A stretch of 64,000 bases of DNA from Dolichospermum flos-aquae CCAP 1403/13F. GTDB lineage: Bacteria; Cyanobacteriota; Cyanobacteriia; Cyanobacteriales; Nostocaceae. The notes beneath the pieces were generated by a model. That model was not told the origin of the DNA. It ran no database searches and saw nothing but the letters and a program-made list of their open reading frames with translations. The stretch covers positions 3,886,001 to 3,950,000 of the forward strand of contig NZ_CP051206.1 of NCBI RefSeq assembly GCF_012516395.1, in the 5' to 3' direction. The first letter of the stretch is position 1; each line of letters begins with the position of its first letter. The position numbers and the translations under genes were made by a program. Shown piece by piece: positions 1 to 64,000 of the stretch.

Positions 1-29
1 TTAGGATTGATACAGCAGACTTAAAAAAT

Positions 30-105
30 ATTTAAACGCAGATAAACGCAGATAAGAAGGGATTAATTAATTAATTAATGGATTTCATGATTCTGTGCAG
101 TCTCT
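30..105. repeat. dispersed intergenic repeat (copy 1)
   Basis: AT-rich stretch with the phrase GCAGATAAACGCAGATAA, a run of TTAA units and then ATTCTGTGCA. The reverse complement of the same arrangement recurs at about 35910-35980, and a shorter relative lies near 38300. It codes for nothing visible and sits downstream of the sugar-transporter operon. It is a dispersed repeat of unknown origin. Confidence 0.5.
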
Positions 106-122
106 GGAATTTTGCTGTATTT

Positions 123-959
123 TCAACCTTTACCACCGGTAAAGGTAACACCTTGAATTAAGTAGCGGTTAAAGAAAGCATAAATAGCTAAACCTGGCAG
201 AGTAAACACCATTGAAGCTGCCATAATGTAGTTCCAATAGCTGATATATTGACCTTTAAATGTATTTAGTCCTAAAGGTAAAGTAAACATTTCTGGGTCA
301 AAGAGAATCACTACAGGGAGTAAAAAATTATTCCAACTACCCATAAAGACAAAAACCGCTTGTGCGGCTAATGCTGGTTTAGCTAAAGGTAAAACTATAT
401 ACCTAAAAATTCCCCAGGCATTTAAACCATCCAATTGTCCAGCTTCTTCTAGTTCTCTAGGGAAGTTGACAAAAAACTGCCGCATCATAAAAATGAAAGT
501 AGCATTGACCATACTCGGAACAATCATCCCTGGGTATGAATTTAGCCAACCGATGGCTTTTAAAATTAAAAATGTGGGAATCAGGGTAATTTGCGCTGGC
601 ACTACTAACACGGTCAAAATCAGGAAAAACCAGCACTGTTTACCCCGAAAATGCAATCTTGCGAGGGCATAACCTGCCATTGAGTTAAATAGCAAGTTTA
701 AAATTGTGACAGTAACACCAATAATCACACTATTAAATAACCACCGCCAAAATAAAGGTTCTTGCAGAAATATTTGTTTGTAATTATCGAGAGTAAAATG
801 TTTGGGGATAAAATTAAATTCACCGCTAATAATCTCGGATAGAGGCTTAAATGATGCAGAAAATGCCCAGAGAAAAGGAATTACGGTAATAATTCCATAA
901 ACTGTGAGGAAGATATATAACAGCACTTTCAACCAGAAACTACCAAAGATTTTATTCAA
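123..959 (-). CDS. carbohydrate ABC transporter permease (MalG type)
   Basis: Second inner-membrane permease of a sugar uptake ABC transporter. The 278-residue protein has about six hydrophobic segments. Around residues 171-190 it has the EAA loop (EEAGQLDG followed by LPLAKP), the cytoplasmic contact to the ATPase that defines binding-protein-dependent permeases of the MalG family. Length is normal. It overlaps the 3' end of the upstream permease gene by 4 bp, so the two are translationally coupled. No ATPase gene is in this cluster, so a shared MsiK/MalK-type ATPase encoded elsewhere is inferred. The substrate cannot be read from sequence; oligosaccharides or glycerol-phosphate-like sugars are typical for the family. 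Confidence 0.88.
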   Translation of the reverse strand: MNKIFGSFWLKVLLYIFLTVYGIITVIPFLWAFSASFKPLSEIISGEFNFIPKHFTLDNYKQIFLQEPLFWRWLFNSVIIGVTVTILNLLFNSMAGYALARLHFRGKQCWFFLILTVLVVPAQITLIPTFLILKAIGWLNSYPGMIVPSMVNATFIFMMRQFFVNFPRELEEAGQLDGLNAWGIFRYIVLPLAKPALAAQAVFVFMGSWNNFLLPVVILFDPEMFTLPLGLNTFKGQYISYWNYIMAASMVFTLPGLAIYAFFNRYLIQGVTFTGGKG

Positions 960-1873
960 ATTTTATAACCTCCAAAAAATTGCCTCTGAATTAATGTGAG
1001 GATAATAATTACAAATGCTAGTAAAAAGGCAATTGCTGCACCATATCCCATTTGTAAATTCCGAAATACGGTTTGATAAATCAGCAGGACTAAGGTGAGA
1101 GTAGCGTTATTTGGTCCACCTGTCCCTCCAGAAAATATATAAGACTGATCAAATAATTGAAAAGTCCCAATTATTCCCATAGCCATGACAAAGAAAGTCA
1201 CAGGTTGCAATAAAGGCAAAGTAATATAAATAAACTGTTCCCAATTATTAGCACCATCAAGTTCTGCTGCTTCATAAAGAGTTTGGGGAATATCCTGTAA
1301 AGCTGCTAAATAAATCACCATAAAAAACGGTGCTGTTGACCAAATATTCATGATCATAATCCCTTTCAAGGCAACAGATGGATCTCCCAACCAATTATAA
1401 ATAGGCAGGTTGAGAAAAGCCAAAAAATTGTTTAATAGTCCATTTGTGTTATAAATCCACATAAAAATTAGTGTCAAAACTGCTGAAGATGTAACTGTCG
1501 GTAAAAAGTAAAGAATCCGCCACCAATTTTTGCCGCGAATGCCAGAATTGAGTGTCACAGCTAAACATAAAGCCAAAATAGTTTGGGTGGGAACAACAAT
1601 AGCCACATATTCTGCGGTATTTTTCAAAGCAATTCCCACTCTTTCATCTGTTAGCAATCTTTGGAAATTACCCAAACCGAAAAAATGGTAATTAATCCCT
1701 CCCAACATTTGTACTTTGTGTAGGGAGAGAAATACAGCATAGAGAATAGGCAAAATTACAAATGTGCCTAAAACTAAAATACTGGGAGTTATGAATAAAT
1801 AAGCTGTAAAATTTTCTCTGATTTGTCTATTACAGCGATTTTCGGGTAAATGAAACACATTTTTATATCTCAC
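956..1873 (-). CDS. carbohydrate ABC transporter permease (MalF/UgpA type)
   Basis: First inner-membrane permease of the same sugar importer, 305 residues. A hydrophobic segment at residues 23-50 is followed by five more. The EAA loop (YEAAELDGANNW, then LPLLQP) lies at about residues 200-217. Length fits the UgpA/MalF-like family without the large periplasmic insert of E. coli MalF. It lies 51 bp downstream of the solute-binding protein gene and overlaps the next permease by 4 bp, forming a three-gene minus-strand operon. The ATG start at 1873 leaves a hydrophilic N-tail of about 20 residues, normal for this family. Confidence 0.88.
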   Translation of the reverse strand: MRYKNVFHLPENRCNRQIRENFTAYLFITPSILVLGTFVILPILYAVFLSLHKVQMLGGINYHFFGLGNFQRLLTDERVGIALKNTAEYVAIVVPTQTILALCLAVTLNSGIRGKNWWRILYFLPTVTSSAVLTLIFMWIYNTNGLLNNFLAFLNLPIYNWLGDPSVALKGIMIMNIWSTAPFFMVIYLAALQDIPQTLYEAAELDGANNWEQFIYITLPLLQPVTFFVMAMGIIGTFQLFDQSYIFSGGTGGPNNATLTLVLLIYQTVFRNLQMGYGAAIAFLLAFVIIILTLIQRQFFGGYKI

Positions 1874-1924
1874 GCAAAGTCGCAGAGGCGCAAAGGAAGA
1901 AAGGAAGAGGAAAATTAGAGAACC

Positions 1925-3175
1925 CTACATATCTGCCTTAATTTGTTGGTTTGCTGCATCTTGTGCCTTTAACATTGCCTGTTTTAATGGTTGTTGTCCT
2001 AGTAAAACACTAATAAATTGATTATCAAAATTGTTGATAATTGCGGCAGGATTTTTACCTAATTGCCAGGGTGTCGCATAATTAACTCCTGCTACTAATG
2101 ATGATCTCAGAGGGTCTTGATCATAACCTAACTGTTGTGCCACTGATTTACGGGCTGGTAATGCAAATCCTTTACCTGTCCATTTTTTCATGCCTTCTTT
2201 ACCTGTTAGAAAAGAAATGAGTTCCCAAGCTTCTTTTTTATGGGGTGCTTGTTTATTCATGACATAAGCAACAGTAAAAACCATTGTGGATTTTTGATTA
2301 TTAATTTCTGGTATTTCTGCTGTGGCAAATTCTAGTTTGGGAAAGGTTTCTTGTAAATAGGGAATTGCCCAATTCCCCTCAATTACCATTGCTACTTTAT
2401 TTTGTCCAAACATTTCACTCCCGGAATTTGTGCCGACATCAGATTTTTGGGCGGAAGATCGATCTTTTTGATATTGGTTAATTACTAATTCTAAACCTTG
2501 TAATCCTGGATTATTTGCAAAGGTAGCATAACCATTTTTATCAATAATTTCCCCTCCAAAAGCTGTAATTTTGTATGCTTGACGGGCTAATTCAGGAATT
2601 TCACCAAAGCCATATTTATTGAGTTTGCCTGTTAATTGTTTTGAATAGCTGCGGAGTTGTTCCCAGGTAGTGGGAGGACTGGTTAAACCCACTTGATTAA
2701 ATGCTTGTTTGTTATAAAATAGGGCTAAGGTGGAATAGTCTTTAGGTAAACCATAAATACGATTTTGGTAGGTAAAATTATTGAGTAAGTTGGGTTCTAT
2801 ATCTGTGAGGTCAAATTTGGGTTTAATGTATTTATCAAGGGGTTCTAGGACATTCTGACCCATTAAGAAAGGGGCTTCTAGTGCGTCGAGATAAAATACA
2901 TCTGGTGCAGCTTCTCCTACTAAGCGGGTTTTAATTACATCCATATATTGATCAGAAATCGCTTCATATTTGACTTTGATCTGGGGATGCTGCTTTTCAA
3001 AGTCTTCAATTACCTGTTTTAAAAGTCTTTGTTCTAGAGGATTTCCTGTCCAACCGCTGAGTTTAACGGTAATGAATGGGGGTGGTTTTGGTAATGGCCA
3101 ATTGTGATAACTAATAATAGCGATCGCTATTATTATTACCAATCCTAAAAAGTTAAATAATCTCTTTTTTCTCAC
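1925..3175 (-). CDS. extracellular sugar-binding protein of ABC importer
   Basis: Solute-binding protein, family 1 (MalE/UgpB fold), 416 residues; it captures sugar outside the membrane for the two permeases downstream. It begins with a positively charged stretch and a hydrophobic segment (residues 8-21), but no lipobox cysteine follows, so it may be secreted or membrane-anchored by an uncleaved signal. The body shows typical family phrases: GEAAPDVFYLDA near residue 90, GLPKDYSTLALFYNK near 145, and VMNKQAPHKKEAWELISFL near 305. First gene of the operon. The specific sugar is unknown. Confidence 0.86.
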   Translation of the reverse strand: MRKKRLFNFLGLVIIIAIAIISYHNWPLPKPPPFITVKLSGWTGNPLEQRLLKQVIEDFEKQHPQIKVKYEAISDQYMDVIKTRLVGEAAPDVFYLDALEAPFLMGQNVLEPLDKYIKPKFDLTDIEPNLLNNFTYQNRIYGLPKDYSTLALFYNKQAFNQVGLTSPPTTWEQLRSYSKQLTGKLNKYGFGEIPELARQAYKITAFGGEIIDKNGYATFANNPGLQGLELVINQYQKDRSSAQKSDVGTNSGSEMFGQNKVAMVIEGNWAIPYLQETFPKLEFATAEIPEINNQKSTMVFTVAYVMNKQAPHKKEAWELISFLTGKEGMKKWTGKGFALPARKSVAQQLGYDQDPLRSSLVAGVNYATPWQLGKNPAAIINNFDNQFISVLLGQQPLKQAMLKAQDAANQQIKADM

Positions 3176-3486
3176 AATTTAATTGAGATGAATTCAGAAT
3201 TGATGTCAATACTGTTCGGTTAAGAGACAACCCAACAAAAGTCCGTAAATGTTGGGTTTCCTAACTTCAAACCAACCTACCAGATTTAAATACAAAAACC
3301 CCACCTCCCCGCAAGCGACGAGGGGATTTAAGATGTATGTTATTTGAGTACATACGGTTATAATTTATTTCAAATGCTGGTATGGATCATCTCTCTATGG
3401 GATGGGTTTGAGTTCTATATTTTGTTAATGAAATCACGGAAACTAAAATGATAGAAGCTGTAGTAAGTATTTTCTGATCTATTTTC
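3176..3486. other. intergenic stretch, no gene seen
   Basis: About 310 bases between the sugar-binding protein gene and a decayed gene fragment. It holds a CCCC/GGGG-type hairpin-like repeat near 3300-3330 (a relative is at 8766-8789). I see no open frame with coding character on either strand. The promoter of the sugar importer should lie at the left side of this stretch; no clear -35/-10 pair was recognised. Confidence 0.4.
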
Positions 3487-3611
3487 TTAGACTAAAAATT
3501 CTACCCAATTTTCTAATAATTCCTCAACATCATATTCATCAGTATTTAGGAAATTGGCAATATCTGTAACTGATATGGGTTGTGTTGTCTGGGCTAAAAC
3601 TCCTTCATTAA
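3487..3611 (-). pseudogene. C-terminal remnant of a probable STAND/NACHT-type ATPase
   Basis: A short open stretch of about 38 codons with no start codon, preceded in frame by TGA and ending in TAA. It reads GVLAQTTQPISVTDIANFLN and continues as an acidic winged-helix-like sequence to ENWVEFLV. In my judgement this resembles the end of a winged-helix segment in cyanobacterial STAND ATPases that follow trypsin-like peptidase genes. That identification is inference from memory of such proteins. Its position directly downstream of the trypsin-like gene on the same strand supports it. Only the tail remains. Confidence 0.4.
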
Positions 3612-3677
3612 ATCAAAACCTGTTGGATGAATTTTATACTTAAGGTCGCTTATTGGCGGACTTTTGTAATAAAATTT

Positions 3678-4700
3678 TTATCCGACCATTTTTAACTCTC
3701 CAAAGACATCATTCATCTCTTGCTCAATTCTCTTCAGTTTTAGCTGTATTTTATTTTTAAATTCAGCATCTAGTGTTTCATTCAATTGGTTATAAACTGC
3801 TTCATAATCAATTTCTAAAATTGCGAAACGTTTTTCCAATTCCCTGACTTTAATTTCTTGTACTCGATTAAAAGAACGAGAAGAATTTATTGGTTTTTGC
3901 TGCATGGCTTGATTTGAAAAATCCCCAGTTTCCACTAACACAGTTATAGGCATCCTAAATGCCGCTTTGACTCCCTTTCGCTTTTTCTCTGCGGGTACAG
4001 CCATACCCACAACTTCCTGTAATGGTTTATCCCACACAGGAGAACCACTAAAACCAAGCTCAATCTGATATCCAGGAACTTTAATGGCTTCTATCTGGAT
4101 CGAGCGAGTAGCTTGGGCATCAAGCAGTTCACTATTTAACACAGTTGTAGGCATCCCAAATGCCGCTTTGACTCCTTCTCGCTTTTTCTCTGCGGGTACA
4201 GCCATACCCACAACTCCCTGTAATGGTTTATCCCACACAGGAGAACCACTAAAACCAAGCTCAATCTGATATCCAGGAACTTTAATGGCTTCTATCTGGA
4301 TCGAGCGAGTAGCTTGGGTCTCAAACAGTTCACTATTTAACACAGTTGTAGGCATCCTAAATGCCGCTTTGACTCCCTGTCGTTTTTTCTCTGCGGGTAC
4401 AGCCATACCCACAACTCCCTGTAATGGTTTATCCCACGCAGGAGAATCACTAAAACCAAGCTCAATCTGATATCTAGGAACTTTAATGGCTTCTATTTGT
4501 ATCGAGTGAGTAGCTTGGGCATCAAGCAGTTCATCATTAGCCCAGACACCAAGATCATGTTCTTGGGGAAAGCCAAAGATCCGGAAGGTAAGAAGATGGT
4601 ACTGATTCACTAAAAAATCAGCGCCAACAACTTTACAGTTTTTATTATAAATGCGAGCAAGCGCACTTCTAAAGGTTTGAAAGTAATTTTCAGTTGACAT
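3678..4700 (-). CDS. degenerate trypsin-like peptidase with triplicated Ser-nucleophile segment
   Basis: Serine-peptidase-like protein of about 340 residues, probably inactive. The N-terminal strand (KVVGADFLVNQYHLLT) corresponds to the stretch before the catalytic His in trypsin-like domains of cyanobacterial conflict systems. The usual TCAHV motif and the Asp region are missing: LLT runs straight into FRIFGFPQEHD. The Ser segment (GFSGSPVWD) then occurs three times in tandem repeats of 67 residues; the first copy reads GFSDSPAWD. The C-terminus is charged and coiled-coil-like (about residues 270-340). I chose the ATG at 4700 (MSTENYF); the frame stays open to 4838, but those upstream codons lie in a MITE. 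The neighbours are a Trypco1 remnant upstream and a STAND-like remnant downstream. Confidence 0.65.
   Translation of the reverse strand: MSTENYFQTFRSALARIYNKNCKVVGADFLVNQYHLLTFRIFGFPQEHDLGVWANDELLDAQATHSIQIEAIKVPRYQIELGFSDSPAWDKPLQGVVGMAVPAEKKRQGVKAAFRMPTTVLNSELFETQATRSIQIEAIKVPGYQIELGFSGSPVWDKPLQGVVGMAVPAEKKREGVKAAFGMPTTVLNSELLDAQATRSIQIEAIKVPGYQIELGFSGSPVWDKPLQEVVGMAVPAEKKRKGVKAAFRMPITVLVETGDFSNQAMQQKPINSSRSFNRVQEIKVRELEKRFAILEIDYEAVYNQLNETLDAEFKNKIQLKLKRIEQEMNDVFGELKMVG
3940..4542. repeat. three tandem 201 bp repeats inside the peptidase-like gene
   Basis: The phrase ACAGTTRTAGGCATCC starts at 3940, 4141 and 4342, giving an exact period of 201 bp (67 codons), so the reading frame is preserved. 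The copies differ at scattered bases, with the third (5'-most in the gene) the most diverged. Each copy encodes the segment that carries the serine nucleophile and the following strand. The high identity suggests recent amplification or ongoing gene conversion. Confidence 0.9.
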
Positions 4701-4735
4701 ACAATCTATAAATCCTGGTACACTGCGTTTCTCGC

Positions 4736-4860
4736 CTAGTAGTCTGTCAAGAACTAATTGACGGGTAAATAGATTTTTCTTCTTTCCTTCTTCCTTCGTG
4801 TTCTTCGTGCCTTCGTGGTTCATTCCCTTATCCGTCAAAATTTATTTGACAGACTACTAG
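4736..4860. mobile_element. MITE-like element with ~30 bp terminal inverted repeats
   Basis: A 125 bp non-coding element bounded by CTAGTAGTCTGTCAA on the left and its reverse complement on the right. Similarity extends about 30 bp inward to TTGACGG. The inside carries the common cyanobacterial filler around the word GAACCACGAAGG. A second family member with the same ends lies at 18953-19110. It sits between the Trypco1 remnant and the peptidase-like gene, supplying false start codons to the latter and a stop codon to the former. Confidence 0.75.
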
Positions 4861-4972
4861 ATGGTAAAGCGACTCTCTCCGTAGCAAGAGATGTATCTTC
4901 TGATTCCTCAATTTCCACTAAGAATTTACCGCCATTTTCTAGCTCAAATTCAACCAATTGCTTTTCTAGCAT
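4835..4972 (-). pseudogene. truncated Trypco1 (trypsin-co-occurring domain 1) gene
   Basis: A 45-codon frame from ATG 4972 to TGA 4835. It begins MLEKQLVEFELENGGKFLVE and continues IEESEDTS...RVALPSS. This matches the N-terminal half of the Trypco1 (CU044_2847-like) domain, normally about 100 residues, found next to trypsin-like peptidases in NTP-dependent conflict systems. The frame runs into the inverted repeat of the MITE and stops there; the rest of the domain is absent. The gene is therefore broken. It would have been the first gene of a Trypco1-peptidase-ATPase operon on the minus strand. Confidence 0.6.
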
Positions 4973-5362
4973 ATATATGATGTTAAATAGACTATGTATT
5001 GTCAAGTATACAATATTGTCTGCTTATTGGAAAAGCAAAAACTACCACTAGCAATCAATACTGTTCGTATACTAAAAACGGGTTAAAATTCTCATTCTGA
5101 ACGAAGTGAAGAATCTCCGAGATATGGCACTGCATTACGTTATCCTCTGTATAACATCAGTTCATGTTTCATCAGTTTTCCGGCATCACTTGGTGCTTTA
5201 CACTACTACTAACGCACTCTAAGTATTTGCTCCTTGAACTTATGTTGGCAGGTATAATGACAACTCTGAACTAAATCACCTGATATTCCATGACCAACCC
5301 TCGTCAAGTTGCCTTTATCGCCCAGAAGTACACAAAGAAGCTTATGCTGGTGTTGCTTTAGA
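4973..5362. other. intergenic stretch with a possible IS remnant
   Basis: About 390 bases without a convincing gene. It includes the widespread phrase CTGAACGAAGTGAAGAATCT near 5095. A short minus-strand stretch at 5209-5360 reads like a decayed protein tail with Cys and His residues (VGHGISGDLVQSCHYTCQ) and might be a transposase remnant. I could not place it in a family. Confidence 0.3.
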
Positions 5363-8230
5363 CTATTGTATTTCCACCGTCCCCTTATAGCCATCAATGC
5401 GAACTTCCTGACCATCTTGCAGCAGATACGTCGCACCACGCACATCCATAACAGCAGGAATACCGTATTCACGGGCGATAATTGCCCCGTGAGAAAGTTT
5501 ACCCCCAGCTTCAGCAATTAAACCCCCAGCTTGCACGAGGATAGGGGCCCAACCGGAATCTGTGTAAGGAACTACAAGGATGGTGTTTTTATCAATATCA
5601 TGGGCTTCTTGCAAAGTTCGGACTACTTTCACCCGTCCTTGAATTTGTCCTTGACTGGCAGGAATACCTAATAAAATGTTGTCAGAGGGATCAATTACCG
5701 GGGCAATGGGGTGAGGAGGATTATAACCGTAAACTACGGCGGGAATTTGCGTAATTTGGCTATCTTGGAGAAATTGCGATCGCCTTTTTTCGACTAATGC
5801 CAATAAATGATTCCTAAAAGCTACATCTGAATTAATCACTAAATCACGAATTTCATCTAACTGGAGAAAGAAAATATCTCCTAATTGTGTTAATACCCTA
5901 GACTCAAGCCAAATCTGTTCCAAAGCCAAAAATGTCCACCGCAATTCAGCTAACAAGCGAGAATAAACTTCCGTTACCCGTCCTTTCAGATCAACTCGTT
6001 TTTGCACTAAATTTGCCTGTTCGGGACGGGAATCATCTAAATTTGGCAATTCAGGTGCTTGTAATAACTGGATAAATAATTGTCTAACTATTTGGGGATT
6101 TTCTCGCCAAGTGGGAACAGAAATATCTGTACCGACTTCACTTAAATAACCATAATCCTCAATCAATTCGTCAATTTCATCTAAAATTCTTTCCCCTGCG
6201 GGCGTTTCTGCCAATTGTGCAAATACTTGTTCTGGTTTAAAATCATAGTTACCAGCTATTAAGATTTGTTTAGCATCCGCAGCCAGAAGACGCATAGCTC
6301 TTAATGATGCTATCTCTGGGGTGACACTATTATCAATTTCCTCTGTCTTTGCCCCCAAAACCGCTTGGCGAATAGCTGCACTCAAAGGGGCTAAAATACT
6401 GTAGTAAGTTCCCCGATGCAATAAGTTGAGAATTAAATCTATTCTAGTTAATAATTGATCTAGTGATAATTCGGCAATGACGACATTTGATAATTGGGTT
6501 AATCCCGGAATGAAAACTTGGCGATAATCCGATTTAAAATCTTTGTCTAAATCAATTTCCCGCTTGAGTAACTTTGTTAGTCCTGGTAAATTAGCTAAAG
6601 TGGAATTTAGAGCAGGTTTACTCATACTTGCACCTCTAGTCAGAAATTCCAGACTTTCTGGAGGTAATCCCATTTCTAAAAAGATTTCTCCTAACAAGGA
6701 AGCATTAAAATAGGCTCTAGAATAATGCAATGTTGCTGTTGTGGCAAAATCTAAGCGTTTAGCACGATCACCCAAAACTATACTAAAAATTTCTCCCCAC
6801 ACACCACAGGTTAAAGGAGAATTAATAGACCAAGTTAAGGGGTGAATAACTCCCGGAATTACCTCAGCGGCGATTTTCCTTGTCCATAAGGGTAAAAGCG
6901 TAGTGATTGGTCTTGCCTGTAATACCCACAGATTTTGACCATCATAACTCCATTCAATGTCTTGGGGAATACCCAAATAACGTCTTTCTAAACGACGGGC
7001 TAGGTATGCAACTTGCTTAATTAATGCTTGGGGAACTTTCCCATTGCCTTCAAATTGCAGACAAGACAATTTTTCATCACCAGCAACCACGACTAGATAT
7101 TGTTCTGGTGTCACTTTTCCCGATACGATTTGCGTAGGACTACCAGATACAGCTTCGATAACTACACCCTCACCCTGTTGAGAAATAGGATCTCGGCTAA
7201 AAGCTACGCCAGAGAATACGCTTTGGATTTGTTGCTGAATGAGTACCCCCATTGCCGCATCTTCTGATCTGCTGCGACGGCGATATTCGACGGCACTGGG
7301 ATGATTATAGGAGGCTTGGACTTGAGCGATCGCTTGTCGCAGTTCTGCCTTACTGATCACATTTAAAATTGTTTCATACTGTCCCGCGGCTGATGCCTGT
7401 TGTGAGTCTTCCCCAATGGCAGAAGAACGCACTACTAAAGGTGAAAGTTGTGATGGTTGCAGAAAATCAATTAAAGGTGTGGGATCATCATCAGGAGATA
7501 ATACCCAACCTTTCGGAACTGCATAACCCCAACGTTTAAGTTGGGATAATGTTGCAGATTTAGCTCCTACGACTTCCCCATCTAAGTCATCATCTAAAGT
7601 AATAATCTTCTCCTCATGATTTAAATATGCCATCATTGGTTGAGATTCTGGATTTGCTTCCTCAACTGGGAGATTTAAATCATCAGGAATTTGGTTATAA
7701 ATCCAGTAAATTAATGCCGACAAGGCAAAAGCAGCGATAATTCTGGCTATATCCTGGGAATGGACAATCCCCACAAATAGGGGAAATATGACTAATACCC
7801 CTAATTTAATTGTTTCTTTAGAGCGAGTAATCAAAAAGCCAATAGCTGCAAGTAAGCTAACAAAGGCAGCTACCAAAGGATCATGTGCCAGCAATCCCCA
7901 AGCGACGTTTGTTGTTCCTGCCCCTTTAGTAGCCACGTATCTACCGATAACCAAGGCAATTAAAGCGATAATTTCGGAGAATGGTTGTGAAGGAAAACAA
8001 TATTGGGCAATTGTGACAACAGCAACGCCCTTGACGGCTTCAGAGACGACACAGATGCTTCCTGCTAATTTACCACCGTGATAAAATGCCGCTGCAACGC
8101 TAATATTTCCTGTCCCCATATTGGCTAATTTTTTACCACTCAGGGCATAAGTAATCCAGGAAATGAGCGGTATTGCCCCTAACAGTGGACAAAAAATTAA
8201 AATAATTAAGATCCCAAAAAAATTAATCAT
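5363..8230 (-). CDS. PlsY-like acyltransferase fused to PEP-utilising (PPDK/PEP synthase-like) enzyme
   Basis: A 955-residue two-part protein. Residues 1-200 are a membrane domain with about five hydrophobic segments and the PlsY-type phrase GTGNISVAAAFYHGGK, as in glycerol-3-phosphate acyltransferase (acyl-phosphate dependent, phosphatidic acid synthesis). From about residue 215 it matches the ATP-grasp domain of pyruvate phosphate dikinase / PEP synthase: LVVRSSAIGEDS, VAFSRDP, IEWSYDGQNLWVLQARP. The C-terminus (about 875-950) is the phosphohistidine swivelling domain with GGKLSHGAIIAREYGIPAV, so the catalytic His is present. The classic PEP/pyruvate TIM-barrel is not recognisable, so what the second half phosphorylates is open. 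The middle region (450-850) is unassigned. No partner genes are adjacent. Confidence 0.75.
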   Translation of the reverse strand: MINFFGILIILIFCPLLGAIPLISWITYALSGKKLANMGTGNISVAAAFYHGGKLAGSICVVSEAVKGVAVVTIAQYCFPSQPFSEIIALIALVIGRYVATKGAGTTNVAWGLLAHDPLVAAFVSLLAAIGFLITRSKETIKLGVLVIFPLFVGIVHSQDIARIIAAFALSALIYWIYNQIPDDLNLPVEEANPESQPMMAYLNHEEKIITLDDDLDGEVVGAKSATLSQLKRWGYAVPKGWVLSPDDDPTPLIDFLQPSQLSPLVVRSSAIGEDSQQASAAGQYETILNVISKAELRQAIAQVQASYNHPSAVEYRRRSRSEDAAMGVLIQQQIQSVFSGVAFSRDPISQQGEGVVIEAVSGSPTQIVSGKVTPEQYLVVVAGDEKLSCLQFEGNGKVPQALIKQVAYLARRLERRYLGIPQDIEWSYDGQNLWVLQARPITTLLPLWTRKIAAEVIPGVIHPLTWSINSPLTCGVWGEIFSIVLGDRAKRLDFATTATLHYSRAYFNASLLGEIFLEMGLPPESLEFLTRGASMSKPALNSTLANLPGLTKLLKREIDLDKDFKSDYRQVFIPGLTQLSNVVIAELSLDQLLTRIDLILNLLHRGTYYSILAPLSAAIRQAVLGAKTEEIDNSVTPEIASLRAMRLLAADAKQILIAGNYDFKPEQVFAQLAETPAGERILDEIDELIEDYGYLSEVGTDISVPTWRENPQIVRQLFIQLLQAPELPNLDDSRPEQANLVQKRVDLKGRVTEVYSRLLAELRWTFLALEQIWLESRVLTQLGDIFFLQLDEIRDLVINSDVAFRNHLLALVEKRRSQFLQDSQITQIPAVVYGYNPPHPIAPVIDPSDNILLGIPASQGQIQGRVKVVRTLQEAHDIDKNTILVVPYTDSGWAPILVQAGGLIAEAGGKLSHGAIIAREYGIPAVMDVRGATYLLQDGQEVRIDGYKGTVEIQ

Positions 8231-8363
8231 TATTTTATAATCTAAAATTTTAGAGCGGAAATTTCTCAGTTTGTTGTTAACAAAAATAGCTATTTACTAT
8301 ATAGGACACTAGAGAGCAATGGTAGTCTTACTTGCTAGTGTCCTGAATTGTTATTCTCGGAAT

Positions 8364-8504
8364 CTATCCTAGTGCATAAGCACCAGTAAGCGCCCATAGA
8401 ATCAGTCCAGCAATTGATCCTAAAAGTACCACAGTGGAAATGGTAATTAGTTTAGGTGAATCTGCACCTTCAAATTTCATAATTCCGCGATTTAAATCGG
8501 ACAT
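8364..8504 (-). CDS. 46-residue single-span membrane protein
   Basis: Short protein too small for ordinary ORF filters. ATG at 8504 is preceded by GGAGG ten bases upstream, a strong ribosome site. The sequence opens MSDLNRGIMKFEGADSP, a soluble N-tail of about 17 residues, followed by one hydrophobic segment (about 19-45) and a short end. The layout is that of small photosystem or NDH-associated subunits of cyanobacteria. I think it is a conserved cyanobacterial protein, but I cannot name it safely; a Psb35/Ssl2148-type PSII assembly protein is one candidate. It stands alone between the PlsY fusion gene and the PAP-like gene. Confidence 0.7.
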   Translation of the reverse strand: MSDLNRGIMKFEGADSPKLITISTVVLLGSIAGLILWALTGAYALG

Positions 8505-8765
8505 TGTTTTCTAAGCCTCCTTGATTACAGGGCTAATCTGTCCGTTCTGATTTTAATCCTTCTGTTGCCAGATGGTGTTAAATTCTCATTACGATTTTTT
8601 TTCAGCTTGGCTACAGCAGGTAATAGCGGATTTATTTTTTAATTGTTTGTGCTGTGACCATGAGAATTAGTGTTTATTTCTTTCTCTATAGAGAAATTGA
8701 GAAGTTTCATAAATTAAAATTTGATTTATCTACTTTTTACCGAATTTAATAAACTAAATCATAGC

Positions 8766-8789
8766 CCCCTCCTCGCAAGCGGGGAGGGG
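8766..8789. terminator. GC-rich hairpin, possible terminator of the PAP-like gene
   Basis: An 11 bp stem (CCCCTCCTCGC pairing with GCGGGGAGGGG, one T:G wobble) closed by an AA loop. It lies 20 bp downstream of the stop of the minus-strand gene ending at 8809. T-runs are poor on the minus strand, so it may instead be one of the dispersed GC-rich hairpin repeats; a relative is near 3300. The rest of 8505-8808 shows nothing recognisable. Confidence 0.45.
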
Positions 8790-8808
8790 TTCTTTATTGC
8801 CGAAAAGA

Positions 8809-9426
8809 TTAATTATCCTTAATCCAAAGTGCTAAACCACCACCACGACCACGGGCAGCAATCAAGTTTTCGGTAATTAGAAAGAAAGCAAAAAAAGGTA
8901 ATTTAGCTATAGGTTGGTCATCAAAATTCCCACTTTCAACTTTACCAGAGCGAATTTGTTTATTGACAAACATCCAATTAAATAAACTAATTTGCATTTG
9001 GGTAAAATCAAAAGCCAATAAATTCTTTTTTCCTAAATATTTTATTGGTCCTGTGAGTTTCAATAAAATCCCTCCCAATTGGACTTGATTAGCAATTTCC
9101 CCCTTTCCTAAAGTCTGTTCTTCTGTGCTACTAAAACAAAGATGAATTTTCGTCAATTTCGGGACATACCAACCCTTACCTAAAATAATTCCGCCCCGGT
9201 TTCTAACTTTTTTAGTCCCAGTAGCAAAACAAAGTCGCCATTTACCACCCAGAGATTCAAAAGGGTAATTTAACTTTTGTAGCTTTGCGGTTTTTTCCGC
9301 TTCCAGCAACGCATTTACGATTACTTCAGCCGAGGGAACTTGATTTCCTTCTCGGTACGCAGTAGCAGTATGGGATAAGGAGGTGATAAAGTCAGAAGGG
9401 GAATGAGATATTAAATTAGCTGTCAT
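8809..9426 (-). CDS. PAP/fibrillin-like protein
   Basis: 205-residue soluble protein without signal peptide. Residues 30-60 form a helix with AEVIVNALLEAEKTAKLQ, followed by LGGKWRLCFATGTKK and GWYVPKLTKIHLCFSS, and a GGILLKLTGPIKYL strand. This resembles the plastid lipid-associated protein (PAP/fibrillin) family, in particular the harpin-binding-protein branch, which binds lipophilic compounds in thylakoids and plastoglobules. The assignment rests on the GxWRLxFATG-type core and on length; the exact function in cyanobacteria is unknown. Single gene with its own promoter region on the right. Confidence 0.6.
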   Translation of the reverse strand: MTANLISHSPSDFITSLSHTATAYREGNQVPSAEVIVNALLEAEKTAKLQKLNYPFESLGGKWRLCFATGTKKVRNRGGIILGKGWYVPKLTKIHLCFSSTEEQTLGKGEIANQVQLGGILLKLTGPIKYLGKKNLLAFDFTQMQISLFNWMFVNKQIRSGKVESGNFDDQPIAKLPFFAFFLITENLIAARGRGGGLALWIKDN

Positions 9427-9623
9427 AAAAGTATTATTGATGTAAGTATTGCTATGTTTTTTTATAACCTAACTAAATTCTAACGTTGATTTAATTAGCT
9501 TCTTAATTAGAGTATAATGAATATACGATTTTTAGCTAATAATTTTAGTCGCTAGAAACTCAAGTAATTGTTTGTGGTTTGGGAAGTGTAATAACTCACC
9601 TGTAAATATAAAGAGGTGGAATA

Positions 9624-10172
9624 ATGGACACTAGAAAACTCCTGAAGTCATATAAATCAGGAGAAAGGAATTTCTCTGGCATAAATCTGCACCAAGCTAA
9701 GTTAAATCATGTTGATTTGAGAGGAATAAATTTAGAAGCAGCAGATTTAAGCGGTGCTGATCTTAGTAGGGCAAATTTAAGCGATTGTAATCTTAGTAGA
9801 GCAAATTTAACTAATGCTGATTTAAGTAGAGCAAATTTAGAAAATGCAAACTTAAGTGAAGTCAACTTAATTGGTGCTGATTTAACCAGAGTCAGCCTCA
9901 AAAAAACTAACCTGAGTCGTGCTGATTTGCGAACTGCAAATTTAACTTCAGCAAACTTGGTAGGTGCAAACCTTAGTCAAGCAGAAATGAGTGGTGCTGA
10001 CTTGACCGGTGCAAATCTCCATAAAGCCAATTTAATTGATAGTAATATCAATGAAGCCGAATTAATGGGCGTTGATTTAACAACAACTATCATAACTGAA
10101 CTTGAGATAACTGGAGAAATTTTGCATATAGGTTTATCTCATAAATGGATAACTTGGGCTGGTAGTTATTGA
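9624..10172 (+). CDS. pentapeptide-repeat protein
   Basis: 182-residue protein with about 25 consecutive pentapeptides of the A(N/D)LXX type between residues 20 and 150 (ANLSDCNLSRANLTNADLSR is typical). It is predicted to form a right-handed quadrilateral beta helix. It has a short charged N-terminus and a non-repetitive tail of about 30 residues. No signal peptide or membrane span. AGGTGG lies about 8 bases before the ATG. Such proteins are very common in cyanobacteria and mostly of unknown role; some mimic DNA, others sit in the thylakoid lumen, which would need a signal this protein lacks. Confidence 0.88.
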   Translation: MDTRKLLKSYKSGERNFSGINLHQAKLNHVDLRGINLEAADLSGADLSRANLSDCNLSRANLTNADLSRANLENANLSEVNLIGADLTRVSLKKTNLSRADLRTANLTSANLVGANLSQAEMSGADLTGANLHKANLIDSNINEAELMGVDLTTTIITELEITGEILHIGLSHKWITWAGSY

Positions 10173-10440
10173 TATTTTGACAACCTGGCAAAATCAATAT
10201 AACACCAATTTGAAAAAAGCATGAAATAAATAGATTAACATAGGCGGGGTTACTCGCCTTTTATGTGATCATAATTTGTATTATTTGAGATTTTTAATTT
10301 ATTTAAATAACACTTCAATTTTTGTCTTACCTTCTTCCTATCTCCTTTCTGCCTCCGCGCCTCTGCGTGAGATCTAAAAATGTGATTCATTTATCTAAAA
10401 ATGCCTGTAAAAAGCTGACAAGAATTTTTAATAAGTAAAA

Positions 10441-10458
10441 TGTCCGCGAGGGCGGACA
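10441..10458. terminator. hairpin between convergent genes
   Basis: TGTCCGC pairs with GCGGACA around a GAGG loop. A-rich sequence lies on the left and TTATT on the right, so it could end transcripts from either side: the pentapeptide gene (plus) or the cobalt-corrin genes (minus). It is 270 bp past the pentapeptide gene. The remainder of 10173-10590 carries only a common repeat phrase (CTCCGCGCCTCTGCGTGAGA). Confidence 0.5.
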
Positions 10459-10588
10459 TTATTAGGGCTTCTGTCACTTTTATTGGCTACAATCATGTCT
10501 GGAACATGATGTTTTTATTGTTGATGATCAGAATAAAAAAATCAAGTCTTTTTCCGATATAAACTAGACATAATTAAGTGGATTATAT

Positions 10589-10801
<213 letters not shown>

Positions 10802-10822
10802 TTTTTATTCATATAAAAAACA

Positions 10823-12268
10823 TCATTCTTCAGAATTATATCGGCGGGAAGTATAAACCCAAATATGATTATCCTGCTGAATTTTTCGAGTATGGGAAGA
10901 ACCGATAATAATGACAGTTCGCATATCTGCTAATGCTGGTTCTAACTCTTCCAGGGTAATTACCTTAACTTCTTCTCCCTTCCTCCCTAGATTTCGTCCT
11001 AAGACGACTGGGGTATGAGGTTTGCGGTGTTCCATTAAAATCTTTTTCGCGGCTGCTAGTTGCCAAGTGCGTTCTTTTGATACAGGATTATAAAAAGCAA
11101 TCACAAAATCACTTGTAGCCGCAGCGGTAATGCGTTGAGCGATAATTTCCCAAGGTTTTAAAATGTCAGAGAGAGAAATCACACAAAAATCATGCCCCAA
11201 AGGCGCACCAATCCTGGCTGCTGCGGCTTGCATAGCAGAAATACCAGGAGCGACTTGAATATCAATTGTTTGCCATTCTGGTTGATGATATTGCTCTAAA
11301 ACCTCAAAAACAGCCGCTGCCATTGCGTAAATACCGGGGTCGCCGGAAGATACAACTACTACATATTTTCCCTCTGCGGCTAACTCTAAGGCCTGATATG
11401 CCCTTTCTGCTTCTACTCGATTATCTGATTCATGGACGCGCTTACCATCGGCAAGATGTCCAATTAAATTAATATAGGTTTTATAACCAACTAAATCCGT
11501 TGCTGCTGCTAGAATTTCTTTTACTTGCGGTGACATCCATTGAGATGCACCTGGACCCGTACCAATAATAGCTAATTTTCCCTGGGGTTGTCCTGTGGTG
11601 GTGGGGTTAATAATTTTAGTTGATATGGCGATCGCTATCTTGGCAGGATGATACACTAAACAATTAGAGCTAGGATTGCCCAAATTTTCGGTAACTTGAA
11701 TAATTAACTCACCATTTTCATCAATAGGTAAATTACTCTCACTCAACCAAGGTGCTGTTCCCTCTAACCTAACTTTTCCCCCCGCTAATAAATCAGCAAT
11801 AAATTTTTTCCCATGTTCTGGGTTAGCTAAATGATATCCAGAGGGAGGAGACAACAAAGCAGTATGAAAGCGGATATCTCCTGTGGTGGTAATTGCTGGT
11901 TTTATATTAAGTGCTTCCCCGACTTGACGCGCTAAATCATTAACACCATTTAAACCACCCAAAAGTGGAACTACAGCGCTACCATCTTCCGCTACAGCTA
12001 AAACTGGCGGTTCTTGTCCTTTATCAGTCAATAAAGGTGCAATTGTTCTAATAAGAATACCAGCCGCACAAATACCAATTATGGGTGTACCAGCGGCGAA
12101 TAATTCTCGCACAGTTTCGCCAAAATTGCTAAAGCTAATATCAACATCATGAGTACGATTAACTAAACCATATAGTTTCGCACCTGGTAAGACATTGGTA
12201 ATTTTTCGCCCCACCATAACGCTATTCTGACTCAAAACCACAACCGCAGGGGCTACCCTTGTATTCAT
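10823..12268 (-). CDS. cobJ: CbiG-CobJ fusion: cobalt-precorrin hydrolase / precorrin-3B C17-methyltransferase
   Basis: Two cobalamin-pathway enzymes in one polypeptide of about 480 residues. The N-terminal half is CbiG-like (GICAAGILIRTIAPLL, AVAEDGSAVVPLLGGLNGVN), which opens the delta-lactone ring in the anaerobic route. The C-terminal half (about 230-480) is an SAM-dependent tetrapyrrole methylase of the CobJ/CbiH type (IGTGPGASQWMSP, SSGDPGIYAMAA, VAPGISAMQAAAARIGAP) that contracts the ring at C17. I start it at ATG 12268 (MNTRVAPAVVV). The frame is open to a TTG at 12328, but those 20 codons come from a dispersed repeat. Last gene of the cobH-cobI-cbiG/cobJ run. Confidence 0.9.
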   Translation of the reverse strand: MNTRVAPAVVVLSQNSVMVGRKITNVLPGAKLYGLVNRTHDVDISFSNFGETVRELFAAGTPIIGICAAGILIRTIAPLLTDKGQEPPVLAVAEDGSAVVPLLGGLNGVNDLARQVGEALNIKPAITTTGDIRFHTALLSPPSGYHLANPEHGKKFIADLLAGGKVRLEGTAPWLSESNLPIDENGELIIQVTENLGNPSSNCLVYHPAKIAIAISTKIINPTTTGQPQGKLAIIGTGPGASQWMSPQVKEILAAATDLVGYKTYINLIGHLADGKRVHESDNRVEAERAYQALELAAEGKYVVVVSSGDPGIYAMAAAVFEVLEQYHQPEWQTIDIQVAPGISAMQAAAARIGAPLGHDFCVISLSDILKPWEIIAQRITAAATSDFVIAFYNPVSKERTWQLAAAKKILMEHRKPHTPVVLGRNLGRKGEEVKVITLEELEPALADMRTVIIIGSSHTRKIQQDNHIWVYTSRRYNSEE

Positions 12269-12328
12269 AGAAAATCCTAATCTCGTACTTCGACTTCGCT
12301 CAGTAACCGTAAATCCTGATTCTGACAA

Positions 12329-13036
12329 CTACAACTTACTTTTAGTAGGAATCACAATCATAGAAAAATAAGGTACATCTTCTGGATTAACTTCATCAAG
12401 GGGCAATATCCGCTGTTGTGTGCTTGTAGCCCGTTCAATGTATCTAGCCCGTGAAGCTAGTCCTAATTCATGGAGAAGATTCCTAATTTTCGGAAAATGA
12501 CGACCAAGTTTCATAATCGCCGCAGCATCAGTAGATAAAAGCCGACTAGTGAGAACTTCTACTGGTAATGGTGCAGGTAAAACCGTCAGGACATCATTGT
12601 AATAGGTGAATGGTAAACCCAAAGCCACCGGACAGGCCATAAGTGAGGAAACTCCGGGGACGACTTCCGTTTTGTACTTATCAGCTAACCTAGTAAAAAG
12701 GTACATAAATGAACCGTAGAAAAACGGATCTCCTTCACAGATAACCACCACATCCCGACCTGCTGCTAAATGGTCAGCAATAGGTTGAGTTTCTTGGTCA
12801 TAGATAGATTTAGCCTTTTCTGGTTCTAAGGCGCGAGGCAGATGAAATGCTACCTCAATCTGACTATTATCCAAGTATGAAGAAACGATTTTTCTGGCAA
12901 TACTTTCTTTATCTGTAGCTGATTGATAAGCGATAACTGGGGCAGAACGGAGGAGACGCAAGGCTTTTAAGGTGATGAGTTCAGGGTCTCCAGGTCCCAC
13001 ACCAATTCCATAAAGACGACCTCCAGAGTTAGTCAT
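12329..13036 (-). CDS. cobI: precorrin-2 C20-methyltransferase
   Basis: Adds the C20 methyl group to precorrin-2 in corrin synthesis, using SAM. The 235-residue protein has the tetrapyrrole methylase layout: LYGIGVGPGDPELITLKAL at residues 8-26, VICEGDPFFYGSFMYLF near 100, and VVPGVSSLMACPVALGLP near 125. This is the CobI/CbiL pattern. Its ATG overlaps the stop codon of cobH by one base (TAATG), so the two are translationally coupled. Length is normal and no disruptive change is seen. Confidence 0.93.
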   Translation of the reverse strand: MTNSGGRLYGIGVGPGDPELITLKALRLLRSAPVIAYQSATDKESIARKIVSSYLDNSQIEVAFHLPRALEPEKAKSIYDQETQPIADHLAAGRDVVVICEGDPFFYGSFMYLFTRLADKYKTEVVPGVSSLMACPVALGLPFTYYNDVLTVLPAPLPVEVLTSRLLSTDAAAIMKLGRHFPKIRNLLHELGLASRARYIERATSTQQRILPLDEVNPEDVPYFSMIVIPTKSKL

Positions 13037-13662
13037 TACTCTTCCTCACTTGCTAAAGCGTTAACAGCAGCCGCAGCGATCGCACTTCCGCCCCGTCTAC
13101 CATGTAAAGTCATAAATGGGACATTGCGGCTATCTGCGGCCAATGCGACTTTTGACTCGACTGCACCCACGAAACCAACAGGAAAGCCCAATATTAACGC
13201 CGGTCTGGGGATACCTTCGTCCAGCATTTCCAATAGCCTAAATAGGGCTGTGGGGGCATTCCCAATCACCACAATTGCCCCTTCTATATGGAAACGCCAA
13301 AATTCTAAAGCCGCTGCTGACCTGGTATTTCTTAATCTTTTGGCTAATTGTGGCACTTCTGGATCATTGAGTGTACAGAGAACTTTATTATTCTTGGGTA
13401 ATCTTTTTCTGGTAACACCTTCCGCTACCATGTAAGAATCACACAAAATCAGTGAACCACCAATTAGGGCTTTTTTTCCGGCTTCTACCGCTGTAGATGA
13501 ATATTCTAAGTCATTGACAATATCCGTCATTCCACAGGCGTGAATCATGCGGACAGCAACTTTCGCTACATCTTCAGGGAATCTTTCCAGATTGGACTCT
13601 GACCGAATAATTGCAAAGGAATTACGATATATTTCGTTACCATCACGGATGTAATCAAACAT
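13036..13662 (-). CDS. cobH: precorrin-8X methylmutase
   Basis: Moves the methyl group from C11 to C12 to give hydrogenobyrinic/cobyrinic acid. The 208-residue protein has the CobH/CbiC core: FAIIRSESNLERFPED near the N-terminus, VRMIHACGMTDIVNDLEYS near 38-56 with the catalytic His, and PALILGFPVGFVGAVESK near 155. It overlaps cobI by one base. Upstream, a tnpB element separates it from cobG, so it may now need a promoter of its own or depend on read-through. Confidence 0.94.
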   Translation of the reverse strand: MFDYIRDGNEIYRNSFAIIRSESNLERFPEDVAKVAVRMIHACGMTDIVNDLEYSSTAVEAGKKALIGGSLILCDSYMVAEGVTRKRLPKNNKVLCTLNDPEVPQLAKRLRNTRSAAALEFWRFHIEGAIVVIGNAPTALFRLLEMLDEGIPRPALILGFPVGFVGAVESKVALAADSRNVPFMTLHGRRGGSAIAAAAVNALASEEE

Positions 13663-13730
13663 GAGATTTTTAGGTTGTAAAGGTTAAATTGGACTGTGAT
13701 TTTTGTGATTTATTTGATTAAGATGATTAG

Positions 13731-15161
13731 TTGACACTCACCTGTCTAAAGACACGGGGATTCTACATTCACCGTCAAAACTTGCTCAACCAGGTTTACA
13801 CCAAGCAGAGTAGTGGTTTCAACTCCTGTAGCGTTAATTTGGGGATGCCCTCCCCTATTTTTTGCCAGATTTAGAATATTAACTGCGGCATTTGTATCTC
13901 TATGCAATTCGCATCCACAGCTACATTTATGGGTGCGAGTTGATAGAGATTTTTTGACAATTACGCCACAGCTAGAACACTTTTGAGAAGTATAATGTGG
14001 TGCTACAGCTATAGTAATTTTGTCAAATTTAACAGCAAAATATTCAATCCACTGCCTGAACAAATACCAACTAGCGTCACTAATTGATTTTGCTAAACAA
14101 TGATTTTTTACCATGTTTGAAACCCTTAAATCTTCATAGGCCACTAAGTCGTTAGACTTGCATACGTTACGCGCTATTTTCTTAGCGTGTTCAATCCGTT
14201 GCCTATTTACTTTTAAGTGTTTTTTTGCGTAAACTTTCCTAGCTTTTTTTCTACCGCTAGAACCTTTGACTTTTTTGTAAATCCGTCTTTGAGAATGTTT
14301 GATAGATTTTTCAGCCTTTCTCAAAAACTGAGGGTTGGGTTCATGATGTCCATTAGAATCGGTGTAAAACGACTCTATACCGACATCTAACCCGATTTCT
14401 TTACCTGTTTTTGGTTGAATATCTACAACATCAATGCCCACACAAAACTGAGCATAATATCCATCGGCACGACGGATTAAACGCACTCGTTTAATATCTT
14501 TAAGTTCGTAGGATTGAATATCCCATTTACCTAATAATTTGAGTTCACCAATCCCTTTTTTATCAGTAAAAGTAATCCGTCGCTTAGTTTTGTGTAATTT
14601 CCATCCTGATGTTTTATATTCAACAGAACGGCAATCTTTCTGAAACCGTGGATATCCTTTCTTTCCAGACTTTTTAGATTTACAGTGGTCACTGAGCCTT
14701 GCCGAAGTGTTGTCGTAAAACCTTGATATAGCAGACCATCCTCTTTCTGCGGCTGATTGTACTGCCATTGAGTTTAATTCAGCAGCAAAGGTAAAGTCTG
14801 AGCGTAGTTCTGTTGAATACTTGTTAAGAGCAAACTTGTCAATTTTGAGTTCCTGCGGGGCATCCATCCAATATCTTATCGCTTTGTTACGAATGAATTG
14901 GGTGGTACGAATTGCATCGTCTATGGCGTTGTATTGATCTTGTTTACCTTTAACTTTGTATTCTAGGACTAGCATTGATTTAACTTTGAACAATCAATTT
15001 GATTTGGTTTCAACCTGCATTTATTATACAATATATACAAAATGTCAGTGCAGGATAAATCCTGTAACTAGCCTTCATCCCGCAGCTGTTGCACAGGTGT
15101 GTCCTCCTGAGTCGGACACGCCTTCAAGGGTTTTCGGCATTCTCCTTATAAGTACCTGTGC
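13731..15161 (-). mobile_element. IS200/IS605-type element carrying only tnpB
   Basis: The proposed right end (13731-13760) includes the palindrome TGTCTAAAGACA next to the tnpB stop, as usual for IS605/IS1341 elements. The left end is inferred from a stem-loop at 15091-15161: an outer 8 bp inverted repeat (GCACAGGT/ACCTGTGC) and an inner 10 bp stem (AGGTGTGTCC/GGACACGCCT). No tnpA is present, so it needs a transposase supplied in trans. The exact cleavage points cannot be fixed by eye. The element lies inside the cobG-cobH-cobI-cobJ run. Confidence 0.65.
13746..14975 (-). CDS. tnpB: TnpB RNA-guided nuclease (IS200/IS605 OrfB)
   Basis: Transposon-encoded RuvC-type nuclease, the ancestor family of Cas12. 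Starting at MLVLEYKVKG (ATG 14975) it has about 409 residues. The RuvC triad appears complete: D197 in GLDVGIESF, E281 in VAYEDLRV, D360 in HRDTNAAVNIL. A four-Cys zinc knuckle (CSSC near 333, CSCGC near 351) lies between the last two. Upstream ATG (14993) adds six residues and is less typical. By analogy with ISDra2, the guide RNA would overlap the 3' end of the gene and extend past 13746. There are no frameshifts, so it looks functional. Confidence 0.93.
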   Translation of the reverse strand: MLVLEYKVKGKQDQYNAIDDAIRTTQFIRNKAIRYWMDAPQELKIDKFALNKYSTELRSDFTFAAELNSMAVQSAAERGWSAISRFYDNTSARLSDHCKSKKSGKKGYPRFQKDCRSVEYKTSGWKLHKTKRRITFTDKKGIGELKLLGKWDIQSYELKDIKRVRLIRRADGYYAQFCVGIDVVDIQPKTGKEIGLDVGIESFYTDSNGHHEPNPQFLRKAEKSIKHSQRRIYKKVKGSSGRKKARKVYAKKHLKVNRQRIEHAKKIARNVCKSNDLVAYEDLRVSNMVKNHCLAKSISDASWYLFRQWIEYFAVKFDKITIAVAPHYTSQKCSSCGVIVKKSLSTRTHKCSCGCELHRDTNAAVNILNLAKNRGGHPQINATGVETTTLLGVNLVEQVLTVNVESPCL

Positions 15162-15242
15162 AATATTAATTTCCTATTTTTTTATTCTGTATCCTTGATT
15201 GGATAAAGCATACAGACAAATGAAATGTGAAATATATTTGGC

Positions 15243-16652
15243 TTAATACTTAAATAATTGATTTAATTGGTGGCTGTGACGCTGAATAAATTGTCCAAAG
15301 GTTTCTTGTAAATTTAGACGTTGTTTTTGATACACTGCCAACATTTCTGGAATCAAAATCGGAATTTTCGCTATAGTCACATATTCATAAAGTAAATGAC
15401 CCAAAACATAAACTTGATAGCCAGGGGTTTCTGTGGTAATACCAAGTAGAGTAATATCAGCTTGTGTGTGTTGAGCGCAAGATTTGCTACAACCACTAAA
15501 GTGGATATTGACTGAAGAATCTAGAATCATCAGACTGTCCAGGTATTTTACCAAATTTAAGGCATCATCTTTAGTTTCTGTGGCCGCAGCAGCACAACCC
15601 CGTTTCCCGGAACAAGCTACTAAAAAACTTTTGATGTCGGTTGGTGATGAGTTTAAACCTAAATTGGTAATTTCTTGCTCAACTTCGCTAATTTGGTTTT
15701 GGGGAATATCGGTTAATAGTAAGTTTTGCCAAGGTGTTAACCTGATATTACTATCACCATACCTTTTGGCAATATTTGCTAAACCTCTAATTTGCGAAGT
15801 TTCTAATCTTCCCAAGGGTAAGACTATGCCAATATAATATAATCCGGTTTGGCTTTGGGGATGAATGCCAATATGAGTTTTTTCTCGCATAGGCGCGGAA
15901 GTACGGAGAGGAGTTTTTTTAATATTAAGTATATAGGGGTTGTGGTGTTGTTGGACTTGATGAAGATATTCTTTAACTGTGATGTTATTGATTATTTCTC
16001 GTAAACGTAATTTGCGACGGTTTTTGGTGTCTATATGTTTGAGGTAAGTTTCTGCTAATGCTTCTAAAACTGTGATTGTCTCTTCTGGTTTGAATACAAT
16101 TCCTGTGTCTTTTGCTGGTTCTCCTTTTTCTCCATAGCTGAGATATAACCGCAAATATACATTGCTGTTATTTAATTCTGCTGCCAATATAATATCATTG
16201 GGTTGATATCTTACGGAAACTTTGCCTCCACTATCGAAGCAAACGCTAAATTTTGCAGATAATTCACCAAGCGGAGAATGTGCGGTAATATATTCTTCCC
16301 AAGCTTTCACTAAGAAACGAGTATCTATTAATTCTTCTGTATCAATACCCGCTGTGGGATTGGTCATGATGTTGCGGATATGATCTATCTTGGCATTGGT
16401 AGAAGCTAAAGCTAATGCTTGGAATTTTTTCAGAACTTCAATATTTATGCTTTGTTGAATTTCTCTAATTTGAATATTAGCGCGGTTAGTAATATCAATA
16501 TAGCCACTACCATGATTATCAGCAATATCTGCAATAGTCTGAAATTGTTGATAATTAATGATTCCCCCTGGTATTCTTAGCCGATAAAGAAGACCGTCTT
16601 GGGCTGGTGTGCTGTAAAATAATCCCGGACAAGCGGTAAATGGAATTTGCAA
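15243..16652 (-). CDS. cobG: precorrin-3B synthase (CobG-like)
   Basis: Siroheme/4Fe-4S monooxygenase of the oxygen-dependent cobalamin route, 469 residues. The two nitrite/sulphite-reductase half-domains are visible (LLYRLRIPGG near 20; RLTPWQNLLLTDIP near 305). Cluster ligands are CSGKRGC near residue 347 and SGCSKSC near 385. Translation starts at TTG 16652, preceded by GAAGGAG eight bases upstream; no in-frame ATG lies near. About 50 bases upstream is a cobalamin riboswitch, so synthesis is expected to fall when B12 is plentiful. The gene co-exists with CbiG-type sequence in the cobJ fusion, a mix of aerobic and anaerobic pathway parts. Confidence 0.88.
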   Translation of the reverse strand: MQIPFTACPGLFYSTPAQDGLLYRLRIPGGIINYQQFQTIADIADNHGSGYIDITNRANIQIREIQQSINIEVLKKFQALALASTNAKIDHIRNIMTNPTAGIDTEELIDTRFLVKAWEEYITAHSPLGELSAKFSVCFDSGGKVSVRYQPNDIILAAELNNSNVYLRLYLSYGEKGEPAKDTGIVFKPEETITVLEALAETYLKHIDTKNRRKLRLREIINNITVKEYLHQVQQHHNPYILNIKKTPLRTSAPMREKTHIGIHPQSQTGLYYIGIVLPLGRLETSQIRGLANIAKRYGDSNIRLTPWQNLLLTDIPQNQISEVEQEITNLGLNSSPTDIKSFLVACSGKRGCAAAATETKDDALNLVKYLDSLMILDSSVNIHFSGCSKSCAQHTQADITLLGITTETPGYQVYVLGHLLYEYVTIAKIPILIPEMLAVYQKQRLNLQETFGQFIQRHSHQLNQLFKY

Positions 16653-16702
16653 AATTAGAACTCCTTCTCTGTGTGACGCAGAGACAGAATGGAAGTGAAT
16701 AC

Positions 16703-16822
16703 TTGAGAGTTAGCATTCTGACTTACTCAATGTGAGATTTTTAATTAAACTTCAATCACCTCAAATTGCTTTACAGTTGCGGCACAGTCTCGGAATTGAA
16801 CCGAAGTTTCCTAACTCTCAGA
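16703..16822 (-). promoter_or_regulatory. cobalamin riboswitch upstream of cobG
   Basis: Read on the minus strand, the segment contains the conserved core TTCCGAGACTGTGCCGCAAC followed by TGTAA, then further on the B12 box AAGTCAGAATGC. Closing helix P1 is a perfect match of GAGAGTTAG (5' side, about 16812-16820) with CTAACTCTC (3' side, about 16704-16714). This is the known architecture of cobalamin-sensing leaders. The cobG start lies about 50 bases beyond, so control is probably at ribosome access. Confidence 0.85.
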
Positions 16823-17603
16823 TTTAGTAGTTTACCATGAGATGGTGTTTTTGGCTATGTCAATGAATTTTGTTTCGCGCAATCTCTCTTAGAGATCCCG
16901 AAGGGTAGTCGCAAAGGAGCAAAGACGCAAAGGTAAGAGTTTAAACCCACATTTCGCAAATTCTTGATATCTTTAGTTTTTTTAATCGGGCATTTTTCAC
17001 CACCACTACTATCATCATCATGATATTACCACCGCCAAGAAATGATAGCGAAGCGTGGCGTAAGCCATATTTCTTGGCTAATAGCGAAATTCAGCTAAAG
17101 CTGAATGAAGATTGATACTTATTCAGTCTGTTTTAACAGACTTTTGCTATGAGACTGAGAATTCATTCTCAGGCGGTTTGGTGGAAAAATGAAAAATGAA
17201 TATTAACGGAAAAAACCCTCGATAAATTAACCTAAGGTTTATTAATCTAGTTTTAATTTATCTCACAGCTATTTAAAGCTCAAATTCTGTAACTAGAATA
17301 GAATATGACGAGTATTTCAGGAATAAATTTCAAGCACTTTGGAGATTAAAAATCTAACATAGGAATTTCCGTATTTACAATAGTAGAATTACTGAATCTC
17401 AACATCAAGTTACAACAAAACTCATACATTATCCTTCAAAAGAATATTCGACACTTTACCTACCCATCAAAACTCCTTCCGCGCTCTTCTCTGCGCCTCT
17501 GCGTCTCTGCGAGAAAAAACACTCTTATTCAACTCAAAGCACCAACGTTACATCCCCTCACGGTAAGGTAATAAAAGCGATATTCCAGCAAAACAAACAA
17601 ATT
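16823..17603. other. intergenic region between divergent cobG and cobL
   Basis: About 780 bases without a gene. It holds dispersed repeat phrases near 16880-16930 and 17460-17520 (CTGCGCCTCTGCGTCTCTGC), a structured repeat at 17028-17185, and AT-rich sequence where the cobL promoter must lie. No second riboswitch for cobL was recognised on the plus strand. Confidence 0.5.
17028..17185. repeat. structured palindromic repeat (MITE-like)
   Basis: Bounded by CCACCGCC on the left and GGCGGTTTGGTGG on the right. The inside has three further inverted repeats: TTCAGCTAAAGCTGAA, AGTCTGTTTTAACAGACT and CTGAGAATTCATTCTCAG. The left part also contains the dispersed word AGCGTGGCGTAAGCCATA, a variant of which recurs near 19035. 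Non-coding; probably a mobile or RNA-forming cyanobacterial repeat. Confidence 0.7.
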
Positions 17604-18812
17604 ATGCAAAAATGGTTATCAATTATCGGTATCGGTGAAGATGGTTTAGCAGGGTTAAGTCCCATAGCTGTTTCCTGCTTCGACAAAGCTAAAATTATCT
17701 TCGGTGGGGAACGTCATCTTTCCATGTTACCCCCTGACGACAACCGGGAAAAAATTTCCTGGAAATCACCTTTTCAAACTTCCATAACCGAAATTATCAG
17801 TCGTCGTGGTGAAGCAGTTTGTATTTTAGCTAGTGGCGACCCTCTATGTTATGGTGTAGGTGCAACTATTCTTAAAGATATTGATATTTCGGAAATTACT
17901 ATTATTCCTGCACCTTCCGCTTTTAGTCTGGCTTGTTCTCGATTAGGATGGTCATTAACGGAAGTGGAAACTTTAAGTTTATGTGGTCGTCCGGTTTCTT
18001 TACTGCAATCTTATATTTATCCCGGTGCAAAATTATTAATTTTAAGTGAGGGAAAAAATACTCCGGCTCATGTGGCGGAAATTTTAATAAATCGCGGTTA
18101 TGGTAATAGTCAAATTACCGTTTTAGAAAAAATGGGTAATATTGAAGAAACCATTATAACAGATATCGCTACTAATTGGCAAGAAGAAAATATCGCTCTT
18201 TTAAATACTATTGCGGTGGAATGTATTGCTGATAGGGGAATTGTGGGTTTATCGAGATTTCCCGGTTTACCTGATGATGCTTTTCATCATGATGGACAAT
18301 TGACGAAAAGGGAAGTCCGGGCGGTGACTTTATCGAGTTTAGCACCTTTACCGGGGGAGTTGCTTTGGGATGTGGGGGCTGGTTGTGGCTCTATTTCTAT
18401 AGAATGGTTGCGGAGTGATAGAAGATGTTGTGCGATCGCTATTGAACAAAATTCTACTAGACTAAATTATATTGCCGATAATGCGGCTGCTTTGGGAACA
18501 CCAAATTTACAAATTATGGCAGGTAAAGCGTTAGAAGTTATCCCAAATTTACCAGCACCAAACGCAATTTTTATTGGTGGTGGTGTGACAGCATCAGAAA
18601 TATTAGAAAATTGTTGGAATGTGTTGCTTCCTGGAGGTAGAATGGTGGCTAATGTTGTCACTTTGGCAGGTGAACAAAGATTATATCAATGGTATGAAAA
18701 AGTGGGAGGAAACTTTACCCGCATTGCTATTCAACGAGCCGAACCTATTGGTAAATTTCTAGGTTGGAAAGCAATGTCTCCTGTGACTCAATGGGTAGGA
18801 GTTAAAAATTGA
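17604..18812 (+). CDS. cobL: precorrin-6Y C5,15-methyltransferase (decarboxylating), CbiE-CbiT fusion
   Basis: Adds methyl groups at C5 and C15 and removes the C12 acetate carboxyl during corrin synthesis. The 402-residue protein has the CbiE-type methylase first (LSIIGIGEDGLAGLSP; ILASGDPLCYGVGATIL; IPAPSAFSLACSRLGW). The CbiT class-I methyltransferase follows from about residue 215 (TKREVRAVTLSSLAPLPGE; LWDVGAGCGSISIEWLR; PNAIFIGGG). Both halves look complete. It is transcribed away from cobG. A HIP1 site lies inside the gene near 18433. Confidence 0.94.
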   Translation: MQKWLSIIGIGEDGLAGLSPIAVSCFDKAKIIFGGERHLSMLPPDDNREKISWKSPFQTSITEIISRRGEAVCILASGDPLCYGVGATILKDIDISEITIIPAPSAFSLACSRLGWSLTEVETLSLCGRPVSLLQSYIYPGAKLLILSEGKNTPAHVAEILINRGYGNSQITVLEKMGNIEETIITDIATNWQEENIALLNTIAVECIADRGIVGLSRFPGLPDDAFHHDGQLTKREVRAVTLSSLAPLPGELLWDVGAGCGSISIEWLRSDRRCCAIAIEQNSTRLNYIADNAAALGTPNLQIMAGKALEVIPNLPAPNAIFIGGGVTASEILENCWNVLLPGGRMVANVVTLAGEQRLYQWYEKVGGNFTRIAIQRAEPIGKFLGWKAMSPVTQWVGVKN

Positions 18813-18952
18813 CAATTAGATATCTAGACAAAATTACCAACAGAACTAGTACCGCAGGGCGGAATTAAAAATTAACAATTAAAAATTAAAAAAGCAGATT
18901 GTATAAGCTTTTTAGGGATTTTTAATGGTTATCTTACTTACGCTGTACTGTA

Positions 18953-19110
18953 CTAGTAGTTTGTCAAGATAAAAATGATGGACTGTAGTGTGAGCGTCTC
19001 GCTCACGCGGGTAAGACTTGTACTGAGCTTGTAGATAGCGCAGCGTGGCGTTAGCCATAGTATGCTTGCACTACCAAAAACCCGTCAAGATAAATTTAAC
19101 AGACTACTAG
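18953..19110. mobile_element. MITE-like element, same family as 4736-4860
   Basis: A 158 bp non-coding element starting CTAGTAGTTTGTCAAGAT and ending with AGACTACTAG, with CCCGTCAAGATAAATTT before the end. Ends match those of the element at 4736-4860, including the inward TGTCAA/TTGACGG words. The interior differs and includes GTGAGCGTCTCGCTCAC and the dispersed AGCGTGGCGTTAGCCATA word. It lies in the 578 bp gap between cobL and pdhB; the rest of that gap shows only AT-rich direct repeats. Confidence 0.7.
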
Positions 19111-19390
19111 ATAGAAGTAATAACGCATTTCCCCAATCAGTCTTTGTTGGTAAGTGTCTATATTCAGCTAGATAAAGATGTTGTTGGTATTTTACTCCAC
19201 CTTAACCAACTTTTGTGATTTTTTCGTGCAATTATTCTTCAAGTCAGATATCATGAATTTTCTACCGCTACGTGCAAAAAGTGGATTATAAAGAATTATC
19301 TGATGTTCTCAACAACAGTGCTAGGCTTGACTGTATTCGGGACAATGGCACGATAAAATTCTATAACGATAAATTGCGATAAAGGTCTAA

Positions 19391-20374
19391 ATGGCAGAAA
19401 CACTATTTTTCAACGCCCTGCGGGAAGCTATTGACGAAGAAATGTCCCGCGATTCTAGCGTATTCATTCTGGGTGAAGACGTAGGACACTACGGCGGTTC
19501 TTATAAAGTTACTAAAGACTTACACCAAAAATATGGTGATTTGCGAGTTTTAGATACCCCCATTGCGGAAAATAGCTTTACTGGGATAGCTGTAGGGGCG
19601 GCTATGACTGGGTTAAGACCGATTATTGAAGGCATGAATATGGGCTTTCTGCTCCTGGCCTTCAACCAAATTTCTAATAATGCGGGGATGTTACGTTACA
19701 CTTCCGGTGGTAACTTTAAAATCCCGATGGTGATTCGTGGTCCTGGGGGTGTGGGTAGACAGCTTGGTGCGGAACATTCCCAACGTCTTGAAGCTTATTT
19801 CCAAGCTGTTCCCGGTTTAAAAATTGTGGCTTGTTCCACACCTTATAACGCTAAAGGATTACTGAAAGCAGCTATCCGCGATGATAACCCGGTGTTATTT
19901 TTTGAACACGTTTTACTTTATAACTTAAAAGAAGACCTGCCAGAAACAGAATATGTGCTACCGCTAGATAAAGCTGAAGTTGTTCGTCCAGGTAAGGATG
20001 TGACAATTCTCACTTATTCGCGGATGCGGTATCATGTGCTGCAAGCTGTGAAAGTTTTGGAAAAACAAGGTTACGATCCAGAAGTTATTGACTTAATTTC
20101 CTTGAAACCTCTTGATTTTGAAACTATTGGCGCATCAATTCGCAAGACTCACCGGGTGATTGTTGTGGAAGAGTGCATGAGAACTGGGGGTATTGGTGCA
20201 GAATTAGTTGCTTCTATTAATGACCGCTTATTTGATGAATTAGATGCACCTGTGTTGCGGCTTTCTTCTCAAGATATCCCCACACCTTACAATGGTAATC
20301 TTGAGCGTCTAACTATTATCCAACCAGAGCAAATCGTCGAAGCAGTCCAGAAAATGGTGGCTTTGCGAATTTAG
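19391..20374 (+). CDS. pdhB: pyruvate dehydrogenase E1 component, beta subunit
   Basis: Beta subunit of the thiamine-diphosphate-dependent E1 enzyme that decarboxylates pyruvate for acetyl-CoA. The 327 residues show the standard order: [20 protein letters not shown] at the start with the cofactor-contacting region, [49 protein letters not shown] near 115, and [19 protein letters not shown] near 255. The length is typical of the cyanobacterial/plastid form. The alpha subunit is not adjacent, which is usual in cyanobacteria. Confidence 0.95.
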
Positions 20375-20401
20375 GAAGTTGTCAGTTGTTCGTTGTCAGT
20401 A

Positions 20402-20467
20402 GGGGCGAAGCATTTGGAAGATAAATTATCGATTATTGCAAAAAATAGTTCTCCAAATGCTTCGCCC
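20402..20467. repeat. inverted repeat after pdhB, possible terminator
   Basis: GGGCGAAGCATTTGGA at 20403-20418 pairs with TCCAAATGCTTCGCCC at 20452-20467 around a 33-base AT-rich loop. The GGCGAAGCATT word is a frequent dispersed element in Nostocales. It could end pdhB transcription, but has no T-run. Confidence 0.65.
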
Positions 20468-20489
20468 GTACAGTTGTCAGTTACTGTGA

Positions 20490-20556
20490 ACCAGTGACCA
20501 GTGACCAATGACCAGTGACCAGTGACCAATGACCAATGACTACTGACTACTGACCA
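20490..20556. repeat. tandem heptamer repeats (TGACCAR / TGACTAC)
   Basis: About nine consecutive seven-base units, first of the type CAGTGAC/CAATGAC and then CTACTGA. This is the short tandemly repeated repetitive (STRR) pattern known from heterocystous cyanobacteria. Non-coding, just upstream of secD. Confidence 0.85.
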
Positions 20557-20619
20557 AATTTATCCTCACAACTGACAAAAAGAACGTTATTATAACCTTT
20601 GTCAGTTGTGAGTGATGGT

Positions 20620-22032
20620 ATGCAAAAACAGCGATCGCTATTAGCGTTAATTATAGTGTTGGTCATCGCCGCTATTACGGTGATTGTGACAATTCCTGTC
20701 CCCTTGGGACTAGACTTACGAGGTGGGTCACAGCTTACCATTCAGGTGAAACCAACGGCGGAAATTCCCCAAATCACCGAAAGAGAATTGGAAGCTGTAA
20801 AAAAAGTAGTGGAAGGGCGGATTAATGGTCTTGGTGTTTCTGAGCCATTAATTCAAACTATCGGTACAGATAAGATTTCCGTACAACTACCTGGTGTCAA
20901 TGATCCAGAACAAGCAGAACGGGTATTAGGCGGTACAGCGCAATTAGAGTTCCGTGTCCAAAAACCGAATACAGAAACTCAACTTTTTGCTCTTCAGGTA
21001 ACAAAAAATGACCTGAAAACCAAGCGCGAAGACTTGAAAAAGAGTAAAGATCAAGCAGCAATTGATCAAAATAAGCAAGAGTTTGATCAAAGTAATCAAG
21101 CAGTTGCAGAATTGTTTGAAAGTACGAATCCACCCCTAACAGGTAAATATCTCCAGGATGCCTACGGTCAGCCCACTCAAGGCAATAACTGGGATGTGGC
21201 TATCCGTTTTGATCAAAAGGGTGGTGAACTCTTTGCTGGACTCACAAAAGACCTCGCTGGCACTGGTCGTGGGATCGGTATTTTCCTTGATAATGAACTG
21301 ATCAGTTCACCTAGTGTAGGTGTAGAATTTGCTGCTACTGGGATTACTGGCGGTTCTGCGGTAATTACAGGTCGTTTTCAAGCCCAAGAAGCCAATGATT
21401 TAGGCGTACAATTACGCGGTGGTGCATTACCTGTTCCTGTGGAAATTGCGGAGAGAAGAACGGTAGGGGCTACTTTAGGAAAAGATAGTATTCAAAGAAG
21501 TATCTACGCTGGTATTGGTGGTCTGACTTTAGTATTAATATTTATGGTGTGGTACTATAGATTACCAGGAATGATAGCGAATATATCACTATTGATTTAC
21601 TCCCTACTGACTTGGGCTGCTTTCTGTTTACTGAGTGTCACCCTCACCTTACCGGGAATTGCGGGTTTTATTCTCAGTATCGGTATGGCAGTTGATGCTA
21701 ACGTTTTGATTTTTGAACGCACCAGGGAAGAACTACAATCAGGTAAATCTTTGTATCGTTCTGTAGAATCCGGTTTTTACCGCGCCTTTTCTAGTATTTT
21801 GGATAGTAACGTTACTACCTGGATTGCTTGTGCTGCATTGTTTTGGTTAGGTTCAGGACTAGTCAAAGGCTTTGCTCTTACCTTAGCTTTAGGCGTGGGT
21901 GTGAGTATGTTTACCGCAATTACTTGTAGTCGCACATTGATGTTTTTAGTTATTTCCATTCCCTCTTTGCGGAAAACAGAATTTTATGCTCCTAATGTGC
22001 CAGTAACAAATAAGACAGGAGTGGCACGATGA
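20620..22032 (+). CDS. secD: protein translocase subunit SecD
   Basis: Membrane component that, with SecF, uses the proton gradient to help export by SecYEG. It has one N-terminal span (residues 7-29) ending at [10 protein letters not shown], a large periplasmic part with the P1 head ([17 protein letters not shown]), and five spans from about residue 300 with [20 protein letters not shown], the RND-family motif. About 470 residues, the shorter form common in cyanobacteria. I use ATG 20620 (MQKQRSLL); a GTG at 20608 and a TTG at 20599 are in frame but less likely. Its stop overlaps the secF start (ATGA). Confidence 0.95.
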
Positions 22033-22997
22033 GATTAGATATTAACAAAGCCAGGGTTACTTGGTGGACTATTTCCGCTGTTATTATTCTGATCGGTATC
22101 ATTTCCATGGTGATATCTTCCTTAAATCCCAGCATTAAAGCGCCTCTGCGTCCCAGTTTGGACTTTATTGGGGGAACAAGGTTGCAATTTGTCCGGGACT
22201 GTGACAAACCTGGTAACTGTGACCAGCCAATAGATATTAATCTGGTGCGAGAAGTCGCCAAATCCCAGGGACTTGGAGATAGTAGTATTCAATTAATATC
22301 AGAAAATGGCCAAGAAAATGGCATTACTATTCGCACAAAAAACCTGGAAACAGAACAGCGGACAAAGTTGCAAACTGCCTTAACTGAAAAAATCGGCGCT
22401 TTCGACCCGCAAAAAAACCAAATTGACTCCGTTGGTGCAACTTTAGGAAAGGAATTATTTACTTCGGGAATCTTAGCTTTAATAGTTTCCTTTGTCGGGA
22501 TAACTGTTTATATGGCTTTCCGGTTTCAGTTGGACTATGCCTTATTAGCTATTGTGGCATTGTTTCACGATATTCTCGTCACAACTGGAGTTTTCTCAAT
22601 TTTAGGCTTAGTTTTCGGTGTTGAGGTAGATAGTCTTTTCATTGTTGCTTTGTTAACTATCACAGGGTTTTCAGTCAATGATACTGTGGTAATTTATGAC
22701 CGCATTCGGGAAACTATTAAACTTCATCCTGAACAACCAATTGCTGAGGTTGTTGATGATGCTGTTAACCAAACTTTATCTCGGTCAATCAACACGACTT
22801 TAACCACCTTACTGACATTAACTGCTATTTTCCTATTTGGTGGAGAAACGCTCCATTATTTCTCTCTAGCTTTAATTGTCGGCTTTATAATGGGAGCTTA
22901 TTCTAGTATATTCATTGCCAGTACACTCCTGATTTGGTGGCGAGAACGCAGTCAAAATTACCAAGTTGAACCCCCTGTGACTTCTCCAGAAAGCTAA
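22029..22997 (+). CDS. secF: protein translocase subunit SecF
   Basis: Partner of SecD in the export-assisting SecDF complex. The 322-residue protein has a first span at about residues 12-32, then [13 protein letters not shown], a periplasmic domain, and five spans from about 135. The RND-type signature [18 protein letters not shown] is near residue 215. The start codon overlaps the secD stop by 4 bp, so the pair is co-translated. Length and motifs are normal. Confidence 0.95.
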
Positions 22998-23016
22998 ATT
23001 CAGTCATGGAAAATAC

Positions 23017-23124
23017 CTCGTTCCTAGCCTCTGGCTGGGAATGCCTAATTTGAGGCTGGAGCCTCCTTGTCACTAGCGGCAGAGCCGCAATAATAAACAT
23101 TCCCAGTCGGAGACTGGGAACGAG
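23017..23124. repeat. palindromic dispersed repeat with ~25 bp inverted ends
   Basis: Starts CTCGTTCCTAGCCTCTGG and ends with CAGTCGGAGACTGGGAACGAG-like sequence, its near inverse. The centre has AGGCTGGAGCCT and GCGGCAGAGCCGC, two more palindromes. It is a common intergenic repeat of filamentous cyanobacteria, here between secF and a small membrane protein gene. Confidence 0.75.
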
Positions 23125-23163
23125 ATTTTAGAGTTTTTTGTAGGCGCAAGCTATACTCTTCCT

Positions 23164-23574
23164 ATGGATAAACCCGAAGAACCACAAATTGAGGTAGAAG
23201 AATTGGGATTAGATTCTGCTTTTACTCAACAAATCCAAAAGCTACATCAGCTTACAGTATACGGCAGATGGTTATTTGTCGGCTGTTTGTGGCTAATAAT
23301 AGCGCCTGTTTGCCTGTGGGATTTACGGGTAGAAATTTCCTTGTTACAACAATATTTTACCTGGGTAGGATTACGGTATGCACTAATTTTTCATCCTCTA
23401 TCTGCCCTGGGTTTAAGTTTGTGCATAAGTGTGACAACTTCTGTTTTAGTTTGGCAAAGTCGCAATATTCTGTGGGGATTACCATTGGCAGAACAGGAAA
23501 AATTAAAAAAGCAAGTTTATCGTATTCGTCAACAAGGATCTTCTCACCCTCTATGGAAGTGGGTTTGTCAATGA
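23164..23574 (+). CDS. small conserved membrane protein, function unknown
   Basis: 136 residues: an acidic N-terminus (EEPQIEVEELGLDSAF), a first hydrophobic segment at about 36-53 (GCLWLIIAPVCLWDL), a second at about 75-98 (ALGLSLCISVTTSVLVW), and a basic C-terminal tail (KLKKQVYRIRQQG). The layout looks like a conserved cyanobacterial hypothetical protein with both ends in the cytoplasm. No catalytic motif is visible. It sits alone after secDF and before a GNAT gene, so context gives no firm hint. Codon use looks genuine. Confidence 0.7.
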   Translation: MDKPEEPQIEVEELGLDSAFTQQIQKLHQLTVYGRWLFVGCLWLIIAPVCLWDLRVEISLLQQYFTWVGLRYALIFHPLSALGLSLCISVTTSVLVWQSRNILWGLPLAEQEKLKKQVYRIRQQGSSHPLWKWVCQ

Positions 23575-23722
23575 ACAGGGAAGATTGATTAAAAAAGAGT
23601 GTTTTAATTTTTAATTCTTAATTTTTAATTGAACTGTTGCATATACATATACAGGTTTAGTAATTTCTAGGAAAATATGCCATAACAGAAACAAATATCT
23701 TAGGATAAGTGGGTGTTTATAG

Positions 23723-24190
23723 ATGAAATATTCTCAGATTCAATTTAGCCACAGTCATGCGGATATTGATCTTTACCAACTCCAAGAACTGTTTAATCTG
23801 TCCGCTTTTTGGGCAAAAGGACGAAGTATTAAGGATTGGGGTATAGCTATTGCTAATAGTGAACCTGTGATTTCTGTCTGGGAGAAGGAATTATTAATTG
23901 GCTTTGCAAGAGCGACTTCTGATGGTATCTATCGCGCTACAATTTGGGATGTTGTGATTCATCCAGAATATCAAGGTAATGGACTAGGTAGCAAGTTGGT
24001 AGAAACTGTTTTAAGTCATCCGCGAATGCAAAAAGTAGAGCGTGTGTATTTGATGACAACTCACCAACAGGAATTTTATGAGAAGATTGGTTTTCAAGCA
24101 AATAACACAACAACAATGGTGCTATACAATCAATCTAATTTTGATTTTGTTCCTGGAGAGATTCAACTTCAGGAGTCGTTAGAGGCATAG
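23723..24190 (+). CDS. GNAT-family N-acetyltransferase
   Basis: 155-residue acyltransferase of the GNAT fold. The acetyl-CoA binding motif A is clear: VVIHPEYQGNGLGSKLVETVL at about residues 84-104 (Q/RxxGxG/A pattern). Motif B follows at about 110-135 (VYLMTTHQQEFYEKIGFQ). The N-terminus is more variable and would set the substrate, which cannot be told. The last 56 bases overlap, tail to tail, the 3' end of the histidine-kinase-like gene on the other strand. Confidence 0.88.
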   Translation: MKYSQIQFSHSHADIDLYQLQELFNLSAFWAKGRSIKDWGIAIANSEPVISVWEKELLIGFARATSDGIYRATIWDVVIHPEYQGNGLGSKLVETVLSHPRMQKVERVYLMTTHQQEFYEKIGFQANNTTTMVLYNQSNFDFVPGEIQLQESLEA

Positions 24191-25058
24191 ATATTTGCCA
24201 TCTTGTTAACTGTGATTTTTCTTCCTGATTGGTGGGGAAAGGCAAAATTTCTAACTTTCCTCCCATCAATTCTACTAAACTTTGATGAAGTGAAAGTTTC
24301 ATTGCTGGTGACAGAACTATATTTTTCTGAGTTGTCTGATTTTCAGCTATCATCAAATCTATAGATTCACTTGTAACTACAGTTTCAGTGGGTACATCTA
24401 AGCAGATATTTACATAATTATCTGTAGGTTGTAGATGACTAGAAAGATAAATATTCCCTGCTTCCATTTGAGCAATTGTTGTATCTATCAAGTTTATTAA
24501 TACTTGTTTGAGCCAACGGGAATCTGCTAAAATGTAAATTTTTGGATCTGGTGGTGATAAAGTAAAAGGATAATTACGATTGACTGCTAATAGATAAGTT
24601 AAGTTATAAATTTCTTGTAAAAATTCAGATAATTGCAAAGTTTCAATATCTAATTTATTTCTACCAGATTCAATTTTGGAAACATTCAGAATTTCATCAA
24701 TTAGTTTTAATAACTTGAGAGATTTTTCGTGAGCTTGTCCGACAAATTCCCGTTCTTCTTGGGGATTGTCACATAAATCTGTCAAAATCAATTGATGTAA
24801 GCCAATTATACTCCCTAATGGCGATCGCAATTCATGGCTAATTCGGGCTAAAAAACCTGCTTGGAACTGACTCATTTCTTGGGACTGATAATAGGCTAAT
24901 TGAGTTTGTTTCAATTCTTGTAAAAGTTGATTTTCTTGCTGTTGTGGAGCATTTTGAATGGGAATGGATGCAGATTTGGTAGGCTGAAGGAATAATCTAC
25001 AAATACCTATTCCTAATCCTATTCCTGCTCCTAAATATAGCCAGTTACTAAAATTCAT
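24135..25058 (-). CDS. histidine-kinase-like protein with degenerate ATP-binding domain
   Basis: 307 residues: an N-terminal membrane anchor (about 7-24), a coiled linker, a HisKA dimerisation helix with phospho-acceptor H75 in ISHELRSPLGS, then what should be the HATPase domain. There the N-box reads QVLINLIDTTIAQM, lacking the Asn of the NLxxNA core. The G1 position reads DVPTETV instead of DxGxG, and no GTGLGL is present, although the terminal MGGKLEI is kept. ATP binding is therefore doubtful; it may act as a phospho-acceptor, phosphatase or adaptor. It overlaps the upstream Sua5 gene by 11 bp and the convergent GNAT gene by 56 bp. Confidence 0.75.
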   Translation of the reverse strand: MNFSNWLYLGAGIGLGIGICRLFLQPTKSASIPIQNAPQQQENQLLQELKQTQLAYYQSQEMSQFQAGFLARISHELRSPLGSIIGLHQLILTDLCDNPQEEREFVGQAHEKSLKLLKLIDEILNVSKIESGRNKLDIETLQLSEFLQEIYNLTYLLAVNRNYPFTLSPPDPKIYILADSRWLKQVLINLIDTTIAQMEAGNIYLSSHLQPTDNYVNICLDVPTETVVTSESIDLMIAENQTTQKNIVLSPAMKLSLHQSLVELMGGKLEILPFPTNQEEKSQLTRWQISMPLTTPEVESLQEQNQN

Positions 25059-25632
25059 AATTATCTAATTTAATACTACCTTGTCGTAAAATCTGCCAAT
25101 TGTTCCCTGTCCATTTAGCAACGGTGGAAGGTATTCCCAAACCTTGGTATTCTGTTGATTCTAATGTTAAAACCTCTGGAAATTGAGCTTCTATGGCTGC
25201 TTTGGTTTCTAAAGCTGGTTGTCCTGATAAATTAGCGCTAGTTGTCGCCATTGGCCCAGTTTGCGCCAAAATAGTTTGAGCAACTGGATGATTTGGGACT
25301 CTAATCCCAATGGTAGTTGGTTCAACAGGGTTCATGACGGTGGGAATTTTGTCACTAGCTGGTAAAACTAAAGTTAATGCACCTGGCCAATGTTGATTAA
25401 CAATTTTTTGCCAGATTTGATATTCTCTTTGGCTACCTTGAACATAATCCCATAAATCTTCGGCTTTGGCAGCCATTAAAATTAAAGGTTTATCAAAACT
25501 GCGTTGTTTCGCAGCATAAATTAATTCTGCTTGTACTGGTATGGTGGCTAATGCGGGGACGGTATCTGTGGGGAAACTAATTAGTTTTCCAGCTTTTGCA
25601 GATTCTATCAGGACTGATAATGAAAGGTTCAT
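25048..25632 (-). CDS. L-threonylcarbamoyladenylate synthase (Sua5/YciO/TsaC family)
   Basis: Makes the threonylcarbamoyl-AMP used for t6A37 modification of ANN-decoding tRNAs. The 194-residue protein shows the family core: GKLISFPTDTVPALA near residue 15, KQRSFDKPLILM near 43, HWPGALTLVLP near 92, IGIRVPNHP near 120, and MATTSANLSGQPAL near 140. No Sua5 C-terminal domain, so it is the short TsaC/YrdC form. It overlaps the kinase-like gene downstream, forming a two-gene minus-strand unit; no functional link is known to me. Confidence 0.9.
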   Translation of the reverse strand: MNLSLSVLIESAKAGKLISFPTDTVPALATIPVQAELIYAAKQRSFDKPLILMAAKAEDLWDYVQGSQREYQIWQKIVNQHWPGALTLVLPASDKIPTVMNPVEPTTIGIRVPNHPVAQTILAQTGPMATTSANLSGQPALETKAAIEAQFPEVLTLESTEYQGLGIPSTVAKWTGNNWQILRQGSIKLDNYEF

Positions 25633-25641
25633 AAAGATGGT

Positions 25642-25671
25642 TTTTCTGTTGGTGTTTTAACTTTGGGATGA
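25642..25671 (+). pseudogene. tail remnant of a third copy of the retropepsin module
   Basis: Ten codons reading FSVGVLTLG-stop, directly followed by the same GATTTTTTGATATTATTA spacer that precedes the second copy. The two intact proteases end FQAGILTLG and FPDGILTLG. The match in position and sequence suggests that another copy once lay upstream and was deleted into the Sua5 promoter region. Confidence 0.5.
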
Positions 25672-25713
25672 TTTTTTGATATTATTATCATAGTAGAAAT
25701 GGAGTTTAAAAAC

Positions 25714-26031
25714 ATGACTCAACTAACACCAAAACAACCAGCAAGAAGAGGAAGAATTTTTCCGGAACTGACTTTATCACCGGAAGAATTGGCTAGACGT
25801 AAAGCTGAAAATGAGGCAGAGTATCAACGTTATCGAACAATTTTTGAGCGTGTACGTCCTGAATTGATCAAAGAACATTATGGCTGGTATATTGCTATTG
25901 AGTTAAATAGTGGTGATTACTTAATTGATCAAGATAAAGAAATTGCACATCAAAAAGCCCGCGATAAATACCCAAATGCTGATCATTGCGTTTTTTGTTT
26001 GAATGAATCTGGAGCAACTGGGAGAATATGA
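25714..26031 (+). CDS. hypothetical protein, module copy 1, partner of retropepsin-like protease
   Basis: About 105 residues from ATG 25714 (MTQLTPKQPARRGR), which has GGAG nine bases upstream; an ATG five codons earlier is less likely. It has a basic N-terminus, a helical charged stretch (SPEELARRKAENEAEYQR), then a short domain with HYGWYIAIELNSGDYLIDQD and HCVFCLNE. No known motif is recognised. The stop overlaps the protease start (ATGA-type, 4 bp), so the two are translated together. A diverged copy lies 720 bp downstream. The tight pairing suggests the two proteins act together or one controls the other; this is inference. Confidence 0.75.
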   Translation: MTQLTPKQPARRGRIFPELTLSPEELARRKAENEAEYQRYRTIFERVRPELIKEHYGWYIAIELNSGDYLIDQDKEIAHQKARDKYPNADHCVFCLNESGATGRI

Positions 26032-26390
26032 TAGAGGGTACATTTGGTGAAAAGAAGCAGCTATTTTTTGAAATTGAGTTGGTTGCTAATGATGGTTTAA
26101 TTTTGCCTGTAGATGCTTTATTTGATAGTGGTTTCACAGGCTTTATGGCTATTAATACACAAGATTTAGATGGACTTAATTGGGATTATGTAGATAAAGA
26201 AATTCTGCGAACTGCTCAGGGTGAAATCACATTTGAAAGATACTTAGGTAAGGTGATATTGGATAATCAAGAGTATGAAATTCCTGTTTATGCGGGAGAT
26301 GAATTAACGGAGATTTTATTGGGTTCAGAGTGGTTGGAGTTTTTGCCTTTGGTGGTGAATTTTCAAGCTGGTATTTTGACTTTGGGATGA
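26028..26390 (+). CDS. retropepsin-like (clan AA) aspartic protease, copy 1
   Basis: 120 residues. The active-site motif is D33-S-G in ALFDSGFTGFMAI, with the conserved hydrophobic strand ahead (LPVDALF), and a later ILLGSEWLEFLPLVV that fits the second hydrophobic-Gly part of a retropepsin fold. Single-domain aspartic proteases of this size work as homodimers. Small cyanobacterial proteins of this type are common but their substrates are unknown. Encoded with a 4 bp overlap after the small hypothetical protein. The last 38 residues are nearly identical to those of copy 2, whereas the middle is diverged. Confidence 0.8.
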   Translation: MIEGTFGEKKQLFFEIELVANDGLILPVDALFDSGFTGFMAINTQDLDGLNWDYVDKEILRTAQGEITFERYLGKVILDNQEYEIPVYAGDELTEILLGSEWLEFLPLVVNFQAGILTLG

Positions 26391-26433
26391 TTTTTTTGAT
26401 ATTATTATAATAGTAGAAATGGGGTTTAAAAAC

Positions 26434-26751
26434 ATGACTCAACTAACACCAAAGCAACCAGCAAGAAGAGGAAGAATTTTCCCAGAACTGACTTTATCAC
26501 CGGAAGAATTAGCTAGACGTGAAGCGGAAAGAGAAGCATTTCACAAACGTTGTCGGGCAATTTTTGAGCGTGTTCGTCCTGAGTTGATCAAAGAACATTA
26601 TAATTGTTATATTGCCGTAGAACCTGATAGTGGTGATTATTTTGTTGATCAAGATATAGAAGTTGCTAGTCAGCAAGCGCGAGAGAAACACCCTCATGCT
26701 GTACATTGTATGTTTCGGCTGAATGAAATTGGAGCAGTTGGGAGAATATGA
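26434..26751 (+). CDS. hypothetical protein, module copy 2
   Basis: Second copy of the small partner protein, about 105 residues from ATG 26434, with the same ribosome-site context (GGGG in place of GGAG). The first 35 residues are nearly identical to copy 1. Later parts differ (EREAFHKRCRAIFERVRPEL; HYNCYIAVEPDSGDYFVDQD). The pattern of conserved ends and diverged middle is what repeated gene conversion or selection for variation would give. Overlaps the following protease gene by 4 bp. Confidence 0.75.
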   Translation: MTQLTPKQPARRGRIFPELTLSPEELARREAEREAFHKRCRAIFERVRPELIKEHYNCYIAVEPDSGDYFVDQDIEVASQQAREKHPHAVHCMFRLNEIGAVGRI

Positions 26752-27110
26752 TAGAGGGTTATTTTGGTGATGGGGGACAGCTATTTTTTGAAATTGATTT
26801 GATTAATGCTGATGGTTTAAATTTACCTGTAGAGACCATGTTAGATACTGGCTTTACAGGTTTTCTAGCAATTAATAAACAAGATTTAGAAGCACTAAAT
26901 TGGCAGTTTATTCGTGAACAAGAATTGATCACAGCCCAAGGAGAAAAAGCTTTTGATTTATATTTAGGTAAAGTGATTTTGGATAATCAAGAGTATGAAA
27001 TTCCTGTTTATGCTGGAGATGAATTAACGGAAATTTTATTGGGTTCAGCGTGGTTGGAGTTTTTGCCTTTGGTGGTGAATTTTCCAGATGGTATTTTGAC
27101 TTTGGGATGA
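26748..27110 (+). CDS. retropepsin-like aspartic protease, copy 2
   Basis: Second copy of the small aspartic protease, 120 residues, with the canonical D33-T-G in TMLDTGFTGFLAI. Copy 1 has DSG, so both keep a usable active site. The C-terminal segment from VILDNQEYEIPVYAG onward matches copy 1 almost exactly. Differences cluster in residues 4-75, which would line the substrate-binding side; that reading is inference. Followed after 65 bp by an RHH antitoxin-like gene on the same strand. Confidence 0.8.
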   Translation: MIEGYFGDGGQLFFEIDLINADGLNLPVETMLDTGFTGFLAINKQDLEALNWQFIREQELITAQGEKAFDLYLGKVILDNQEYEIPVYAGDELTEILLGSAWLEFLPLVVNFPDGILTLG

Positions 27111-27174
27111 TTTTTTTGATAAAATTAAAATTAGTTGATAGTTAACCATTAATCTTGCCAGTAGAGGTAATTTT

Positions 27175-27435
27175 ATGCAATTGGAAATTCAGCTTGATGA
27201 TGACTGTGTTCAAAAACTTGCGTATATTCAGGAACAGACTAATCAAGATTTTAGTGAAGCTATTAAACAAGCTATTGAAAAATACTATAACCAAGTTCAA
27301 ACTAATAATAAACCGCCTTTAGCAATATTTAAAGAACTTGGTTTAGTCGGATGTTTTAATGGTGATTCTGATCTGTCTGTTACTTATAAAACAAAAATGG
27401 CTGATTATCTTCAGGATAAACAAGAAGTTAATTAA
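27175..27435 (+). CDS. VapB-type ribbon-helix-helix antitoxin, toxin partner absent
   Basis: 86 residues. The N-terminal half (MQLEIQLDDDCVQKLAYIQE, then SEAIKQAIEKYYNQ) fits a ribbon-helix-helix DNA-binding unit. The C-terminal half (IFKELGLVGCFNGDSDLSVT) is the toxin-binding tail seen in cyanobacterial VapB-like antitoxins. Normally a PIN toxin gene overlaps the 3' end; here the next gene is convergent and overlaps by 8 bp, and no PIN frame is seen. It may be an orphan antitoxin guarding against a toxin elsewhere. Confidence 0.7.
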   Translation: MQLEIQLDDDCVQKLAYIQEQTNQDFSEAIKQAIEKYYNQVQTNNKPPLAIFKELGLVGCFNGDSDLSVTYKTKMADYLQDKQEVN

Positions 27436-28831
27436 TTGGTAAGTCGCGTAGGTAGTAGAATTTATCTGTTTTCCAATCGTTTCCTTTTTCTCTTCCTAAG
27501 TAACCTGTTAATGGTGATGATAATTCTATTAATAAATCATGAGTTATTTCATTTGTCAAATTTTGCTTATTAATTGCGTTGTAATGAACACGAATTTCTG
27601 TAACTGTAACCTGTTGATGGGTGGTTTGTGAATTATCGTTATTTTGTTCAGAGAGTTCTTTGACAGTTTTGATAATCGCTGATCGCAATTTAATCTCTTT
27701 TTCTATTTTATCTATATATTCGTTAATTTTATCATCAATTTGTCCTGGTTCTAAGTATTGCTTTAATTCAATTAAGTTTATCGCACCTGGATATTTTGCT
27801 TTGAGTTCAACTAATTTTTGTAATGTCATAGCTTTGATAATACTGACTTTAGAGATTTGAGCAGATTCTTTCAAGTTTTTAGTAGGTTCACCAGGTCCAA
27901 TAATTAACCGCACAGCTTGAAGATAATTTTCTTGAAGATGTCTTTTACCAATTCTATCTAATTCTTCTACTGTGTTATGAGGAATGCTTTTACCTGCTTT
28001 ACATTCGCAAACTAGAGAATAAGGTTGTGAACAATATAAATCTAAACCTCCAGCACCACCTTTGTGATCTTCCTCTACTTTAAATCCTAAAAAATTAAGG
28101 CTTTTGCGTGTAACAATTTCAAAATTTGTACCTGCTTGATAGTTGCTTGTAGTATCATCTTTTTCTATGCTTCTATCTCCTAATGTTGTAATTGTTTTTA
28201 TCCAATCTAAATCAGAATCTATTGTATTTGTAGTTGGAGTAATGCACCAACCTAAAAATACTTTGATTTCATTGTCTAATTGTTGTGCTGCTGGGTTATT
28301 ATTGGCTATTTGTGATAACGCACTTTGTAACTCTTCCAGTTCAGGATTTAGAGAAGGTTCTCGTTTTTCTAATTGTTGTTTACGTTGAATAAATACCTGA
28401 TCACTTAATACGGGTTTATATTCAGATACAGAAATATTATTAGGTAAAGGTGCAAATTTTCCTAGTTTTTCTTGAATGTTGGGAATAGCTCGAATTTCCA
28501 AAGGTTCAGGTAAATGATAAACCCGCAAATAAGCCAGAAAAAAATGCGGACGGTTTTGTAATATTTCCTGAAATATTTCTGGTTTCCAGATTGTTAATTG
28601 AGATAACATATCTAAAGGAGTTGTTTGATCTAGAATTTCGCAAAGTTCACATTTAGCCCATGCTTTAATTGAAAGCATATTTACTGAAGTATCAACAGGA
28701 TAAAGAGCAAATTTATGCCCATGAGTAAGCAATTTACTAGGTATAGCAGCAATAATTCGCCCTTGTATTAAAGCTTCAACATCGGGAGGATATAAACATA
28801 AGGCGTTATAGATTGAAACAGATTTATTCAT
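27428..28831 (-). CDS. PD-(D/E)XK nuclease-domain protein of a wHTH-ATPase-nuclease operon
   Basis: 467 residues. The N-terminal 115 residues (YNALCLYPPDVEALIQGR... FLAYLRVYHLP) form a domain I remember from cyanobacterial proteins but cannot name. Residues 235-285 are a restriction-like nuclease core: E238 in GTNFEIVTRKSL, D264 in GGAGGLDLY, and E276-x-K278 in VCECKAGK. This is the pattern of PD-(D/E)XK enzymes that act on DNA. The C-terminus is helical, with a long charged stretch. It starts 6 bp after the ATPase gene, so the operon is tight. Likely role: effector nuclease controlled by the upstream ATPase (inference). Confidence 0.7.
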   Translation of the reverse strand: MNKSVSIYNALCLYPPDVEALIQGRIIAAIPSKLLTHGHKFALYPVDTSVNMLSIKAWAKCELCEILDQTTPLDMLSQLTIWKPEIFQEILQNRPHFFLAYLRVYHLPEPLEIRAIPNIQEKLGKFAPLPNNISVSEYKPVLSDQVFIQRKQQLEKREPSLNPELEELQSALSQIANNNPAAQQLDNEIKVFLGWCITPTTNTIDSDLDWIKTITTLGDRSIEKDDTTSNYQAGTNFEIVTRKSLNFLGFKVEEDHKGGAGGLDLYCSQPYSLVCECKAGKSIPHNTVEELDRIGKRHLQENYLQAVRLIIGPGEPTKNLKESAQISKVSIIKAMTLQKLVELKAKYPGAINLIELKQYLEPGQIDDKINEYIDKIEKEIKLRSAIIKTVKELSEQNNDNSQTTHQQVTVTEIRVHYNAINKQNLTNEITHDLLIELSSPLTGYLGREKGNDWKTDKFYYLRDLPIN

Positions 28832-28837
28832 AATTAA

Positions 28838-29911
28838 TTAACCAAATAAATCACTTAAATCATCGGTATCTTCTGTTTCATTGATATTTGAAGGAGTGAG
28901 AAATTTATCTATAATATCTTCATCATCAATATCAGGCATATTACCAGATGGATCACTTAAAATCTCTTTCAGTAACAGATTATCAAAGGTAATATTATTC
29001 TTAGAAATACAATCAAAAATTTGTTCTTCTGTTAATTGATAATTTTCTCGCTTTTGATAAATAGCGAATATTGCTATAAGTGGACGAATTTGATCTTCTA
29101 TTAAATCTACATTTTCTCCCCCTTTGTGTAAAATTAACTCATTAAGCAAACTATATGTTGCCGCTGTTTTTTTCATTTGTTTTATTTTGGAATGAGAACG
29201 CACTAAACAACCACGGGTTAAATCAAAAGTATGATAGTCATTTAACCGTTTTAAACACGCATTTAATGTAAATTGAGAATCTTGGACAACTGCTACACCA
29301 ATTTTTACCTCTTTACCATTTTCATTACCAATAATTTTGAAGTTGATAAAGTTGTTGTTCTTGGATTTAGGTAGAATATCTTTGGTAATTTCTTGAATCA
29401 TGACTTCTTCTAAAGTCTGTCCTTTTAAAGTATTAAAGCCAAAATATAGGGCTTCAGCTATGAGAGAACTATCCTCGATATATTTTTCAAATTTTACTTC
29501 ACTTTCCCTTATAAATGCTAATTCAAACCTTTCAAATGGATCAGCAGGGAGTTTCTCTTCTTCAACCTTAAAGTTATCAGCACACCATCGCAAAGCTTCT
29601 CTAACAGTTGGTTTATTTTTACCGTATTCTCTCAGATGACTTTCTTTAAATGGGTAAAGTGTATGTGGAGGAATTAAGTTTTTTGAACTATAATATTCTC
29701 GTAACCACACCGTTGCTAACTGTACCATATAATCAGCACTAACAGGTTTTAAATCTATTGGTTTTCGTTGTGTAAATTTGGAAATTCTATCAGGCGTACC
29801 ACCTTGAATGGAGTTTACTTTATCTCTCCATGTTTCTGGTAGCATTACCGTCAGAATAACTACACCTTGGCTAAGGTCTGAATTTTCCAAAGTATCATGG
29901 AGAATTTTCAC
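28838..29911 (-). CDS. AAA-type ATPase, C-terminal part (separated by frameshift)
   Basis: 357 residues from a GTG at 29911. It begins MKILHDTLENSDLSQGVVIL, which reads as the strand and helix right after a Walker B region, including VILTVMLPETWRDKV (sensor-1-like), not as a natural N-terminus. The frame is open further upstream (FPTESVIANF) to the point where the preceding ATPase frame ends. I therefore take this as the second part of one ATPase gene of about 640 residues. The C-terminal region is helical and ends in an acidic tail (ETEDTDDLSDLFG). Confidence 0.65.
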   Translation of the reverse strand: MKILHDTLENSDLSQGVVILTVMLPETWRDKVNSIQGGTPDRISKFTQRKPIDLKPVSADYMVQLATVWLREYYSSKNLIPPHTLYPFKESHLREYGKNKPTVREALRWCADNFKVEEEKLPADPFERFELAFIRESEVKFEKYIEDSSLIAEALYFGFNTLKGQTLEEVMIQEITKDILPKSKNNNFINFKIIGNENGKEVKIGVAVVQDSQFTLNACLKRLNDYHTFDLTRGCLVRSHSKIKQMKKTAATYSLLNELILHKGGENVDLIEDQIRPLIAIFAIYQKRENYQLTEEQIFDCISKNNITFDNLLLKEILSDPSGNMPDIDDEDIIDKFLTPSNINETEDTDDLSDLFG

Positions 29912-29922
29912 GAAATTAGCAA

Positions 29923-30777
29923 TTACACTTTCTGTTGGGAACCATCCTCAGTGGAGTTATTTTTAACATCTATTTCATCAAAACAAATAATAATCGAGTT
30001 GTAATAACCAACTAAATTCAAAATTTGTTGAATATTTTTAAGAGCCTCAGCTTCTCTATCTTGATTAGTTTTACTAGGATTGGGTAATCCCAATTCATCA
30101 GCATTTAATTGAGCTAATTCTTCACCAGATAGCCATTTAATTGCATAAGGGGCTTGGGTTTCTGAAAGTGTCCATAGAATAGCTCGAATAATATAGGGAT
30201 CTGCATCAGATTTATTTTTAATAATCTGTTTTTGCAGAGCATTCATGAGATTTTTATTTTTAGCTAAACTACTTTTATATGCCTGGTCAAATTTTTTGAC
30301 TAACTCTGCTGGAGTAGTAGCATTTTCTCTACCTTCGTTGGCCATAGCTGCGGCTACTTCTTGCCATTGCATGACTTCTTGGCTACCAGTCTTACTGAGA
30401 CTATCTGCTAAAGTTTGCTGAAATTGATACTTAACTAAATTTAAGTCTGTATAGTTATTACCACCTGCATAAACGAATAAAGCACCACCTACTTTTTCCA
30501 GTTCATGACGAATGCGACTCAAAAGATGGGTTTTACCAACTCCCTGCTGTGCAGTAATAGCAATTGAAGTTACTTTATCTTGACTAGATTGACTTTTGCG
30601 AACAAATTCAATGGCTTTAAAAACTTGATTAGAAGCATGGGCATTTAATGTGGGTACGTCGGGGACTCCTTTTCCCCAAACATCCTGTTCTTTAACAATC
30701 CCAGCGTTAATAAATGGATTGTGACTATTAATTGCAGCATTAACGGCTTCTATGGGAGAAATAGGGGTATCTGTCAT
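29923..30777 (-). CDS. AAA-type ATPase, N-terminal part (truncated by frameshift)
   Basis: 284 residues with a P-loop AQQGVGKTHLL at 76-86 and Walker B SIIICFDEID near 259-269. Soon after Walker B the frame ends (STEDGSQQKV). One extra base in the TTCCC run near 29938 would join it in frame to FPTESVIANFVKIL of the next frame. This indicates a single-base deletion, or a sequence error, splitting one P-loop ATPase gene. The protein resembles regulators that load or gate an effector; the family is not named. It lies 48 bp after the winged-helix gene. Confidence 0.7.
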   Translation of the reverse strand: MTDTPISPIEAVNAAINSHNPFINAGIVKEQDVWGKGVPDVPTLNAHASNQVFKAIEFVRKSQSSQDKVTSIAITAQQGVGKTHLLSRIRHELEKVGGALFVYAGGNNYTDLNLVKYQFQQTLADSLSKTGSQEVMQWQEVAAAMANEGRENATTPAELVKKFDQAYKSSLAKNKNLMNALQKQIIKNKSDADPYIIRAILWTLSETQAPYAIKWLSGEELAQLNADELGLPNPSKTNQDREAEALKNIQQILNLVGYYNSIIICFDEIDVKNNSTEDGSQQKV

Positions 30778-30825
30778 GGTGATTTCGTATGGTGCGAGGA
30801 ACTAGAAACTGCGGGGATAATTTGA

Positions 30826-31494
30826 TTAACTCAAGCGTTTAGCGTAAGAACGTAGTTGTGTACCAGGTATAGAAATTGAATCTTCCCGTTTATCAGAGGT
30901 AAAGTCTGGTATTTCTCCGGCAATTAGCTGCAAAATGTCATCAGCTTGCATTTCCACTAGCCATTGATTGAATTTTTCACGACTAACTTGTTCACCTATT
31001 TCTCTTCTAATGCGATAGATAGGTACTAAATCATCTAGGCTGTAGTCCCTGTTCAACTTGTCATAAATATCCAACGCGACAGACTTAAACTCCTCATAAG
31101 AACCAATCACCGCACCACCAGACGCAACCGGCGCAGCTACTACAACATCAACCTCACGAAACAATCGCAACAAAGAATTTCCTACCCAAGCACCAAGATT
31201 GGTATTAAACTCAAACTCATCACTACGCAAACCCGCTTTTAACACATCTAAGCCCGTCGGTGACGTGAGAGTATAACTGGTTGAAGATCCCTTTTTAGTA
31301 ACAGTAACAGCCCCCTGCATTTCTAAATCCTCTAAAATAGCTTGATAATCCGCTTTATTCTGACTCTTGGAGTCTATCCGCTTCGTCAATTTACCCCTAG
31401 CCACTTTCTGCTGACTTCCTCCCAAATCCCACAATGCAAGCAGTAAGCGAGTTTTAGCATATAAAGTCTGTAAATTCTTGGCTTGGGCGTTCAT
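30826..31494 (-). CDS. winged-helix protein, first gene of the wHTH-ATPase-nuclease operon
   Basis: 222 residues. Residues 10-85 look like a winged helix-turn-helix: LLLALWDLGG, LTKRIDSKSQNKADYQAILED, then a wing with VTVTKKGSSTSYTLT. A second small helical domain with a possible wing covers about 145-222 (VPIYRIRREIGEQVSREKFN ... DSISIPGTQLRSYAKRL). No catalytic residues are seen. As first gene of the operon it may be a DNA-sensing subunit or repressor. I have not linked it to a named defence family. Confidence 0.6.
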   Translation of the reverse strand: MNAQAKNLQTLYAKTRLLLALWDLGGSQQKVARGKLTKRIDSKSQNKADYQAILEDLEMQGAVTVTKKGSSTSYTLTSPTGLDVLKAGLRSDEFEFNTNLGAWVGNSLLRLFREVDVVVAAPVASGGAVIGSYEEFKSVALDIYDKLNRDYSLDDLVPIYRIRREIGEQVSREKFNQWLVEMQADDILQLIAGEIPDFTSDKREDSISIPGTQLRSYAKRLS

Positions 31495-31770
31495 ATTCAG
31501 TATCCTACTTAACTAAAAAGATATTATAAGTATTTTATTTCTTACTTGGACAAAGTTCAAATAATATTGACTATTTTGATGTAAATAAGACAAAAATCAA
31601 TATTTTTTTTCTAGACAATTATCGGATTTGTAACCAATAAAATTACCAATTACCAAAATAAATCAATATTTATCCCACATACCGCAAATACACTGAGTAA
31701 CGGTTTAGCACTGCTAAACCCCTACATTTATACTCAGGATTGGGATATTTTTTTTAGTTGGAAGTTGCAG

Positions 31771-33168
31771 CTAAAAAACTGGTCGCAGGGGAAATTGCAT
31801 GATAAATGTGATGCGATTATTTGCACTTGCAACATGAATTAATCCATGCAAACGCTGTACCATTGTTTCTACCAAAATTAACTCTAAACCAGTGTTCTGT
31901 GCTTGCCATGAGGAATGTTTGGGAATGCGGTAAAATGGCTGAAAGACTTGTGATAGTTCATGGTGAGGAATTTCCACACCAGAAATACTGATTTTTAATT
32001 CTACCGTGGCTGCATTCAAATCGGCGGTAACTGTAATTGATTCACCTGCGGGAGCGCATTGACAAGCTTGGTTGAGTAGCAAGGTAATAATTTTTTCTAA
32101 ATCAGTGATATCTGTGGAGAAAGGGGGAATTTCTGTGGAGATATCCAGGTGTAACTGTTGTTGCTGACAATTGGTAACATCTCGAAAAGATTCAATAATG
32201 GGAGATAACCAAGTTGGAAAATCAATAGTAATTAAAGTAGGAGATTCCGAATGGGTTTTCAGATATGCAAAGCTGAGAAGATCGTTAAGTAATTTATTTT
32301 CTCGTCCACATTCATGATGGAGAATTTGTAATAGTTGAGATCCTATTTCTATATCTAAAATTCCCGTTGGTGTCATCAGACTTTCTAATGTTTGTACAGC
32401 AAGATTAATATTAGTAATGGGTGTGCGTAACTCTTGGGAAAGCTGTTTGAGAAATTCATTTTTTTGCCGTTCTTGTTTTTCTATTTCCTGAATCTGCGCT
32501 TTGGTTTTTGCCTGTAGTCGAGATTGACGAATTGCGATCGCACATTTATTAGCTATTTGCTGCAAAAAGGATATTTCTTGTTCTCCAAATTTTGCCTCTG
32601 TTTGCCGAATTAGCCAAATATTGCCTAAAAACCCTCGATAATCAAAAATTGGACAAGCCAATTGACTCATCATCTGTAATCCAGAATAATGTCCTGGGAC
32701 AATTTCTATAGATTGCCAGATTTGTTTTTGCAATAGGGATTGATAAATTCGGGGAAAATCAGCAATTTTTGTGGTTAAATTCTGAAAATATGGTAAACTA
32801 GCACTATATTCATAGGTAACTGTGGCAGAAGTTAAACAGGGATTATAAAGTTCAATTTGACAGCGATTAAGTTGTAATAAATCAACTAATTCTTGAGTAA
32901 TAATTGTTAATATCTTCCGATCATCTAGACTATCGCGGATGTGTTCAGTAATATGTTGAAGTAACGTCTGAAATTTCTGAATTTGCTGGATTTCTTGAAT
33001 ATGTTCCTGTCTTTCCAACTCCAATTGGATTTGTAAATATTCTACCTGCTGTTGTAATTGGGCAACGGATGTATCTATACTCAATTGCATAGATACTTCT
33101 GCACAAAATATGGATGGAGATGGTAATTGTGTCCATTTGGGGATGGATTTAACTTGATTTAGATTCAT
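31771..33168 (-). CDS. GAF-domain sensor histidine-kinase homologue lacking the phospho-acceptor His
   Basis: 465 residues: a coiled coil at 35-70, a GAF-type sensory domain at about 75-215 (IIVP near 156, CPIFDYRGFLGNIWLIRQ), a HisKA-like helix at 235-265, and an ATPase-like domain. The H-box reads LSQELRTPI, with Gln245 where His is expected; the codon CAA is one base from CAT. The N-box Asn is kept (LLLNQACQ), G1 is altered (ISGVEIP for DxGxGIP), the F-box is kept (VFQPFYRI), and G2 reads NTGLELIL. It probably does not autophosphorylate and may act by dimerising with other kinases. Confidence 0.75.
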   Translation of the reverse strand: MNLNQVKSIPKWTQLPSPSIFCAEVSMQLSIDTSVAQLQQQVEYLQIQLELERQEHIQEIQQIQKFQTLLQHITEHIRDSLDDRKILTIITQELVDLLQLNRCQIELYNPCLTSATVTYEYSASLPYFQNLTTKIADFPRIYQSLLQKQIWQSIEIVPGHYSGLQMMSQLACPIFDYRGFLGNIWLIRQTEAKFGEQEISFLQQIANKCAIAIRQSRLQAKTKAQIQEIEKQERQKNEFLKQLSQELRTPITNINLAVQTLESLMTPTGILDIEIGSQLLQILHHECGRENKLLNDLLSFAYLKTHSESPTLITIDFPTWLSPIIESFRDVTNCQQQQLHLDISTEIPPFSTDITDLEKIITLLLNQACQCAPAGESITVTADLNAATVELKISISGVEIPHHELSQVFQPFYRIPKHSSWQAQNTGLELILVETMVQRLHGLIHVASANNRITFIMQFPLRPVF

Positions 33169-33539
33169 GTAGTAGTTAAGGAAAGAGGTAGTGGATAATT
33201 GGTGATTGGGGAAGAGGTAAGTGGAAAGAATACTTACTCATGACTGATCTTTCCATTTGCCTATTACCTATTCCCTAACTAAAAAATGACATTAGTACGG
33301 GTGAGTATACCAAATATTGTGTATTGCTGGTAACAACTATTGTGACAGTTTGTGAACAGGTACGTTAAGTTACAGCTAATCCCATGATACTATCCTACTG
33401 CATTGTCAAAAATTAATACTATGTCAACTTTGTCCCTCATTTCCCTGAAATGTGCCGTAATTTTGCACCTTTTCCCATATAACAATTGAGTTAAAAACAA
33501 GTTTGTCCCCTGTTCTTTTTGTTCCCATTCTCGACTTAT
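33169..33539. other. intergenic stretch between divergent genes, no gene seen
   Basis: About 370 bases between the kinase homologue and the aspartase-family gene, which are transcribed apart. It contains short direct repeats (GGGGAAGAGGTAAGTGG-like) but no open frame or convincing promoter pair that I can name. Confidence 0.4.
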
Positions 33540-34949
33540 ATGACTAACAATTCAGATTTTCGCATTGAAAAAGACTCAATGGGCGATCGCCAAATTGCCA
33601 ACAACGTTTATTATGGTATTCAAACCCAAAGGGCGATCGAAAATTTCCCCATTAGCGGTATTAAACCTTTACCTACTTATATAAATGCTGGTTTATATAT
33701 TAAAAAAGCTGCCGCTATTGTCAACGGAGAATTAGATTGTATTCCCGCAGATATCAGTAAAGCGATTATTCAAGCCACTAATGAAATCCTAGCAGGTGAA
33801 TTACGAGATCAGTTTGTGGTTGATGTTTATCAAGCCGGTGCAGGAACTTCTCACCACATGAATATTAACGAAGTTTTGGCAAATCGCGCTTTAGAAATTC
33901 TCGGTGATCAAAAAGGTAATTATAAACTCGTTAGTCCCAATGATCATGTAAACTATGGACAGTCTACCAATGATGTTATCCCCACAGCCATTCGCATTGG
34001 TGGCTTATTGGCACTTTCTCGCACTTTACAACCAGCTTTAGAACAGGCAATTTCGGCTTTAGAGGCAAAAGCTATAGAATTTCAAGATATCGTCAAATCT
34101 GGCAGAACCCACCTCCAAGACGCTGTACCTGTGCGATTAGGGGATAATTTTGGTGCTTGGGCGCAAATCCTCTCAGAACATCAAAACCGTCTTTACATTG
34201 CTTCTGGGGATTTAATGGTATTGGGTTTAGGTGGTAGTGCTGCGGGAACAGGTATGAATACTCACCCGGAATATCGGCAAAGAGTTGTGGATATCCTGTC
34301 GCAATTGTTGGAATTTCCCCTAGAACCTGCACCCCATTTAATGGCTGCTATGCAAAGTATGGGGGCTTTTGTGAATGTTTCCGGGTCCTTGCGAAATTTA
34401 GCCCAGGATTTGGTGAAAATATCCCACGATTTACGGTTAATGGATTCTGGTCCCAAAACTGGATTTAAGGAAATTCAACTTCCTCCAGTCCAACCTGGTT
34501 CTTCAATTATGCCCGGAAAATATAATCCTGTGATGGCAGAGATGACATCAATGGTATGTTTTCAGGTTATGGGATATGATAATGCGATCGCTTTTGCTGC
34601 CCAAGCAGGACAATTAGAATTAAATGTGATGATGCCCCTCATTGCCTATAATTTAATTCACAGCATTGAGATCTTAGGTAACACAATTTCGGCTTTAACT
34701 ACAAGCTGCATTCAAGGAATTACTGCTAACAAAGAACGTTGTTTAGCCTATGCTGAAGGTAGTTTAGCATTAGTCACCGCCTTAAATACCCATATTGGTT
34801 ATTTGAATGCTGCGGCTGTAGCTAAGGAATCTTTAGAAACAGGTAAATCTATCCGGCAAATAGTTCTAGAAAAAGGTTTAATGACAGAAACAGAATTAGC
34901 AACAGTCTTGGATTTAAACCAAATGAGTGCAATTGTTCCTTTAAAATAA
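33540..34949 (+). CDS. aspA: aspartate ammonia-lyase / class II fumarase family enzyme
   Basis: About 469 residues from ATG 33540 (MTNNSDFRIEKDSMG); an in-frame TTG seven codons earlier is less likely. The family signature GSSIMPGKYNP lies near residue 320 with the catalytic Ser loop. Other superfamily marks are GAGTSHHMNINEVLANRA and SPNDHVNYGQSTNDVIPTAI near 130, and GRTHLQDAVPV near 190. The N-terminal RIEKDSMG...YYGIQTQRAIENF fits aspartase better than fumarase, so the deamination of aspartate to fumarate is favoured. I cannot exclude fumarase activity. Single gene followed by a strong terminator. Confidence 0.85.
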   Translation: MTNNSDFRIEKDSMGDRQIANNVYYGIQTQRAIENFPISGIKPLPTYINAGLYIKKAAAIVNGELDCIPADISKAIIQATNEILAGELRDQFVVDVYQAGAGTSHHMNINEVLANRALEILGDQKGNYKLVSPNDHVNYGQSTNDVIPTAIRIGGLLALSRTLQPALEQAISALEAKAIEFQDIVKSGRTHLQDAVPVRLGDNFGAWAQILSEHQNRLYIASGDLMVLGLGGSAAGTGMNTHPEYRQRVVDILSQLLEFPLEPAPHLMAAMQSMGAFVNVSGSLRNLAQDLVKISHDLRLMDSGPKTGFKEIQLPPVQPGSSIMPGKYNPVMAEMTSMVCFQVMGYDNAIAFAAQAGQLELNVMMPLIAYNLIHSIEILGNTISALTTSCIQGITANKERCLAYAEGSLALVTALNTHIGYLNAAAVAKESLETGKSIRQIVLEKGLMTETELATVLDLNQMSAIVPLK

Positions 34950-34961
34950 ATACAAAATACA

Positions 34962-34994
34962 AGATCTCCGACTTCTTAAAGAAGTCGGAGATCT
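34962..34994. terminator. perfect 14 bp hairpin between convergent genes
   Basis: AGATCTCCGACTTC pairs exactly with GAAGTCGGAGATCT around the loop TTAAA. It lies 13 bp after the aspartase-family stop and 13 bp before the end of the convergent PIN toxin gene. It can serve both strands. No clear T-run follows on either side, so it may also be an mRNA-end stabiliser. Confidence 0.75.
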
Positions 34995-35007
34995 GATTGA
35001 TAGCCTA

Positions 35008-35421
35008 TTAAGGAAATATCTCAAAACCGGCACAATGTTGTGGACTAATAATACTAAAAATAGGTTTATTTAAAGTAAAAATCTTAGTAATATTCATCCT
35101 TTCCGCAATAGCAACAATCGTTGCATCCACAAAGTTTAACTTACTATCAGTATATTGGTCTAGAATCTCCGTCACCCTTTTTAAATCAGTTTTATCAATC
35201 CCTTCAATAATGACATTACTATTAGCTAATTCAGTTAAAACCTGTCTTGTTGTCGGATATCCTAACCGAGAAGCAAGCAAATGACAAACTTCAGGTAAAA
35301 CTGTCGTTGGTAAAACCAATACTTCCTTTGAATCAACTATAACATCAAGGATACGCCCATAATTTTCGTCCTTAATATCAACAGTTGCCACTAAGAAACT
35401 TATATCTAAAATAGCCGTCAT
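35008..35421 (-). CDS. PIN-domain ribonuclease toxin (VapC-like)
   Basis: 137 residues. PIN-fold acidic residues are recognisable: D6 in MTAILDISFLVA, a Glu in LPEVCHLLASRLG near residue 44, and Asp in NFVDATIVAIAERM near 98. The third strand (ITKIFTLNKPIFSII) ends as usual, although the last Asp of the typical DRDF is replaced by NK. It is the second gene of a pair, starting 2 bp after the antitoxin stop. The family cleaves RNA, often tRNA or the ribosomal sarcin-ricin loop; the target here is unknown. Confidence 0.82.
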   Translation of the reverse strand: MTAILDISFLVATVDIKDENYGRILDVIVDSKEVLVLPTTVLPEVCHLLASRLGYPTTRQVLTELANSNVIIEGIDKTDLKRVTEILDQYTDSKLNFVDATIVAIAERMNITKIFTLNKPIFSIISPQHCAGFEIFP

Positions 35422-35423
35422 GA

Positions 35424-35711
35424 TTATTTATTTACCTCATGATTAAATTCCTTAATACCTCTAGTTGGATCAATTTCCAGTTCTCCGTTTTCTGTATCTT
35501 TGTCTGATAAATTGGGTTCACTAGACTCTCCTATACCAGAAATACTTAATAAAAAATTACTCTCCTCTGGTTCATTATTAATAGCCGCAGGAGTTAAATT
35601 CAGCTTAAAAAGTAAAGATTCAATAAAATCAGCTAATTCAGGAAGTGCTGCCAGTGGAAGTTCATTAATAGCTTGAGATAATTGTTCGTGGGTGAGACTT
35701 ACAGAATCCAT
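35424..35711 (-). CDS. probable antitoxin of the adjacent PIN toxin
   Basis: 95 residues from ATG 35711 (MDSVSLTHEQLSQAINELP). Frames open further upstream to TTG 35756 are less likely, because GAAGG lies 12 bases before this ATG. The N-terminal 40 residues form two helices ending ADFIESLLFKL, as in DUF2281-like antitoxins. The C-terminal half is acidic and probably disordered (SSEPNLSDKDTENGELEIDP), typical of a toxin-neutralising tail. It precedes the PIN gene by 2 bp. Confidence 0.7.
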   Translation of the reverse strand: MDSVSLTHEQLSQAINELPLAALPELADFIESLLFKLNLTPAAINNEPEESNFLLSISGIGESSEPNLSDKDTENGELEIDPTRGIKEFNHEVNK

Positions 35712-36174
35712 AATTGATATCATCCTTCTATCGAAATAACTTTTATCTGTTTTCAAAGAAATTGGTATTAATTTCTTCTTGGTTTTCCTATGCTTATATA
35801 AATTTAGTTTCTACTGTTATATAATAACGCAATTATTCCCCATGCAAACACAAAAACCATTTGTTAGTCTAATTCGGATTAAACCCCTTAAACTTATTAT
35901 ATGTAAAGTTGCACAGAATCATAAAATTCATTAATTAATTCATCCATTTTTATCTGCGTTTATCTGCGGTCAATTATTCTTAAAATCTTATCCAACTCCT
36001 GGATATTGACTGGCTGTACTATTAAGAAATATAAATTAATTGTAAAAAATATCTTAACTTCCTTGTAAATATAGGCTTTTGAGGAATTTGTCATTATTTA
36101 TTAGCCAAGGCTTGACATTATTTATGGTGAATACTACCATAAGTGAAGAGACATTCTTGGTAGGGGCATCTCAG
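35712..36174. other. intergenic stretch upstream of pncB, contains a dispersed repeat
   Basis: About 460 bases with no gene. At about 35910-35980 is the inverted copy of the repeat at 30-105. Reading frames here are short and AT-rich. The promoter of the NAD gene cluster and any operator for its NrtR-like regulator should lie here, but I could not pick out a site with confidence. Confidence 0.45.
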
Positions 36175-36879
36175 ATGACAACTTTCCTAGATATAGACTA
36201 TGAAAGGAAAAATCCCGAATTAAATCTCAGTTGTGAGGATTACAGCTTACTAACAGACCTTTATCAGCTAACAATGACAGCTTGTTATGTCGGTGAAGGT
36301 ATAGAACAAAAGATGGAATTATCTGGAGTTAGGTTAGATTCTGGAGATCTAGTCAGTTTATCAAAACAAGTGCGATCGCTCTTACCTAATATATCAATTT
36401 TCGCCAGTGGTGATTTAGATGAATGGGAAATTAGCCGACTGAAGAAAGAAGGTGCAGAAATTGATAGCTATGGATTAGGGACAAAATTAGTGACAGGTTC
36501 ACCAGTAAATGGAGTTTATAAACTGGTAGATATTGAAGGAATTCCCGTCATGAAAGAATCAAGTGGCAAATTAACTTATCCAGGTAAAAAACAAATTTTT
36601 CGTTCTTTGATAGATGGTAAATTAGAGAAAGATAAACTAGGTTTAATGACTGAAACTTCTGAAAATTCCCAACCCTTATTACAGTTAGTCATGAAATCAG
36701 GTAAACCATTACAAGCAACAGAAACTTTAACAATAGTTCGTCAACGAACTGCGGCATCAGTTGCTAGTTTACCAGCAGAAACAAGAAGATTAGAAAATCC
36801 CACTTCCGTCAAAATTGAAATATCAGAACCATTACAGAAATTGACAAATAAAATGAAAAGAAGAGATAAATTAATATAA
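36175..36879 (+). pseudogene. pncB: nicotinate phosphoribosyltransferase with large internal deletion
   Basis: The reading frame is open but codes for only about 235 residues, whereas the family has about 450. The N-terminal part (LSCEDYSLLTDLYQLTMTAC) jumps at YVGEGIEQKMELSG directly to the C-terminal phosphate-site part (VRLDSGDLVSLSKQ, IFASGDLDEWEI, GAEIDSYGLGTKLVTGSPV). About 200 residues with the substrate-binding core and the regulatory His are missing. ATG 36175 has GGTAGGGG upstream; an ATG at 36124 is also in frame. It would have made nicotinate mononucleotide. Neighbours nadD, nrtR-like and nadE are intact, so nicotinate salvage may be lost. Confidence 0.75.
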
Positions 36880-36961
36880 TTTCTCTTACCTCTGCGCCCT
36901 CTGCGTCTCTGTGGTTCGTTTAAATTACTCTAAAAATTGCAAAAAAGCAGAATCAAAAATC

Positions 36962-37552
36962 ATGAAAATTGCTTTATTTGGTACAAGTGCAGATCCTCCA
37001 ACTGCTGGACATTTAATAATTCTCAAATGGTTATCTGAACGTTATGATTGGGTAGCTGTATGGGCTGCGGATAATCCCATGAAGTCCCAACAAACGCCTT
37101 TACCACACAGGGCAGCAATGTTAGAACTGTTAATTAAAGATATTAATGTTGCTAACCAAAATATTGCCTTAGAACAAGATTTAAGTAGTTGGAAAACTCT
37201 AGAAACTGTAGGTAAAGCAAAATTAAAATGGGGAGAAAATATTGAATATACTTTAGTAATTGGTGCTGATTTAGTAAATCAATTACCGCGCTGGTATCAT
37301 GTTGAAGATTTATTACAACAAGTGCAATTACTGGTAATTCCCAGACCAGGATATATAATAGATGATTCTGGTTTAGATAAAGTTAAACAAATTGGCGGAA
37401 AAATTGCCATTGCTAATTTGATTGGTTTAGATGTTTCCTCTACCGCTTTCCGTGAACAAGGAGATATTAATACTCTCACACCTCCCGTCATTGCCTACAT
37501 TCATCAACAGCATTTGTACGAATGCCAATACGTAACCAAAAAAAGATTTTAA
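36962..37552 (+). CDS. nadD: nicotinate-nucleotide adenylyltransferase (NadD-like)
   Basis: Transfers AMP to nicotinate mononucleotide to make deamido-NAD. About 196 residues from ATG 36962 (MKIALFGTSADPPTAGHLI). The nucleotidyltransferase motif appears as GTSADPPTAGH, the (H/T)xGH variant. NPMKSQQTPLPHRAAML near 40 and LGADLVNQLPRWYH-like sequence near 100 follow the NadD pattern, and a C-terminal DVSSTAFRE replaces the usual ISSTxIR. The next gene starts 31 bp before this stop, so the two are coupled. Confidence 0.87.
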   Translation: MKIALFGTSADPPTAGHLIILKWLSERYDWVAVWAADNPMKSQQTPLPHRAAMLELLIKDINVANQNIALEQDLSSWKTLETVGKAKLKWGENIEYTLVIGADLVNQLPRWYHVEDLLQQVQLLVIPRPGYIIDDSGLDKVKQIGGKIAIANLIGLDVSSTAFREQGDINTLTPPVIAYIHQQHLYECQYVTKKRF

Positions 37553-38268
37553 ACCCCATAAATCAACAACCTTTAGCTGATTTTAAAGTTGGTGTTGATA
37601 ATGTGATTTTTTCTGTAGATACTGCCCAAAATCGGTTGTTAGTTCTCTTAGTCATGCGACAGCAAGAACCATTTTTAAATCATTGGAGTCTTCCTGGCAC
37701 TTTAGTTTGTCAAGGAGAATCTTTAGAAGATGCTGCTTATCGGATTATGGCTGAGAAAATAAAGGTAAATAATCTTTATTTAGCACAACTTTATACTTTT
37801 GGTGGTCCAAATCGTGACCCCAGGGAAAAAATTGATAGCTACGGAGTCCGTTATTTATCAGTTAGTTATTTTGCCTTAGTCAGATTTGAAGAAGCAGAAT
37901 TAATTGCTGATAAAGTCGCAGGTATTGCTTGGTATCCTGTCAAACAATTACCACAATTAGCATTTGACCACAATGAAATTATTACCTATGGACATGGAAG
38001 ATTAAAAAACAAATTAGAATATAGTCCAGTAGCTTTTGAAGTCTTACCAGAAACTTTTACCTTAAACGATTTGTATCAACTATACACCACAGTTTTAGGG
38101 GAAAATTTTGCCGATTATTCTAATTTTCGAGCGCGGTTACTAAAGTTAGGTTTTTTATCAGATACCGGAATTAAAGTATCACGAGGTGCGGGTCGTCCTG
38201 CCAGTTTGTATAAGTTTGATAAAGAAGCATTCGCACCCTTTAAAGATAAACCTTTGGTGTTTATTTAA
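37522..38268 (+). CDS. nrtR: NrtR-type regulator of NAD metabolism (Nudix-like plus winged helix)
   Basis: 248 residues in two parts. Residues 20-165 have a Nudix fold (VDNVIFSVDTAQNRLLVLLV; WSLPGTLVCQGESLEDAAYR), but the Nudix box is degenerate: RIMAEK stands where RExxEE is expected, so hydrolysis is unlikely. Residues 170-248 form a winged helix (FTLNDLYQLYTTVLGENFAD; FRARLLKLGFLSDTG; GRPASLYKF). This combination defines NrtR, which senses ADP-ribose-type ligands and represses NAD genes. Its position between nadD and nadE fits. It overlaps nadD by 31 bp. Confidence 0.85.
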   Translation: MPIRNQKKILNPINQQPLADFKVGVDNVIFSVDTAQNRLLVLLVMRQQEPFLNHWSLPGTLVCQGESLEDAAYRIMAEKIKVNNLYLAQLYTFGGPNRDPREKIDSYGVRYLSVSYFALVRFEEAELIADKVAGIAWYPVKQLPQLAFDHNEIITYGHGRLKNKLEYSPVAFEVLPETFTLNDLYQLYTTVLGENFADYSNFRARLLKLGFLSDTGIKVSRGAGRPASLYKFDKEAFAPFKDKPLVFI

Positions 38269-38353
38269 AGAATAATCGTAGCTTGCTTCCCGAAGGGTAC
38301 GCAGATAAACGCGGATAAATACGGATGATTATCTATTCTTTATTCTCTTTTTT

Positions 38354-40051
38354 ATGATCATGAAAATTGCTATTGCTCAAATTAATCCTATTATTGGTGA
38401 CTTACCAGGAAATACTCAAAAAATCCTGGAAATGTCACAACAAGCAGCATCAGAAAATGTTCGTTTATTATTAACACCTGAATTATCAATTTGTGGTTAT
38501 CCACCGAGGGATTTATTAGTTAATCCTAGTTTTATAGAAGTAATTGATAACACATTGCAAAAATTAGCTGAAGATTTACCTGCAAATTTAGCTGTATTAG
38601 TGGGAACTGTTGTTAAAAATTCCCAAGCGCACATTTCTGGAGGAAAAAATTTATTTAATAGCATTGCTTTATTAGAAAATGGTAAAATTCAGCAATTTTT
38701 CCATAAAAGGCTATTACCTACCTATGATGTTTTTGATGAAAAACGCTATTTTGAACCAGGAGTAGAAGCCAATTATTTTATATTAGATCATCTGAAAATT
38801 GGTGTAACAATTTGCGAAGATTTATGGAATGATGAGGAATTTTGGGGTAAGCGGAGTTACGCGGTTAATCCTATTGCTGATTTAGCAAATTTAGGAGTAG
38901 ATTTAATTGTGAATTTATCCGCTTCACCTTACACTGTTGGTAAACAACATCTGCGAGAAGCGATGTTAAAACATAGTGTAGTTAATTTTCAGCAACCGAT
39001 TATTTATACAAATCAAGTTGGTGGAAATGATGATTTAGTTTTTGACGGACGCAGTTTTGCTTTAAATAAACAAGGTGAAATTGTTTGTCGTGCAAAAGGT
39101 TTTGTATCTGACTTTTTGACTGTTGAATTTAATAGCAATAAACAAGATTTAGATTTCGGTGATATTTCTCCTGTTGATGAATCTGAAGATGAGGAAATTT
39201 GGAATGCTTTGGTTTTGGGAGTAAAAGATTATGTTGGTAAATGTCGCTTTTCTAAAGTATTATTGGGTTTAAGTGGAGGAGTTGATTCCGCTTTAGTTGC
39301 GGCTATTGCGACTGCGGCATTAGGAAAGGAAAATGTGATTGGTGTGTTAATGCCTTCTCCCTATAGTTCGGAACATTCGATTAGTGATGCTTTAACATTA
39401 GCAGCAAATTTAGATATTCAAACTCAACTTTTACCTATTGGGGAATTAATGGCAGGTTTTGATAATTCCCTAGATGAATTATTTGCAGGAACAGAATTTG
39501 GGATTGCGGAAGAAAACCTGCAATCTCGAATTCGTGGTAATTTATTAATGGCAATTTCTAATAAATTTGGCTATCTACTTTTATCTACTGGCAACAAATC
39601 AGAAGTTGCTGTTGGTTATTGCACCCTTTATGGTGATATGAATGGTGGTTTATCAGTCATTGCTGATGTTCCCAAAACTCGCGTTTATTCTATCTGCAAA
39701 TGGTTAAATTCTCATCAACAAAAAGAAGTTATTCCCGAAAATATTCTCACGAAAGCACCAAGCGCAGAACTTAAACCGGGTCAAGTTGACCAAGATTCTC
39801 TTCCACCTTATGAAATTTTAGATGATATTCTCGACCGTTTGATTCATCAACATCAATCAGCAACAGAAATTATTAGCGCAGGTCATGAACCGGCAATTGT
39901 AGATAGAGTATTACAATTATTATCTCGTGCGGAGTTTAAACGCCGACAAGCAGCACCGGGATTAAAAATTACTGACCGCGCTTTTGGGACTGGTTGGAGA
40001 ATGCCTATTGCTAGTAGTTGGTCAGCGTTGAGGAATACTTCTTCTCCATAA
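38354..40051 (+). CDS. nadE: glutamine-dependent NAD+ synthetase
   Basis: Converts deamido-NAD to NAD with ATP, taking ammonia from glutamine. 565 residues: an N-terminal nitrilase-type glutaminase (LLLTPELSICGYPPRDLL with catalytic Glu; HKRLLPTYDVFDEKRYF with Lys; GVTICEDLWND with Cys). The C-terminal synthetase has the PP-loop LLGLSGGVDSALVAAI near residue 305, then LLLSTGNKSEVAVGYCTLYG near 415 and KAPSAELKPGQVDQDSLPPY near 470. Both catalytic sets are complete. The start could be ATG 38354 or ATG 38360. Confidence 0.95.
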   Translation: MIMKIAIAQINPIIGDLPGNTQKILEMSQQAASENVRLLLTPELSICGYPPRDLLVNPSFIEVIDNTLQKLAEDLPANLAVLVGTVVKNSQAHISGGKNLFNSIALLENGKIQQFFHKRLLPTYDVFDEKRYFEPGVEANYFILDHLKIGVTICEDLWNDEEFWGKRSYAVNPIADLANLGVDLIVNLSASPYTVGKQHLREAMLKHSVVNFQQPIIYTNQVGGNDDLVFDGRSFALNKQGEIVCRAKGFVSDFLTVEFNSNKQDLDFGDISPVDESEDEEIWNALVLGVKDYVGKCRFSKVLLGLSGGVDSALVAAIATAALGKENVIGVLMPSPYSSEHSISDALTLAANLDIQTQLLPIGELMAGFDNSLDELFAGTEFGIAEENLQSRIRGNLLMAISNKFGYLLLSTGNKSEVAVGYCTLYGDMNGGLSVIADVPKTRVYSICKWLNSHQQKEVIPENILTKAPSAELKPGQVDQDSLPPYEILDDILDRLIHQHQSATEIISAGHEPAIVDRVLQLLSRAEFKRRQAAPGLKITDRAFGTGWRMPIASSWSALRNTSSP

Positions 40052-40146
40052 TTTTTACTGGCTAAATCTGTTGACTTAGTAGGGAAACACGAACTACCAT
40101 AAATTGGTCTGTTGATTAACAGTAGCAAAAATTTGTTTATTAGCCT

Positions 40147-41064
40147 ATGACCACCATGACTAACACTATTAATCCACAGCATAAATTGCGAGGTTTTAGT
40201 ATCATCAACCCTACCAAAATATTAATAGGTATAATTGCCACTGTTCCCATAGCTTTAGGCTTACCCGCAAAAGCTTTAGAAATACAGGTATTACCTAAAA
40301 ATCCCCAATTGGGAGATACAATTTCCGTAGTAATTGAGGCAGATTCCCAAGAAAAGATTAGTAACCCCACAGTAACAGTTGGGGAAACAACATATCCAGC
40401 TTTTGAAATTGCCCCTCGTCAATACCGTTCTTTTATTCCCACAACTCCCTTAGAAAAAGCTGGAGTGAGAACAATCAGAATTTCCCAAGACGGACAAGAA
40501 CAAAACTTATCAATAAAAGTGCGCGATCGCAAATTTCCCGTGCAACGCATCACCTTACCACCCGGAAAAGCTGGAGTTAATGCTACCGAATACGAACTCA
40601 AGCGAGTAAAAGAATTAAAAGCCTTACAAACACCGAAAAAATATTGGCATGGCCTGTTTCTCACCCCCAACGCGGGGCGAACCTCTACTAAATATGGTGT
40701 CCGTCGCTACTACAATGGCGAATTTGCCAATGACTACTACCATCGTGGACAAGACTATGCAGGAGCAACAGGTTCATCTGTAGTTACCCCAGCGGCGGGG
40801 AAAGTGGCTTTAGTTGGTACAGTATCCCAAGGCTTCCGCGTTCATGGTAACGTAGTCGGCATTGATCACGGTCAAGGTGTTATCAGTATTTTCATGCACC
40901 TAAGTCGGATTGATGTCAAAGAAGGTGATTTTGTGCAAGCAGGGCAAAAAATTGGTGCAGTCGGTTCAACTGGCGCATCTACCGGACCACACTTACACTG
41001 GGGTTTGTATGTAAACGGACAATCTGTTGATCCAATCCCTTGGAAATCTCAACAAATTGATTAA
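40147..41064 (+). CDS. M23-family peptidoglycan endopeptidase
   Basis: 305-residue secreted protein. A hydrophobic segment at about 26-44, ending in PAKALE, looks like a signal peptide. Residues 45-135 form a beta-rich stalk (LEIQVLPKNPQLGDTISVVI). The C-terminal LytM/M23 domain has the zinc ligands H198 and D202 in YYHRGQDYAG, His in IFMHLS, and HLHWG near 281. The set is complete, so it should cleave peptidoglycan cross-bridges. A single gene after nadE. Cell-division or septal remodelling roles are possible. Confidence 0.9.
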   Translation: MTTMTNTINPQHKLRGFSIINPTKILIGIIATVPIALGLPAKALEIQVLPKNPQLGDTISVVIEADSQEKISNPTVTVGETTYPAFEIAPRQYRSFIPTTPLEKAGVRTIRISQDGQEQNLSIKVRDRKFPVQRITLPPGKAGVNATEYELKRVKELKALQTPKKYWHGLFLTPNAGRTSTKYGVRRYYNGEFANDYYHRGQDYAGATGSSVVTPAAGKVALVGTVSQGFRVHGNVVGIDHGQGVISIFMHLSRIDVKEGDFVQAGQKIGAVGSTGASTGPHLHWGLYVNGQSVDPIPWKSQQID

Positions 41065-41241
41065 GTTTCTCATCTTCAATATCTTTGCCATAGGCTTTTT
41101 TCAATTTGGCGAAGGTATTGATATTGTGACTTTTTTAGCCCAAAATACTTATATGTAAGTGGTATAATTTGGTAAGATAAATAATTCAGTAGCACAGTAA
41201 TAGGGGACTTCAAACCCTGATTTATTCCCTAATCTGGACTA

Positions 41242-41295
41242 ATTCTGCTATTGTATTCTGGGTGATTGATTCTGCTATTGTATTCTGGGTGATTG
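41242..41295. repeat. 27 bp tandem duplication upstream of comFB-like gene
   Basis: The unit TTCTGCTATTGTATTCTGGG plus GTGATTGA occurs twice without a gap. It lies 100 bp upstream of the ComFB-like start, in the likely promoter region; the remaining 41065-41394 shows no gene. Confidence 0.85.
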
Positions 41296-41394
41296 ATAGC
41301 ATATCTGTTTAGTTTGGCTATCGCAAAGTATATATTTATAAGTAGAAATATATACTTTTAACCTGTGTTCCTTCCATACTACCCACAATGTTTT

Positions 41395-41931
41395 ATGAGT
41401 ATTGAAAAAATAGTAGCACAAGCTCTTCAAGATGGTTGCTTGACACCAGCAATGGAAGCAGAAGTTGGGCGGATTTGCGGTAACGCCTCAGAACTGCTAA
41501 CCGAAGAGTACATGGCTTTAGATCGCCTCATGGGGGCATTGTTGACTGGTGAAGTAGTAGCAGTACCTCGCAAACAATTTATCAACGTCATGGAAGAATT
41601 GGTACTCAGCAACGTCATTGCCAAAGTAGCAGAAATTGAAGCAACCAGCGAAATTTCTCTAGATGTGGGCGATATAACCGCCTATGCTCTGAACAGGCTG
41701 CCTCCTCTGTATGCAACGACGGAAGAAGGCGCGAAATATCAACGAGAAAGAGCTAACACAGAACTTGATGCTTTAATATCCCAACAAGTTAGCGAAGCCA
41801 TCTGTAAGTATTTAGATACACCAGATTTCTTCCCAGAACGTCAAGCATTGAACAAGACCACTGGCAATGAAGTTTTAACCCAAGTTAGTACATTGCTTCA
41901 GACCCATGCGGCTAATTTTGAGCCACAATAA
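41395..41931 (+). CDS. ComFB-family protein
   Basis: About 178 residues from ATG 41395 (MSIEKIVAQALQDG); a GTG ten codons earlier is less likely. The central part matches the late-competence ComFB domain: FINVMEELVLSNVI near residue 65, DVGDITAYALNRLPPLYATT near 95-115, and a helical YQRERANTELDALISQQVSE. Cyanobacterial ComFB-like proteins have been described as binding cyclic dinucleotides and affecting motility or cell size. Whether this one does cannot be read here. Soluble, single gene. Confidence 0.85.
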   Translation: MSIEKIVAQALQDGCLTPAMEAEVGRICGNASELLTEEYMALDRLMGALLTGEVVAVPRKQFINVMEELVLSNVIAKVAEIEATSEISLDVGDITAYALNRLPPLYATTEEGAKYQRERANTELDALISQQVSEAICKYLDTPDFFPERQALNKTTGNEVLTQVSTLLQTHAANFEPQ

Positions 41932-41973
41932 TTGATAAACCTCGTCCAAGTTGAAAACTGGAGTTTTTCAAAA

Positions 41974-42015
41974 GGGAACAGGGAACAGGGAACAGGGAAC
42001 AGGGAACAGGGAAGA
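41974..42015. repeat. tandem heptamer array GGGAACA
   Basis: Five to six consecutive GGGAACA units downstream of the ComFB-like gene, another STRR-type array. Non-coding. Confidence 0.85.
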
Positions 42016-42108
42016 GTATAGGATTTGGGAATAAAACCCAATTAAGAAAAAACTATGGGTTTCAAAGTAAACGCGGTTTAATTGACAATTATCAATTACT
42101 TAATATTT

Positions 42109-42810
42109 TTATTCACGAACTGATACCTGTGTGCCGATATTTACTTGGCTATACAGCATTCTCACGTCAGAATTACGCATTCTTAGACAACCATGAGAAA
42201 CTGCCGCTCCTACCAAGTCAACATTTGGTGTCCCGTGAAAGCCAATTTCATTCCGGCCGTCTGACCAAAAACCAATCCATCTATCCCCCAAAGGACTATC
42301 AGTACCACCCTCAAAGATAGCTCCTGTAATTGGATGTCGCCAGATAGGATGATGTTCTTTGTGGATAATTTTAAAATCGCCAGTTGGTGTTTCCCAGCCC
42401 TTTTTACCGATAGCGATTGGGTAACTAGCTATAACCTCATCATATCGAGAAACATAAACACGGCGATCGCTTAAATCTACAACTACTTTAGTTGCATTTA
42501 AGTCCGGTACTGATGGCTTTGGATTATTAACTGGATCTGTAACAGCATCCAGGCTTGATTTCTGTGTTTTCCAGGGAGAATCCAAGTTAATCACCGCAGC
42601 TTTTTGGGGAGAGGTAGGTACAGAAGCCGCAATGGCACTACTCCCAATTTCCACTGGTGAACCCTGGGGATAAACCTCTGTGGATGCAGATTGATTTAAC
42701 TGCCCTGTTGTTCTCATCGTTTGCCAATGGACAGCCAGAGATAAAATTGCTGTACCAAAACAGAGAAACATGACCATACTCGCTACAGATTCATTTCTTG
42801 CCATTGCCAT
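42109..42810 (-). CDS. L,D-transpeptidase (YkuD domain)
   Basis: 233 residues with an N-terminal membrane segment (about 10-30), a Ser/Pro-rich linker to about 105, then the YkuD catalytic domain: VVVDLSDRRVYVSR, PIAIGKKGWETPTGDFKI, IGFHGTPNVDLVGAAVSHGC with RMRNSDV after the catalytic Cys near residue 211. It would form 3-3 cross-links or attach proteins in peptidoglycan on the periplasmic side. Complete motif, usual length. Divergent from the sigma-factor gene to the right. Confidence 0.92.
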   Translation of the reverse strand: MAMARNESVASMVMFLCFGTAILSLAVHWQTMRTTGQLNQSASTEVYPQGSPVEIGSSAIAASVPTSPQKAAVINLDSPWKTQKSSLDAVTDPVNNPKPSVPDLNATKVVVDLSDRRVYVSRYDEVIASYPIAIGKKGWETPTGDFKIIHKEHHPIWRHPITGAIFEGGTDSPLGDRWIGFWSDGRNEIGFHGTPNVDLVGAAVSHGCLRMRNSDVRMLYSQVNIGTQVSVRE

Positions 42811-43085
42811 CGCCTATTATTTATCCCTGACATATTTAGCTGGAGGTGAGAATTTTACTGATTAACAATTGACAATTAGCCATTATTTATTGCCTATTAC
42901 CAGTTACTAGTCAAGTATTTAGTGGCCAGTTTTCAATCTGATCACTATTCCCAACCTCACAAAAATTTGATCCGTGTTTTCTTTTGTCTTCCTTTCCCAT
43001 CCCTAATCTTATGACCAATAAAACCCTGAAAACTCCTTTCTATATTTATTTCCGTGTTCCGATTATAAATCCGTCACCTTACTGA

Positions 43086-43113
43086 GGAACTTTTGACCAA
43101 TGATCAAGTCTAA
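43086..43113 (+). promoter_or_regulatory. sigma-E-type ECF promoter upstream of the sigma gene
   Basis: GGAACTT, exactly 15 bases, then GTCTAA. This equals the group ECF02/sigma-E consensus at both elements and the spacing. It lies 33 bp before the start codon of an ECF sigma factor, so autoregulation is likely. No other sequence of this type was seen in the 42811-43145 gap. Confidence 0.7.
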
Positions 43114-43145
43114 TAGGAAGGAGTGATTTAAAGCTAGACCGATCC

Positions 43146-43802
43146 ATGAGTCAATCCATTAGTGTATCTTGGTCAACAGTTGATGCCACCTACCCAGCAG
43201 CATCGGTGCAAGTTGACAAACTCTCAAACCACGACCTTATTTTACGCTGTCAAGTCGGATTGCGTCCAGACCGTGCTGCCTTTTCAGAACTATTGCGCCG
43301 CTATCAGACTCAAGTTGATCGAGTTTTATATCATTTAGCCCCCGATTGGTCTGATAGAGCCGATTTAGCCCAGGAAGTTTGGATTCGTGTCTACCGAAAT
43401 ATTAACCGACTACAAGAACCTGCCAAGTTCCGAGGTTGGTTAAGTCGGATTGCCACTAATTTGTTTTATGATGAATTACGTAAACGCAAACGGGTAGCCA
43501 GTCCTCTCTCCCTAGATGCTCCGCGATTGTTAGCCGACGGGGAAATGGATTGGGAAATTGCCGGTGATACCCCAAGTCCAGATGAGGAAATGACGACCAG
43601 AGAATTTTATGAACAGTTGCGAGAAGCGATCGCTGATTTACCAGAGGTTTTTCGGACTACAATTGTTTTGAGAGAAATTGAAGGACTGGCCTATGAAGAA
43701 ATCGCCGAAATTACCGGAGTTTCCCTGGGAACGGTGAAATCTAGAATAGCCAGAGCCAGATCAAGATTACAAACTCAATTGCAAACCTATCTAGATACAT
43801 AA
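43146..43802 (+). CDS. sigG: ECF-type RNA polymerase sigma factor
   Basis: 218 residues. Region 2 spans about 45-115 (FSELLRRYQTQVDRVLYHLA; ADLAQEVWIRVYRNINRL; FRGWLSRIATNLFYDELRKRKR) and region 4 about 155-210 (AIADLPEVFRTTIVLREIEG; YEEIAEITGVSLGTVKSRIARAR). There is no region 1 or 3, so it belongs to the ECF group, closest to RpoE/SigW-type proteins and to what is called SigG in Anabaena; the symbol is tentative. The gene is followed after about 115 bp by its likely anti-sigma factor. Confidence 0.88.
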   Translation: MSQSISVSWSTVDATYPAASVQVDKLSNHDLILRCQVGLRPDRAAFSELLRRYQTQVDRVLYHLAPDWSDRADLAQEVWIRVYRNINRLQEPAKFRGWLSRIATNLFYDELRKRKRVASPLSLDAPRLLADGEMDWEIAGDTPSPDEEMTTREFYEQLREAIADLPEVFRTTIVLREIEGLAYEEIAEITGVSLGTVKSRIARARSRLQTQLQTYLDT

Positions 43803-43918
43803 TCTACATCATGTTTCCTCAATTTTATGGCAGATTTTAAGAAATATTAAGGACTGTCAACGAAAATATATATTTTCTGCCATTGAGAAGCAAAAATGAA
43901 TCAACAGGTACTATAAAT

Positions 43919-44380
43919 ATGGAGAAGCGCGATTGTTTCGAGTTATTAAGTGCTTACCTGGATGGCGAAGTCACAGCTACTGAACGCAGACAAGTTGAAG
44001 AGTGGCTTTCAACTGATACTTCTATTAAGTGCTTGTATAAGAGACTGTTAAATCTTAGAAAGGGTTTACATGACATCCCTGTTCCCGCAACTGCTCAGTC
44101 ATCAGAGGTAACGATTAACCAAGTTTTAACGCGTGTTAATCGCCGTTATCGCTTGAACTGGATGTTAGGTGGTGCAGCCGCTGCGGCTTGTATTCTGGGA
44201 ACAATATCTGGTTTATTCCCAGGTAATTCCAGAATGGTAGAAATAGCCACAACACAACCAACAGAATTAACACCAACAGCCACAGATTCGCCTTTAATGG
44301 TGGCTTTAAATAACCCAGTCATTGAAATTCCCAAAACAGCAATAGCTCCCACCGAAAAGCCAGTTAATAACCTCAATTAA
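43919..44380 (+). CDS. membrane-bound anti-sigma factor
   Basis: About 153 residues from ATG 43919 (MEKRDCFELLSAYLDGEV); an earlier ATG 12 codons upstream is less likely. Residues 1-75 match the anti-sigma zinc-finger-like domain (ELLSAYLDGEVTATERRQVE), but the His-x3-Cys-x2-Cys zinc motif is not complete, as in many cyanobacterial members. One membrane span at about 88-106 (MLGGAAAAACILGTISGLF) puts a Thr/Pro-rich tail outside. It would hold the adjacent sigma factor at the membrane until a stress signal releases it. Confidence 0.82.
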   Translation: MEKRDCFELLSAYLDGEVTATERRQVEEWLSTDTSIKCLYKRLLNLRKGLHDIPVPATAQSSEVTINQVLTRVNRRYRLNWMLGGAAAAACILGTISGLFPGNSRMVEIATTQPTELTPTATDSPLMVALNNPVIEIPKTAIAPTEKPVNNLN

Positions 44381-44457
44381 TTACCTGGCGGGTAGACTTT
44401 TTGTAATATCATAAAATACAACCAAGCCCAATCTGGAAATGAGCAGTTTAGCTTGTA

Positions 44458-44491
44458 AACCTCTATGTAATGGCGATTATAGGGGTTTTTT
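44458..44491 (+). terminator. Rho-independent terminator after the sigma/anti-sigma operon
   Basis: AACCTCTAT pairs with ATAGGGGTT (one T:G wobble) around a 12-base loop, and a run of six T follows. Good intrinsic terminator for the plus strand, about 80 bp after the anti-sigma stop. Confidence 0.75.
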
Positions 44492-44550
44492 GATGTCGGT
44501 TAATTTCTTTGCTAGTAATCTTCTAAATTATCTAATGCATTCTTTTAATT

Positions 44551-44838
44551 TTAGTCATTCAAAACCAAAGAAACAAAAGCTGTTCCTTCTGGTAAATTAT
44601 GGGTAATAAATTGTTTAGCTAGAGATACACTTTGTTGAGGATCATCAATTTCACTTAAATCTAATGATCCAGGATCTTCGGATATTTGATTATTGATATA
44701 ATACCATAAATCTACACCTAAAACGGAAATATTTCCTTCGGCAATTTCGTTAATAAATTCCAGTGCATTAGCAGGAGTTAATAGCAATTCTCCAGCTTTA
44801 ATAAATCCTGTTTTTTGATATTTATCAATTAATTTCAT
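44551..44838 (-). CDS. possible immunity protein for the adjacent colicin-E5-like RNase
   Basis: 95 residues, acidic, soluble (ALEFINEIAEGNISVLGVDL with WYYINNQ; then ISEDPGSLDLSEIDDPQQSV). Size, acidity and location directly behind a basic RNase-like toxin gene on the same strand fit an immunity or antitoxin protein. The layout (a short helix-strand with GVDLWYY) recalls Imm40-like proteins, but that match is from memory and weak. No catalytic motif. Confidence 0.5.
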   Translation of the reverse strand: MKLIDKYQKTGFIKAGELLLTPANALEFINEIAEGNISVLGVDLWYYINNQISEDPGSLDLSEIDDPQQSVSLAKQFITHNLPEGTAFVSLVLND

Positions 44839-44902
44839 GTTTGTACTCCTGAATTTACTTATTAGTGAAAATATTCCTGATATTTATTAATCAACATTTA
44901 AT

Positions 44903-45172
44903 TTAGTATTGTTTTTCAATCCAGTTAGGATCATTAATATCACTTACCTGAACTACATCACCTGTGATGTCATTACAGACAATGTATGCACCATCACTCC
45001 TGTAATATACAGTAGCATGATCATCTTTTCTTGTACCATCTATATTATACCTTTTATCTCTTGTTTTTTCCGTTTTACCAGGATTTAAGTAAACTAATTC
45101 AAGCATTTCTTCTGTCCAACCCCTTTTACTCATTTGTTGTTTTATTTTTTTTCCAATATTTAATTTGGGCAT
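44903..45172 (-). CDS. stand-alone colicin-E5-like ribonuclease domain protein
   Basis: 89 residues, basic. The order KRGWTEEMLELVYLNPGKTE, then TRDKRYN, then ATVYYRSDGAYIVCNDITGD and VVQVSDINDPNW follows what I know of the colicin E5 / CdiA-type tRNase domain, with the typical DGxYVVxNDxTGxVVQVSDxNDP strand pair. Such domains cut anticodons of queuosine-type tRNAs. Usually they sit at the C-terminus of long secreted toxins; here the domain is alone, with a short basic N-terminus and no export signal. Followed by a possible immunity gene after 64 bp. Confidence 0.65.
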   Translation of the reverse strand: MPKLNIGKKIKQQMSKRGWTEEMLELVYLNPGKTEKTRDKRYNIDGTRKDDHATVYYRSDGAYIVCNDITGDVVQVSDINDPNWIEKQY

Positions 45173-45256
45173 CTTGATTGAATTTGTTTTTTAATATTTG
45201 TTTAGTTGATATATTATAATTACATTGCATAAGAAGGGGATATGGAATAGATACTT

Positions 45257-45733
45257 TCACTCTTTTTGTAATTCTCTAATTCTATCTTGCGCTATTTTTA
45301 ACCATTTTTCATTCCCTCCCTGTTGTTGATAAAGTTTCACTGCTTGCTGAAAGTCAGCTATAGCTGCTTGCTTATCTCCTAAATCAGAACGGGTATTTCC
45401 CCTCTGGTGGTAGGCATCGGCAAAGTTAGGATTGATCTTGATAGCTTGGTTAAAATCTGCTATGGCTGCTTGTTTATCTCCTAATTTATAATGGGCAATT
45501 CCCCTATTTTGGTAGGTTCTGGCATCATGAGGATCAAGATTAATTGATTCATTATATAAAGCGATCGCACCTTGATAATCTTTCAAGTAATAACGAATTA
45601 TACCCCAGATAATTTCCCCAGTATTCGAGTCTTCCTGAAATAGTCCTGGCACTAATCCAGTTACGGCTTGAATACCAATCATGCCCACAGCATAAATATC
45701 ACTAGCAAGTTTAGGCAGTTGAATTTTGTTTAT
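45257..45733 (-). pseudogene. remnant of a Ser/Thr kinase with TPR repeats
   Basis: The frame is open from 45733 (behind an in-frame TAA) to 45257. Its first part, LPKLASDIYAVGMIGIQAVT, then GLVPGLFQED...TGEIIW, is the C-lobe of cyanobacterial Ser/Thr protein kinases, including the SDIYAVGM helix. Three TPR units follow (IALYNESINLDPHDARTYQN; GIAHYKLGDKQAAIADFNQA; GDKQAAIADFQQAV). The N-lobe and active site are missing; upstream sequence is the 3' part of another gene. An internal ATG at 45688 could still allow a 143-residue TPR protein. Confidence 0.7.
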
Positions 45734-45786
45734 TTAGCCACGTCCACGAAGCGTACCCCAGGCATCTTTCCAATTTCCAGATTTTC

Positions 45787-46875
45787 TTACCAACCTTGCA
45801 TTTCCACCAACTCCATACACAAATCATTGATTTGCTCCAAGTCAGGACGATGTGATAAACTAGATTGCTCATAAAAAACATCCATTTGAGCAACCAAATC
45901 TTCCGCCATTTTCATTAATTGCTCATAACTATAATCACCTCGCAAAATAGCCCTTAAATCATCAATATCACCAGCTAAATTTCTATCTACAGTCACTTCT
46001 CCCCGCTGCAAAATTTCCAACCCACTGCGTAGTAATCGAATACAGTGCATTCCATGTTTTAAATCATAACCTGATTTTTTTTCCATTTCGGCTCTAGCAG
46101 GATTTCTATTTTCCTGCCAAGATATATAAGCCTTCCATTCTCTTAAAGCAATTTGATAACTTTGACTTTTTTGCAAAAGGCGAATAAAATCTTTACGGCT
46201 ATGAGTTAAATTTTGGGTATATGCTAAAGTTTCATCTGCTAAAGTGTACTGTTTCAAAACACCTTTAAAATCAATATCCCCAGTCAGCAATTTATATAAC
46301 TGTTCTGATTCTTCCAAAAACTCAATTTTCCCCCTAATCAAAAGATAAAGATATTCCAAAAAAGCATTTAACTCATCTTTACTTAACGGAACTTCATCTG
46401 TAATATCAAAATCGGCAGGAAGAGGTTTCTTCGTAGGTGGATTTAACAACCATTTACGATGAGTTTCCATCTTCTTAATTTGAGCAAAAGCATAACCGGA
46501 ATAAGTATGCTTTACCTTTTTACTCAAAAATAAATGACGGTGATTAATTAAATGTTGTCCGACATTTGTTAAAAAAGGATAATTATTTAACCACAGCAAT
46601 TCTAAAACATTGGGATTTGCACCAGCTAATAAATGAATAACCTTTCTTAATTCATAAATAACCGTATCTTCATTACCATCTATAAACGGAAATATCCCCG
46701 GTTCATCCCAACCAGAATCCTTTTGTTCAATACTATCAAAGCCTAAATAATAGCGTTTAGGAGCAATAAATACACCACGATAATCATAATCTGATTCAGG
46801 ACGATTTAAACCATAACCATGACTACCAGCTAAACCCACAAAAATAGTTCTTTGTTCAACTTCAATTCTTTTCAT
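45787..46875 (-). CDS. RlaP-like predicted nucleotidyltransferase
   Basis: 362 residues. The N-terminus carries the polymerase-beta nucleotidyltransferase motif: GLAGSHGYGLNRPESDYDYR at about 14-33 (GS, then DxD). The rest is helical (DTVIYELRKVIHLLAGANPN; YSGYAFAQIKKMETHRKW; KSGYDLKHGMHCIRLLRSG). This matches the RlaP family (RNA-ligase-associated or stand-alone), thought to act on nucleic acid or on small nucleotides; the reaction is not known. No RNA ligase gene is next to it. Monocistronic and divergent from rplU. Confidence 0.75.
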   Translation of the reverse strand: MKRIEVEQRTIFVGLAGSHGYGLNRPESDYDYRGVFIAPKRYYLGFDSIEQKDSGWDEPGIFPFIDGNEDTVIYELRKVIHLLAGANPNVLELLWLNNYPFLTNVGQHLINHRHLFLSKKVKHTYSGYAFAQIKKMETHRKWLLNPPTKKPLPADFDITDEVPLSKDELNAFLEYLYLLIRGKIEFLEESEQLYKLLTGDIDFKGVLKQYTLADETLAYTQNLTHSRKDFIRLLQKSQSYQIALREWKAYISWQENRNPARAEMEKKSGYDLKHGMHCIRLLRSGLEILQRGEVTVDRNLAGDIDDLRAILRGDYSYEQLMKMAEDLVAQMDVFYEQSSLSHRPDLEQINDLCMELVEMQGW

Positions 46876-47053
46876 CTTTATCTAATAAAAATTTAATTTT
46901 TATTTTCAGTATTAACTAAATTATCATTGATAATTCGTAACAATTATCACCTTTTTCTAAAATTCTCCCGATTTTGTTGGGTTTCACTTCCCTCTACCCA
47001 ACCTACAATTTTCTTAAATTATTTATGAAAAATCTGAAAGTGAATAGTAAAAA

Positions 47054-47086
47054 AATCTGAGCAACCCTATTTAAATTGCTCAGATT
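47054..47086. terminator. perfect 11 bp hairpin between divergent genes
   Basis: AATCTGAGCAA pairs with TTGCTCAGATT around an 11-base loop. On the minus strand it is directly followed by seven T; on the plus strand T-rich sequence follows after an A-run. Since genes on both sides are transcribed away from it, its role is unclear: it could stop antisense transcription from the rplU side. Confidence 0.6.
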
Positions 47087-47223
47087 AGTTAAAAAATTTT
47101 CCGTCTGTGTCACGGTTAACTACAAACACCAGAATTATCTTTTCGGAAATCAGCGAGAAATAAAATTATATTTTCTCAAAGGTTGACTAATTAACCATCA
47201 ATCAGGTAATATAGTAGATTGTC

Positions 47224-47253
47224 TGTCTAATTCCTGCTCGGATCAGGTAGACA
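47224..47253 (+). promoter_or_regulatory. leader hairpin upstream of rplU
   Basis: TGTCTA pairs with TAGACA, and inside it CCTG pairs with CAGG around loop CTCGGAT, with a three-base bulge on the left. It lies about 90 bases before the rplU start in a 467 bp gap. Position and form suit an mRNA leader for ribosomal-protein feedback, although it is not a type I can name. Confidence 0.45.
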
Positions 47254-47342
47254 TACTGCAAAAGCTGGCAAAGCTATAAATGATAGCGTCTCTACAGGAG
47301 ATTATAGCCAGCTACCTGTACGGCAACCTCAAGGACAATTTA

Positions 47343-47762
47343 ATGACTTACGCGATTATTGAAACTGGCGGTAAACAAATGAAAGTAGAAGCAGGTCGCT
47401 TTTACGACATTGAACTACTAACCGCTGAACCAGATGAAAAAGTTACCATCAACGCAGTATTACTTGTACATCACGAAGGCGCAGTTTCCATTGGACAACC
47501 TTTAGTAGAAGGTGCAACCGTGGAAGGGACAATTATGCGACACTTTAGAGGTCGCAAAGTCCTGGTGTATAAGATGAAACCTAAAAAGAAAACCCGCAAA
47601 AAACGGGGACATCGCCAGGAAATTACCAGATTTTTGATTAATTCTATCAATCTCAACGGCGAAGTTTTAGCTTACGAAGAAGCACCAACGAGTCCTGAAC
47701 TTCCCGTTCTTGATACTGACTTTGTGGAAGAAACCGCTGACGAATCATCTGAAGAATCATAA
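47343..47762 (+). CDS. rplU: 50S ribosomal protein L21
   Basis: Component of the large ribosomal subunit. About 139 residues from ATG 47343 ([20 protein letters not shown]), with AAGGA upstream; the frame is open earlier, but those codons are leader. Motifs [26 protein letters not shown] and [17 protein letters not shown] (the 23S-binding loop) are present. The acidic tail of about 30 residues ([20 protein letters not shown]) is the extension often seen in cyanobacteria. Followed by rpmA, the universal pair. Confidence 0.96.
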
Positions 47763-47900
47763 AAAAAGGTTTAAGTTGCTAGTTAGGCAAGGGGGAAAAG
47801 GTGATAGAGAGTAATTACCAATTACCAATTACTTTTTTCCCAGCCTAAACTGGATAACTAGCAACCTGGGATAAATAAAGTAAATAGAAAAGAGGGAATC

Positions 47901-48185
47901 ATGGCTCATAAGAAGGGAACTGGTAGTACGCGGAACGGTCGTGACTCGAATGCTCAACGACTAGGTGTAAAACGTTATGGTGGACAAACTGTACGCGCAG
48001 GTAATATTCTAGTCCGTCAACGTGGTACTAAGGTTCATCCTGGTAACAACGTTGGTATTGGTAGTGATGATACCTTGTTTGCTTTGATTGACGGTGTAGT
48101 TACCTTTGAAAGAAGAGGTAAAAGCCAGAAGAAAGTTAGCGTTTATGCAGTAGCAGCAGAACTCGTAGAAGCTGTAGCTGGTTAA
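47901..48185 (+). CDS. rpmA: 50S ribosomal protein L27
   Basis: 94 residues starting [20 protein letters not shown], the standard N-terminus that reaches the peptidyl-transferase centre. No Firmicutes-type cleavable leader. GAGGG lies nine bases before the ATG. It follows rplU by 138 bp; that gap holds an inverted repeat (GTTGCTAGTTA / TAACTAGCAAC) and ATTACCA heptamers, so mRNA processing or an own promoter is possible. Confidence 0.97.
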
Positions 48186-48241
48186 TTCGTTATTAGTCAT
48201 TGGTCATTCGTTATTAATTAATTAATGACTAATGACTACTT

Positions 48242-48667
48242 TTAAATGTAGTGATTGATAAGTGCGCCCATTCCTAGTCCTAACAGTGAGCAAAAAGATA
48301 TACAGCCAAAAGCTAGTGCTGGTTTTAAACCAACTGATTGGAAGTCTATTTTGGCTAGGATGGTCGCTGACAAAATTAGTAAAGTATCAAGAAATACCCG
48401 AAACCAGGCAATCATTAGAAAAAATAGGAAAGCTGCTAAGATAGCCACAAGAAAAGTCCTAGCGTTTGACTTGAAGAAAATATGAGAATAATCATCTAGT
48501 TTTAGCCAAGGGTTAGTGAGCAATATCAGGGACAGCAGGATAGTTACCGCAGTTATCAGCCGTACATACCACGGGGCTTTTTCTTCAAGTATTATCCAGC
48601 CCAATGTACTGTAACTCAGTAATACAAGTGTTAAGGAAAACCAAGGTATCTTTTTCAAAATTGACAT
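48242..48667 (-). CDS. conserved membrane protein, function unknown
   Basis: 141 residues with four hydrophobic segments at about 8-27, 35-50, 70-97 and 118-138. The last two flank ATILAKIDFQSVGLKPALA, an amphipathic loop. No enzymatic motif. The ATG 48667 follows a short gap from the next gene to the right, which is transcribed the other way. It appears to be a conserved cyanobacterial hypothetical protein. Convergent with rpmA. Confidence 0.7.
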   Translation of the reverse strand: MSILKKIPWFSLTLVLLSYSTLGWIILEEKAPWYVRLITAVTILLSLILLTNPWLKLDDYSHIFFKSNARTFLVAILAAFLFFLMIAWFRVFLDTLLILSATILAKIDFQSVGLKPALAFGCISFCSLLGLGMGALINHYI

Positions 48668-48945
48668 ATAGCAGGAGTTAGGAATAAAACAGGCTTTAAG
48701 CAGTTGATAAATGTAAAAGTTCTGTACCTTACTCAGTTACAAATCGTTCTATACTGATGTCATCAGTATCGGTTTCATTGATTATTTCACAGATTTACTG
48801 AACTACTAAGGTTTCTAAATGTTGAATTCCATCCCTAATTCCCAATTTAAGAGAATAAAGATCAACATTTAGTTAAATATGTTCATAAATATTTGTAAAC
48901 TGTTAGCAGTTGAATAGCCATCTGGCATATCATTAAGGATTGATC

Positions 48946-49854
48946 ATGAGACAACTTGTTATCGTCGAGCGCGTATGCCTAATTGGTCATATCGTTTCTA
49001 TGGTATTTGGACTGGTGGGGATATTGATTGTTATTCCCAATGCTGAACTAATTGTTAGCTTATCAGAAGTCGGACAGAGCGTCATGCAGTGGAGTATGGC
49101 GGGTGGCGGTGTGGTATATATGATTTTGGGGGCGCTGGGAGTGTTCCTTTATGCTTACCGAACTTTAGGTTTAGCACGCGCCTTAGGATTTTTAATCCCA
49201 TCTTTATCAATTTCCCTAACTAGCGAATTACTAGGAACTAGCACAGGCTTTCCCTTTGGCTACTATAGCTATTTGAGCGGTCTGGGTTATAAAATTTCCG
49301 GTTTGGTCCCTTTTACAATTCCCCTTTCCTGGTTTTATGTGGGATTAGTTTCTTATGTGTTGGCTCGTGCGGGTTTAGAAGTAGATAAAAAACCCAGCTT
49401 GTTCCGTCACGTGGGAGCTATTGGTTTAGGGGCTTTACTACTCACTTCTTGGGATTTTGTGCTTGACCCAGCCATGAGTCAAACTTCCCTTCCCTTCTGG
49501 TATTGGCACCAACCGGGGGCTTTCTTTGGAATGCCTTATCAAAACTTTGCGGGTTGGATGGGTACTGGTTCGTTATTTATGACTGTAGCGGCTTTGTTAT
49601 GGAGCAAAAATCCGGTTAAGTTAGACCATTACCAACTAAATGTACCTTTATTGGTTTATTTGGGTAACTTTGGTTTTGCCACAGTCATGAGTTTAGCCGC
49701 TGGGTTTCCTATTCCTGTACTGCTAGGTGTGGCACTGGGTGTAGCTCCGGCTGTGCTGCTGTGGTATAAAGGTTCTAGTACACCTGCAACGGTGAATATT
49801 GAAGCAGCTACTCAAGAAGTTGCTGTTGCTAATGTGAAAGTTGCTTTCAAATAG
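48946..49854 (+). CDS. cruF: gamma-carotene 1'-hydroxylase
   Basis: Hydrates the psi end of monocyclic carotenes toward myxol. 302 residues with about seven hydrophobic segments. The region LTSELLGTSTGFPFGYYSYL is typical of the CruF/carotenoid hydratase family, with conserved Glu, followed by PFTIPLSWFYVGLVSYVLA and TSWDFVLDPAMSQTSLPFW. Start ATG 48946 has AAGGA seven bases upstream. The next plus-strand gene is cruG, the expected partner, although a MITE-like repeat lies between them. Confidence 0.88.
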   Translation: MRQLVIVERVCLIGHIVSMVFGLVGILIVIPNAELIVSLSEVGQSVMQWSMAGGGVVYMILGALGVFLYAYRTLGLARALGFLIPSLSISLTSELLGTSTGFPFGYYSYLSGLGYKISGLVPFTIPLSWFYVGLVSYVLARAGLEVDKKPSLFRHVGAIGLGALLLTSWDFVLDPAMSQTSLPFWYWHQPGAFFGMPYQNFAGWMGTGSLFMTVAALLWSKNPVKLDHYQLNVPLLVYLGNFGFATVMSLAAGFPIPVLLGVALGVAPAVLLWYKGSSTPATVNIEAATQEVAVANVKVAFK

Positions 49855-49925
49855 GGAAGAGGGAAGAGGGAATAGGAGAAGAAATTCTGCCAATTACCTC
49901 TTTCCCAATTACACAAAAAGAAAGC

Positions 49926-50086
49926 TAAGAGGTTGTTTGAAAAGTATTATATGAAACCCATAATCTCCAAAAACCTAACCCCCCTCCCCTACAAGGAAAT
50001 GGGGGTTTTAAAGCCTCTCCCCGACCAGGGGAGAGGTTTGGAGAGGAGTCTGTTTACACATTAAAAACTTTTAAAACATCCTCTTA
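49926..50086. mobile_element. 160 bp MITE-like repeat, copy A (between cruF and cruG)
   Basis: Starts TAAGAGGTTGTTTGAAAAGT and ends ACTTTTAAAACATCCTCTTA, imperfect inverted ends. The inside carries CCTCCCCTACAAGG...GGGGGTTTTAAAGCC and CTCTCCCC...GGGGAGAGG hairpins. An inverted, nearly identical copy lies at 55587-55755. Non-coding; the sequence type is a widespread cyanobacterial repeat. Confidence 0.85.
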
Positions 50087-50225
50087 GACCGGGGAGTGTC
50101 AAGCACATTATTTCTCGTAAAGTATTGCGTCAATTTTGGCATCACTCCAATACTGTTAAGTTAATTTGCCTAAATTGCGCGAAAATCTAAACTAGCTACT
50201 TTATACAAAAAAGTCAGGGTTAAAA

Positions 50226-51395
50226 TTGCTAAATATTATTCCGCTTCTATTGCTACTTATCCAAGTACCTGCAACAGCCATTTTGCTTTCCCGGTTGCTC
50301 AAAGGTCCAGGACGTTATCCAGCCCTCGAACCACAACAACCGACACCAGAACTTTTGGGAACTGTGAGCGTAGTTGTACCGACGTTAAATGAGGCGTTGC
50401 GAATTAGTCCACTGTTGGCTGGTTTGAGTCGCCAAAGTTACGAAGTTCGGGAAATTATTGTGGTTGATAGTCGCTCACAAGATGGTACTCCCGACTTGGT
50501 GAAAACCGCACAAATAACAGACCCCCGCTTTCGGGTAATCACAGATGACCCCTTACCTTCTGGCTGGGTTGGTCGTCCTTGGGCGTTGCATAATGGGTTT
50601 TTATTCACATCTGAGGGGAGTGAATGGTTTTTGGGTATGGATGCAGATATTCAACCCCATCCTGGTTTGGTGGCGAGTTTGGTGAAAACTGCGATCGCTC
50701 AAGGTTATGATTTAGTATCTTTATCACCGCAGTTTATTCTCAAGTATCCGGGAGAATGCTGGTTACAACCGGCTTTGTTAATGACGTTGTTGTATAGATT
50801 TGATCCTACGGGTATTTATACTGAACAACCGGAACGGGTCATGGCTAATGGTCAGTGTTTTTTATGTCGTCGGTCTGTATTAAGGGCTGTGGATGGCTAT
50901 AGCAGTGCTAAAGGTTCTTTTTGTGATGATGTGACTTTGGCGCGGAATATTGCCTATCAAGGCTTTAAGGTGGGCTTTTTAGATGGTGCTAAGGTGCTAA
51001 GGGTGAGGATGTATGAGGGGGCGTTAGAAACTTGGAATGAATGGGGACGCAGTTTAGATTTGAAAGATGCTGCTTCTCCTGCTCAGATTTGGGGGGATTT
51101 ATGGCTATTGTCTGCGGTGCAGGGTTTACCTCTTTTGATTTTATTGGGTTATTTGTTGCTTCCTAGTTTGGTGCTTTCGTTGCCGGCGATGTTGTTGTTA
51201 GGATTGAATATATTTTTGGTGGTGATTCGCTTTGCTTTATTATTAGCGATCGCTCCCTCTTATGATCGCCAAGATGCCAACGGTGGTTGGTTATTCTGGC
51301 TTTCACCCTTGGCTGACCCTTTAGCGGTACTACGCATCTTTTTATCTGCATTTCACACTCCCAAAGAATGGCGCGGCCGGAAATACGGTGATTAA
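50226..51395 (+). CDS. cruG: carotenoid 2'-O-glycosyltransferase
   Basis: Attaches sugar to the 2'-hydroxyl in myxol glycoside synthesis. 389 residues, GT2 fold: VSVVVPTLNEALRISPLL near 47, IIVVDSRSQDGTPDLV near 80, then GMDADIQPHPGL (DxD-like) near 140, and QCFLCRRSVLRAVDGYSSAK near 215. One N-terminal hydrophobic segment and two or three C-terminal ones anchor it in the membrane. Translation seems to start at TTG 50226 (AGGG seven bases upstream); no ATG is available nearby. Paired with cruF. Confidence 0.85.
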   Translation: MLNIIPLLLLLIQVPATAILLSRLLKGPGRYPALEPQQPTPELLGTVSVVVPTLNEALRISPLLAGLSRQSYEVREIIVVDSRSQDGTPDLVKTAQITDPRFRVITDDPLPSGWVGRPWALHNGFLFTSEGSEWFLGMDADIQPHPGLVASLVKTAIAQGYDLVSLSPQFILKYPGECWLQPALLMTLLYRFDPTGIYTEQPERVMANGQCFLCRRSVLRAVDGYSSAKGSFCDDVTLARNIAYQGFKVGFLDGAKVLRVRMYEGALETWNEWGRSLDLKDAASPAQIWGDLWLLSAVQGLPLLILLGYLLLPSLVLSLPAMLLLGLNIFLVVIRFALLLAIAPSYDRQDANGGWLFWLSPLADPLAVLRIFLSAFHTPKEWRGRKYGD

Positions 51396-51547
51396 TGCTA
51401 TTTAGGGCGTTGACTGAGGGTATCGCTCTTTGTTCCAATTTATCTGATTGGGGAGAGCGATCGTATTTATTAGAAAATATTTTGGTTCTTAAAGAACACA
51501 GGCTATATAATTAGTGTATCTGTCAATTCTCTACATTTATTTGCTCT

Positions 51548-51811
51548 ATGGATTTATTAAACATCCGCACCAAAGTAATCACAGAAATTAATCTCATTCC
51601 AGAAGATAAATTAGAAGAATTATATAATTTTATTCATTATTGGCGATTGAATGGAGAATCATCTCCAGGTTCACTAGAACAAACTATGCAGTTTGCTGGC
51701 TGTTGGAATGATATGTCAGATGAGACATTTGCTAATTTCAGTGAAGAAATCAACATCCGTCGTCAACAGGCATTTTTTGAAAGGAGAAGTGATGAAACCA
51801 GCTTTGATTGA
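51548..51811 (+). CDS. antitoxin of a broken VapBC-like pair
   Basis: 87 residues: MDLLNIRTKVITEINLIPED plus KLEELYNFIHYWRL form two helices like DUF2281-type antitoxins. The middle QTMQFAGCWNDMSDETFANF and ending EEINIRRQQAFFERR are the standard toxin-binding tail in cyanobacterial VapB-like proteins. Its 3' end overlaps the toxin start by 20 bp. Since the toxin is truncated, this protein may no longer have a local target. Confidence 0.72.
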   Translation: MDLLNIRTKVITEINLIPEDKLEELYNFIHYWRLNGESSPGSLEQTMQFAGCWNDMSDETFANFSEEINIRRQQAFFERRSDETSFD

Positions 51812-52019
51812 TACCAATATTTTATCATTTTTTTTCCGCAATCATAGCTTAGTTGTTGAGCGGTTTGAGGCATATTTAATAGTTTATAGTAAACTTAACA
51901 TTAGCATCATTACTTATTATGAAATTCTCAGTGGCTTAAAGCATCGTGATGCACAAAAACAACTGAAGTCTTTCTTAAAATTCGTCTCATATCATACAAT
52001 TTTAGTAACCGCTCAATAA
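51792..52019 (+). pseudogene. truncated PIN-domain toxin (VapC)
   Basis: Begins MKPALIDTNILSFFFRNHSL, the classic VapC start with the first catalytic Asp, and keeps the second acidic site (ITYYEILSGLKHRD). It ends after 75 codons at ILVTAQ-stop, about half of the usual 130-140 residues; the third and fourth acidic residues are missing. The sequence after the stop is unrelated. It overlaps the antitoxin frame by 20 bp. Presumably inactive. Confidence 0.75.
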
Positions 52020-52115
52020 TTCGGGGTAAATCCTTCGATGACAAGCCTCAAATGGCGTAAAATCGTTCCCCAACAGGTAGTCCGCCCCCATTAAAAAAGG
52101 AGATAATTAATCATC

Positions 52116-52373
52116 ATGAAAACATCAATCAGCATTAATCCAGCTTATGAAGAGATAATCAACTTTCTCGCTGCTGGCATAACATCTCAAAGTTTAGTTG
52201 AATTTCAAGTATCAGAAACAGTAAAAGAAAGAGTATCTGATTTGATTTTTCGAGAAAAAACTGATGGAATTTCTTCAGAGGAAAAATCAGAATTAGATCA
52301 TTATTTGATTTTAGAACATTTATTAAGACTAGCAAAAGCTAGGGCTTATGATTTTATTCACGAAAAGGCTTAA
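52116..52373 (+). CDS. small helical protein, partner of HNH endonuclease
   Basis: 85 residues, mainly helical: NPAYEEIINFLAAGITSQSL, then ETVKERVSDLIFREKTDG and a final HYLILEHLLRLAKARAYDFI. GGAG lies upstream of the ATG. It precedes the HNH gene by 9 bp. Such short proteins in front of HNH genes recur in cyanobacteria as I recall, suggesting a paired unit (antitoxin-like or adaptor). The function is not known. Confidence 0.68.
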   Translation: MKTSISINPAYEEIINFLAAGITSQSLVEFQVSETVKERVSDLIFREKTDGISSEEKSELDHYLILEHLLRLAKARAYDFIHEKA

Positions 52374-52382
52374 AATTCAATT

Positions 52383-52826
52383 ATGGAGCGTCCTTATTTA
52401 AATCTAGAACTTCGCCGTTTAGTTGCTCAAAGAGCAGATAATTTATGTGAATATTGCCTGATTGCTGAACATGATACTATTTTAGGATGTGCCATTGATC
52501 ATATTATTAGTATCAAACATGGTGGCTCATCAAATATAGATAATCTAGCTTATTGTTGTGTTTATTGTAATCGTTTTAAAGGCAGTGATATCGGTTCAAT
52601 TATTATAGATAAAAAAGAATTTGTGCGTTTTTATCACCCTCGTTGGGATAATTGGGGAGAACATTTTAAACTGAATAATTCTACTATTGAATCTCTCACA
52701 AATATAGGACAAGTGACGGCTAGAATTTTAGGGTTTAATGATCAATCTCGTTTATTAGAACGTCAATTACTTATTGATAATAAAAAATATCCTTCTCTTT
52801 TGGCAATGAGAAGAATGAAGGATTAA
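52383..52826 (+). CDS. HNH endonuclease
   Basis: 147 residues. The zinc knuckle is C22-x2-C25 (CEYC) and C59-x2-C62 (CCVYCN). The HNH core is D39-H40 (AIDHIISIKHGG), N51/N54 (NIDNLAYC) and the closing YCNRFKG. C-terminal 80 residues (VRFYHPRWDNWGEHF, ITARILGF-like) are typical of small cyanobacterial HNH proteins. The catalytic set is complete. These nick or cut DNA; target and role (defence, toxin or mobile) unknown. Coupled to the preceding small gene. Confidence 0.86.
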   Translation: MERPYLNLELRRLVAQRADNLCEYCLIAEHDTILGCAIDHIISIKHGGSSNIDNLAYCCVYCNRFKGSDIGSIIIDKKEFVRFYHPRWDNWGEHFKLNNSTIESLTNIGQVTARILGFNDQSRLLERQLLIDNKKYPSLLAMRRMKD

Positions 52827-52860
52827 TGCAACGTCTTCCAGATTATTGAAATTGCGATAA

Positions 52861-53142
52861 TTATGCTGGTGGTAAAATGAGTCGCTGGATCACTAATTCT
52901 GGATTGTCTAAGAATGGATTAATTTGGTTAAAATCAAATAGTCCATTGGCAATATCTCCAGCATATTGATGAATTAAGACCTTACAAAGAACTGGGTTTG
53001 CAGGTGCTATTTGATCTCGATTCCAAGGGCGCAGCTTTGTTTGTTGATCACCGTCAGAGGTTGCTGTTAAGATATACCTAATAATCTGCGGGTTTGAGAT
53101 CCAACAACACCATCTTGACTTAAACCTTTTTGTTATCTTCAT
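52861..53142 (-). CDS. uncertain open frame, perhaps gene remnant
   Basis: 93 codons. The second half (NRDQIAPANPVLCKVLIHQY, then FDFNQINPFLDNPELV) has protein-like composition, while the first part looks random. No family recognised and no ribosome site of note. It lies between the HNH gene and the aminotransferase gene, on the opposite strand. It may be the tail of a lost gene. Confidence 0.3.
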   Translation of the reverse strand: MKITKRFKSRWCCWISNPQIIRYILTATSDGDQQTKLRPWNRDQIAPANPVLCKVLIHQYAGDIANGLFDFNQINPFLDNPELVIQRLILPPA

Positions 53143-53262
53143 GATTACTTAAACCTGGCTTGGCTGCACCTTAATTAATTAGTCGCACTTCGGCATACTC
53201 ATTGACCACATACCGCTATATGATGCGATTAATTACAATTTCATCTCACATAAATTAAGTTT

Positions 53263-54414
53263 ATGACATCCACCATTTCCATTAACGATAGTCAACGTCT
53301 AGGACTCGAACCCCTCGAAGTCCCCCACCGTCTCTTATTGGGGCCAGGTCCTTCCAACACTCATCCAGCGGTATTACAGGCGATGAATACTGCACCTGTA
53401 GGGCATTTAGATCCGGCTTTTTTAACCCTCATGGATGAAATTCAATCCCTGTTGCGTTACACATGGCAAACAGAAAACCCCCATACTATCGCCGTCAGTG
53501 GCACGGGTACAGCCGCAATGGAAGCCACTCTAGCTAATTCTGTAGAACCGGGTGATGTGGTATTAATTGGTGTGGCTGGTTATTTCGGTAATCGCTTGGT
53601 AGATATGGCGGGCAGATATGGCGCAGATGTCAGAACTATTACTAAGCCCTGGGGACAAGTTTTCAATTTAGAGGAAATCAGCGCCGCAGTAGCCACCCAT
53701 AAACCAGCAATTTTGGCTTTAGTTCATGCAGAAACTTCCACCGGCGCTCGTCAACCTTTGGAAGGTGTGGGGGAGTTGTGTCGTCAACATGGAACTTTGT
53801 TGTTAGTGGATACAGTTACCAGTTTGGGTGGTGTTCCCATCTTTTTGGATGAGTGGGGCGTTGATTTGGCTTATAGCTGTAGTCAAAAGGGCTTGGGTTG
53901 TTCTCCAGGTGCGTCACCGTTTACAATGAGTGCGCGGGCAATGGAGAAGTTGCAGAAGCGTCAATCTAAAGTGGCAAATTGGTATTTAGATATGACATTG
54001 TTGGGGAAATATTGGGGGACTGAACGCACATATCACCACACTGCACCGATTAATTTATATTATGGTTTACGGGAAGCTTTGCGTTTAGTGGCTGAGGAAG
54101 GTTTAGCTAGTTGTTGGCAACGTCATCAAAAGAATGTCGAGTATCTGTGGGAAGGATTGGAAGATATGGGTTTAAAGATGCACGTTGAAAAGGAATACAG
54201 GCTACCAACTTTAACTACTGTTTGTATTCCGGAAGGGGTAAATGGTAAATCTGTAGCCAGGCAGTTGTTAGTTGAGCATAATATTGAGATTGGCGGCGGT
54301 TTGGGTGAACTTGCTGGCAAGGTTTGGCGTGTAGGTTTAATGGGTTTTAATAGTCGTCCTGAAAGCGTGGATAAGTTGATAGCTGCTCTGGGAACAATGA
54401 TCTCTAATAATTAG
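53263..54414 (+). CDS. PLP-dependent alanine-glyoxylate / serine-glyoxylate aminotransferase
   Basis: 383 residues of the class-V aminotransferase family. The start HRLLLGPGPSNTHPAVLQAM is typical. The substrate region VGHLDPAFLTLMDEI, the glycine-rich VSGTGTAAMEATLANSV, and the PLP-lysine site AYSCSQKGLGCSPGASP near residue 205 are present. Likely photorespiratory (glyoxylate to glycine), as inferred for the cyanobacterial orthologue. Single gene with standard length. Confidence 0.88.
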   Translation: MTSTISINDSQRLGLEPLEVPHRLLLGPGPSNTHPAVLQAMNTAPVGHLDPAFLTLMDEIQSLLRYTWQTENPHTIAVSGTGTAAMEATLANSVEPGDVVLIGVAGYFGNRLVDMAGRYGADVRTITKPWGQVFNLEEISAAVATHKPAILALVHAETSTGARQPLEGVGELCRQHGTLLLVDTVTSLGGVPIFLDEWGVDLAYSCSQKGLGCSPGASPFTMSARAMEKLQKRQSKVANWYLDMTLLGKYWGTERTYHHTAPINLYYGLREALRLVAEEGLASCWQRHQKNVEYLWEGLEDMGLKMHVEKEYRLPTLTTVCIPEGVNGKSVARQLLVEHNIEIGGGLGELAGKVWRVGLMGFNSRPESVDKLIAALGTMISNN

Positions 54415-54575
54415 TTAGTTTGTAGTTGGGCTAAAGCCTAAGATACAGCATATTTCGCTCTAATGAGGTATAAACTTGAATTATGAAACTCTTGTAGTGC
54501 GGGCATCTTGCCCGCTGGATATGTACCTCATAACACCGGAAAGTGCTGTAATTTTAGAACTCAAGCCCAACTACA

Positions 54576-55502
54576 TTATTCTTGATTTTGATTTAACCAA
54601 CTTTCTAAATTATCAAGTTTGGTGAAATCTAATAATTCTTCTCCCAACATTTCTAATTTATCAAGTGATAATTTTTGAATCTTGGCAATTAATTCTGAAT
54701 TAATTTCTCCAATGCGACGATTTAATTGCCGGATAATTAACAAAGTTTCTCCCTCAATTTTTCCCTCAATTTTTCCCTCAATTTTTCCCTCAATTTTCCC
54801 TTCCTGAACCGCCAACTCTCTATCCTGTTGATACAATGGTGCTAATCTCATAATTATCTCCCTATCTTCGGTTTCTTGATTGACTCCCAGGTGTTTTTGC
54901 AGGTTGTACAATAATTCTAGCGTGATTCTCCTAAATGGGTGGTTTACTGTTAATTCTGCTAGTTCCTCAATAGCTTGTTTTTGAACATTTCCTCTTCCTA
55001 ACATTCTAATCCAAAGAGTTTCTTCCGTTCGTGGTAGTTGATGAATAACTACTATGGCTGTACGTAACGCTGCCCCTAAATAGTATATTCCTGGTAAAGA
55101 GTCAGTTTTTAAGGTAGTATTAAAGCTAGATAATATCTCTGGTGATGCTGTCGGAGTAAGTATCCACAGTTTCGGAATTTCTGATTCTTGAAGATTAGTT
55201 TTATTGCGTTTCGCTTCTCTTTTTAACACTCCTTTGACTTCTAATAACTTTAACAAACAATCACAAATCTCATCAGATGATGCCGGATTGCGATAAGGTT
55301 CAAAAATCGCGGGAGTAGATGCAAATTTACCTAATAAACCTAAAAGTTGTAAATTAGGATTTGCTTGGGGATAGGGAGAAAAGTAAACATCAATTTCTCT
55401 AACTTCTCCCGCTACACGACTTGGTGCTTGAACCTCTCCATAGTTTTTGAGAAGTTCCTCTAAATAGTCCTTAGCAAATTGATCATGAATGAATCTTGTC
55501 AT
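54576..55502 (-). CDS. DUF4351-type Rpn/PD-(D/E)XK-like nuclease family protein
   Basis: 308 residues. The N-terminal part (FAKDYLEELLKNYGEVQAPS, REIDVYFSPYP) recalls the transposase-like/PD-(D/E)XK Rpn family of cyanobacteria, with the D of EIDVYF as a possible metal ligand. The usual ExK is not clear, so catalysis is uncertain. Near residue 235 is a repeat EGKIEGKIEGKIEG. The C-terminus (IIRQLNRRIGEINSELIAKI ... LDKLEMLGEELLDFTKLDNL) is the DUF4351 domain. Such genes are multi-copy and mobile-like; function unknown. Confidence 0.72.
   Translation of the reverse strand: MTRFIHDQFAKDYLEELLKNYGEVQAPSRVAGEVREIDVYFSPYPQANPNLQLLGLLGKFASTPAIFEPYRNPASSDEICDCLLKLLEVKGVLKREAKRNKTNLQESEIPKLWILTPTASPEILSSFNTTLKTDSLPGIYYLGAALRTAIVVIHQLPRTEETLWIRMLGRGNVQKQAIEELAELTVNHPFRRITLELLYNLQKHLGVNQETEDREIIMRLAPLYQQDRELAVQEGKIEGKIEGKIEGKIEGETLLIIRQLNRRIGEINSELIAKIQKLSLDKLEMLGEELLDFTKLDNLESWLNQNQE
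54747..54804. repeat. 12 bp microsatellite coding for EGKI repeats
   Basis: Four units of CCTCAATTTTTC in tandem inside the DUF4351-type gene, encoding Glu-Gly-Lys-Ile. Unit length is a multiple of three, so copy number can change without frameshift. Confidence 0.88.
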
Positions 55503-55586
55503 GTAATAATTATATCAGTATATTGTGTTTTAAGTATCAAAGGGTATTTGTAAAGTATAAAATTCTATAAATCACGAAATCCCAGC

Positions 55587-55755
55587 TTAGAGGATGTTTT
55601 AAAAGTTTTTAATGTGTAAACAGACCCCTCTCCAAACCTCTCCCCTGGTAGGGGAGAGGCTTTAAAACCCCCATTCCCTTGTAGGGAAGGGGGGGAGGGG
55701 GGTTAGGTTTTTGGAGATTATGGGTTTCATATAATACTTTTCAAACAACCTCTTA
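55587..55755. mobile_element. 160 bp MITE-like repeat, copy B (inverted)
   Basis: Starts TTAGAGGATGTTTTAAAAGT and ends CTTTTCAAACAACCTCTTA. It is the inverse of the copy at 49926-50086, with few differences and a longer G-run (GGGGGGGAGGGGGG). It lies in the 495 bp gap between the DUF4351-type gene and a short plus-strand gene; the rest of that gap has no recognisable feature. Confidence 0.85.
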
Positions 55756-55997
55756 GTACAGCATCTCACAATTTTAGGTAAAATAGAGATTCTTAACTCA
55801 CTCCAAAAAGTAGATTACAACTCTACTTCCTGCAAATGTAGAGAATCAAGAAGAAGTGCAAATTCTTCAACTGATGAGGTAGATAATAGAAGAGTCACAA
55901 CTAATTGACGAGAATTTATACTTCTTGTATTAATTTTGAACTCAGGAAGTTTAAAAAATTCCCTCAGTTTCCAGTAGAAATTAAAGGGGTATCTGTC

Positions 55998-56186
55998 ATG
56001 AAAGAATACATGAGTGCTTTAGAGGGGTTAGTCGAGCAATTAACACTAGCTGCAATTTTAGAGATGCTAGAACGGATATGTCATAAAAAAGCGGAAAATC
56101 TGAGAACTCACTGGAATGATGAAGAAACCGCAAAGCTTTGGGAGAAAGCAGCTAGACAGATAGAAAATATCAATGTTGATATTTAA
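55998..56186 (+). CDS. short conserved helical protein, function unknown
   Basis: 62 residues from ATG 55998 (MKEYMSALEGLVEQLTLAAI), then LEMLERICHKKAENLRTHWN and DEETAKLWEKAARQIENI. All helical, soluble, no motif. An in-frame start 31 codons earlier is possible but has weaker coding character. It looks like a family of short cyanobacterial proteins with a conserved LEMLxxxCxxKAxxLRxxW core; role unknown. Confidence 0.6.
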   Translation: MKEYMSALEGLVEQLTLAAILEMLERICHKKAENLRTHWNDEETAKLWEKAARQIENINVDI

Positions 56187-56381
56187 ATATTGCGAAAACA
56201 AATTACTCTTAGTTTATGGTTATTTTCAGTCAGTGGAAATAACCAATTTTTAATTTTGCGGATAGCTATAGGAATCCGGTTTGATTGTTGTTCATTATAC
56301 TGAGACTCAATCGTTGATTCGATGGGGTTTACGGTTTACAGCTTGTTCAAAAATCAAATAGTAGCCTTATATATACATTTT

Positions 56382-58001
56382 ATGATTCTTCTTCATCCGC
56401 TTTCAGACTTTATCGAATCCAATTTTATCATTTATTCCGCACAGCCTAACTATTACTATGAAGGAAAATGTCCCCAAACTGGTGAAATATTGAGATTACC
56501 CCGCACACCTTTAGCAGAAGCTATAGCTGATAGTCTCATGCAGCAACTTGAACAAAATCATCTTTATTCCCATGAGGGAAAAATGTATGGTATTTTGTTA
56601 GTTGAATTACCCAATGGTGAACAAAGAGTTATTAAAGCATTTTCCGGTTTATTAAATGGTAATAGTATGGTTACAGGTTGGGTGTTACCAATTCCTGGTA
56701 GAGAGGAAGTGGCTTTATTAGAAACTCAGATTTTAGCAAAGTTAGCAGCAATTAAACAAGAAATTATTACCCTTGAACAAATTCCCGAAAGAGCAGAATA
56801 TAAAACTCTGTCCGTTGAATATACCCAACAGTTACAAACTATGAGCTTACATCATGATCATAGCAAACAGCAACGACACAAACAACGTCAAGAATTTTAT
56901 CAAACTCTCACAGATAAATCTCTCACAACTGCTTTGGAAAAACTAGAAGCAGAAAGCCGTCAGCAGGGAATTGACCGCCGAAATCTTAAACGCCATCAAA
57001 ATGAAATTTTACAGCCTTTACAGCAAATTATAACGTCCGCAGATAGGAAGATTACAGAACTCAAACAACAGCGGAAACAACTATCTCGGCAATTACAAAC
57101 AGAAATGCACGCTGCTTATAGCTTAACTAATTTTCAAGGACAATCTCTATCTTTACAGCAATTATTACCAGGAGGAACACCAACCGGAACGGGGGAATGT
57201 TGCGCTCCTAAATTATTACATTATGCTGCAACCCATGGATTAAAACCTTTAGCAATGGCTGAATTTTGGTGGGGTAATTCTTCTATAGAAAATAAGGTTT
57301 CTGGAGAATTTTATGGTGCTTGCTTGGAAAGATGTCAGCCATTAATGGGATTTTTGCTATCAGGATTAAAGCCAAATCAAGTAGAAATAATTTATGAAGA
57401 TGAATGGCTAATTGCTGTGAATAAATCATCAGGACTGTTATCTGTTCCCGGTCGTTATTTTCATAATCAAGATAGTGTAATTAGTCGTTTACGTCATCTA
57501 TATAATCAAGAAATAATCGCGGTACATCGTTTAGATCAAGATACTTCCGGGATTCTCTTAATAGCTAAAGATCCAATTACTCATTCTCAATTAAGTCAAC
57601 AATTTCAACAAAGACAAATTCATAAAGTTTATGAAGCTTTGCTGACAGGTTCTCTAGCTATTAATGAAGGTGAAATTAATTTACCTTTATGGGGAAATCC
57701 TGATCATCGTCCTTATCAAGAAGTGGATTTATCACGAGGTAAACCTAGTTTAACTCACTTCCGCGTTATGAACAGAGAAGGAGATTATACCCGTGTTGAA
57801 TTTGTGCCTTTGACTGGACGGACTCATCAATTACGGGTTCATGCTGCTGATACAAGAGGACTGGGAATGGCAATTTTGGGGGATAAACTCTATGGTTATC
57901 ATAGTGATACTGATAGATTATATCTGCACGCAAGAGAGTTGAGGTTTCAGCATCCTCATGTAGAAAAAATCTTCCACTTACAGGTAAAAACACCATTTTA
58001 A
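56382..58001 (+). CDS. RluA-family pseudouridine synthase with long N-terminal extension
   Basis: About 539 residues from ATG 56382 (MILLHPLSDFIESNFI). The C-terminal 200 are the RluA catalytic domain: EDEWLIAVNKSSGLLSVPGR near 346, VHRLDQDTSGILLIAKD near 380 with the catalytic Asp, RTHQLRVHAA near 480, and GDKLYG. The first 300 residues are unusual: an N-terminal domain with a PNYYYEGKCPQTGEILRLPR opening and then a charged coiled coil (150-270). This long form is known in some cyanobacteria and proteobacteria. It isomerises uridines in rRNA or tRNA; the exact site is unknown. Confidence 0.85.
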   Translation: MILLHPLSDFIESNFIIYSAQPNYYYEGKCPQTGEILRLPRTPLAEAIADSLMQQLEQNHLYSHEGKMYGILLVELPNGEQRVIKAFSGLLNGNSMVTGWVLPIPGREEVALLETQILAKLAAIKQEIITLEQIPERAEYKTLSVEYTQQLQTMSLHHDHSKQQRHKQRQEFYQTLTDKSLTTALEKLEAESRQQGIDRRNLKRHQNEILQPLQQIITSADRKITELKQQRKQLSRQLQTEMHAAYSLTNFQGQSLSLQQLLPGGTPTGTGECCAPKLLHYAATHGLKPLAMAEFWWGNSSIENKVSGEFYGACLERCQPLMGFLLSGLKPNQVEIIYEDEWLIAVNKSSGLLSVPGRYFHNQDSVISRLRHLYNQEIIAVHRLDQDTSGILLIAKDPITHSQLSQQFQQRQIHKVYEALLTGSLAINEGEINLPLWGNPDHRPYQEVDLSRGKPSLTHFRVMNREGDYTRVEFVPLTGRTHQLRVHAADTRGLGMAILGDKLYGYHSDTDRLYLHARELRFQHPHVEKIFHLQVKTPF

Positions 58002-58088
58002 TTATAATTAGGGCTTGCTGAAAAAGTGGAAAAAGCCTTAATTTGTAGGTTAGGTTGTGAAACGTGAGCGTTCGCGGAGCAATCAGCA

Positions 58089-58193
58089 GGATATCTGAAT
58101 TTGCAAAAATATCTTGACAAACACTTTAGGTTTATTATATTATTTAATATAACGAGCGTTCGATATAGAAACGATAGCTGTTATGCCGAAATT
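58089..58193 (+). repeat. duplicated promoter/operator segment (copy upstream of channel gene)
   Basis: About 105 bp nearly identical to 59878-59983, from AGGATATCTGAATTTG through the -35, -10 and operator to the start triplet region GTTATGCCGAAA. After this point the two diverge. The downstream copy belongs to the TetR gene; this copy ends in a four-codon relic of its start. Confidence 0.88.
58114..58167 (+). promoter_or_regulatory. duplicate TetR-type promoter and operator
   Basis: TTGACA at 58114-58119, 18 bases, TATTAT at 58138-58143. The 20 bp near-palindrome TATAACGAGCGTTCGATATA follows at 58148-58167. The same arrangement precedes the tetR gene. It is 114 bp upstream of the TMEM175-like gene, which may thus be under the same regulator. 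Confidence 0.65.
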
Positions 58194-58280
58194 CTTGTTA
58201 TTTGAATTTTATTTTCCACCGTAAGTTTACTTTGACCCAACGTACAAATTAAAAGTAGCCTGCACTTTTGGATATGACTA

Positions 58281-58970
58281 ATGAATGAAGATAAAAACAA
58301 TAATTCTGATCAGAAAGAGCCTATTGTCCACCTTCAGAGAATAGCTGATATTATATTCGCACTGGCAATGGCAGAGTGCTTCTTAGCTCTTGATTTTCCT
58401 GAAAATCTGCAACAGCCCACAGACTCAGAAATTGTGGCATTTTTACTAGCTCAAATAAAACCACTCACTAGCTACGCGATCGCATTTGTGATTGTTGGTT
58501 TCTACTGGTTAGAACATATCAAACAGTTTAAATATTACAAACAAGCAGATACGATTCATATTTCACTCTATTTACTTTATCTGATGGGAATATTTCTAAT
58601 TCCTTACTCTGACACACTAGTTATTTATTTTCCAGAAAATGCTCTTGTGAAAATATGCTTTAGCGTCAATACTGCATTCATTGGATTGATATCATTTATT
58701 AACTGGAATTATGCGACTTATAAACACCGACTAATTGCCGATGATCTAAATAGTGAAATTATTATTTCTACAAGATGGAAAATCTTGATAGAGCCGATTT
58801 TTTCCTTATTAACAATAGGAGTTGCTATTATCGATCAAGGTTGGTGGGAATATGTCTGGTTTTTATTACCAATTCCTTATCTCTGGACAGAGAAGATATT
58901 TAGCAAGGGTGCTGTCAAAAATAATCAACAGGCTGACAATAATTATGAAAAATATCAGGACAAGGAGTAG
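58281..58970 (+). CDS. TMEM175/DUF1211-like membrane channel protein
   Basis: 229 residues with six hydrophobic segments. The start RIADIIFALAMAECFLALDF resembles the conserved FSDAVFAIAMTLL pore helix of bacterial TMEM175 potassium channels, although the FSD motif here reads IAD. IAFVIVGFYWLEHIKQFKYY is another family mark. It is somewhat longer than one classical repeat. The N-terminus is charged and cytoplasmic. Duplicated TetR-type operator lies upstream. Confidence 0.7.
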   Translation: MNEDKNNNSDQKEPIVHLQRIADIIFALAMAECFLALDFPENLQQPTDSEIVAFLLAQIKPLTSYAIAFVIVGFYWLEHIKQFKYYKQADTIHISLYLLYLMGIFLIPYSDTLVIYFPENALVKICFSVNTAFIGLISFINWNYATYKHRLIADDLNSEIIISTRWKILIEPIFSLLTIGVAIIDQGWWEYVWFLLPIPYLWTEKIFSKGAVKNNQQADNNYEKYQDKE

Positions 58971-59002
58971 CTAATCATCCCCAAATACTAAATATACGTC
59001 GT

Positions 59003-59707
59003 TTACTGTATCTTCGCCTTAATATTGACATCTTTAAGCTGACCGTCTTCCATATAAATAATACGGTCAGCAATATCCAAAATGCGGTTATCGTGGGTAA
59101 CGAGCAAAATAGTACAGCCTTGTTCTTTAGCAAGTTTCTGCATCAATTCCACAACATCGCGGCCAGATTTTTTATCAAGTGCAGCGGTAGGTTCATCAGC
59201 TAAGACAATTTTAGGCTGGCTGACTAAAGCACGAGCGATAGCGAAGCGCTGCTGCAAGCAGTTCGCTACCCGTTGTTTTTGTCCACCAGAAAGATTTTCG
59301 GGGTAGTAACTGATACGATCTGCCAAACCGACAGCCTCTAACATGGCGATCGCTTTGTTGTTGATATCATGATTTAGATATTCATCATGCAATTCCAAGG
59401 ACATCCGCACATTTTCTTGGGTAGTTAAAAACGTCATTAGGTTATGCGCCTGAAAAATATAACCAATTTGACGGCGCAATTTAGTTAACTGTTGTTTATT
59501 TGCTCCACATATTTCCTGTCCTAAAATTTTCAAACTACCTTCTTGAGCAGAACGCAAACCACCCATTAAAGTCAAAAGTGTAGTTTTACCTGAACCGGAA
59601 GGTCCAGTCATAATCACAATTTCACCAGGTTGAATATCCAAATTAATGTCAAATAATACTTGTTTACGTAGCATACCTGATCCAAAATAATGATTCAGGT
59701 TATCCAA
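59003..59707 (-). CDS. DevA-like ABC ATPase with insertion in the signature region (probably damaged)
   Basis: 234 residues, paralogue of the ATPase at 63155-63904. Walker A GPSGSGKTT, LSGGQKQR signature, Walker B IVLADEPTAALD and the switch His (VTHDNR) are present. Between VA and IARAL, where the paralogue has VAIARAL, eight extra residues (NCLQQRFA) come from a 24 bp palindromic insertion. The N-terminus starts at a TTG (MDNLNHYFG), lacking about 25 residues that the paralogue has. No permease or fusion gene follows it on this strand. It may be non-functional. Confidence 0.75.
   Translation of the reverse strand: MDNLNHYFGSGMLRKQVLFDINLDIQPGEIVIMTGPSGSGKTTLLTLMGGLRSAQEGSLKILGQEICGANKQQLTKLRRQIGYIFQAHNLMTFLTTQENVRMSLELHDEYLNHDINNKAIAMLEAVGLADRISYYPENLSGGQKQRVANCLQQRFAIARALVSQPKIVLADEPTAALDKKSGRDVVELMQKLAKEQGCTILLVTHDNRILDIADRIIYMEDGQLKDVNIKAKIQ
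59243..59266. mobile_element. 24 bp palindromic insertion in the devA-like gene
   Basis: GAAGCGCTGCTGCAAGCAG followed by TTCGC is inserted in frame in GCGATAGC|TACCCG sequence. It is a short palindrome (GCGAA...TTCGC; CTGC-AA-GCAG). A relative (GATAGCGAAGTGCTGCTGCA with AGCAG after it) lies 500 bp away, at 59763-59793. Confidence 0.7.
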
Positions 59708-59903
59708 TTAAAACAGTATTAATCAAACCTCCAATGATAGCAACATTTCGAGGTGACCAGTGATAGCGAAGTGCTGCTGCAAGCAGTTTTCTCAAAAAAG
59801 CATCACAAAATCACGTTAAAATGCCCGAAACCCATACCTCATGGTTGAGCTTGTCAATGCGTAAATCCTATTGAATTAGGATATCTGAATTTGTAAAGAT
59901 ATC

Positions 59904-59957
59904 TTGACAAAGACTTTAGGTTTATTATATTATTTAATATAACGAGCGTTCGATATA
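59904..59957 (+). promoter_or_regulatory. promoter and probable TetR operator of the exporter operon
   Basis: TTGACA at 59904-59909, 18 bases, TATTAT at 59928-59933, then the near-palindrome TATAACGAGCGTTCGATATA at 59938-59957, directly before the tetR start at 59973. A repressor bound there would block its own operon. Confidence 0.7.
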
Positions 59958-59972
59958 GAGACGATAGCTGTT

Positions 59973-60566
59973 ATGCCGAAAATTGTTAATCATGAACAAT
60001 ACCGTAAAGAATTACTCAATAAATGTTTTGATTTGTTTGCTGAAAAAGGCTATGCAGCGATTACTATGCGGCAGATTTCTGCGAGTTTAAAGGTTTCCAC
60101 AGGTACGCTATATCATTATTTTCCCAACAAACAAGCTTTGTTTGAGCAATTGGTGGAAGAAATTTGTCAGCAGGACATCATTACAGCTTTAACAGAATTT
60201 GGAGGCAAAAATAACTTATTAGAATTGATGGCAGCGTTGGGTCAATATCTTGTTAAAAATGAGGATTATTTAATTAAATGGACTTATCTATGGGTTGATT
60301 TTTGTCAACATCAAGACTCAAAAATAATGTTGAGTAATAGCACTGTTTTTAAACGGGCTAATCAACGATGTCAGCAAGTAGCCTGTGATTTATTAGGTGT
60401 TCCAGATGTAGTATTAGCATCTTTTGTTTTGAGTTTTGTGAATGGTGTGGTTCTCGAAAAATTATGGGGAAATGAAAACATTGATTTCTCTGAACAGTGT
60501 CAGCTTTTAGGAGAGATGATTGTAGCCTATTTACGACAAAAAACCGACTTTAAAGTTAGTAGTTAA
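59973..60566 (+). CDS. TetR/AcrR-family transcriptional regulator
   Basis: 197 residues. The N-terminal helix-turn-helix is clear: YRKELLNKCFDLFAEKGYAA, ITMRQISASLKVSTGTLYHY and FPNKQALFEQLVEEI (residues 8-58). The C-terminal ligand-binding domain is all-helical and diverse. It is the first gene of the TetR-devB-devC-devA unit and likely represses it from the palindrome just upstream. The ligand is unknown; a lipid or drug-like substrate of the exporter would be usual. Confidence 0.92.
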   Translation: MPKIVNHEQYRKELLNKCFDLFAEKGYAAITMRQISASLKVSTGTLYHYFPNKQALFEQLVEEICQQDIITALTEFGGKNNLLELMAALGQYLVKNEDYLIKWTYLWVDFCQHQDSKIMLSNSTVFKRANQRCQQVACDLLGVPDVVLASFVLSFVNGVVLEKLWGNENIDFSEQCQLLGEMIVAYLRQKTDFKVSS

Positions 60567-60613
60567 GCGTCAATAAATGTAGAGAAATTTGTTTTATCAC
60601 TTTGGGAGTTATG

Positions 60614-61903
60614 ATGAGTTATAAACTGTTGTTTAAACCTAAAAATCAAGGGTTAATTGCTTTAATAATTGCGGCCACTGCGATAACAGGAGGAATTGCT
60701 ATTTATGGGATTTCTAATTTCGGACAAATGGGTAAAACTTCTGTCACAGAATCAAAACCAATTGTCCCTATTCCGCAAATAGTGACCGCTTTAGGAAGAC
60801 TAGAACCAGCCACAGAAGTGATTAAGTTATCTGCACCTTTAGCATTAGATGGCGATCGCATTTCTGAAGTATTAGTTAAAGAAGGTGATAATGTTAAAAC
60901 CGGACAAGTAATTGCTATTTTACAATCCCGTGATCTATTAAAAAATTCTGTTATTCAAAGCACGAAACAAGTGAAAGTTGCTCAAGCTAAACTTGCACAA
61001 ATTAAAGCTGGGGCTAAATCAGGAGAAATTCAAGAACAGTCAGCAATTGTGGAGAGAATTAAGGCACAATATGCAGGAGATAAACAATCCCAACAGGAAA
61101 ATATTGCTCGGATATCAGCCCAATGGGAAGGTGATAGAATTGCTCAAATAGCAACTATTAATAAATTAACAGCAGAACTCAAAAATGCCGAATCAGAATA
61201 TCAACGCTATCAACAGTTATTTGCTGAAGGGGCAATTTCTAATTCTGTAATTGATAGCAAACGGTTAAATGTAGAAACTGCTAAACAGACATTAAGTGAA
61301 TCTCAAGCTATTCTCAACCGCATTAATACTACAGCCAATAAACAATTAGCAGAAGCTAAAGTTGCTCTCAATCGTATTAATGCTACTAGTAATAAACAAA
61401 TTAATGAATCTCAAGGTAAACTCAATAGTATTGCTGAAGTTCGTCCCGTAGATGTACAGTTAGCACAAACAGAAATTGAAAGTGCGATCGCTAATCTTAA
61501 AAAAGCAGAAACTGAATTAGAAGCAGCTTATATTCGCGCTCCCATAAACGGGCAAATTCTCAAAATTCATACTAAAGTCGGTGAAAAAATTGGTGATCAA
61601 GGGATTTCTGACTTTGCCCAAACTAACACAATGATGGTAGTAGCAGAAGTTTATCAAACTGATATTAGTAAGATAAAATTAGGACAAAAAGCCATAATTA
61701 CCAGTCAAGGATTTACAGGAGAATTAAAAGGTGTAGTCCAACAAATTGGTTTACAAGTCAAACGCCAAAATGTTTTTAGTGATCAACCAGGAGAAAATTT
61801 AGACAGTCGCATTATCGAAGTAAAAATTCGCCTCAATCCTGAAGATAGCAAAAAAGTTTCCGGCTTAACCAATTTGCAAGTACAAACAGCAATTAAATTG
61901 TAA
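60614..61903 (+). CDS. DevB-like membrane-fusion protein of ABC exporter
   Basis: About 429 residues from ATG 60614 (MSYKLLFKPKNQG; GGGAG about five bases upstream). One N-terminal membrane segment (about 12-32), then the HlyD-type biotinyl-lipoyl half (TALGRLEPATEVIKLSAPLA; RISEVLVKEGDNVKTGQVIA). A coiled coil spans about 105-290, and the second half (AYIRAPINGQILKIHTKVGE) follows. It links the inner-membrane pump to a TolC-like outer-membrane channel. Related to DevB, which exports heterocyst glycolipids in Anabaena; this is a TetR-controlled paralogue, substrate unknown. Confidence 0.88.
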   Translation: MSYKLLFKPKNQGLIALIIAATAITGGIAIYGISNFGQMGKTSVTESKPIVPIPQIVTALGRLEPATEVIKLSAPLALDGDRISEVLVKEGDNVKTGQVIAILQSRDLLKNSVIQSTKQVKVAQAKLAQIKAGAKSGEIQEQSAIVERIKAQYAGDKQSQQENIARISAQWEGDRIAQIATINKLTAELKNAESEYQRYQQLFAEGAISNSVIDSKRLNVETAKQTLSESQAILNRINTTANKQLAEAKVALNRINATSNKQINESQGKLNSIAEVRPVDVQLAQTEIESAIANLKKAETELEAAYIRAPINGQILKIHTKVGEKIGDQGISDFAQTNTMMVVAEVYQTDISKIKLGQKAIITSQGFTGELKGVVQQIGLQVKRQNVFSDQPGENLDSRIIEVKIRLNPEDSKKVSGLTNLQVQTAIKL

Positions 61904-61934
61904 TTTATTTCCCGTCAAGGTGCATAAAAAACTC

Positions 61935-63116
61935 ATGATTAATAAAATGTTTCGGAAAACACCCCTGGCTTGGCGACAATTAATGAAGGAAAAAACGCGG
62001 CTAATAATTGCAGTATCGGGAATTGCCTTTGCTGATATACTAATATTTATTCAGATGGGTTTTGAAACTGCATTATTTGATTCTGCTGTTAAACCTCATC
62101 GGAATTTACAAGCAGATTTAATATTAATTAATCCTCAATTTCAAGCCCTATTTTCAGCTAAAAGTTTTTCTAGAGAAAGACTTTATCAAGCATTGAGTTA
62201 CAACGGGGTAAAATCAGTTAGTTCTATTTACATTGGTACGGGACAATGGCGTAACCCTGAAACAAAACTGGATCGGGCTATTTTAGTTTGGGGTGTAGAT
62301 CCAACTGCACCTGGTTTAAAGTTTCCTGAACTTCAAGCCAAGAAAGATTATCTTAAACAATTGAATCAAGTTCTCTTTGATGAAGCTAGTCGTCCAGAAT
62401 ATGGAGAGATTGGCAAGATTTTCCGAGAAACTGGCAAGTTTAACGCCGGATTGAGCGGCAAAAATGTCAGTGTCAAGGGTGTATTTCAAAATGGTACTTC
62501 TTTTGCCGCTGATGGTAATGTTGTCATGAGTGATTCTACTTTTTTGCAATTATTTCCTACTCGTAAACCTGATCAAATTGAAGTTGGGTTAATTACTCTT
62601 CAACCCGGCGCTGATATTGAAAAAGTTAGAGAACAACTGCAAATAGGATTAAATCCAGATCCTCAAAAACCCTTTGTTGAAGTTGGTACTCCAGAAACAT
62701 TTGCTCAAAAAGAAAGAACTTATTGGGCTAATAGTACAGGTATTGGTTTTATTTTTGGCTTGGGTGTGATAGTCGGTTTCATTGTGGGGATTGTCATTGT
62801 TTATCAAATCCTTTACTCTGATGTTTCTGATCATTTACCAGAATACGCTACTCTCAAAGCAATGGGTTACACTGATAATTATCTATTGCGAGTTTTATTA
62901 CAAGAAGCATTGTTTTTAGCTGCATTGGGTTATTTACCTGCATTTTTCCTATCTTTTGGGTTATATCAAGTTACATTTGCCGCAACTCTTTTACCAATAT
63001 ATATGAAGGTAGATCGGGCAATTAATGTTTTTTTCTTAACAGTAATTATGTGTACTGTTTCTGGCGCAATAGCGATGCGAAAACTCCGTTCTGCTGATCC
63101 GGCGGATATTTTTTAA
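61935..63116 (+). CDS. DevC-like ABC exporter permease (FtsX/MacB type)
   Basis: About 393 residues: first span at about 27-47 (LIIAVSGIAFADILIFIQMG), a large periplasmic domain, then three spans at about 268-295, 320-345 and 365-385, the FtsX-like MacB core, ending KLRSADPADIF. Family phrase TPLAWRQLMKEKTRLIIAVS near the start is the DevC mark. Start taken at ATG 61935; GTG 61920 and ATG 61947 are alternatives. It follows the fusion protein by about 30 bp and precedes the ATPase gene by about 38 bp. Confidence 0.88.
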   Translation: MINKMFRKTPLAWRQLMKEKTRLIIAVSGIAFADILIFIQMGFETALFDSAVKPHRNLQADLILINPQFQALFSAKSFSRERLYQALSYNGVKSVSSIYIGTGQWRNPETKLDRAILVWGVDPTAPGLKFPELQAKKDYLKQLNQVLFDEASRPEYGEIGKIFRETGKFNAGLSGKNVSVKGVFQNGTSFAADGNVVMSDSTFLQLFPTRKPDQIEVGLITLQPGADIEKVREQLQIGLNPDPQKPFVEVGTPETFAQKERTYWANSTGIGFIFGLGVIVGFIVGIVIVYQILYSDVSDHLPEYATLKAMGYTDNYLLRVLLQEALFLAALGYLPAFFLSFGLYQVTFAATLLPIYMKVDRAINVFFLTVIMCTVSGAIAMRKLRSADPADIF

Positions 63117-63154
63117 CCTAACAATTTTTATATCTCACGCAAAGGTAAGGAACT

Positions 63155-63904
63155 ATGTCATTGGAAGTTACAACTATTCCTTCTGAAGTTATTTCTAGTT
63201 CAGAAACAGTTATTTCTGTTAGTAATCTCAATCATTATTTTGGGAAAGGGACGCTGCAAAAACAAGTCTTATTTGATATTAATTTAGAGATTAAGACAGG
63301 AGAAGTTGTCATTATGACTGGTCCATCTGGTTCGGGCAAAACTACCCTATTATCATTAATGGGCGGTTTACGTTCTGCCCAAAATGGCAGTTTACAAATA
63401 TTAGGACAGGAAATGTCCGGTGCAAAAAAAGGGCAATTAACTAAATTGCGTCGCCAAATTGGTTATATTTTTCAAGCACATAATTTGATGAGTTTTTTAA
63501 CAGCCAAAGAAAATGTGCGGATGTCTTTGGAGTTACATGAAAATCATCTCAATGGTGATATTAATGCTACAGCTACAGCGATGTTAGAACACGTTGGTTT
63601 AGCACAACATATTAATTCCTATCCAGAGAATTTATCCGGTGGACAAAAACAACGGGTAGCTATAGCCCGCGCTTTAGTCAGTCATCCAAAAATAGTCTTA
63701 GCAGATGAACCGACAGCTTCATTAGATAAACAATCGGGACGTGATGTGGTGGAATTAATGCAAATGTTAGCAAAAGAACAAAACTGTACCATTTTATTAG
63801 TCACCCATGATAACCGCATTCTCGATATAGCTGATCGGATTATTTACATGGAAGATGGACAATTGAAAAGTGATGGTGTAGAAATAGGAGTTAAAATAAA
63901 TTGA
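63155..63904 (+). CDS. DevA-like ABC exporter ATP-binding protein
   Basis: 249 residues: Walker A GPSGSGKTTLL near 58, Q-loop FQAHNLMSF, signature LSGGQKQRVAIARALV near 160, Walker B IVLADEPTASLD near 180, and VTHDNRILDIADRI with the switch His. The N-terminal 25 residues (MSLEVTTIPSEVISSSETV) are an extension before the ABC core, with good coding character. It energises the DevBC-like exporter encoded upstream. The paralogue at 59003-59707 is damaged, so this is the working copy. Confidence 0.92.
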   Translation: MSLEVTTIPSEVISSSETVISVSNLNHYFGKGTLQKQVLFDINLEIKTGEVVIMTGPSGSGKTTLLSLMGGLRSAQNGSLQILGQEMSGAKKGQLTKLRRQIGYIFQAHNLMSFLTAKENVRMSLELHENHLNGDINATATAMLEHVGLAQHINSYPENLSGGQKQRVAIARALVSHPKIVLADEPTASLDKQSGRDVVELMQMLAKEQNCTILLVTHDNRILDIADRIIYMEDGQLKSDGVEIGVKIN

Positions 63905-63911
63905 CACTTAT

Positions 63912-64000
63912 TTATTTAAGAATAATTTCCTCCCGAATTTCTAAATTGAGAGTGTGTTGAATTTTTAAAAGTTTTGTCAAACTAGCACTAGCATATCCAT
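63912..64000 (-). CDS. 3' end of a minus-strand gene cut by the window
   Basis: An open frame entering from the right edge: GYASASLTKLLKIQHTLNLE, then IREEIILK-stop at 63912. Composition looks like real coding sequence (charged, helical), but it is too short to identify. The reading extends past the window. Confidence 0.4.
   Translation of the reverse strand, partial: GYASASLTKLLKIQHTLNLEIREEIILK

Follow-up and report, generated by a model that had tools for sequence, protein, structure and literature searches.

A putative winged-helix, AAA+ ATPase and ASCH-nuclease cassette with a preferred chromosomal site in many Nostoc-type cyanobacteria is a probable anti-invader system

A cassette of three genes, encoding a small protein (WH), an ATPase and a nuclease (NUC), lies on the minus strand at positions 31494-27428 of the window, i.e., the whole 64,000-nucleotide stretch of DNA analyzed. 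As described in the initial annotation, it is read here in four frames separated by gaps of 48, 11 and 6 bp; frames, coordinates and gaps were all confirmed, with ORFs called in our scripts by a simple longest-first rule. The first gene, WH (30826..31494, minus strand), encodes 222 amino acids (aa), for which no credible Pfam, NCBIfam or PADLOC model match was found, Pfam assigning no family to the window protein. Likewise, its profile retrieved nothing credible among solved structures, and the matches of 48 relatives to Pfam were all weak (best winged-helix match 0.015, in 3/48). The winged-helix label of the initial annotation is therefore tentative, and WH is regarded as a putative DNA-binding protein and partner of the ATPase. 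Its N-terminal part (residues 1-125, 31120..31494) is decoupled from the ATPase alleles, and its C-terminal part (residues 150-222, 30826..31047) is exchanged jointly with the ATPase.

The ATPase consists of a 5' piece with the AAA+ core (29923..30777, minus strand) and a 3' piece with the remaining AAA+ region and a C-terminal alpha/beta domain (28838..29911, minus strand), which is out of frame here and part of the same gene in relatives. Both the Walker A (AQQGVGKTH, 30526-30552) and Walker B (ICFDEID, 29968-29988) motifs were verified, and both fall within the frame 30777-29923. The gene had initially been described as an ATPase in two frames; two frames are indeed present in the window, but they reflect a one-base lesion or an assembly error and not a design. 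In relatives, the gene is a single ORF of about 640 aa. Compared with the 92%-identical copy at locus L003, a one-base length difference near codon 278 splits the window frame, while two further length differences are each a multiple of three and keep the frame. As relatives have one frame and the difference from L003 is one base, a programmed frameshift was rejected. Judged from this alignment, the window ATPase carries a one-base break or assembly error, and the window copy of the cassette is probably inactive because of the broken frame. Among 51 related ATPases, Walker A residue K82 was conserved in all and G81 in 50, and position 83 was S or T throughout. Structural modeling predicts an ORC/Cdc6/TnsC/BrxC-like AAA+ ATPase, while single-sequence and profile searches against solved structures gave nothing credible. 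Residues 430-607 are modeled in an alpha-beta-beta-beta-alpha-beta order and have no conserved ExK; VIA, which barely covered this C-terminal domain, listed no REase match for it. An inactive REase domain following the AAA+ core is stated for HerA-linked ATPases in the available excerpts of PMC10853773.

The third gene, NUC (27428..28831, minus strand), encodes 467 aa. According to the structural model, it combines an ASCH/PUA-like domain (Pfam DUF1802; residues 1-135, 28427..28831), a PD-(D/E)XK domain (residues 203-377, 27701..28225) and a winged helix resembling that of ORC/Cdc6 (residues 380-467, 27431..27694). The closest structural matches of the predicted nuclease fold were the DNA-cutting FokI and Nt.BspD6I. 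The GGLD and ECK motifs are present in this frame, and both model and motif bear out the proposed PD-(D/E)XK nuclease: across 52 nucleases, the window copy included, E276, C277 and K278 (27998-28006) were each invariant and D264 (28040-28042) was conserved in 51. In these alignments, conservation of the ATPase Walker and nuclease motifs is greater than expected by chance. Single-sequence and profile searches of NUC against solved structures retrieved nothing credible.

The three genes were conserved together, adjacent and on the same strand, in 53 of 58 loci, with no further ORF of at least 60 aa between them in these 53. Four of the five remaining loci (L009, L031, L044 and L050) are truncated where the contig stops, and the fifth (L059) retains only the NUC tail. 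In a hand count of a phylum sample of 386 genomes, NUC was found in 54 (E <= 1e-30), the ATPase in 56 (E <= 1e-20) and both in 53. Three orphan ATPase homologs (L242, L243 and L244) have neither WH nor NUC nearby, which speaks against a strict three-gene unit. Overall, folds, motifs and conserved co-occurrence support the earlier proposal of a three-gene, defense-type module.

Two neighbors that had been noted alongside, an antitoxin-like (ribbon-helix-helix) gene and a duplicated protease pair, are not parts of the cassette. The protease pair is a frequent neighbor (22-25 of 58 loci). The protease-like protein has nine matches in the window genome, five of them near full length; of these five, three lie at a distance from the cassette, so the protein is not cassette specific. 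As a control, 50 window ORFs outside the cassette (at least 120 aa and below 1500 aa) were compared with PADLOC at 1e-20. Three matched, one TnpB-type gene (Cas12f/Cas12u/Csx1) and two further members (mad3), which we suppose to be two ABC-transporter genes; none of the three was judged to be a defense gene.

In many Nostoc-type cyanobacteria, the cassette occupies a preferred position in the chromosome, between pgi and mdh. Matches to pgi were found in 211 of 217 genomes of the family, and the pgi places were ordered by similarity to that of L017. About every second of the first 119 of approximately 150 places, among the matches listed, was surveyed, giving 60 loci that were not chosen by WH state and favor genomes with a pgi most like that of L017. 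Five entries (contig ends or regions already in hand) were swapped for neighboring ones, and the survey overlaps with our other comparisons (e.g., genomes G481, G471, G399, G024 and G282). Of these 60 loci, 42 included the mdh side, and 13 with neither the mdh side nor a cassette were uninformative on the interval. The 42 intervals held the cassette (35), another defense-type module (4), remnants (2) or nothing (1). A cassette was scored as complete by tblastn coverage; the ATPase of L178 carries an insertion of about 1 kb, and that of L192 is split. The four replacement modules were RT plus SLFN_AlbA-TPR (one), PDC-S28 (two) and NACHT (one), named by PADLOC or Pfam matches or by homology, PDC-S28 itself being only a candidate. 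Over all regions read, defense-type modules occurred at the pgi-mdh site or beside cassette remnants in 11 genomes; the genomes outside the survey included sets picked for a partial or absent WH or, for 3 of 22 in one set, for extra copies. At loci occupied by other systems, part of the WH N-terminal region has persisted, and the final ~32 residues of NUC survive as a remnant in some genomes. No Rfam family was found in L141, L154, L156 or L171 at the gathering threshold.

WH was matched in 184 of 217 same-family genomes (E <= 0.001, partial and weak matches counted), often at one site, and its rank correlation with pgi was 0.84 (435 pairs; L040 and L047, with more than one copy, and loci without a full-length protein were left out here and in the block correlations below). 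A near-core cassette is unusual for a defense system and counts against the defense reading. Together with the ORC/Cdc6 likeness, these observations would fit a lineage-core module for chromosome maintenance or repair in heterocystous cyanobacteria with no role in immunity. We consider this quite improbable: of the 48 species pairs that share at least 97% identity in pgi, 17 carry ATPases less than 50% identical at the same site, lesions and remnants of the cassette were seen, and other defense-type modules occupied the 4 intervals described above.

The allelic differences are arranged in blocks. Across 28 pgi-linked cassettes, partial correlations given pgi were 0.87 between the WH C-terminal part and the ATPase, 0.72 between that part and ASCH, and 0.64 between the ATPase and ASCH (Mantel p 0.0005 each, the minimum attainable with 2000 permutations). 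The corresponding value for the nuclease domain and the ATPase was -0.07 (28 cassettes). The WH N-terminal part correlated at 0.18 with the ATPase (p 0.07) and weakly with the NUC tail (0.24, p 0.038). Nuclease and ATPase classes were defined as single-linkage groups at 60% and 55% identity, respectively. The recognition block (WH C-terminal part, ATPase and ASCH) and the nuclease domain thus vary independently, although co-variation within the former may arise simply because its parts lie next to each other in a single recombination tract. DNA-level identity along the cassette drops and then recovers, with exchange borders inside genes, and the breakpoint in NUC varies in position, sometimes lying within ASCH.

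These borders also argue against a site-targeting mobile-element module, in which a TnsC-like ATPase and a nuclease would act without an immune role. No transposase or integrase was found when seven recurrent neighbor clusters were scanned with Pfam, the three genes are not interrupted by any other in the locus maps, and NUC had no match among 72,556 plasmid and 50,697 phage records; none was confirmed in viral contigs by a pattern-limited search. The L003 ATPase matched one plasmid record (21.7% identity, E 4e-4) and no phage record. The lack of NUC matches in these records also weighs against the defense reading. We rate this explanation as the least probable of those considered.

A defense role is strongly inferred from what was computed directly, namely co-occurrence, catalytic motifs, predicted folds, the preferred site, block exchange and replacement by defense-type modules, and the cassette is probably an anti-invader restriction system. 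In the proposed order of events, WH would serve as the DNA-binding partner of the ORC/Cdc6-like AAA+ protein, which would assemble on or around invading DNA in the manner of initiator and TnsC-type ATPases. Through its ASCH domain, NUC would sense some property of the invading DNA, most likely base modification, and the operon could accordingly do without a methyltransferase. ATP-dependent assembly could then activate and pair the FokI-like nuclease domains, leading to cutting. The cassette ends (WH N-terminal part and NUC tail) may serve as homology arms, through which recognition blocks and nuclease alleles would be swapped between strains at one site by homologous recombination; such exchange is expected in an arms race.

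Alternatively, an infection-activated nuclease could cut host DNA or RNA in abortive defense, with ASCH reading a nucleotide or RNA signal. The predicted fold of the ATPase core is also similar to those of RdrA, Avs3 and plant NLR proteins, NUC is weakly similar to CARF-PDDEXK in PADLOC (9/52 members, best 1.3e-5), and PUA/ASCH-superfamily domains are often RNA binding, according to the excerpt of PMC7641849. However, the FokI/BspD6I matches and the ORC-type winged helix of NUC point to DNA, and as there is no fourth gene between the three, no messenger synthase is encoded there. Abortive defense is a less likely candidate than restriction of invading DNA. The reading of modified bases by ASCH is itself unsettled, as PMC11037411 calls its role as a 6mA reader unconfirmed, citing YqfB, an ASCH hydrolase, while PMC12839542 treats ASCH/PUA domains as known modified-base readers.

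We give about even chances to a further proposal, a shuffling immune locus in which constant ends at one chromosomal site frame either a recognition slot (WH C-terminal part, ATPase and ASCH) and an effector slot (nuclease domain), each replaced on its own by homologous recombination, or an unrelated immune system, e.g., a Bunzi-like pair. If so, the locus would be maintained at the level of the population and not moved by mobile elements, a bacterial equivalent of allelic immune loci. Among the papers listed in our literature searches, none reported the preferred site or two-block exchange. The cassette offers a testable immune locus in nitrogen-fixing filamentous cyanobacteria, and natural chimeras already part recognition from cutting. 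If the restriction reading is correct, exchanging blocks between strains should transfer the phage range as well and help to reveal what ASCH reads in DNA, on which PMC11037411 and PMC12839542 disagree.

Among known systems, the cassette is not fitted by any model of PADLOC 2023 or NCBIfam 2026, which gave weak matches only. In line with the initial annotation, membership in Gabija, Septu, Zorya, Wadjet and Lamassu was rejected, as their PADLOC models matched none of 51 ATPases and 52 NUC proteins (E <= 0.001) or 48 WH members (0.01). The best PADLOC match of the 51 ATPases was 2e-4 (PD-Lambda-2_C in three, PDC-S20 in two, mad8 and IetA in one each), and the ATPase 5' piece matched PtuA weakly (0.018). 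BREX membership was rejected, since no PglZ, methyltransferase, BrxX/PglX or BrxL lies between or is fused to the three genes; BREX models were absent from the PADLOC matches of the cassette proteins, and the ATPase, at about 640 aa, has half the length stated for BrxC (1200-1300). Type IV restriction systems, McrBC included, combine an AAA+ protein, a PD-(D/E)XK nuclease and a PUA-superfamily reader with no methyltransferase in the operon, a composition that the cassette shares. In contrast to McrBC, its ATPase is ORC/Cdc6-like and its reader sits on the nuclease instead of the AAA+ protein. McrBC membership was rejected, as no model of the McrB-type GTPase or the McrC nuclease was among the Pfam, NCBIfam and PADLOC matches.

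The phosphorothioate systems Ssp and Dnd (SspC, SspB, DndG) share an ORC/Cdc6 ATPase and a wHTH protein with the cassette, as far as described in the excerpts of PMC10853773; unlike them, the cassette has no other gene between the three and no PADLOC Ssp/Dnd match. The same paper (Nucleic Acids Res 2024), in which the main text does not contain the word cyanobacteria, devotes one sentence of the available excerpts to a predicted counter-invader operon of Orc/CDC6, REase-ASCH and a DndG-like triple wHTH protein. The combination had thus already been mentioned, and the cassette cannot be called undescribed, as it initially was; this earlier prediction counts in favor of the defense reading. Its operon contains the Orc/Cdc6-family AAA+ ATPase and the REase-ASCH fusion (ASCH-like 1-135 and FokI-like 203-377 in one predicted protein), along with a separate putative DNA-binding protein. 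Relative to that operon as excerpted, the cassette additionally has a preferred site, two independently varying blocks and a predicted ORC-type winged helix at the C terminus of NUC.

Genes for WH (the putative DNA-binding protein), the ORC/Cdc6-like ATPase and NUC (the predicted nuclease) are kept together in cyanobacteria. A NUC query against genome_contigs gave 58 loci with cyanobacterial titles, and the three ORFs lie side by side on the same strand in 53 of them; four of the others end at contig ends (L009, L031, L044 and L050), and one (L059) holds the NUC tail only. Among 386 genomes drawn evenly from the phylum, NUC was matched in 61 at E ≤ 0.001, several being short tails only, and the ATPase in 62 at 1e-10, some weakly. 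At strict thresholds (E ≤ 1e-30 for NUC, E ≤ 1e-20 for ATPase) the counts were 54 and 56, and a hand count found both genes in 53 genomes, compared to about 8 expected under independence with kinship ignored. NUC then occurred without ATPase in G151 alone, where it lies at a contig end, and ATPase without NUC in G066, G131 and G296. Orphan ATPase homologs, with neither WH nor NUC close by, were seen at L242:5285-7195, L243 and L244; in that of L242 the Walker B glutamate is substituted (DRLD), and a von Willebrand-type protein follows, as judged by eye. Two cassettes lie near each other in L047, L143 and L144, and about 0.43 Mb apart in genome G547 (L145/L146), where the NUC match is interrupted in one.

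The cassette has a preferred chromosomal site. Among the neighbors of the 58 loci, glucose-6-phosphate isomerase (pgi) was found in 31, lactate/malate dehydrogenase (mdh) in 22 and both in 17. WH was matched in 184 of 217 genomes, partial and weak matches included, of a family taken from its named loci to be Nostocaceae. When 60 pgi loci were surveyed irrespective of cassette presence, the mdh side was present in 42, and 35 of these held the cassette. The rest contained a reverse transcriptase (RT) with an SLFN_AlbA-TPR protein (1), a PDC-S28 helicase protein (2), a NACHT protein (1), remnants only (2) or nothing (1). Cassettes without the mdh side were found in 5 of the 60 loci, 2 of them cut by contig ends, and 13 were uninformative on interval content.

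In the window, the cassette occupies 31494-27428 on the minus strand, with WH (222 aa) at the upstream end (31494), ATPase pieces at 30777-29923 (5′) and 29911-28838 (3′), and NUC (467 aa) at the downstream end (27428); the gaps of 48, 11 and 6 bp between these four frames were confirmed. The two-frame ATPase of the initial annotation holds for the window but not for relatives, in which it is a single ORF of mostly ~600 to 670 aa. Relative to the 92%-identical L003 copy, one base is missing near codon 278, and two further length differences amount to 18 and 3 bases; the window gene is therefore either broken or misassembled near that codon. In this genome pgi maps to 0.86 Mb, against 3.91 Mb for the cassette, and cassette sequence was absent from the 12.7 kb read beside pgi; therefore, the window copy is off the usual site.

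Other defense-type modules occupy this site or lie beside cassette remnants in 11 genomes, drawn from a set picked mainly for partial or absent WH. In G243, a WH fragment is followed by a 433-aa protein matching BnzB of Bunzi (PADLOC, 9.8e-62) and a 335-aa protein matching PDC-M09A (3.4e-10), the latter with a glycine-rich stretch that seems, by eye, to span the membrane. Homologs of this pair are likewise placed in G022 and G125; the last 32 NUC residues come after it in G243 and G022, and no NUC tail was detected after that of G125. G022 also carries a cassette beside its pgi, the pair lying elsewhere in the genome. At L096:3130-5865, L097 and L132, the Bunzi-like pair is preceded by a 101- to 102-aa ORF starting with approximately the first 93 WH residues, perhaps a retained regulator or perhaps a recombination scar; the last 32 NUC residues lie downstream of the pair in L096 and L097. 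A retron-type RT with SLFN_AlbA-TPR was found in G481 and G460 (PADLOC/Pfam) and G465 (ORFs, by eye); at L141, L154 and L156, PADLOC gave no convincing model for the RT partner and Rfam no RNA at the gathering threshold. PDC-S28 was found in G471 (2.8e-281) and, by homology, in G515, an OLD/GajA-like ATPase behind a WH fragment in G399 (pgi >20 kb away on its contig), and NACHT proteins in G101 (Pfam; no PADLOC match) and G520 (homology). For comparison, 50 other window genes were run against PADLOC at 1e-20; hits were obtained for 3 of them, and none was convincing. The window also contains a TnpB/Cas12f-type gene at 13749-14993 (PADLOC Cas12f, 2.7e-98). In the duplicated protease module noted beside the cassette (25699-27110), proteins of 110 and 120 aa form a pair that is present twice in tandem; the 120-aa protein resembles clan-AA aspartic proteases by eye, with no Pfam hit. 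Of the 58 cassette loci, 22 to 25 have this pair as well, and it accompanies several of the replacements; the 120-aa protein has 9 matches within the window genome.

Sequence variation along 28 complete pgi-linked cassettes (378 pairs) indicates an exchange of two blocks. Median identity was 0.87 for pgi, 0.70 for WH, 0.60 for NUC and 0.52 for ATPase. Where pgi identity was 97% or more (48 pairs), ATPase identity fell below 50% in 17 pairs (14 loci) and was at least 70% in 23. Loci L002 and L007 share 99% identity in pgi and 39% in ATPase; around the latter, the WH N-part reaches 92 to 100% and central NUC 80 to 100%, with the NUC end lower again. When pgi was used as the covariate, three segments varied jointly, namely the ATPase, residues 150-222 of WH and residues 1-140 of NUC (0.64 to 0.87; Mantel p 0.0005); the nuclease domain (NUC residues 200-375) is independent of every other segment (−0.10 to 0.03), and WH residues 1-125 are weakly tied to other segments (up to 0.24). 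Of the 47 complete loci, 34 belong to one nuclease-domain class and 13 to another, and both classes occur with each of the three largest ATPase classes. At the DNA level, identity in five ATPase-swap pairs falls within the WH gene, mostly at codons 130 to 200, and returns at varied points over approximately the first 170 NUC codons; in two nuclease-swap pairs it falls around NUC codons 190 to 200, close to where the nuclease domain begins, and is back around codons 420 to 430, inside the winged helix of NUC. As the WH C-terminal part, ATPase and ASCH segment are adjacent, their joint inheritance could be linkage alone.

We infer that the cassette is an anti-invader nuclease system; it is real and conserved, and very probably immune. 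The ORC-like ATPase and WH would assemble on DNA, ASCH would read a mark on it and the FokI-like domains of NUC would cut. No extra gene lies between the three; therefore, the cassette contains no methyltransferase, flanking genes being only partly annotated. This absence is compatible with a mark-dependent (type IV-like) scheme, without proving it. Published views of ASCH differ: ASCH/PUA domains are known modified-base readers according to PMC12839542, and PMC11037411 describes ASCH as an unconfirmed 6mA reader.

Pfam places DUF1802 on NUC (7.7e-25) and a KAP P-loop match, passing the cut-off, on the ATPase 5′ piece (7.5e-6), and gives no family for WH. Neither PADLOC 2023 nor NCBIfam 2026 has a model fitting the cassette proteins, in agreement with the earlier view that the cassette does not match Gabija, Septu, Zorya, Wadjet, BREX or Lamassu. 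An ATPase piece resembles the Sll1717 ATPase family (1.2e-7) and anti-phage protein DS41 (3.6e-6) in NCBIfam, both far under the cut-off, and PADLOC matches to PD-Lambda-2_C, PDC-S20, mad8 and IetA are weak, each in 1 to 3 of 51 ATPases (best, 2e-4). The system can no longer be called undescribed, as PMC10853773 already predicts in outline a gene combination taken to be the same; a term look-up in PMC12507012 and PMC13092281 gave nothing relevant. Among the papers listed by the literature searches, none describes, in its title or the start of its abstract, the site between mdh and pgi or an exchange of two blocks. What is new here relative to the predicted combination is the preferred site, together with recognition and nuclease blocks that vary independently.
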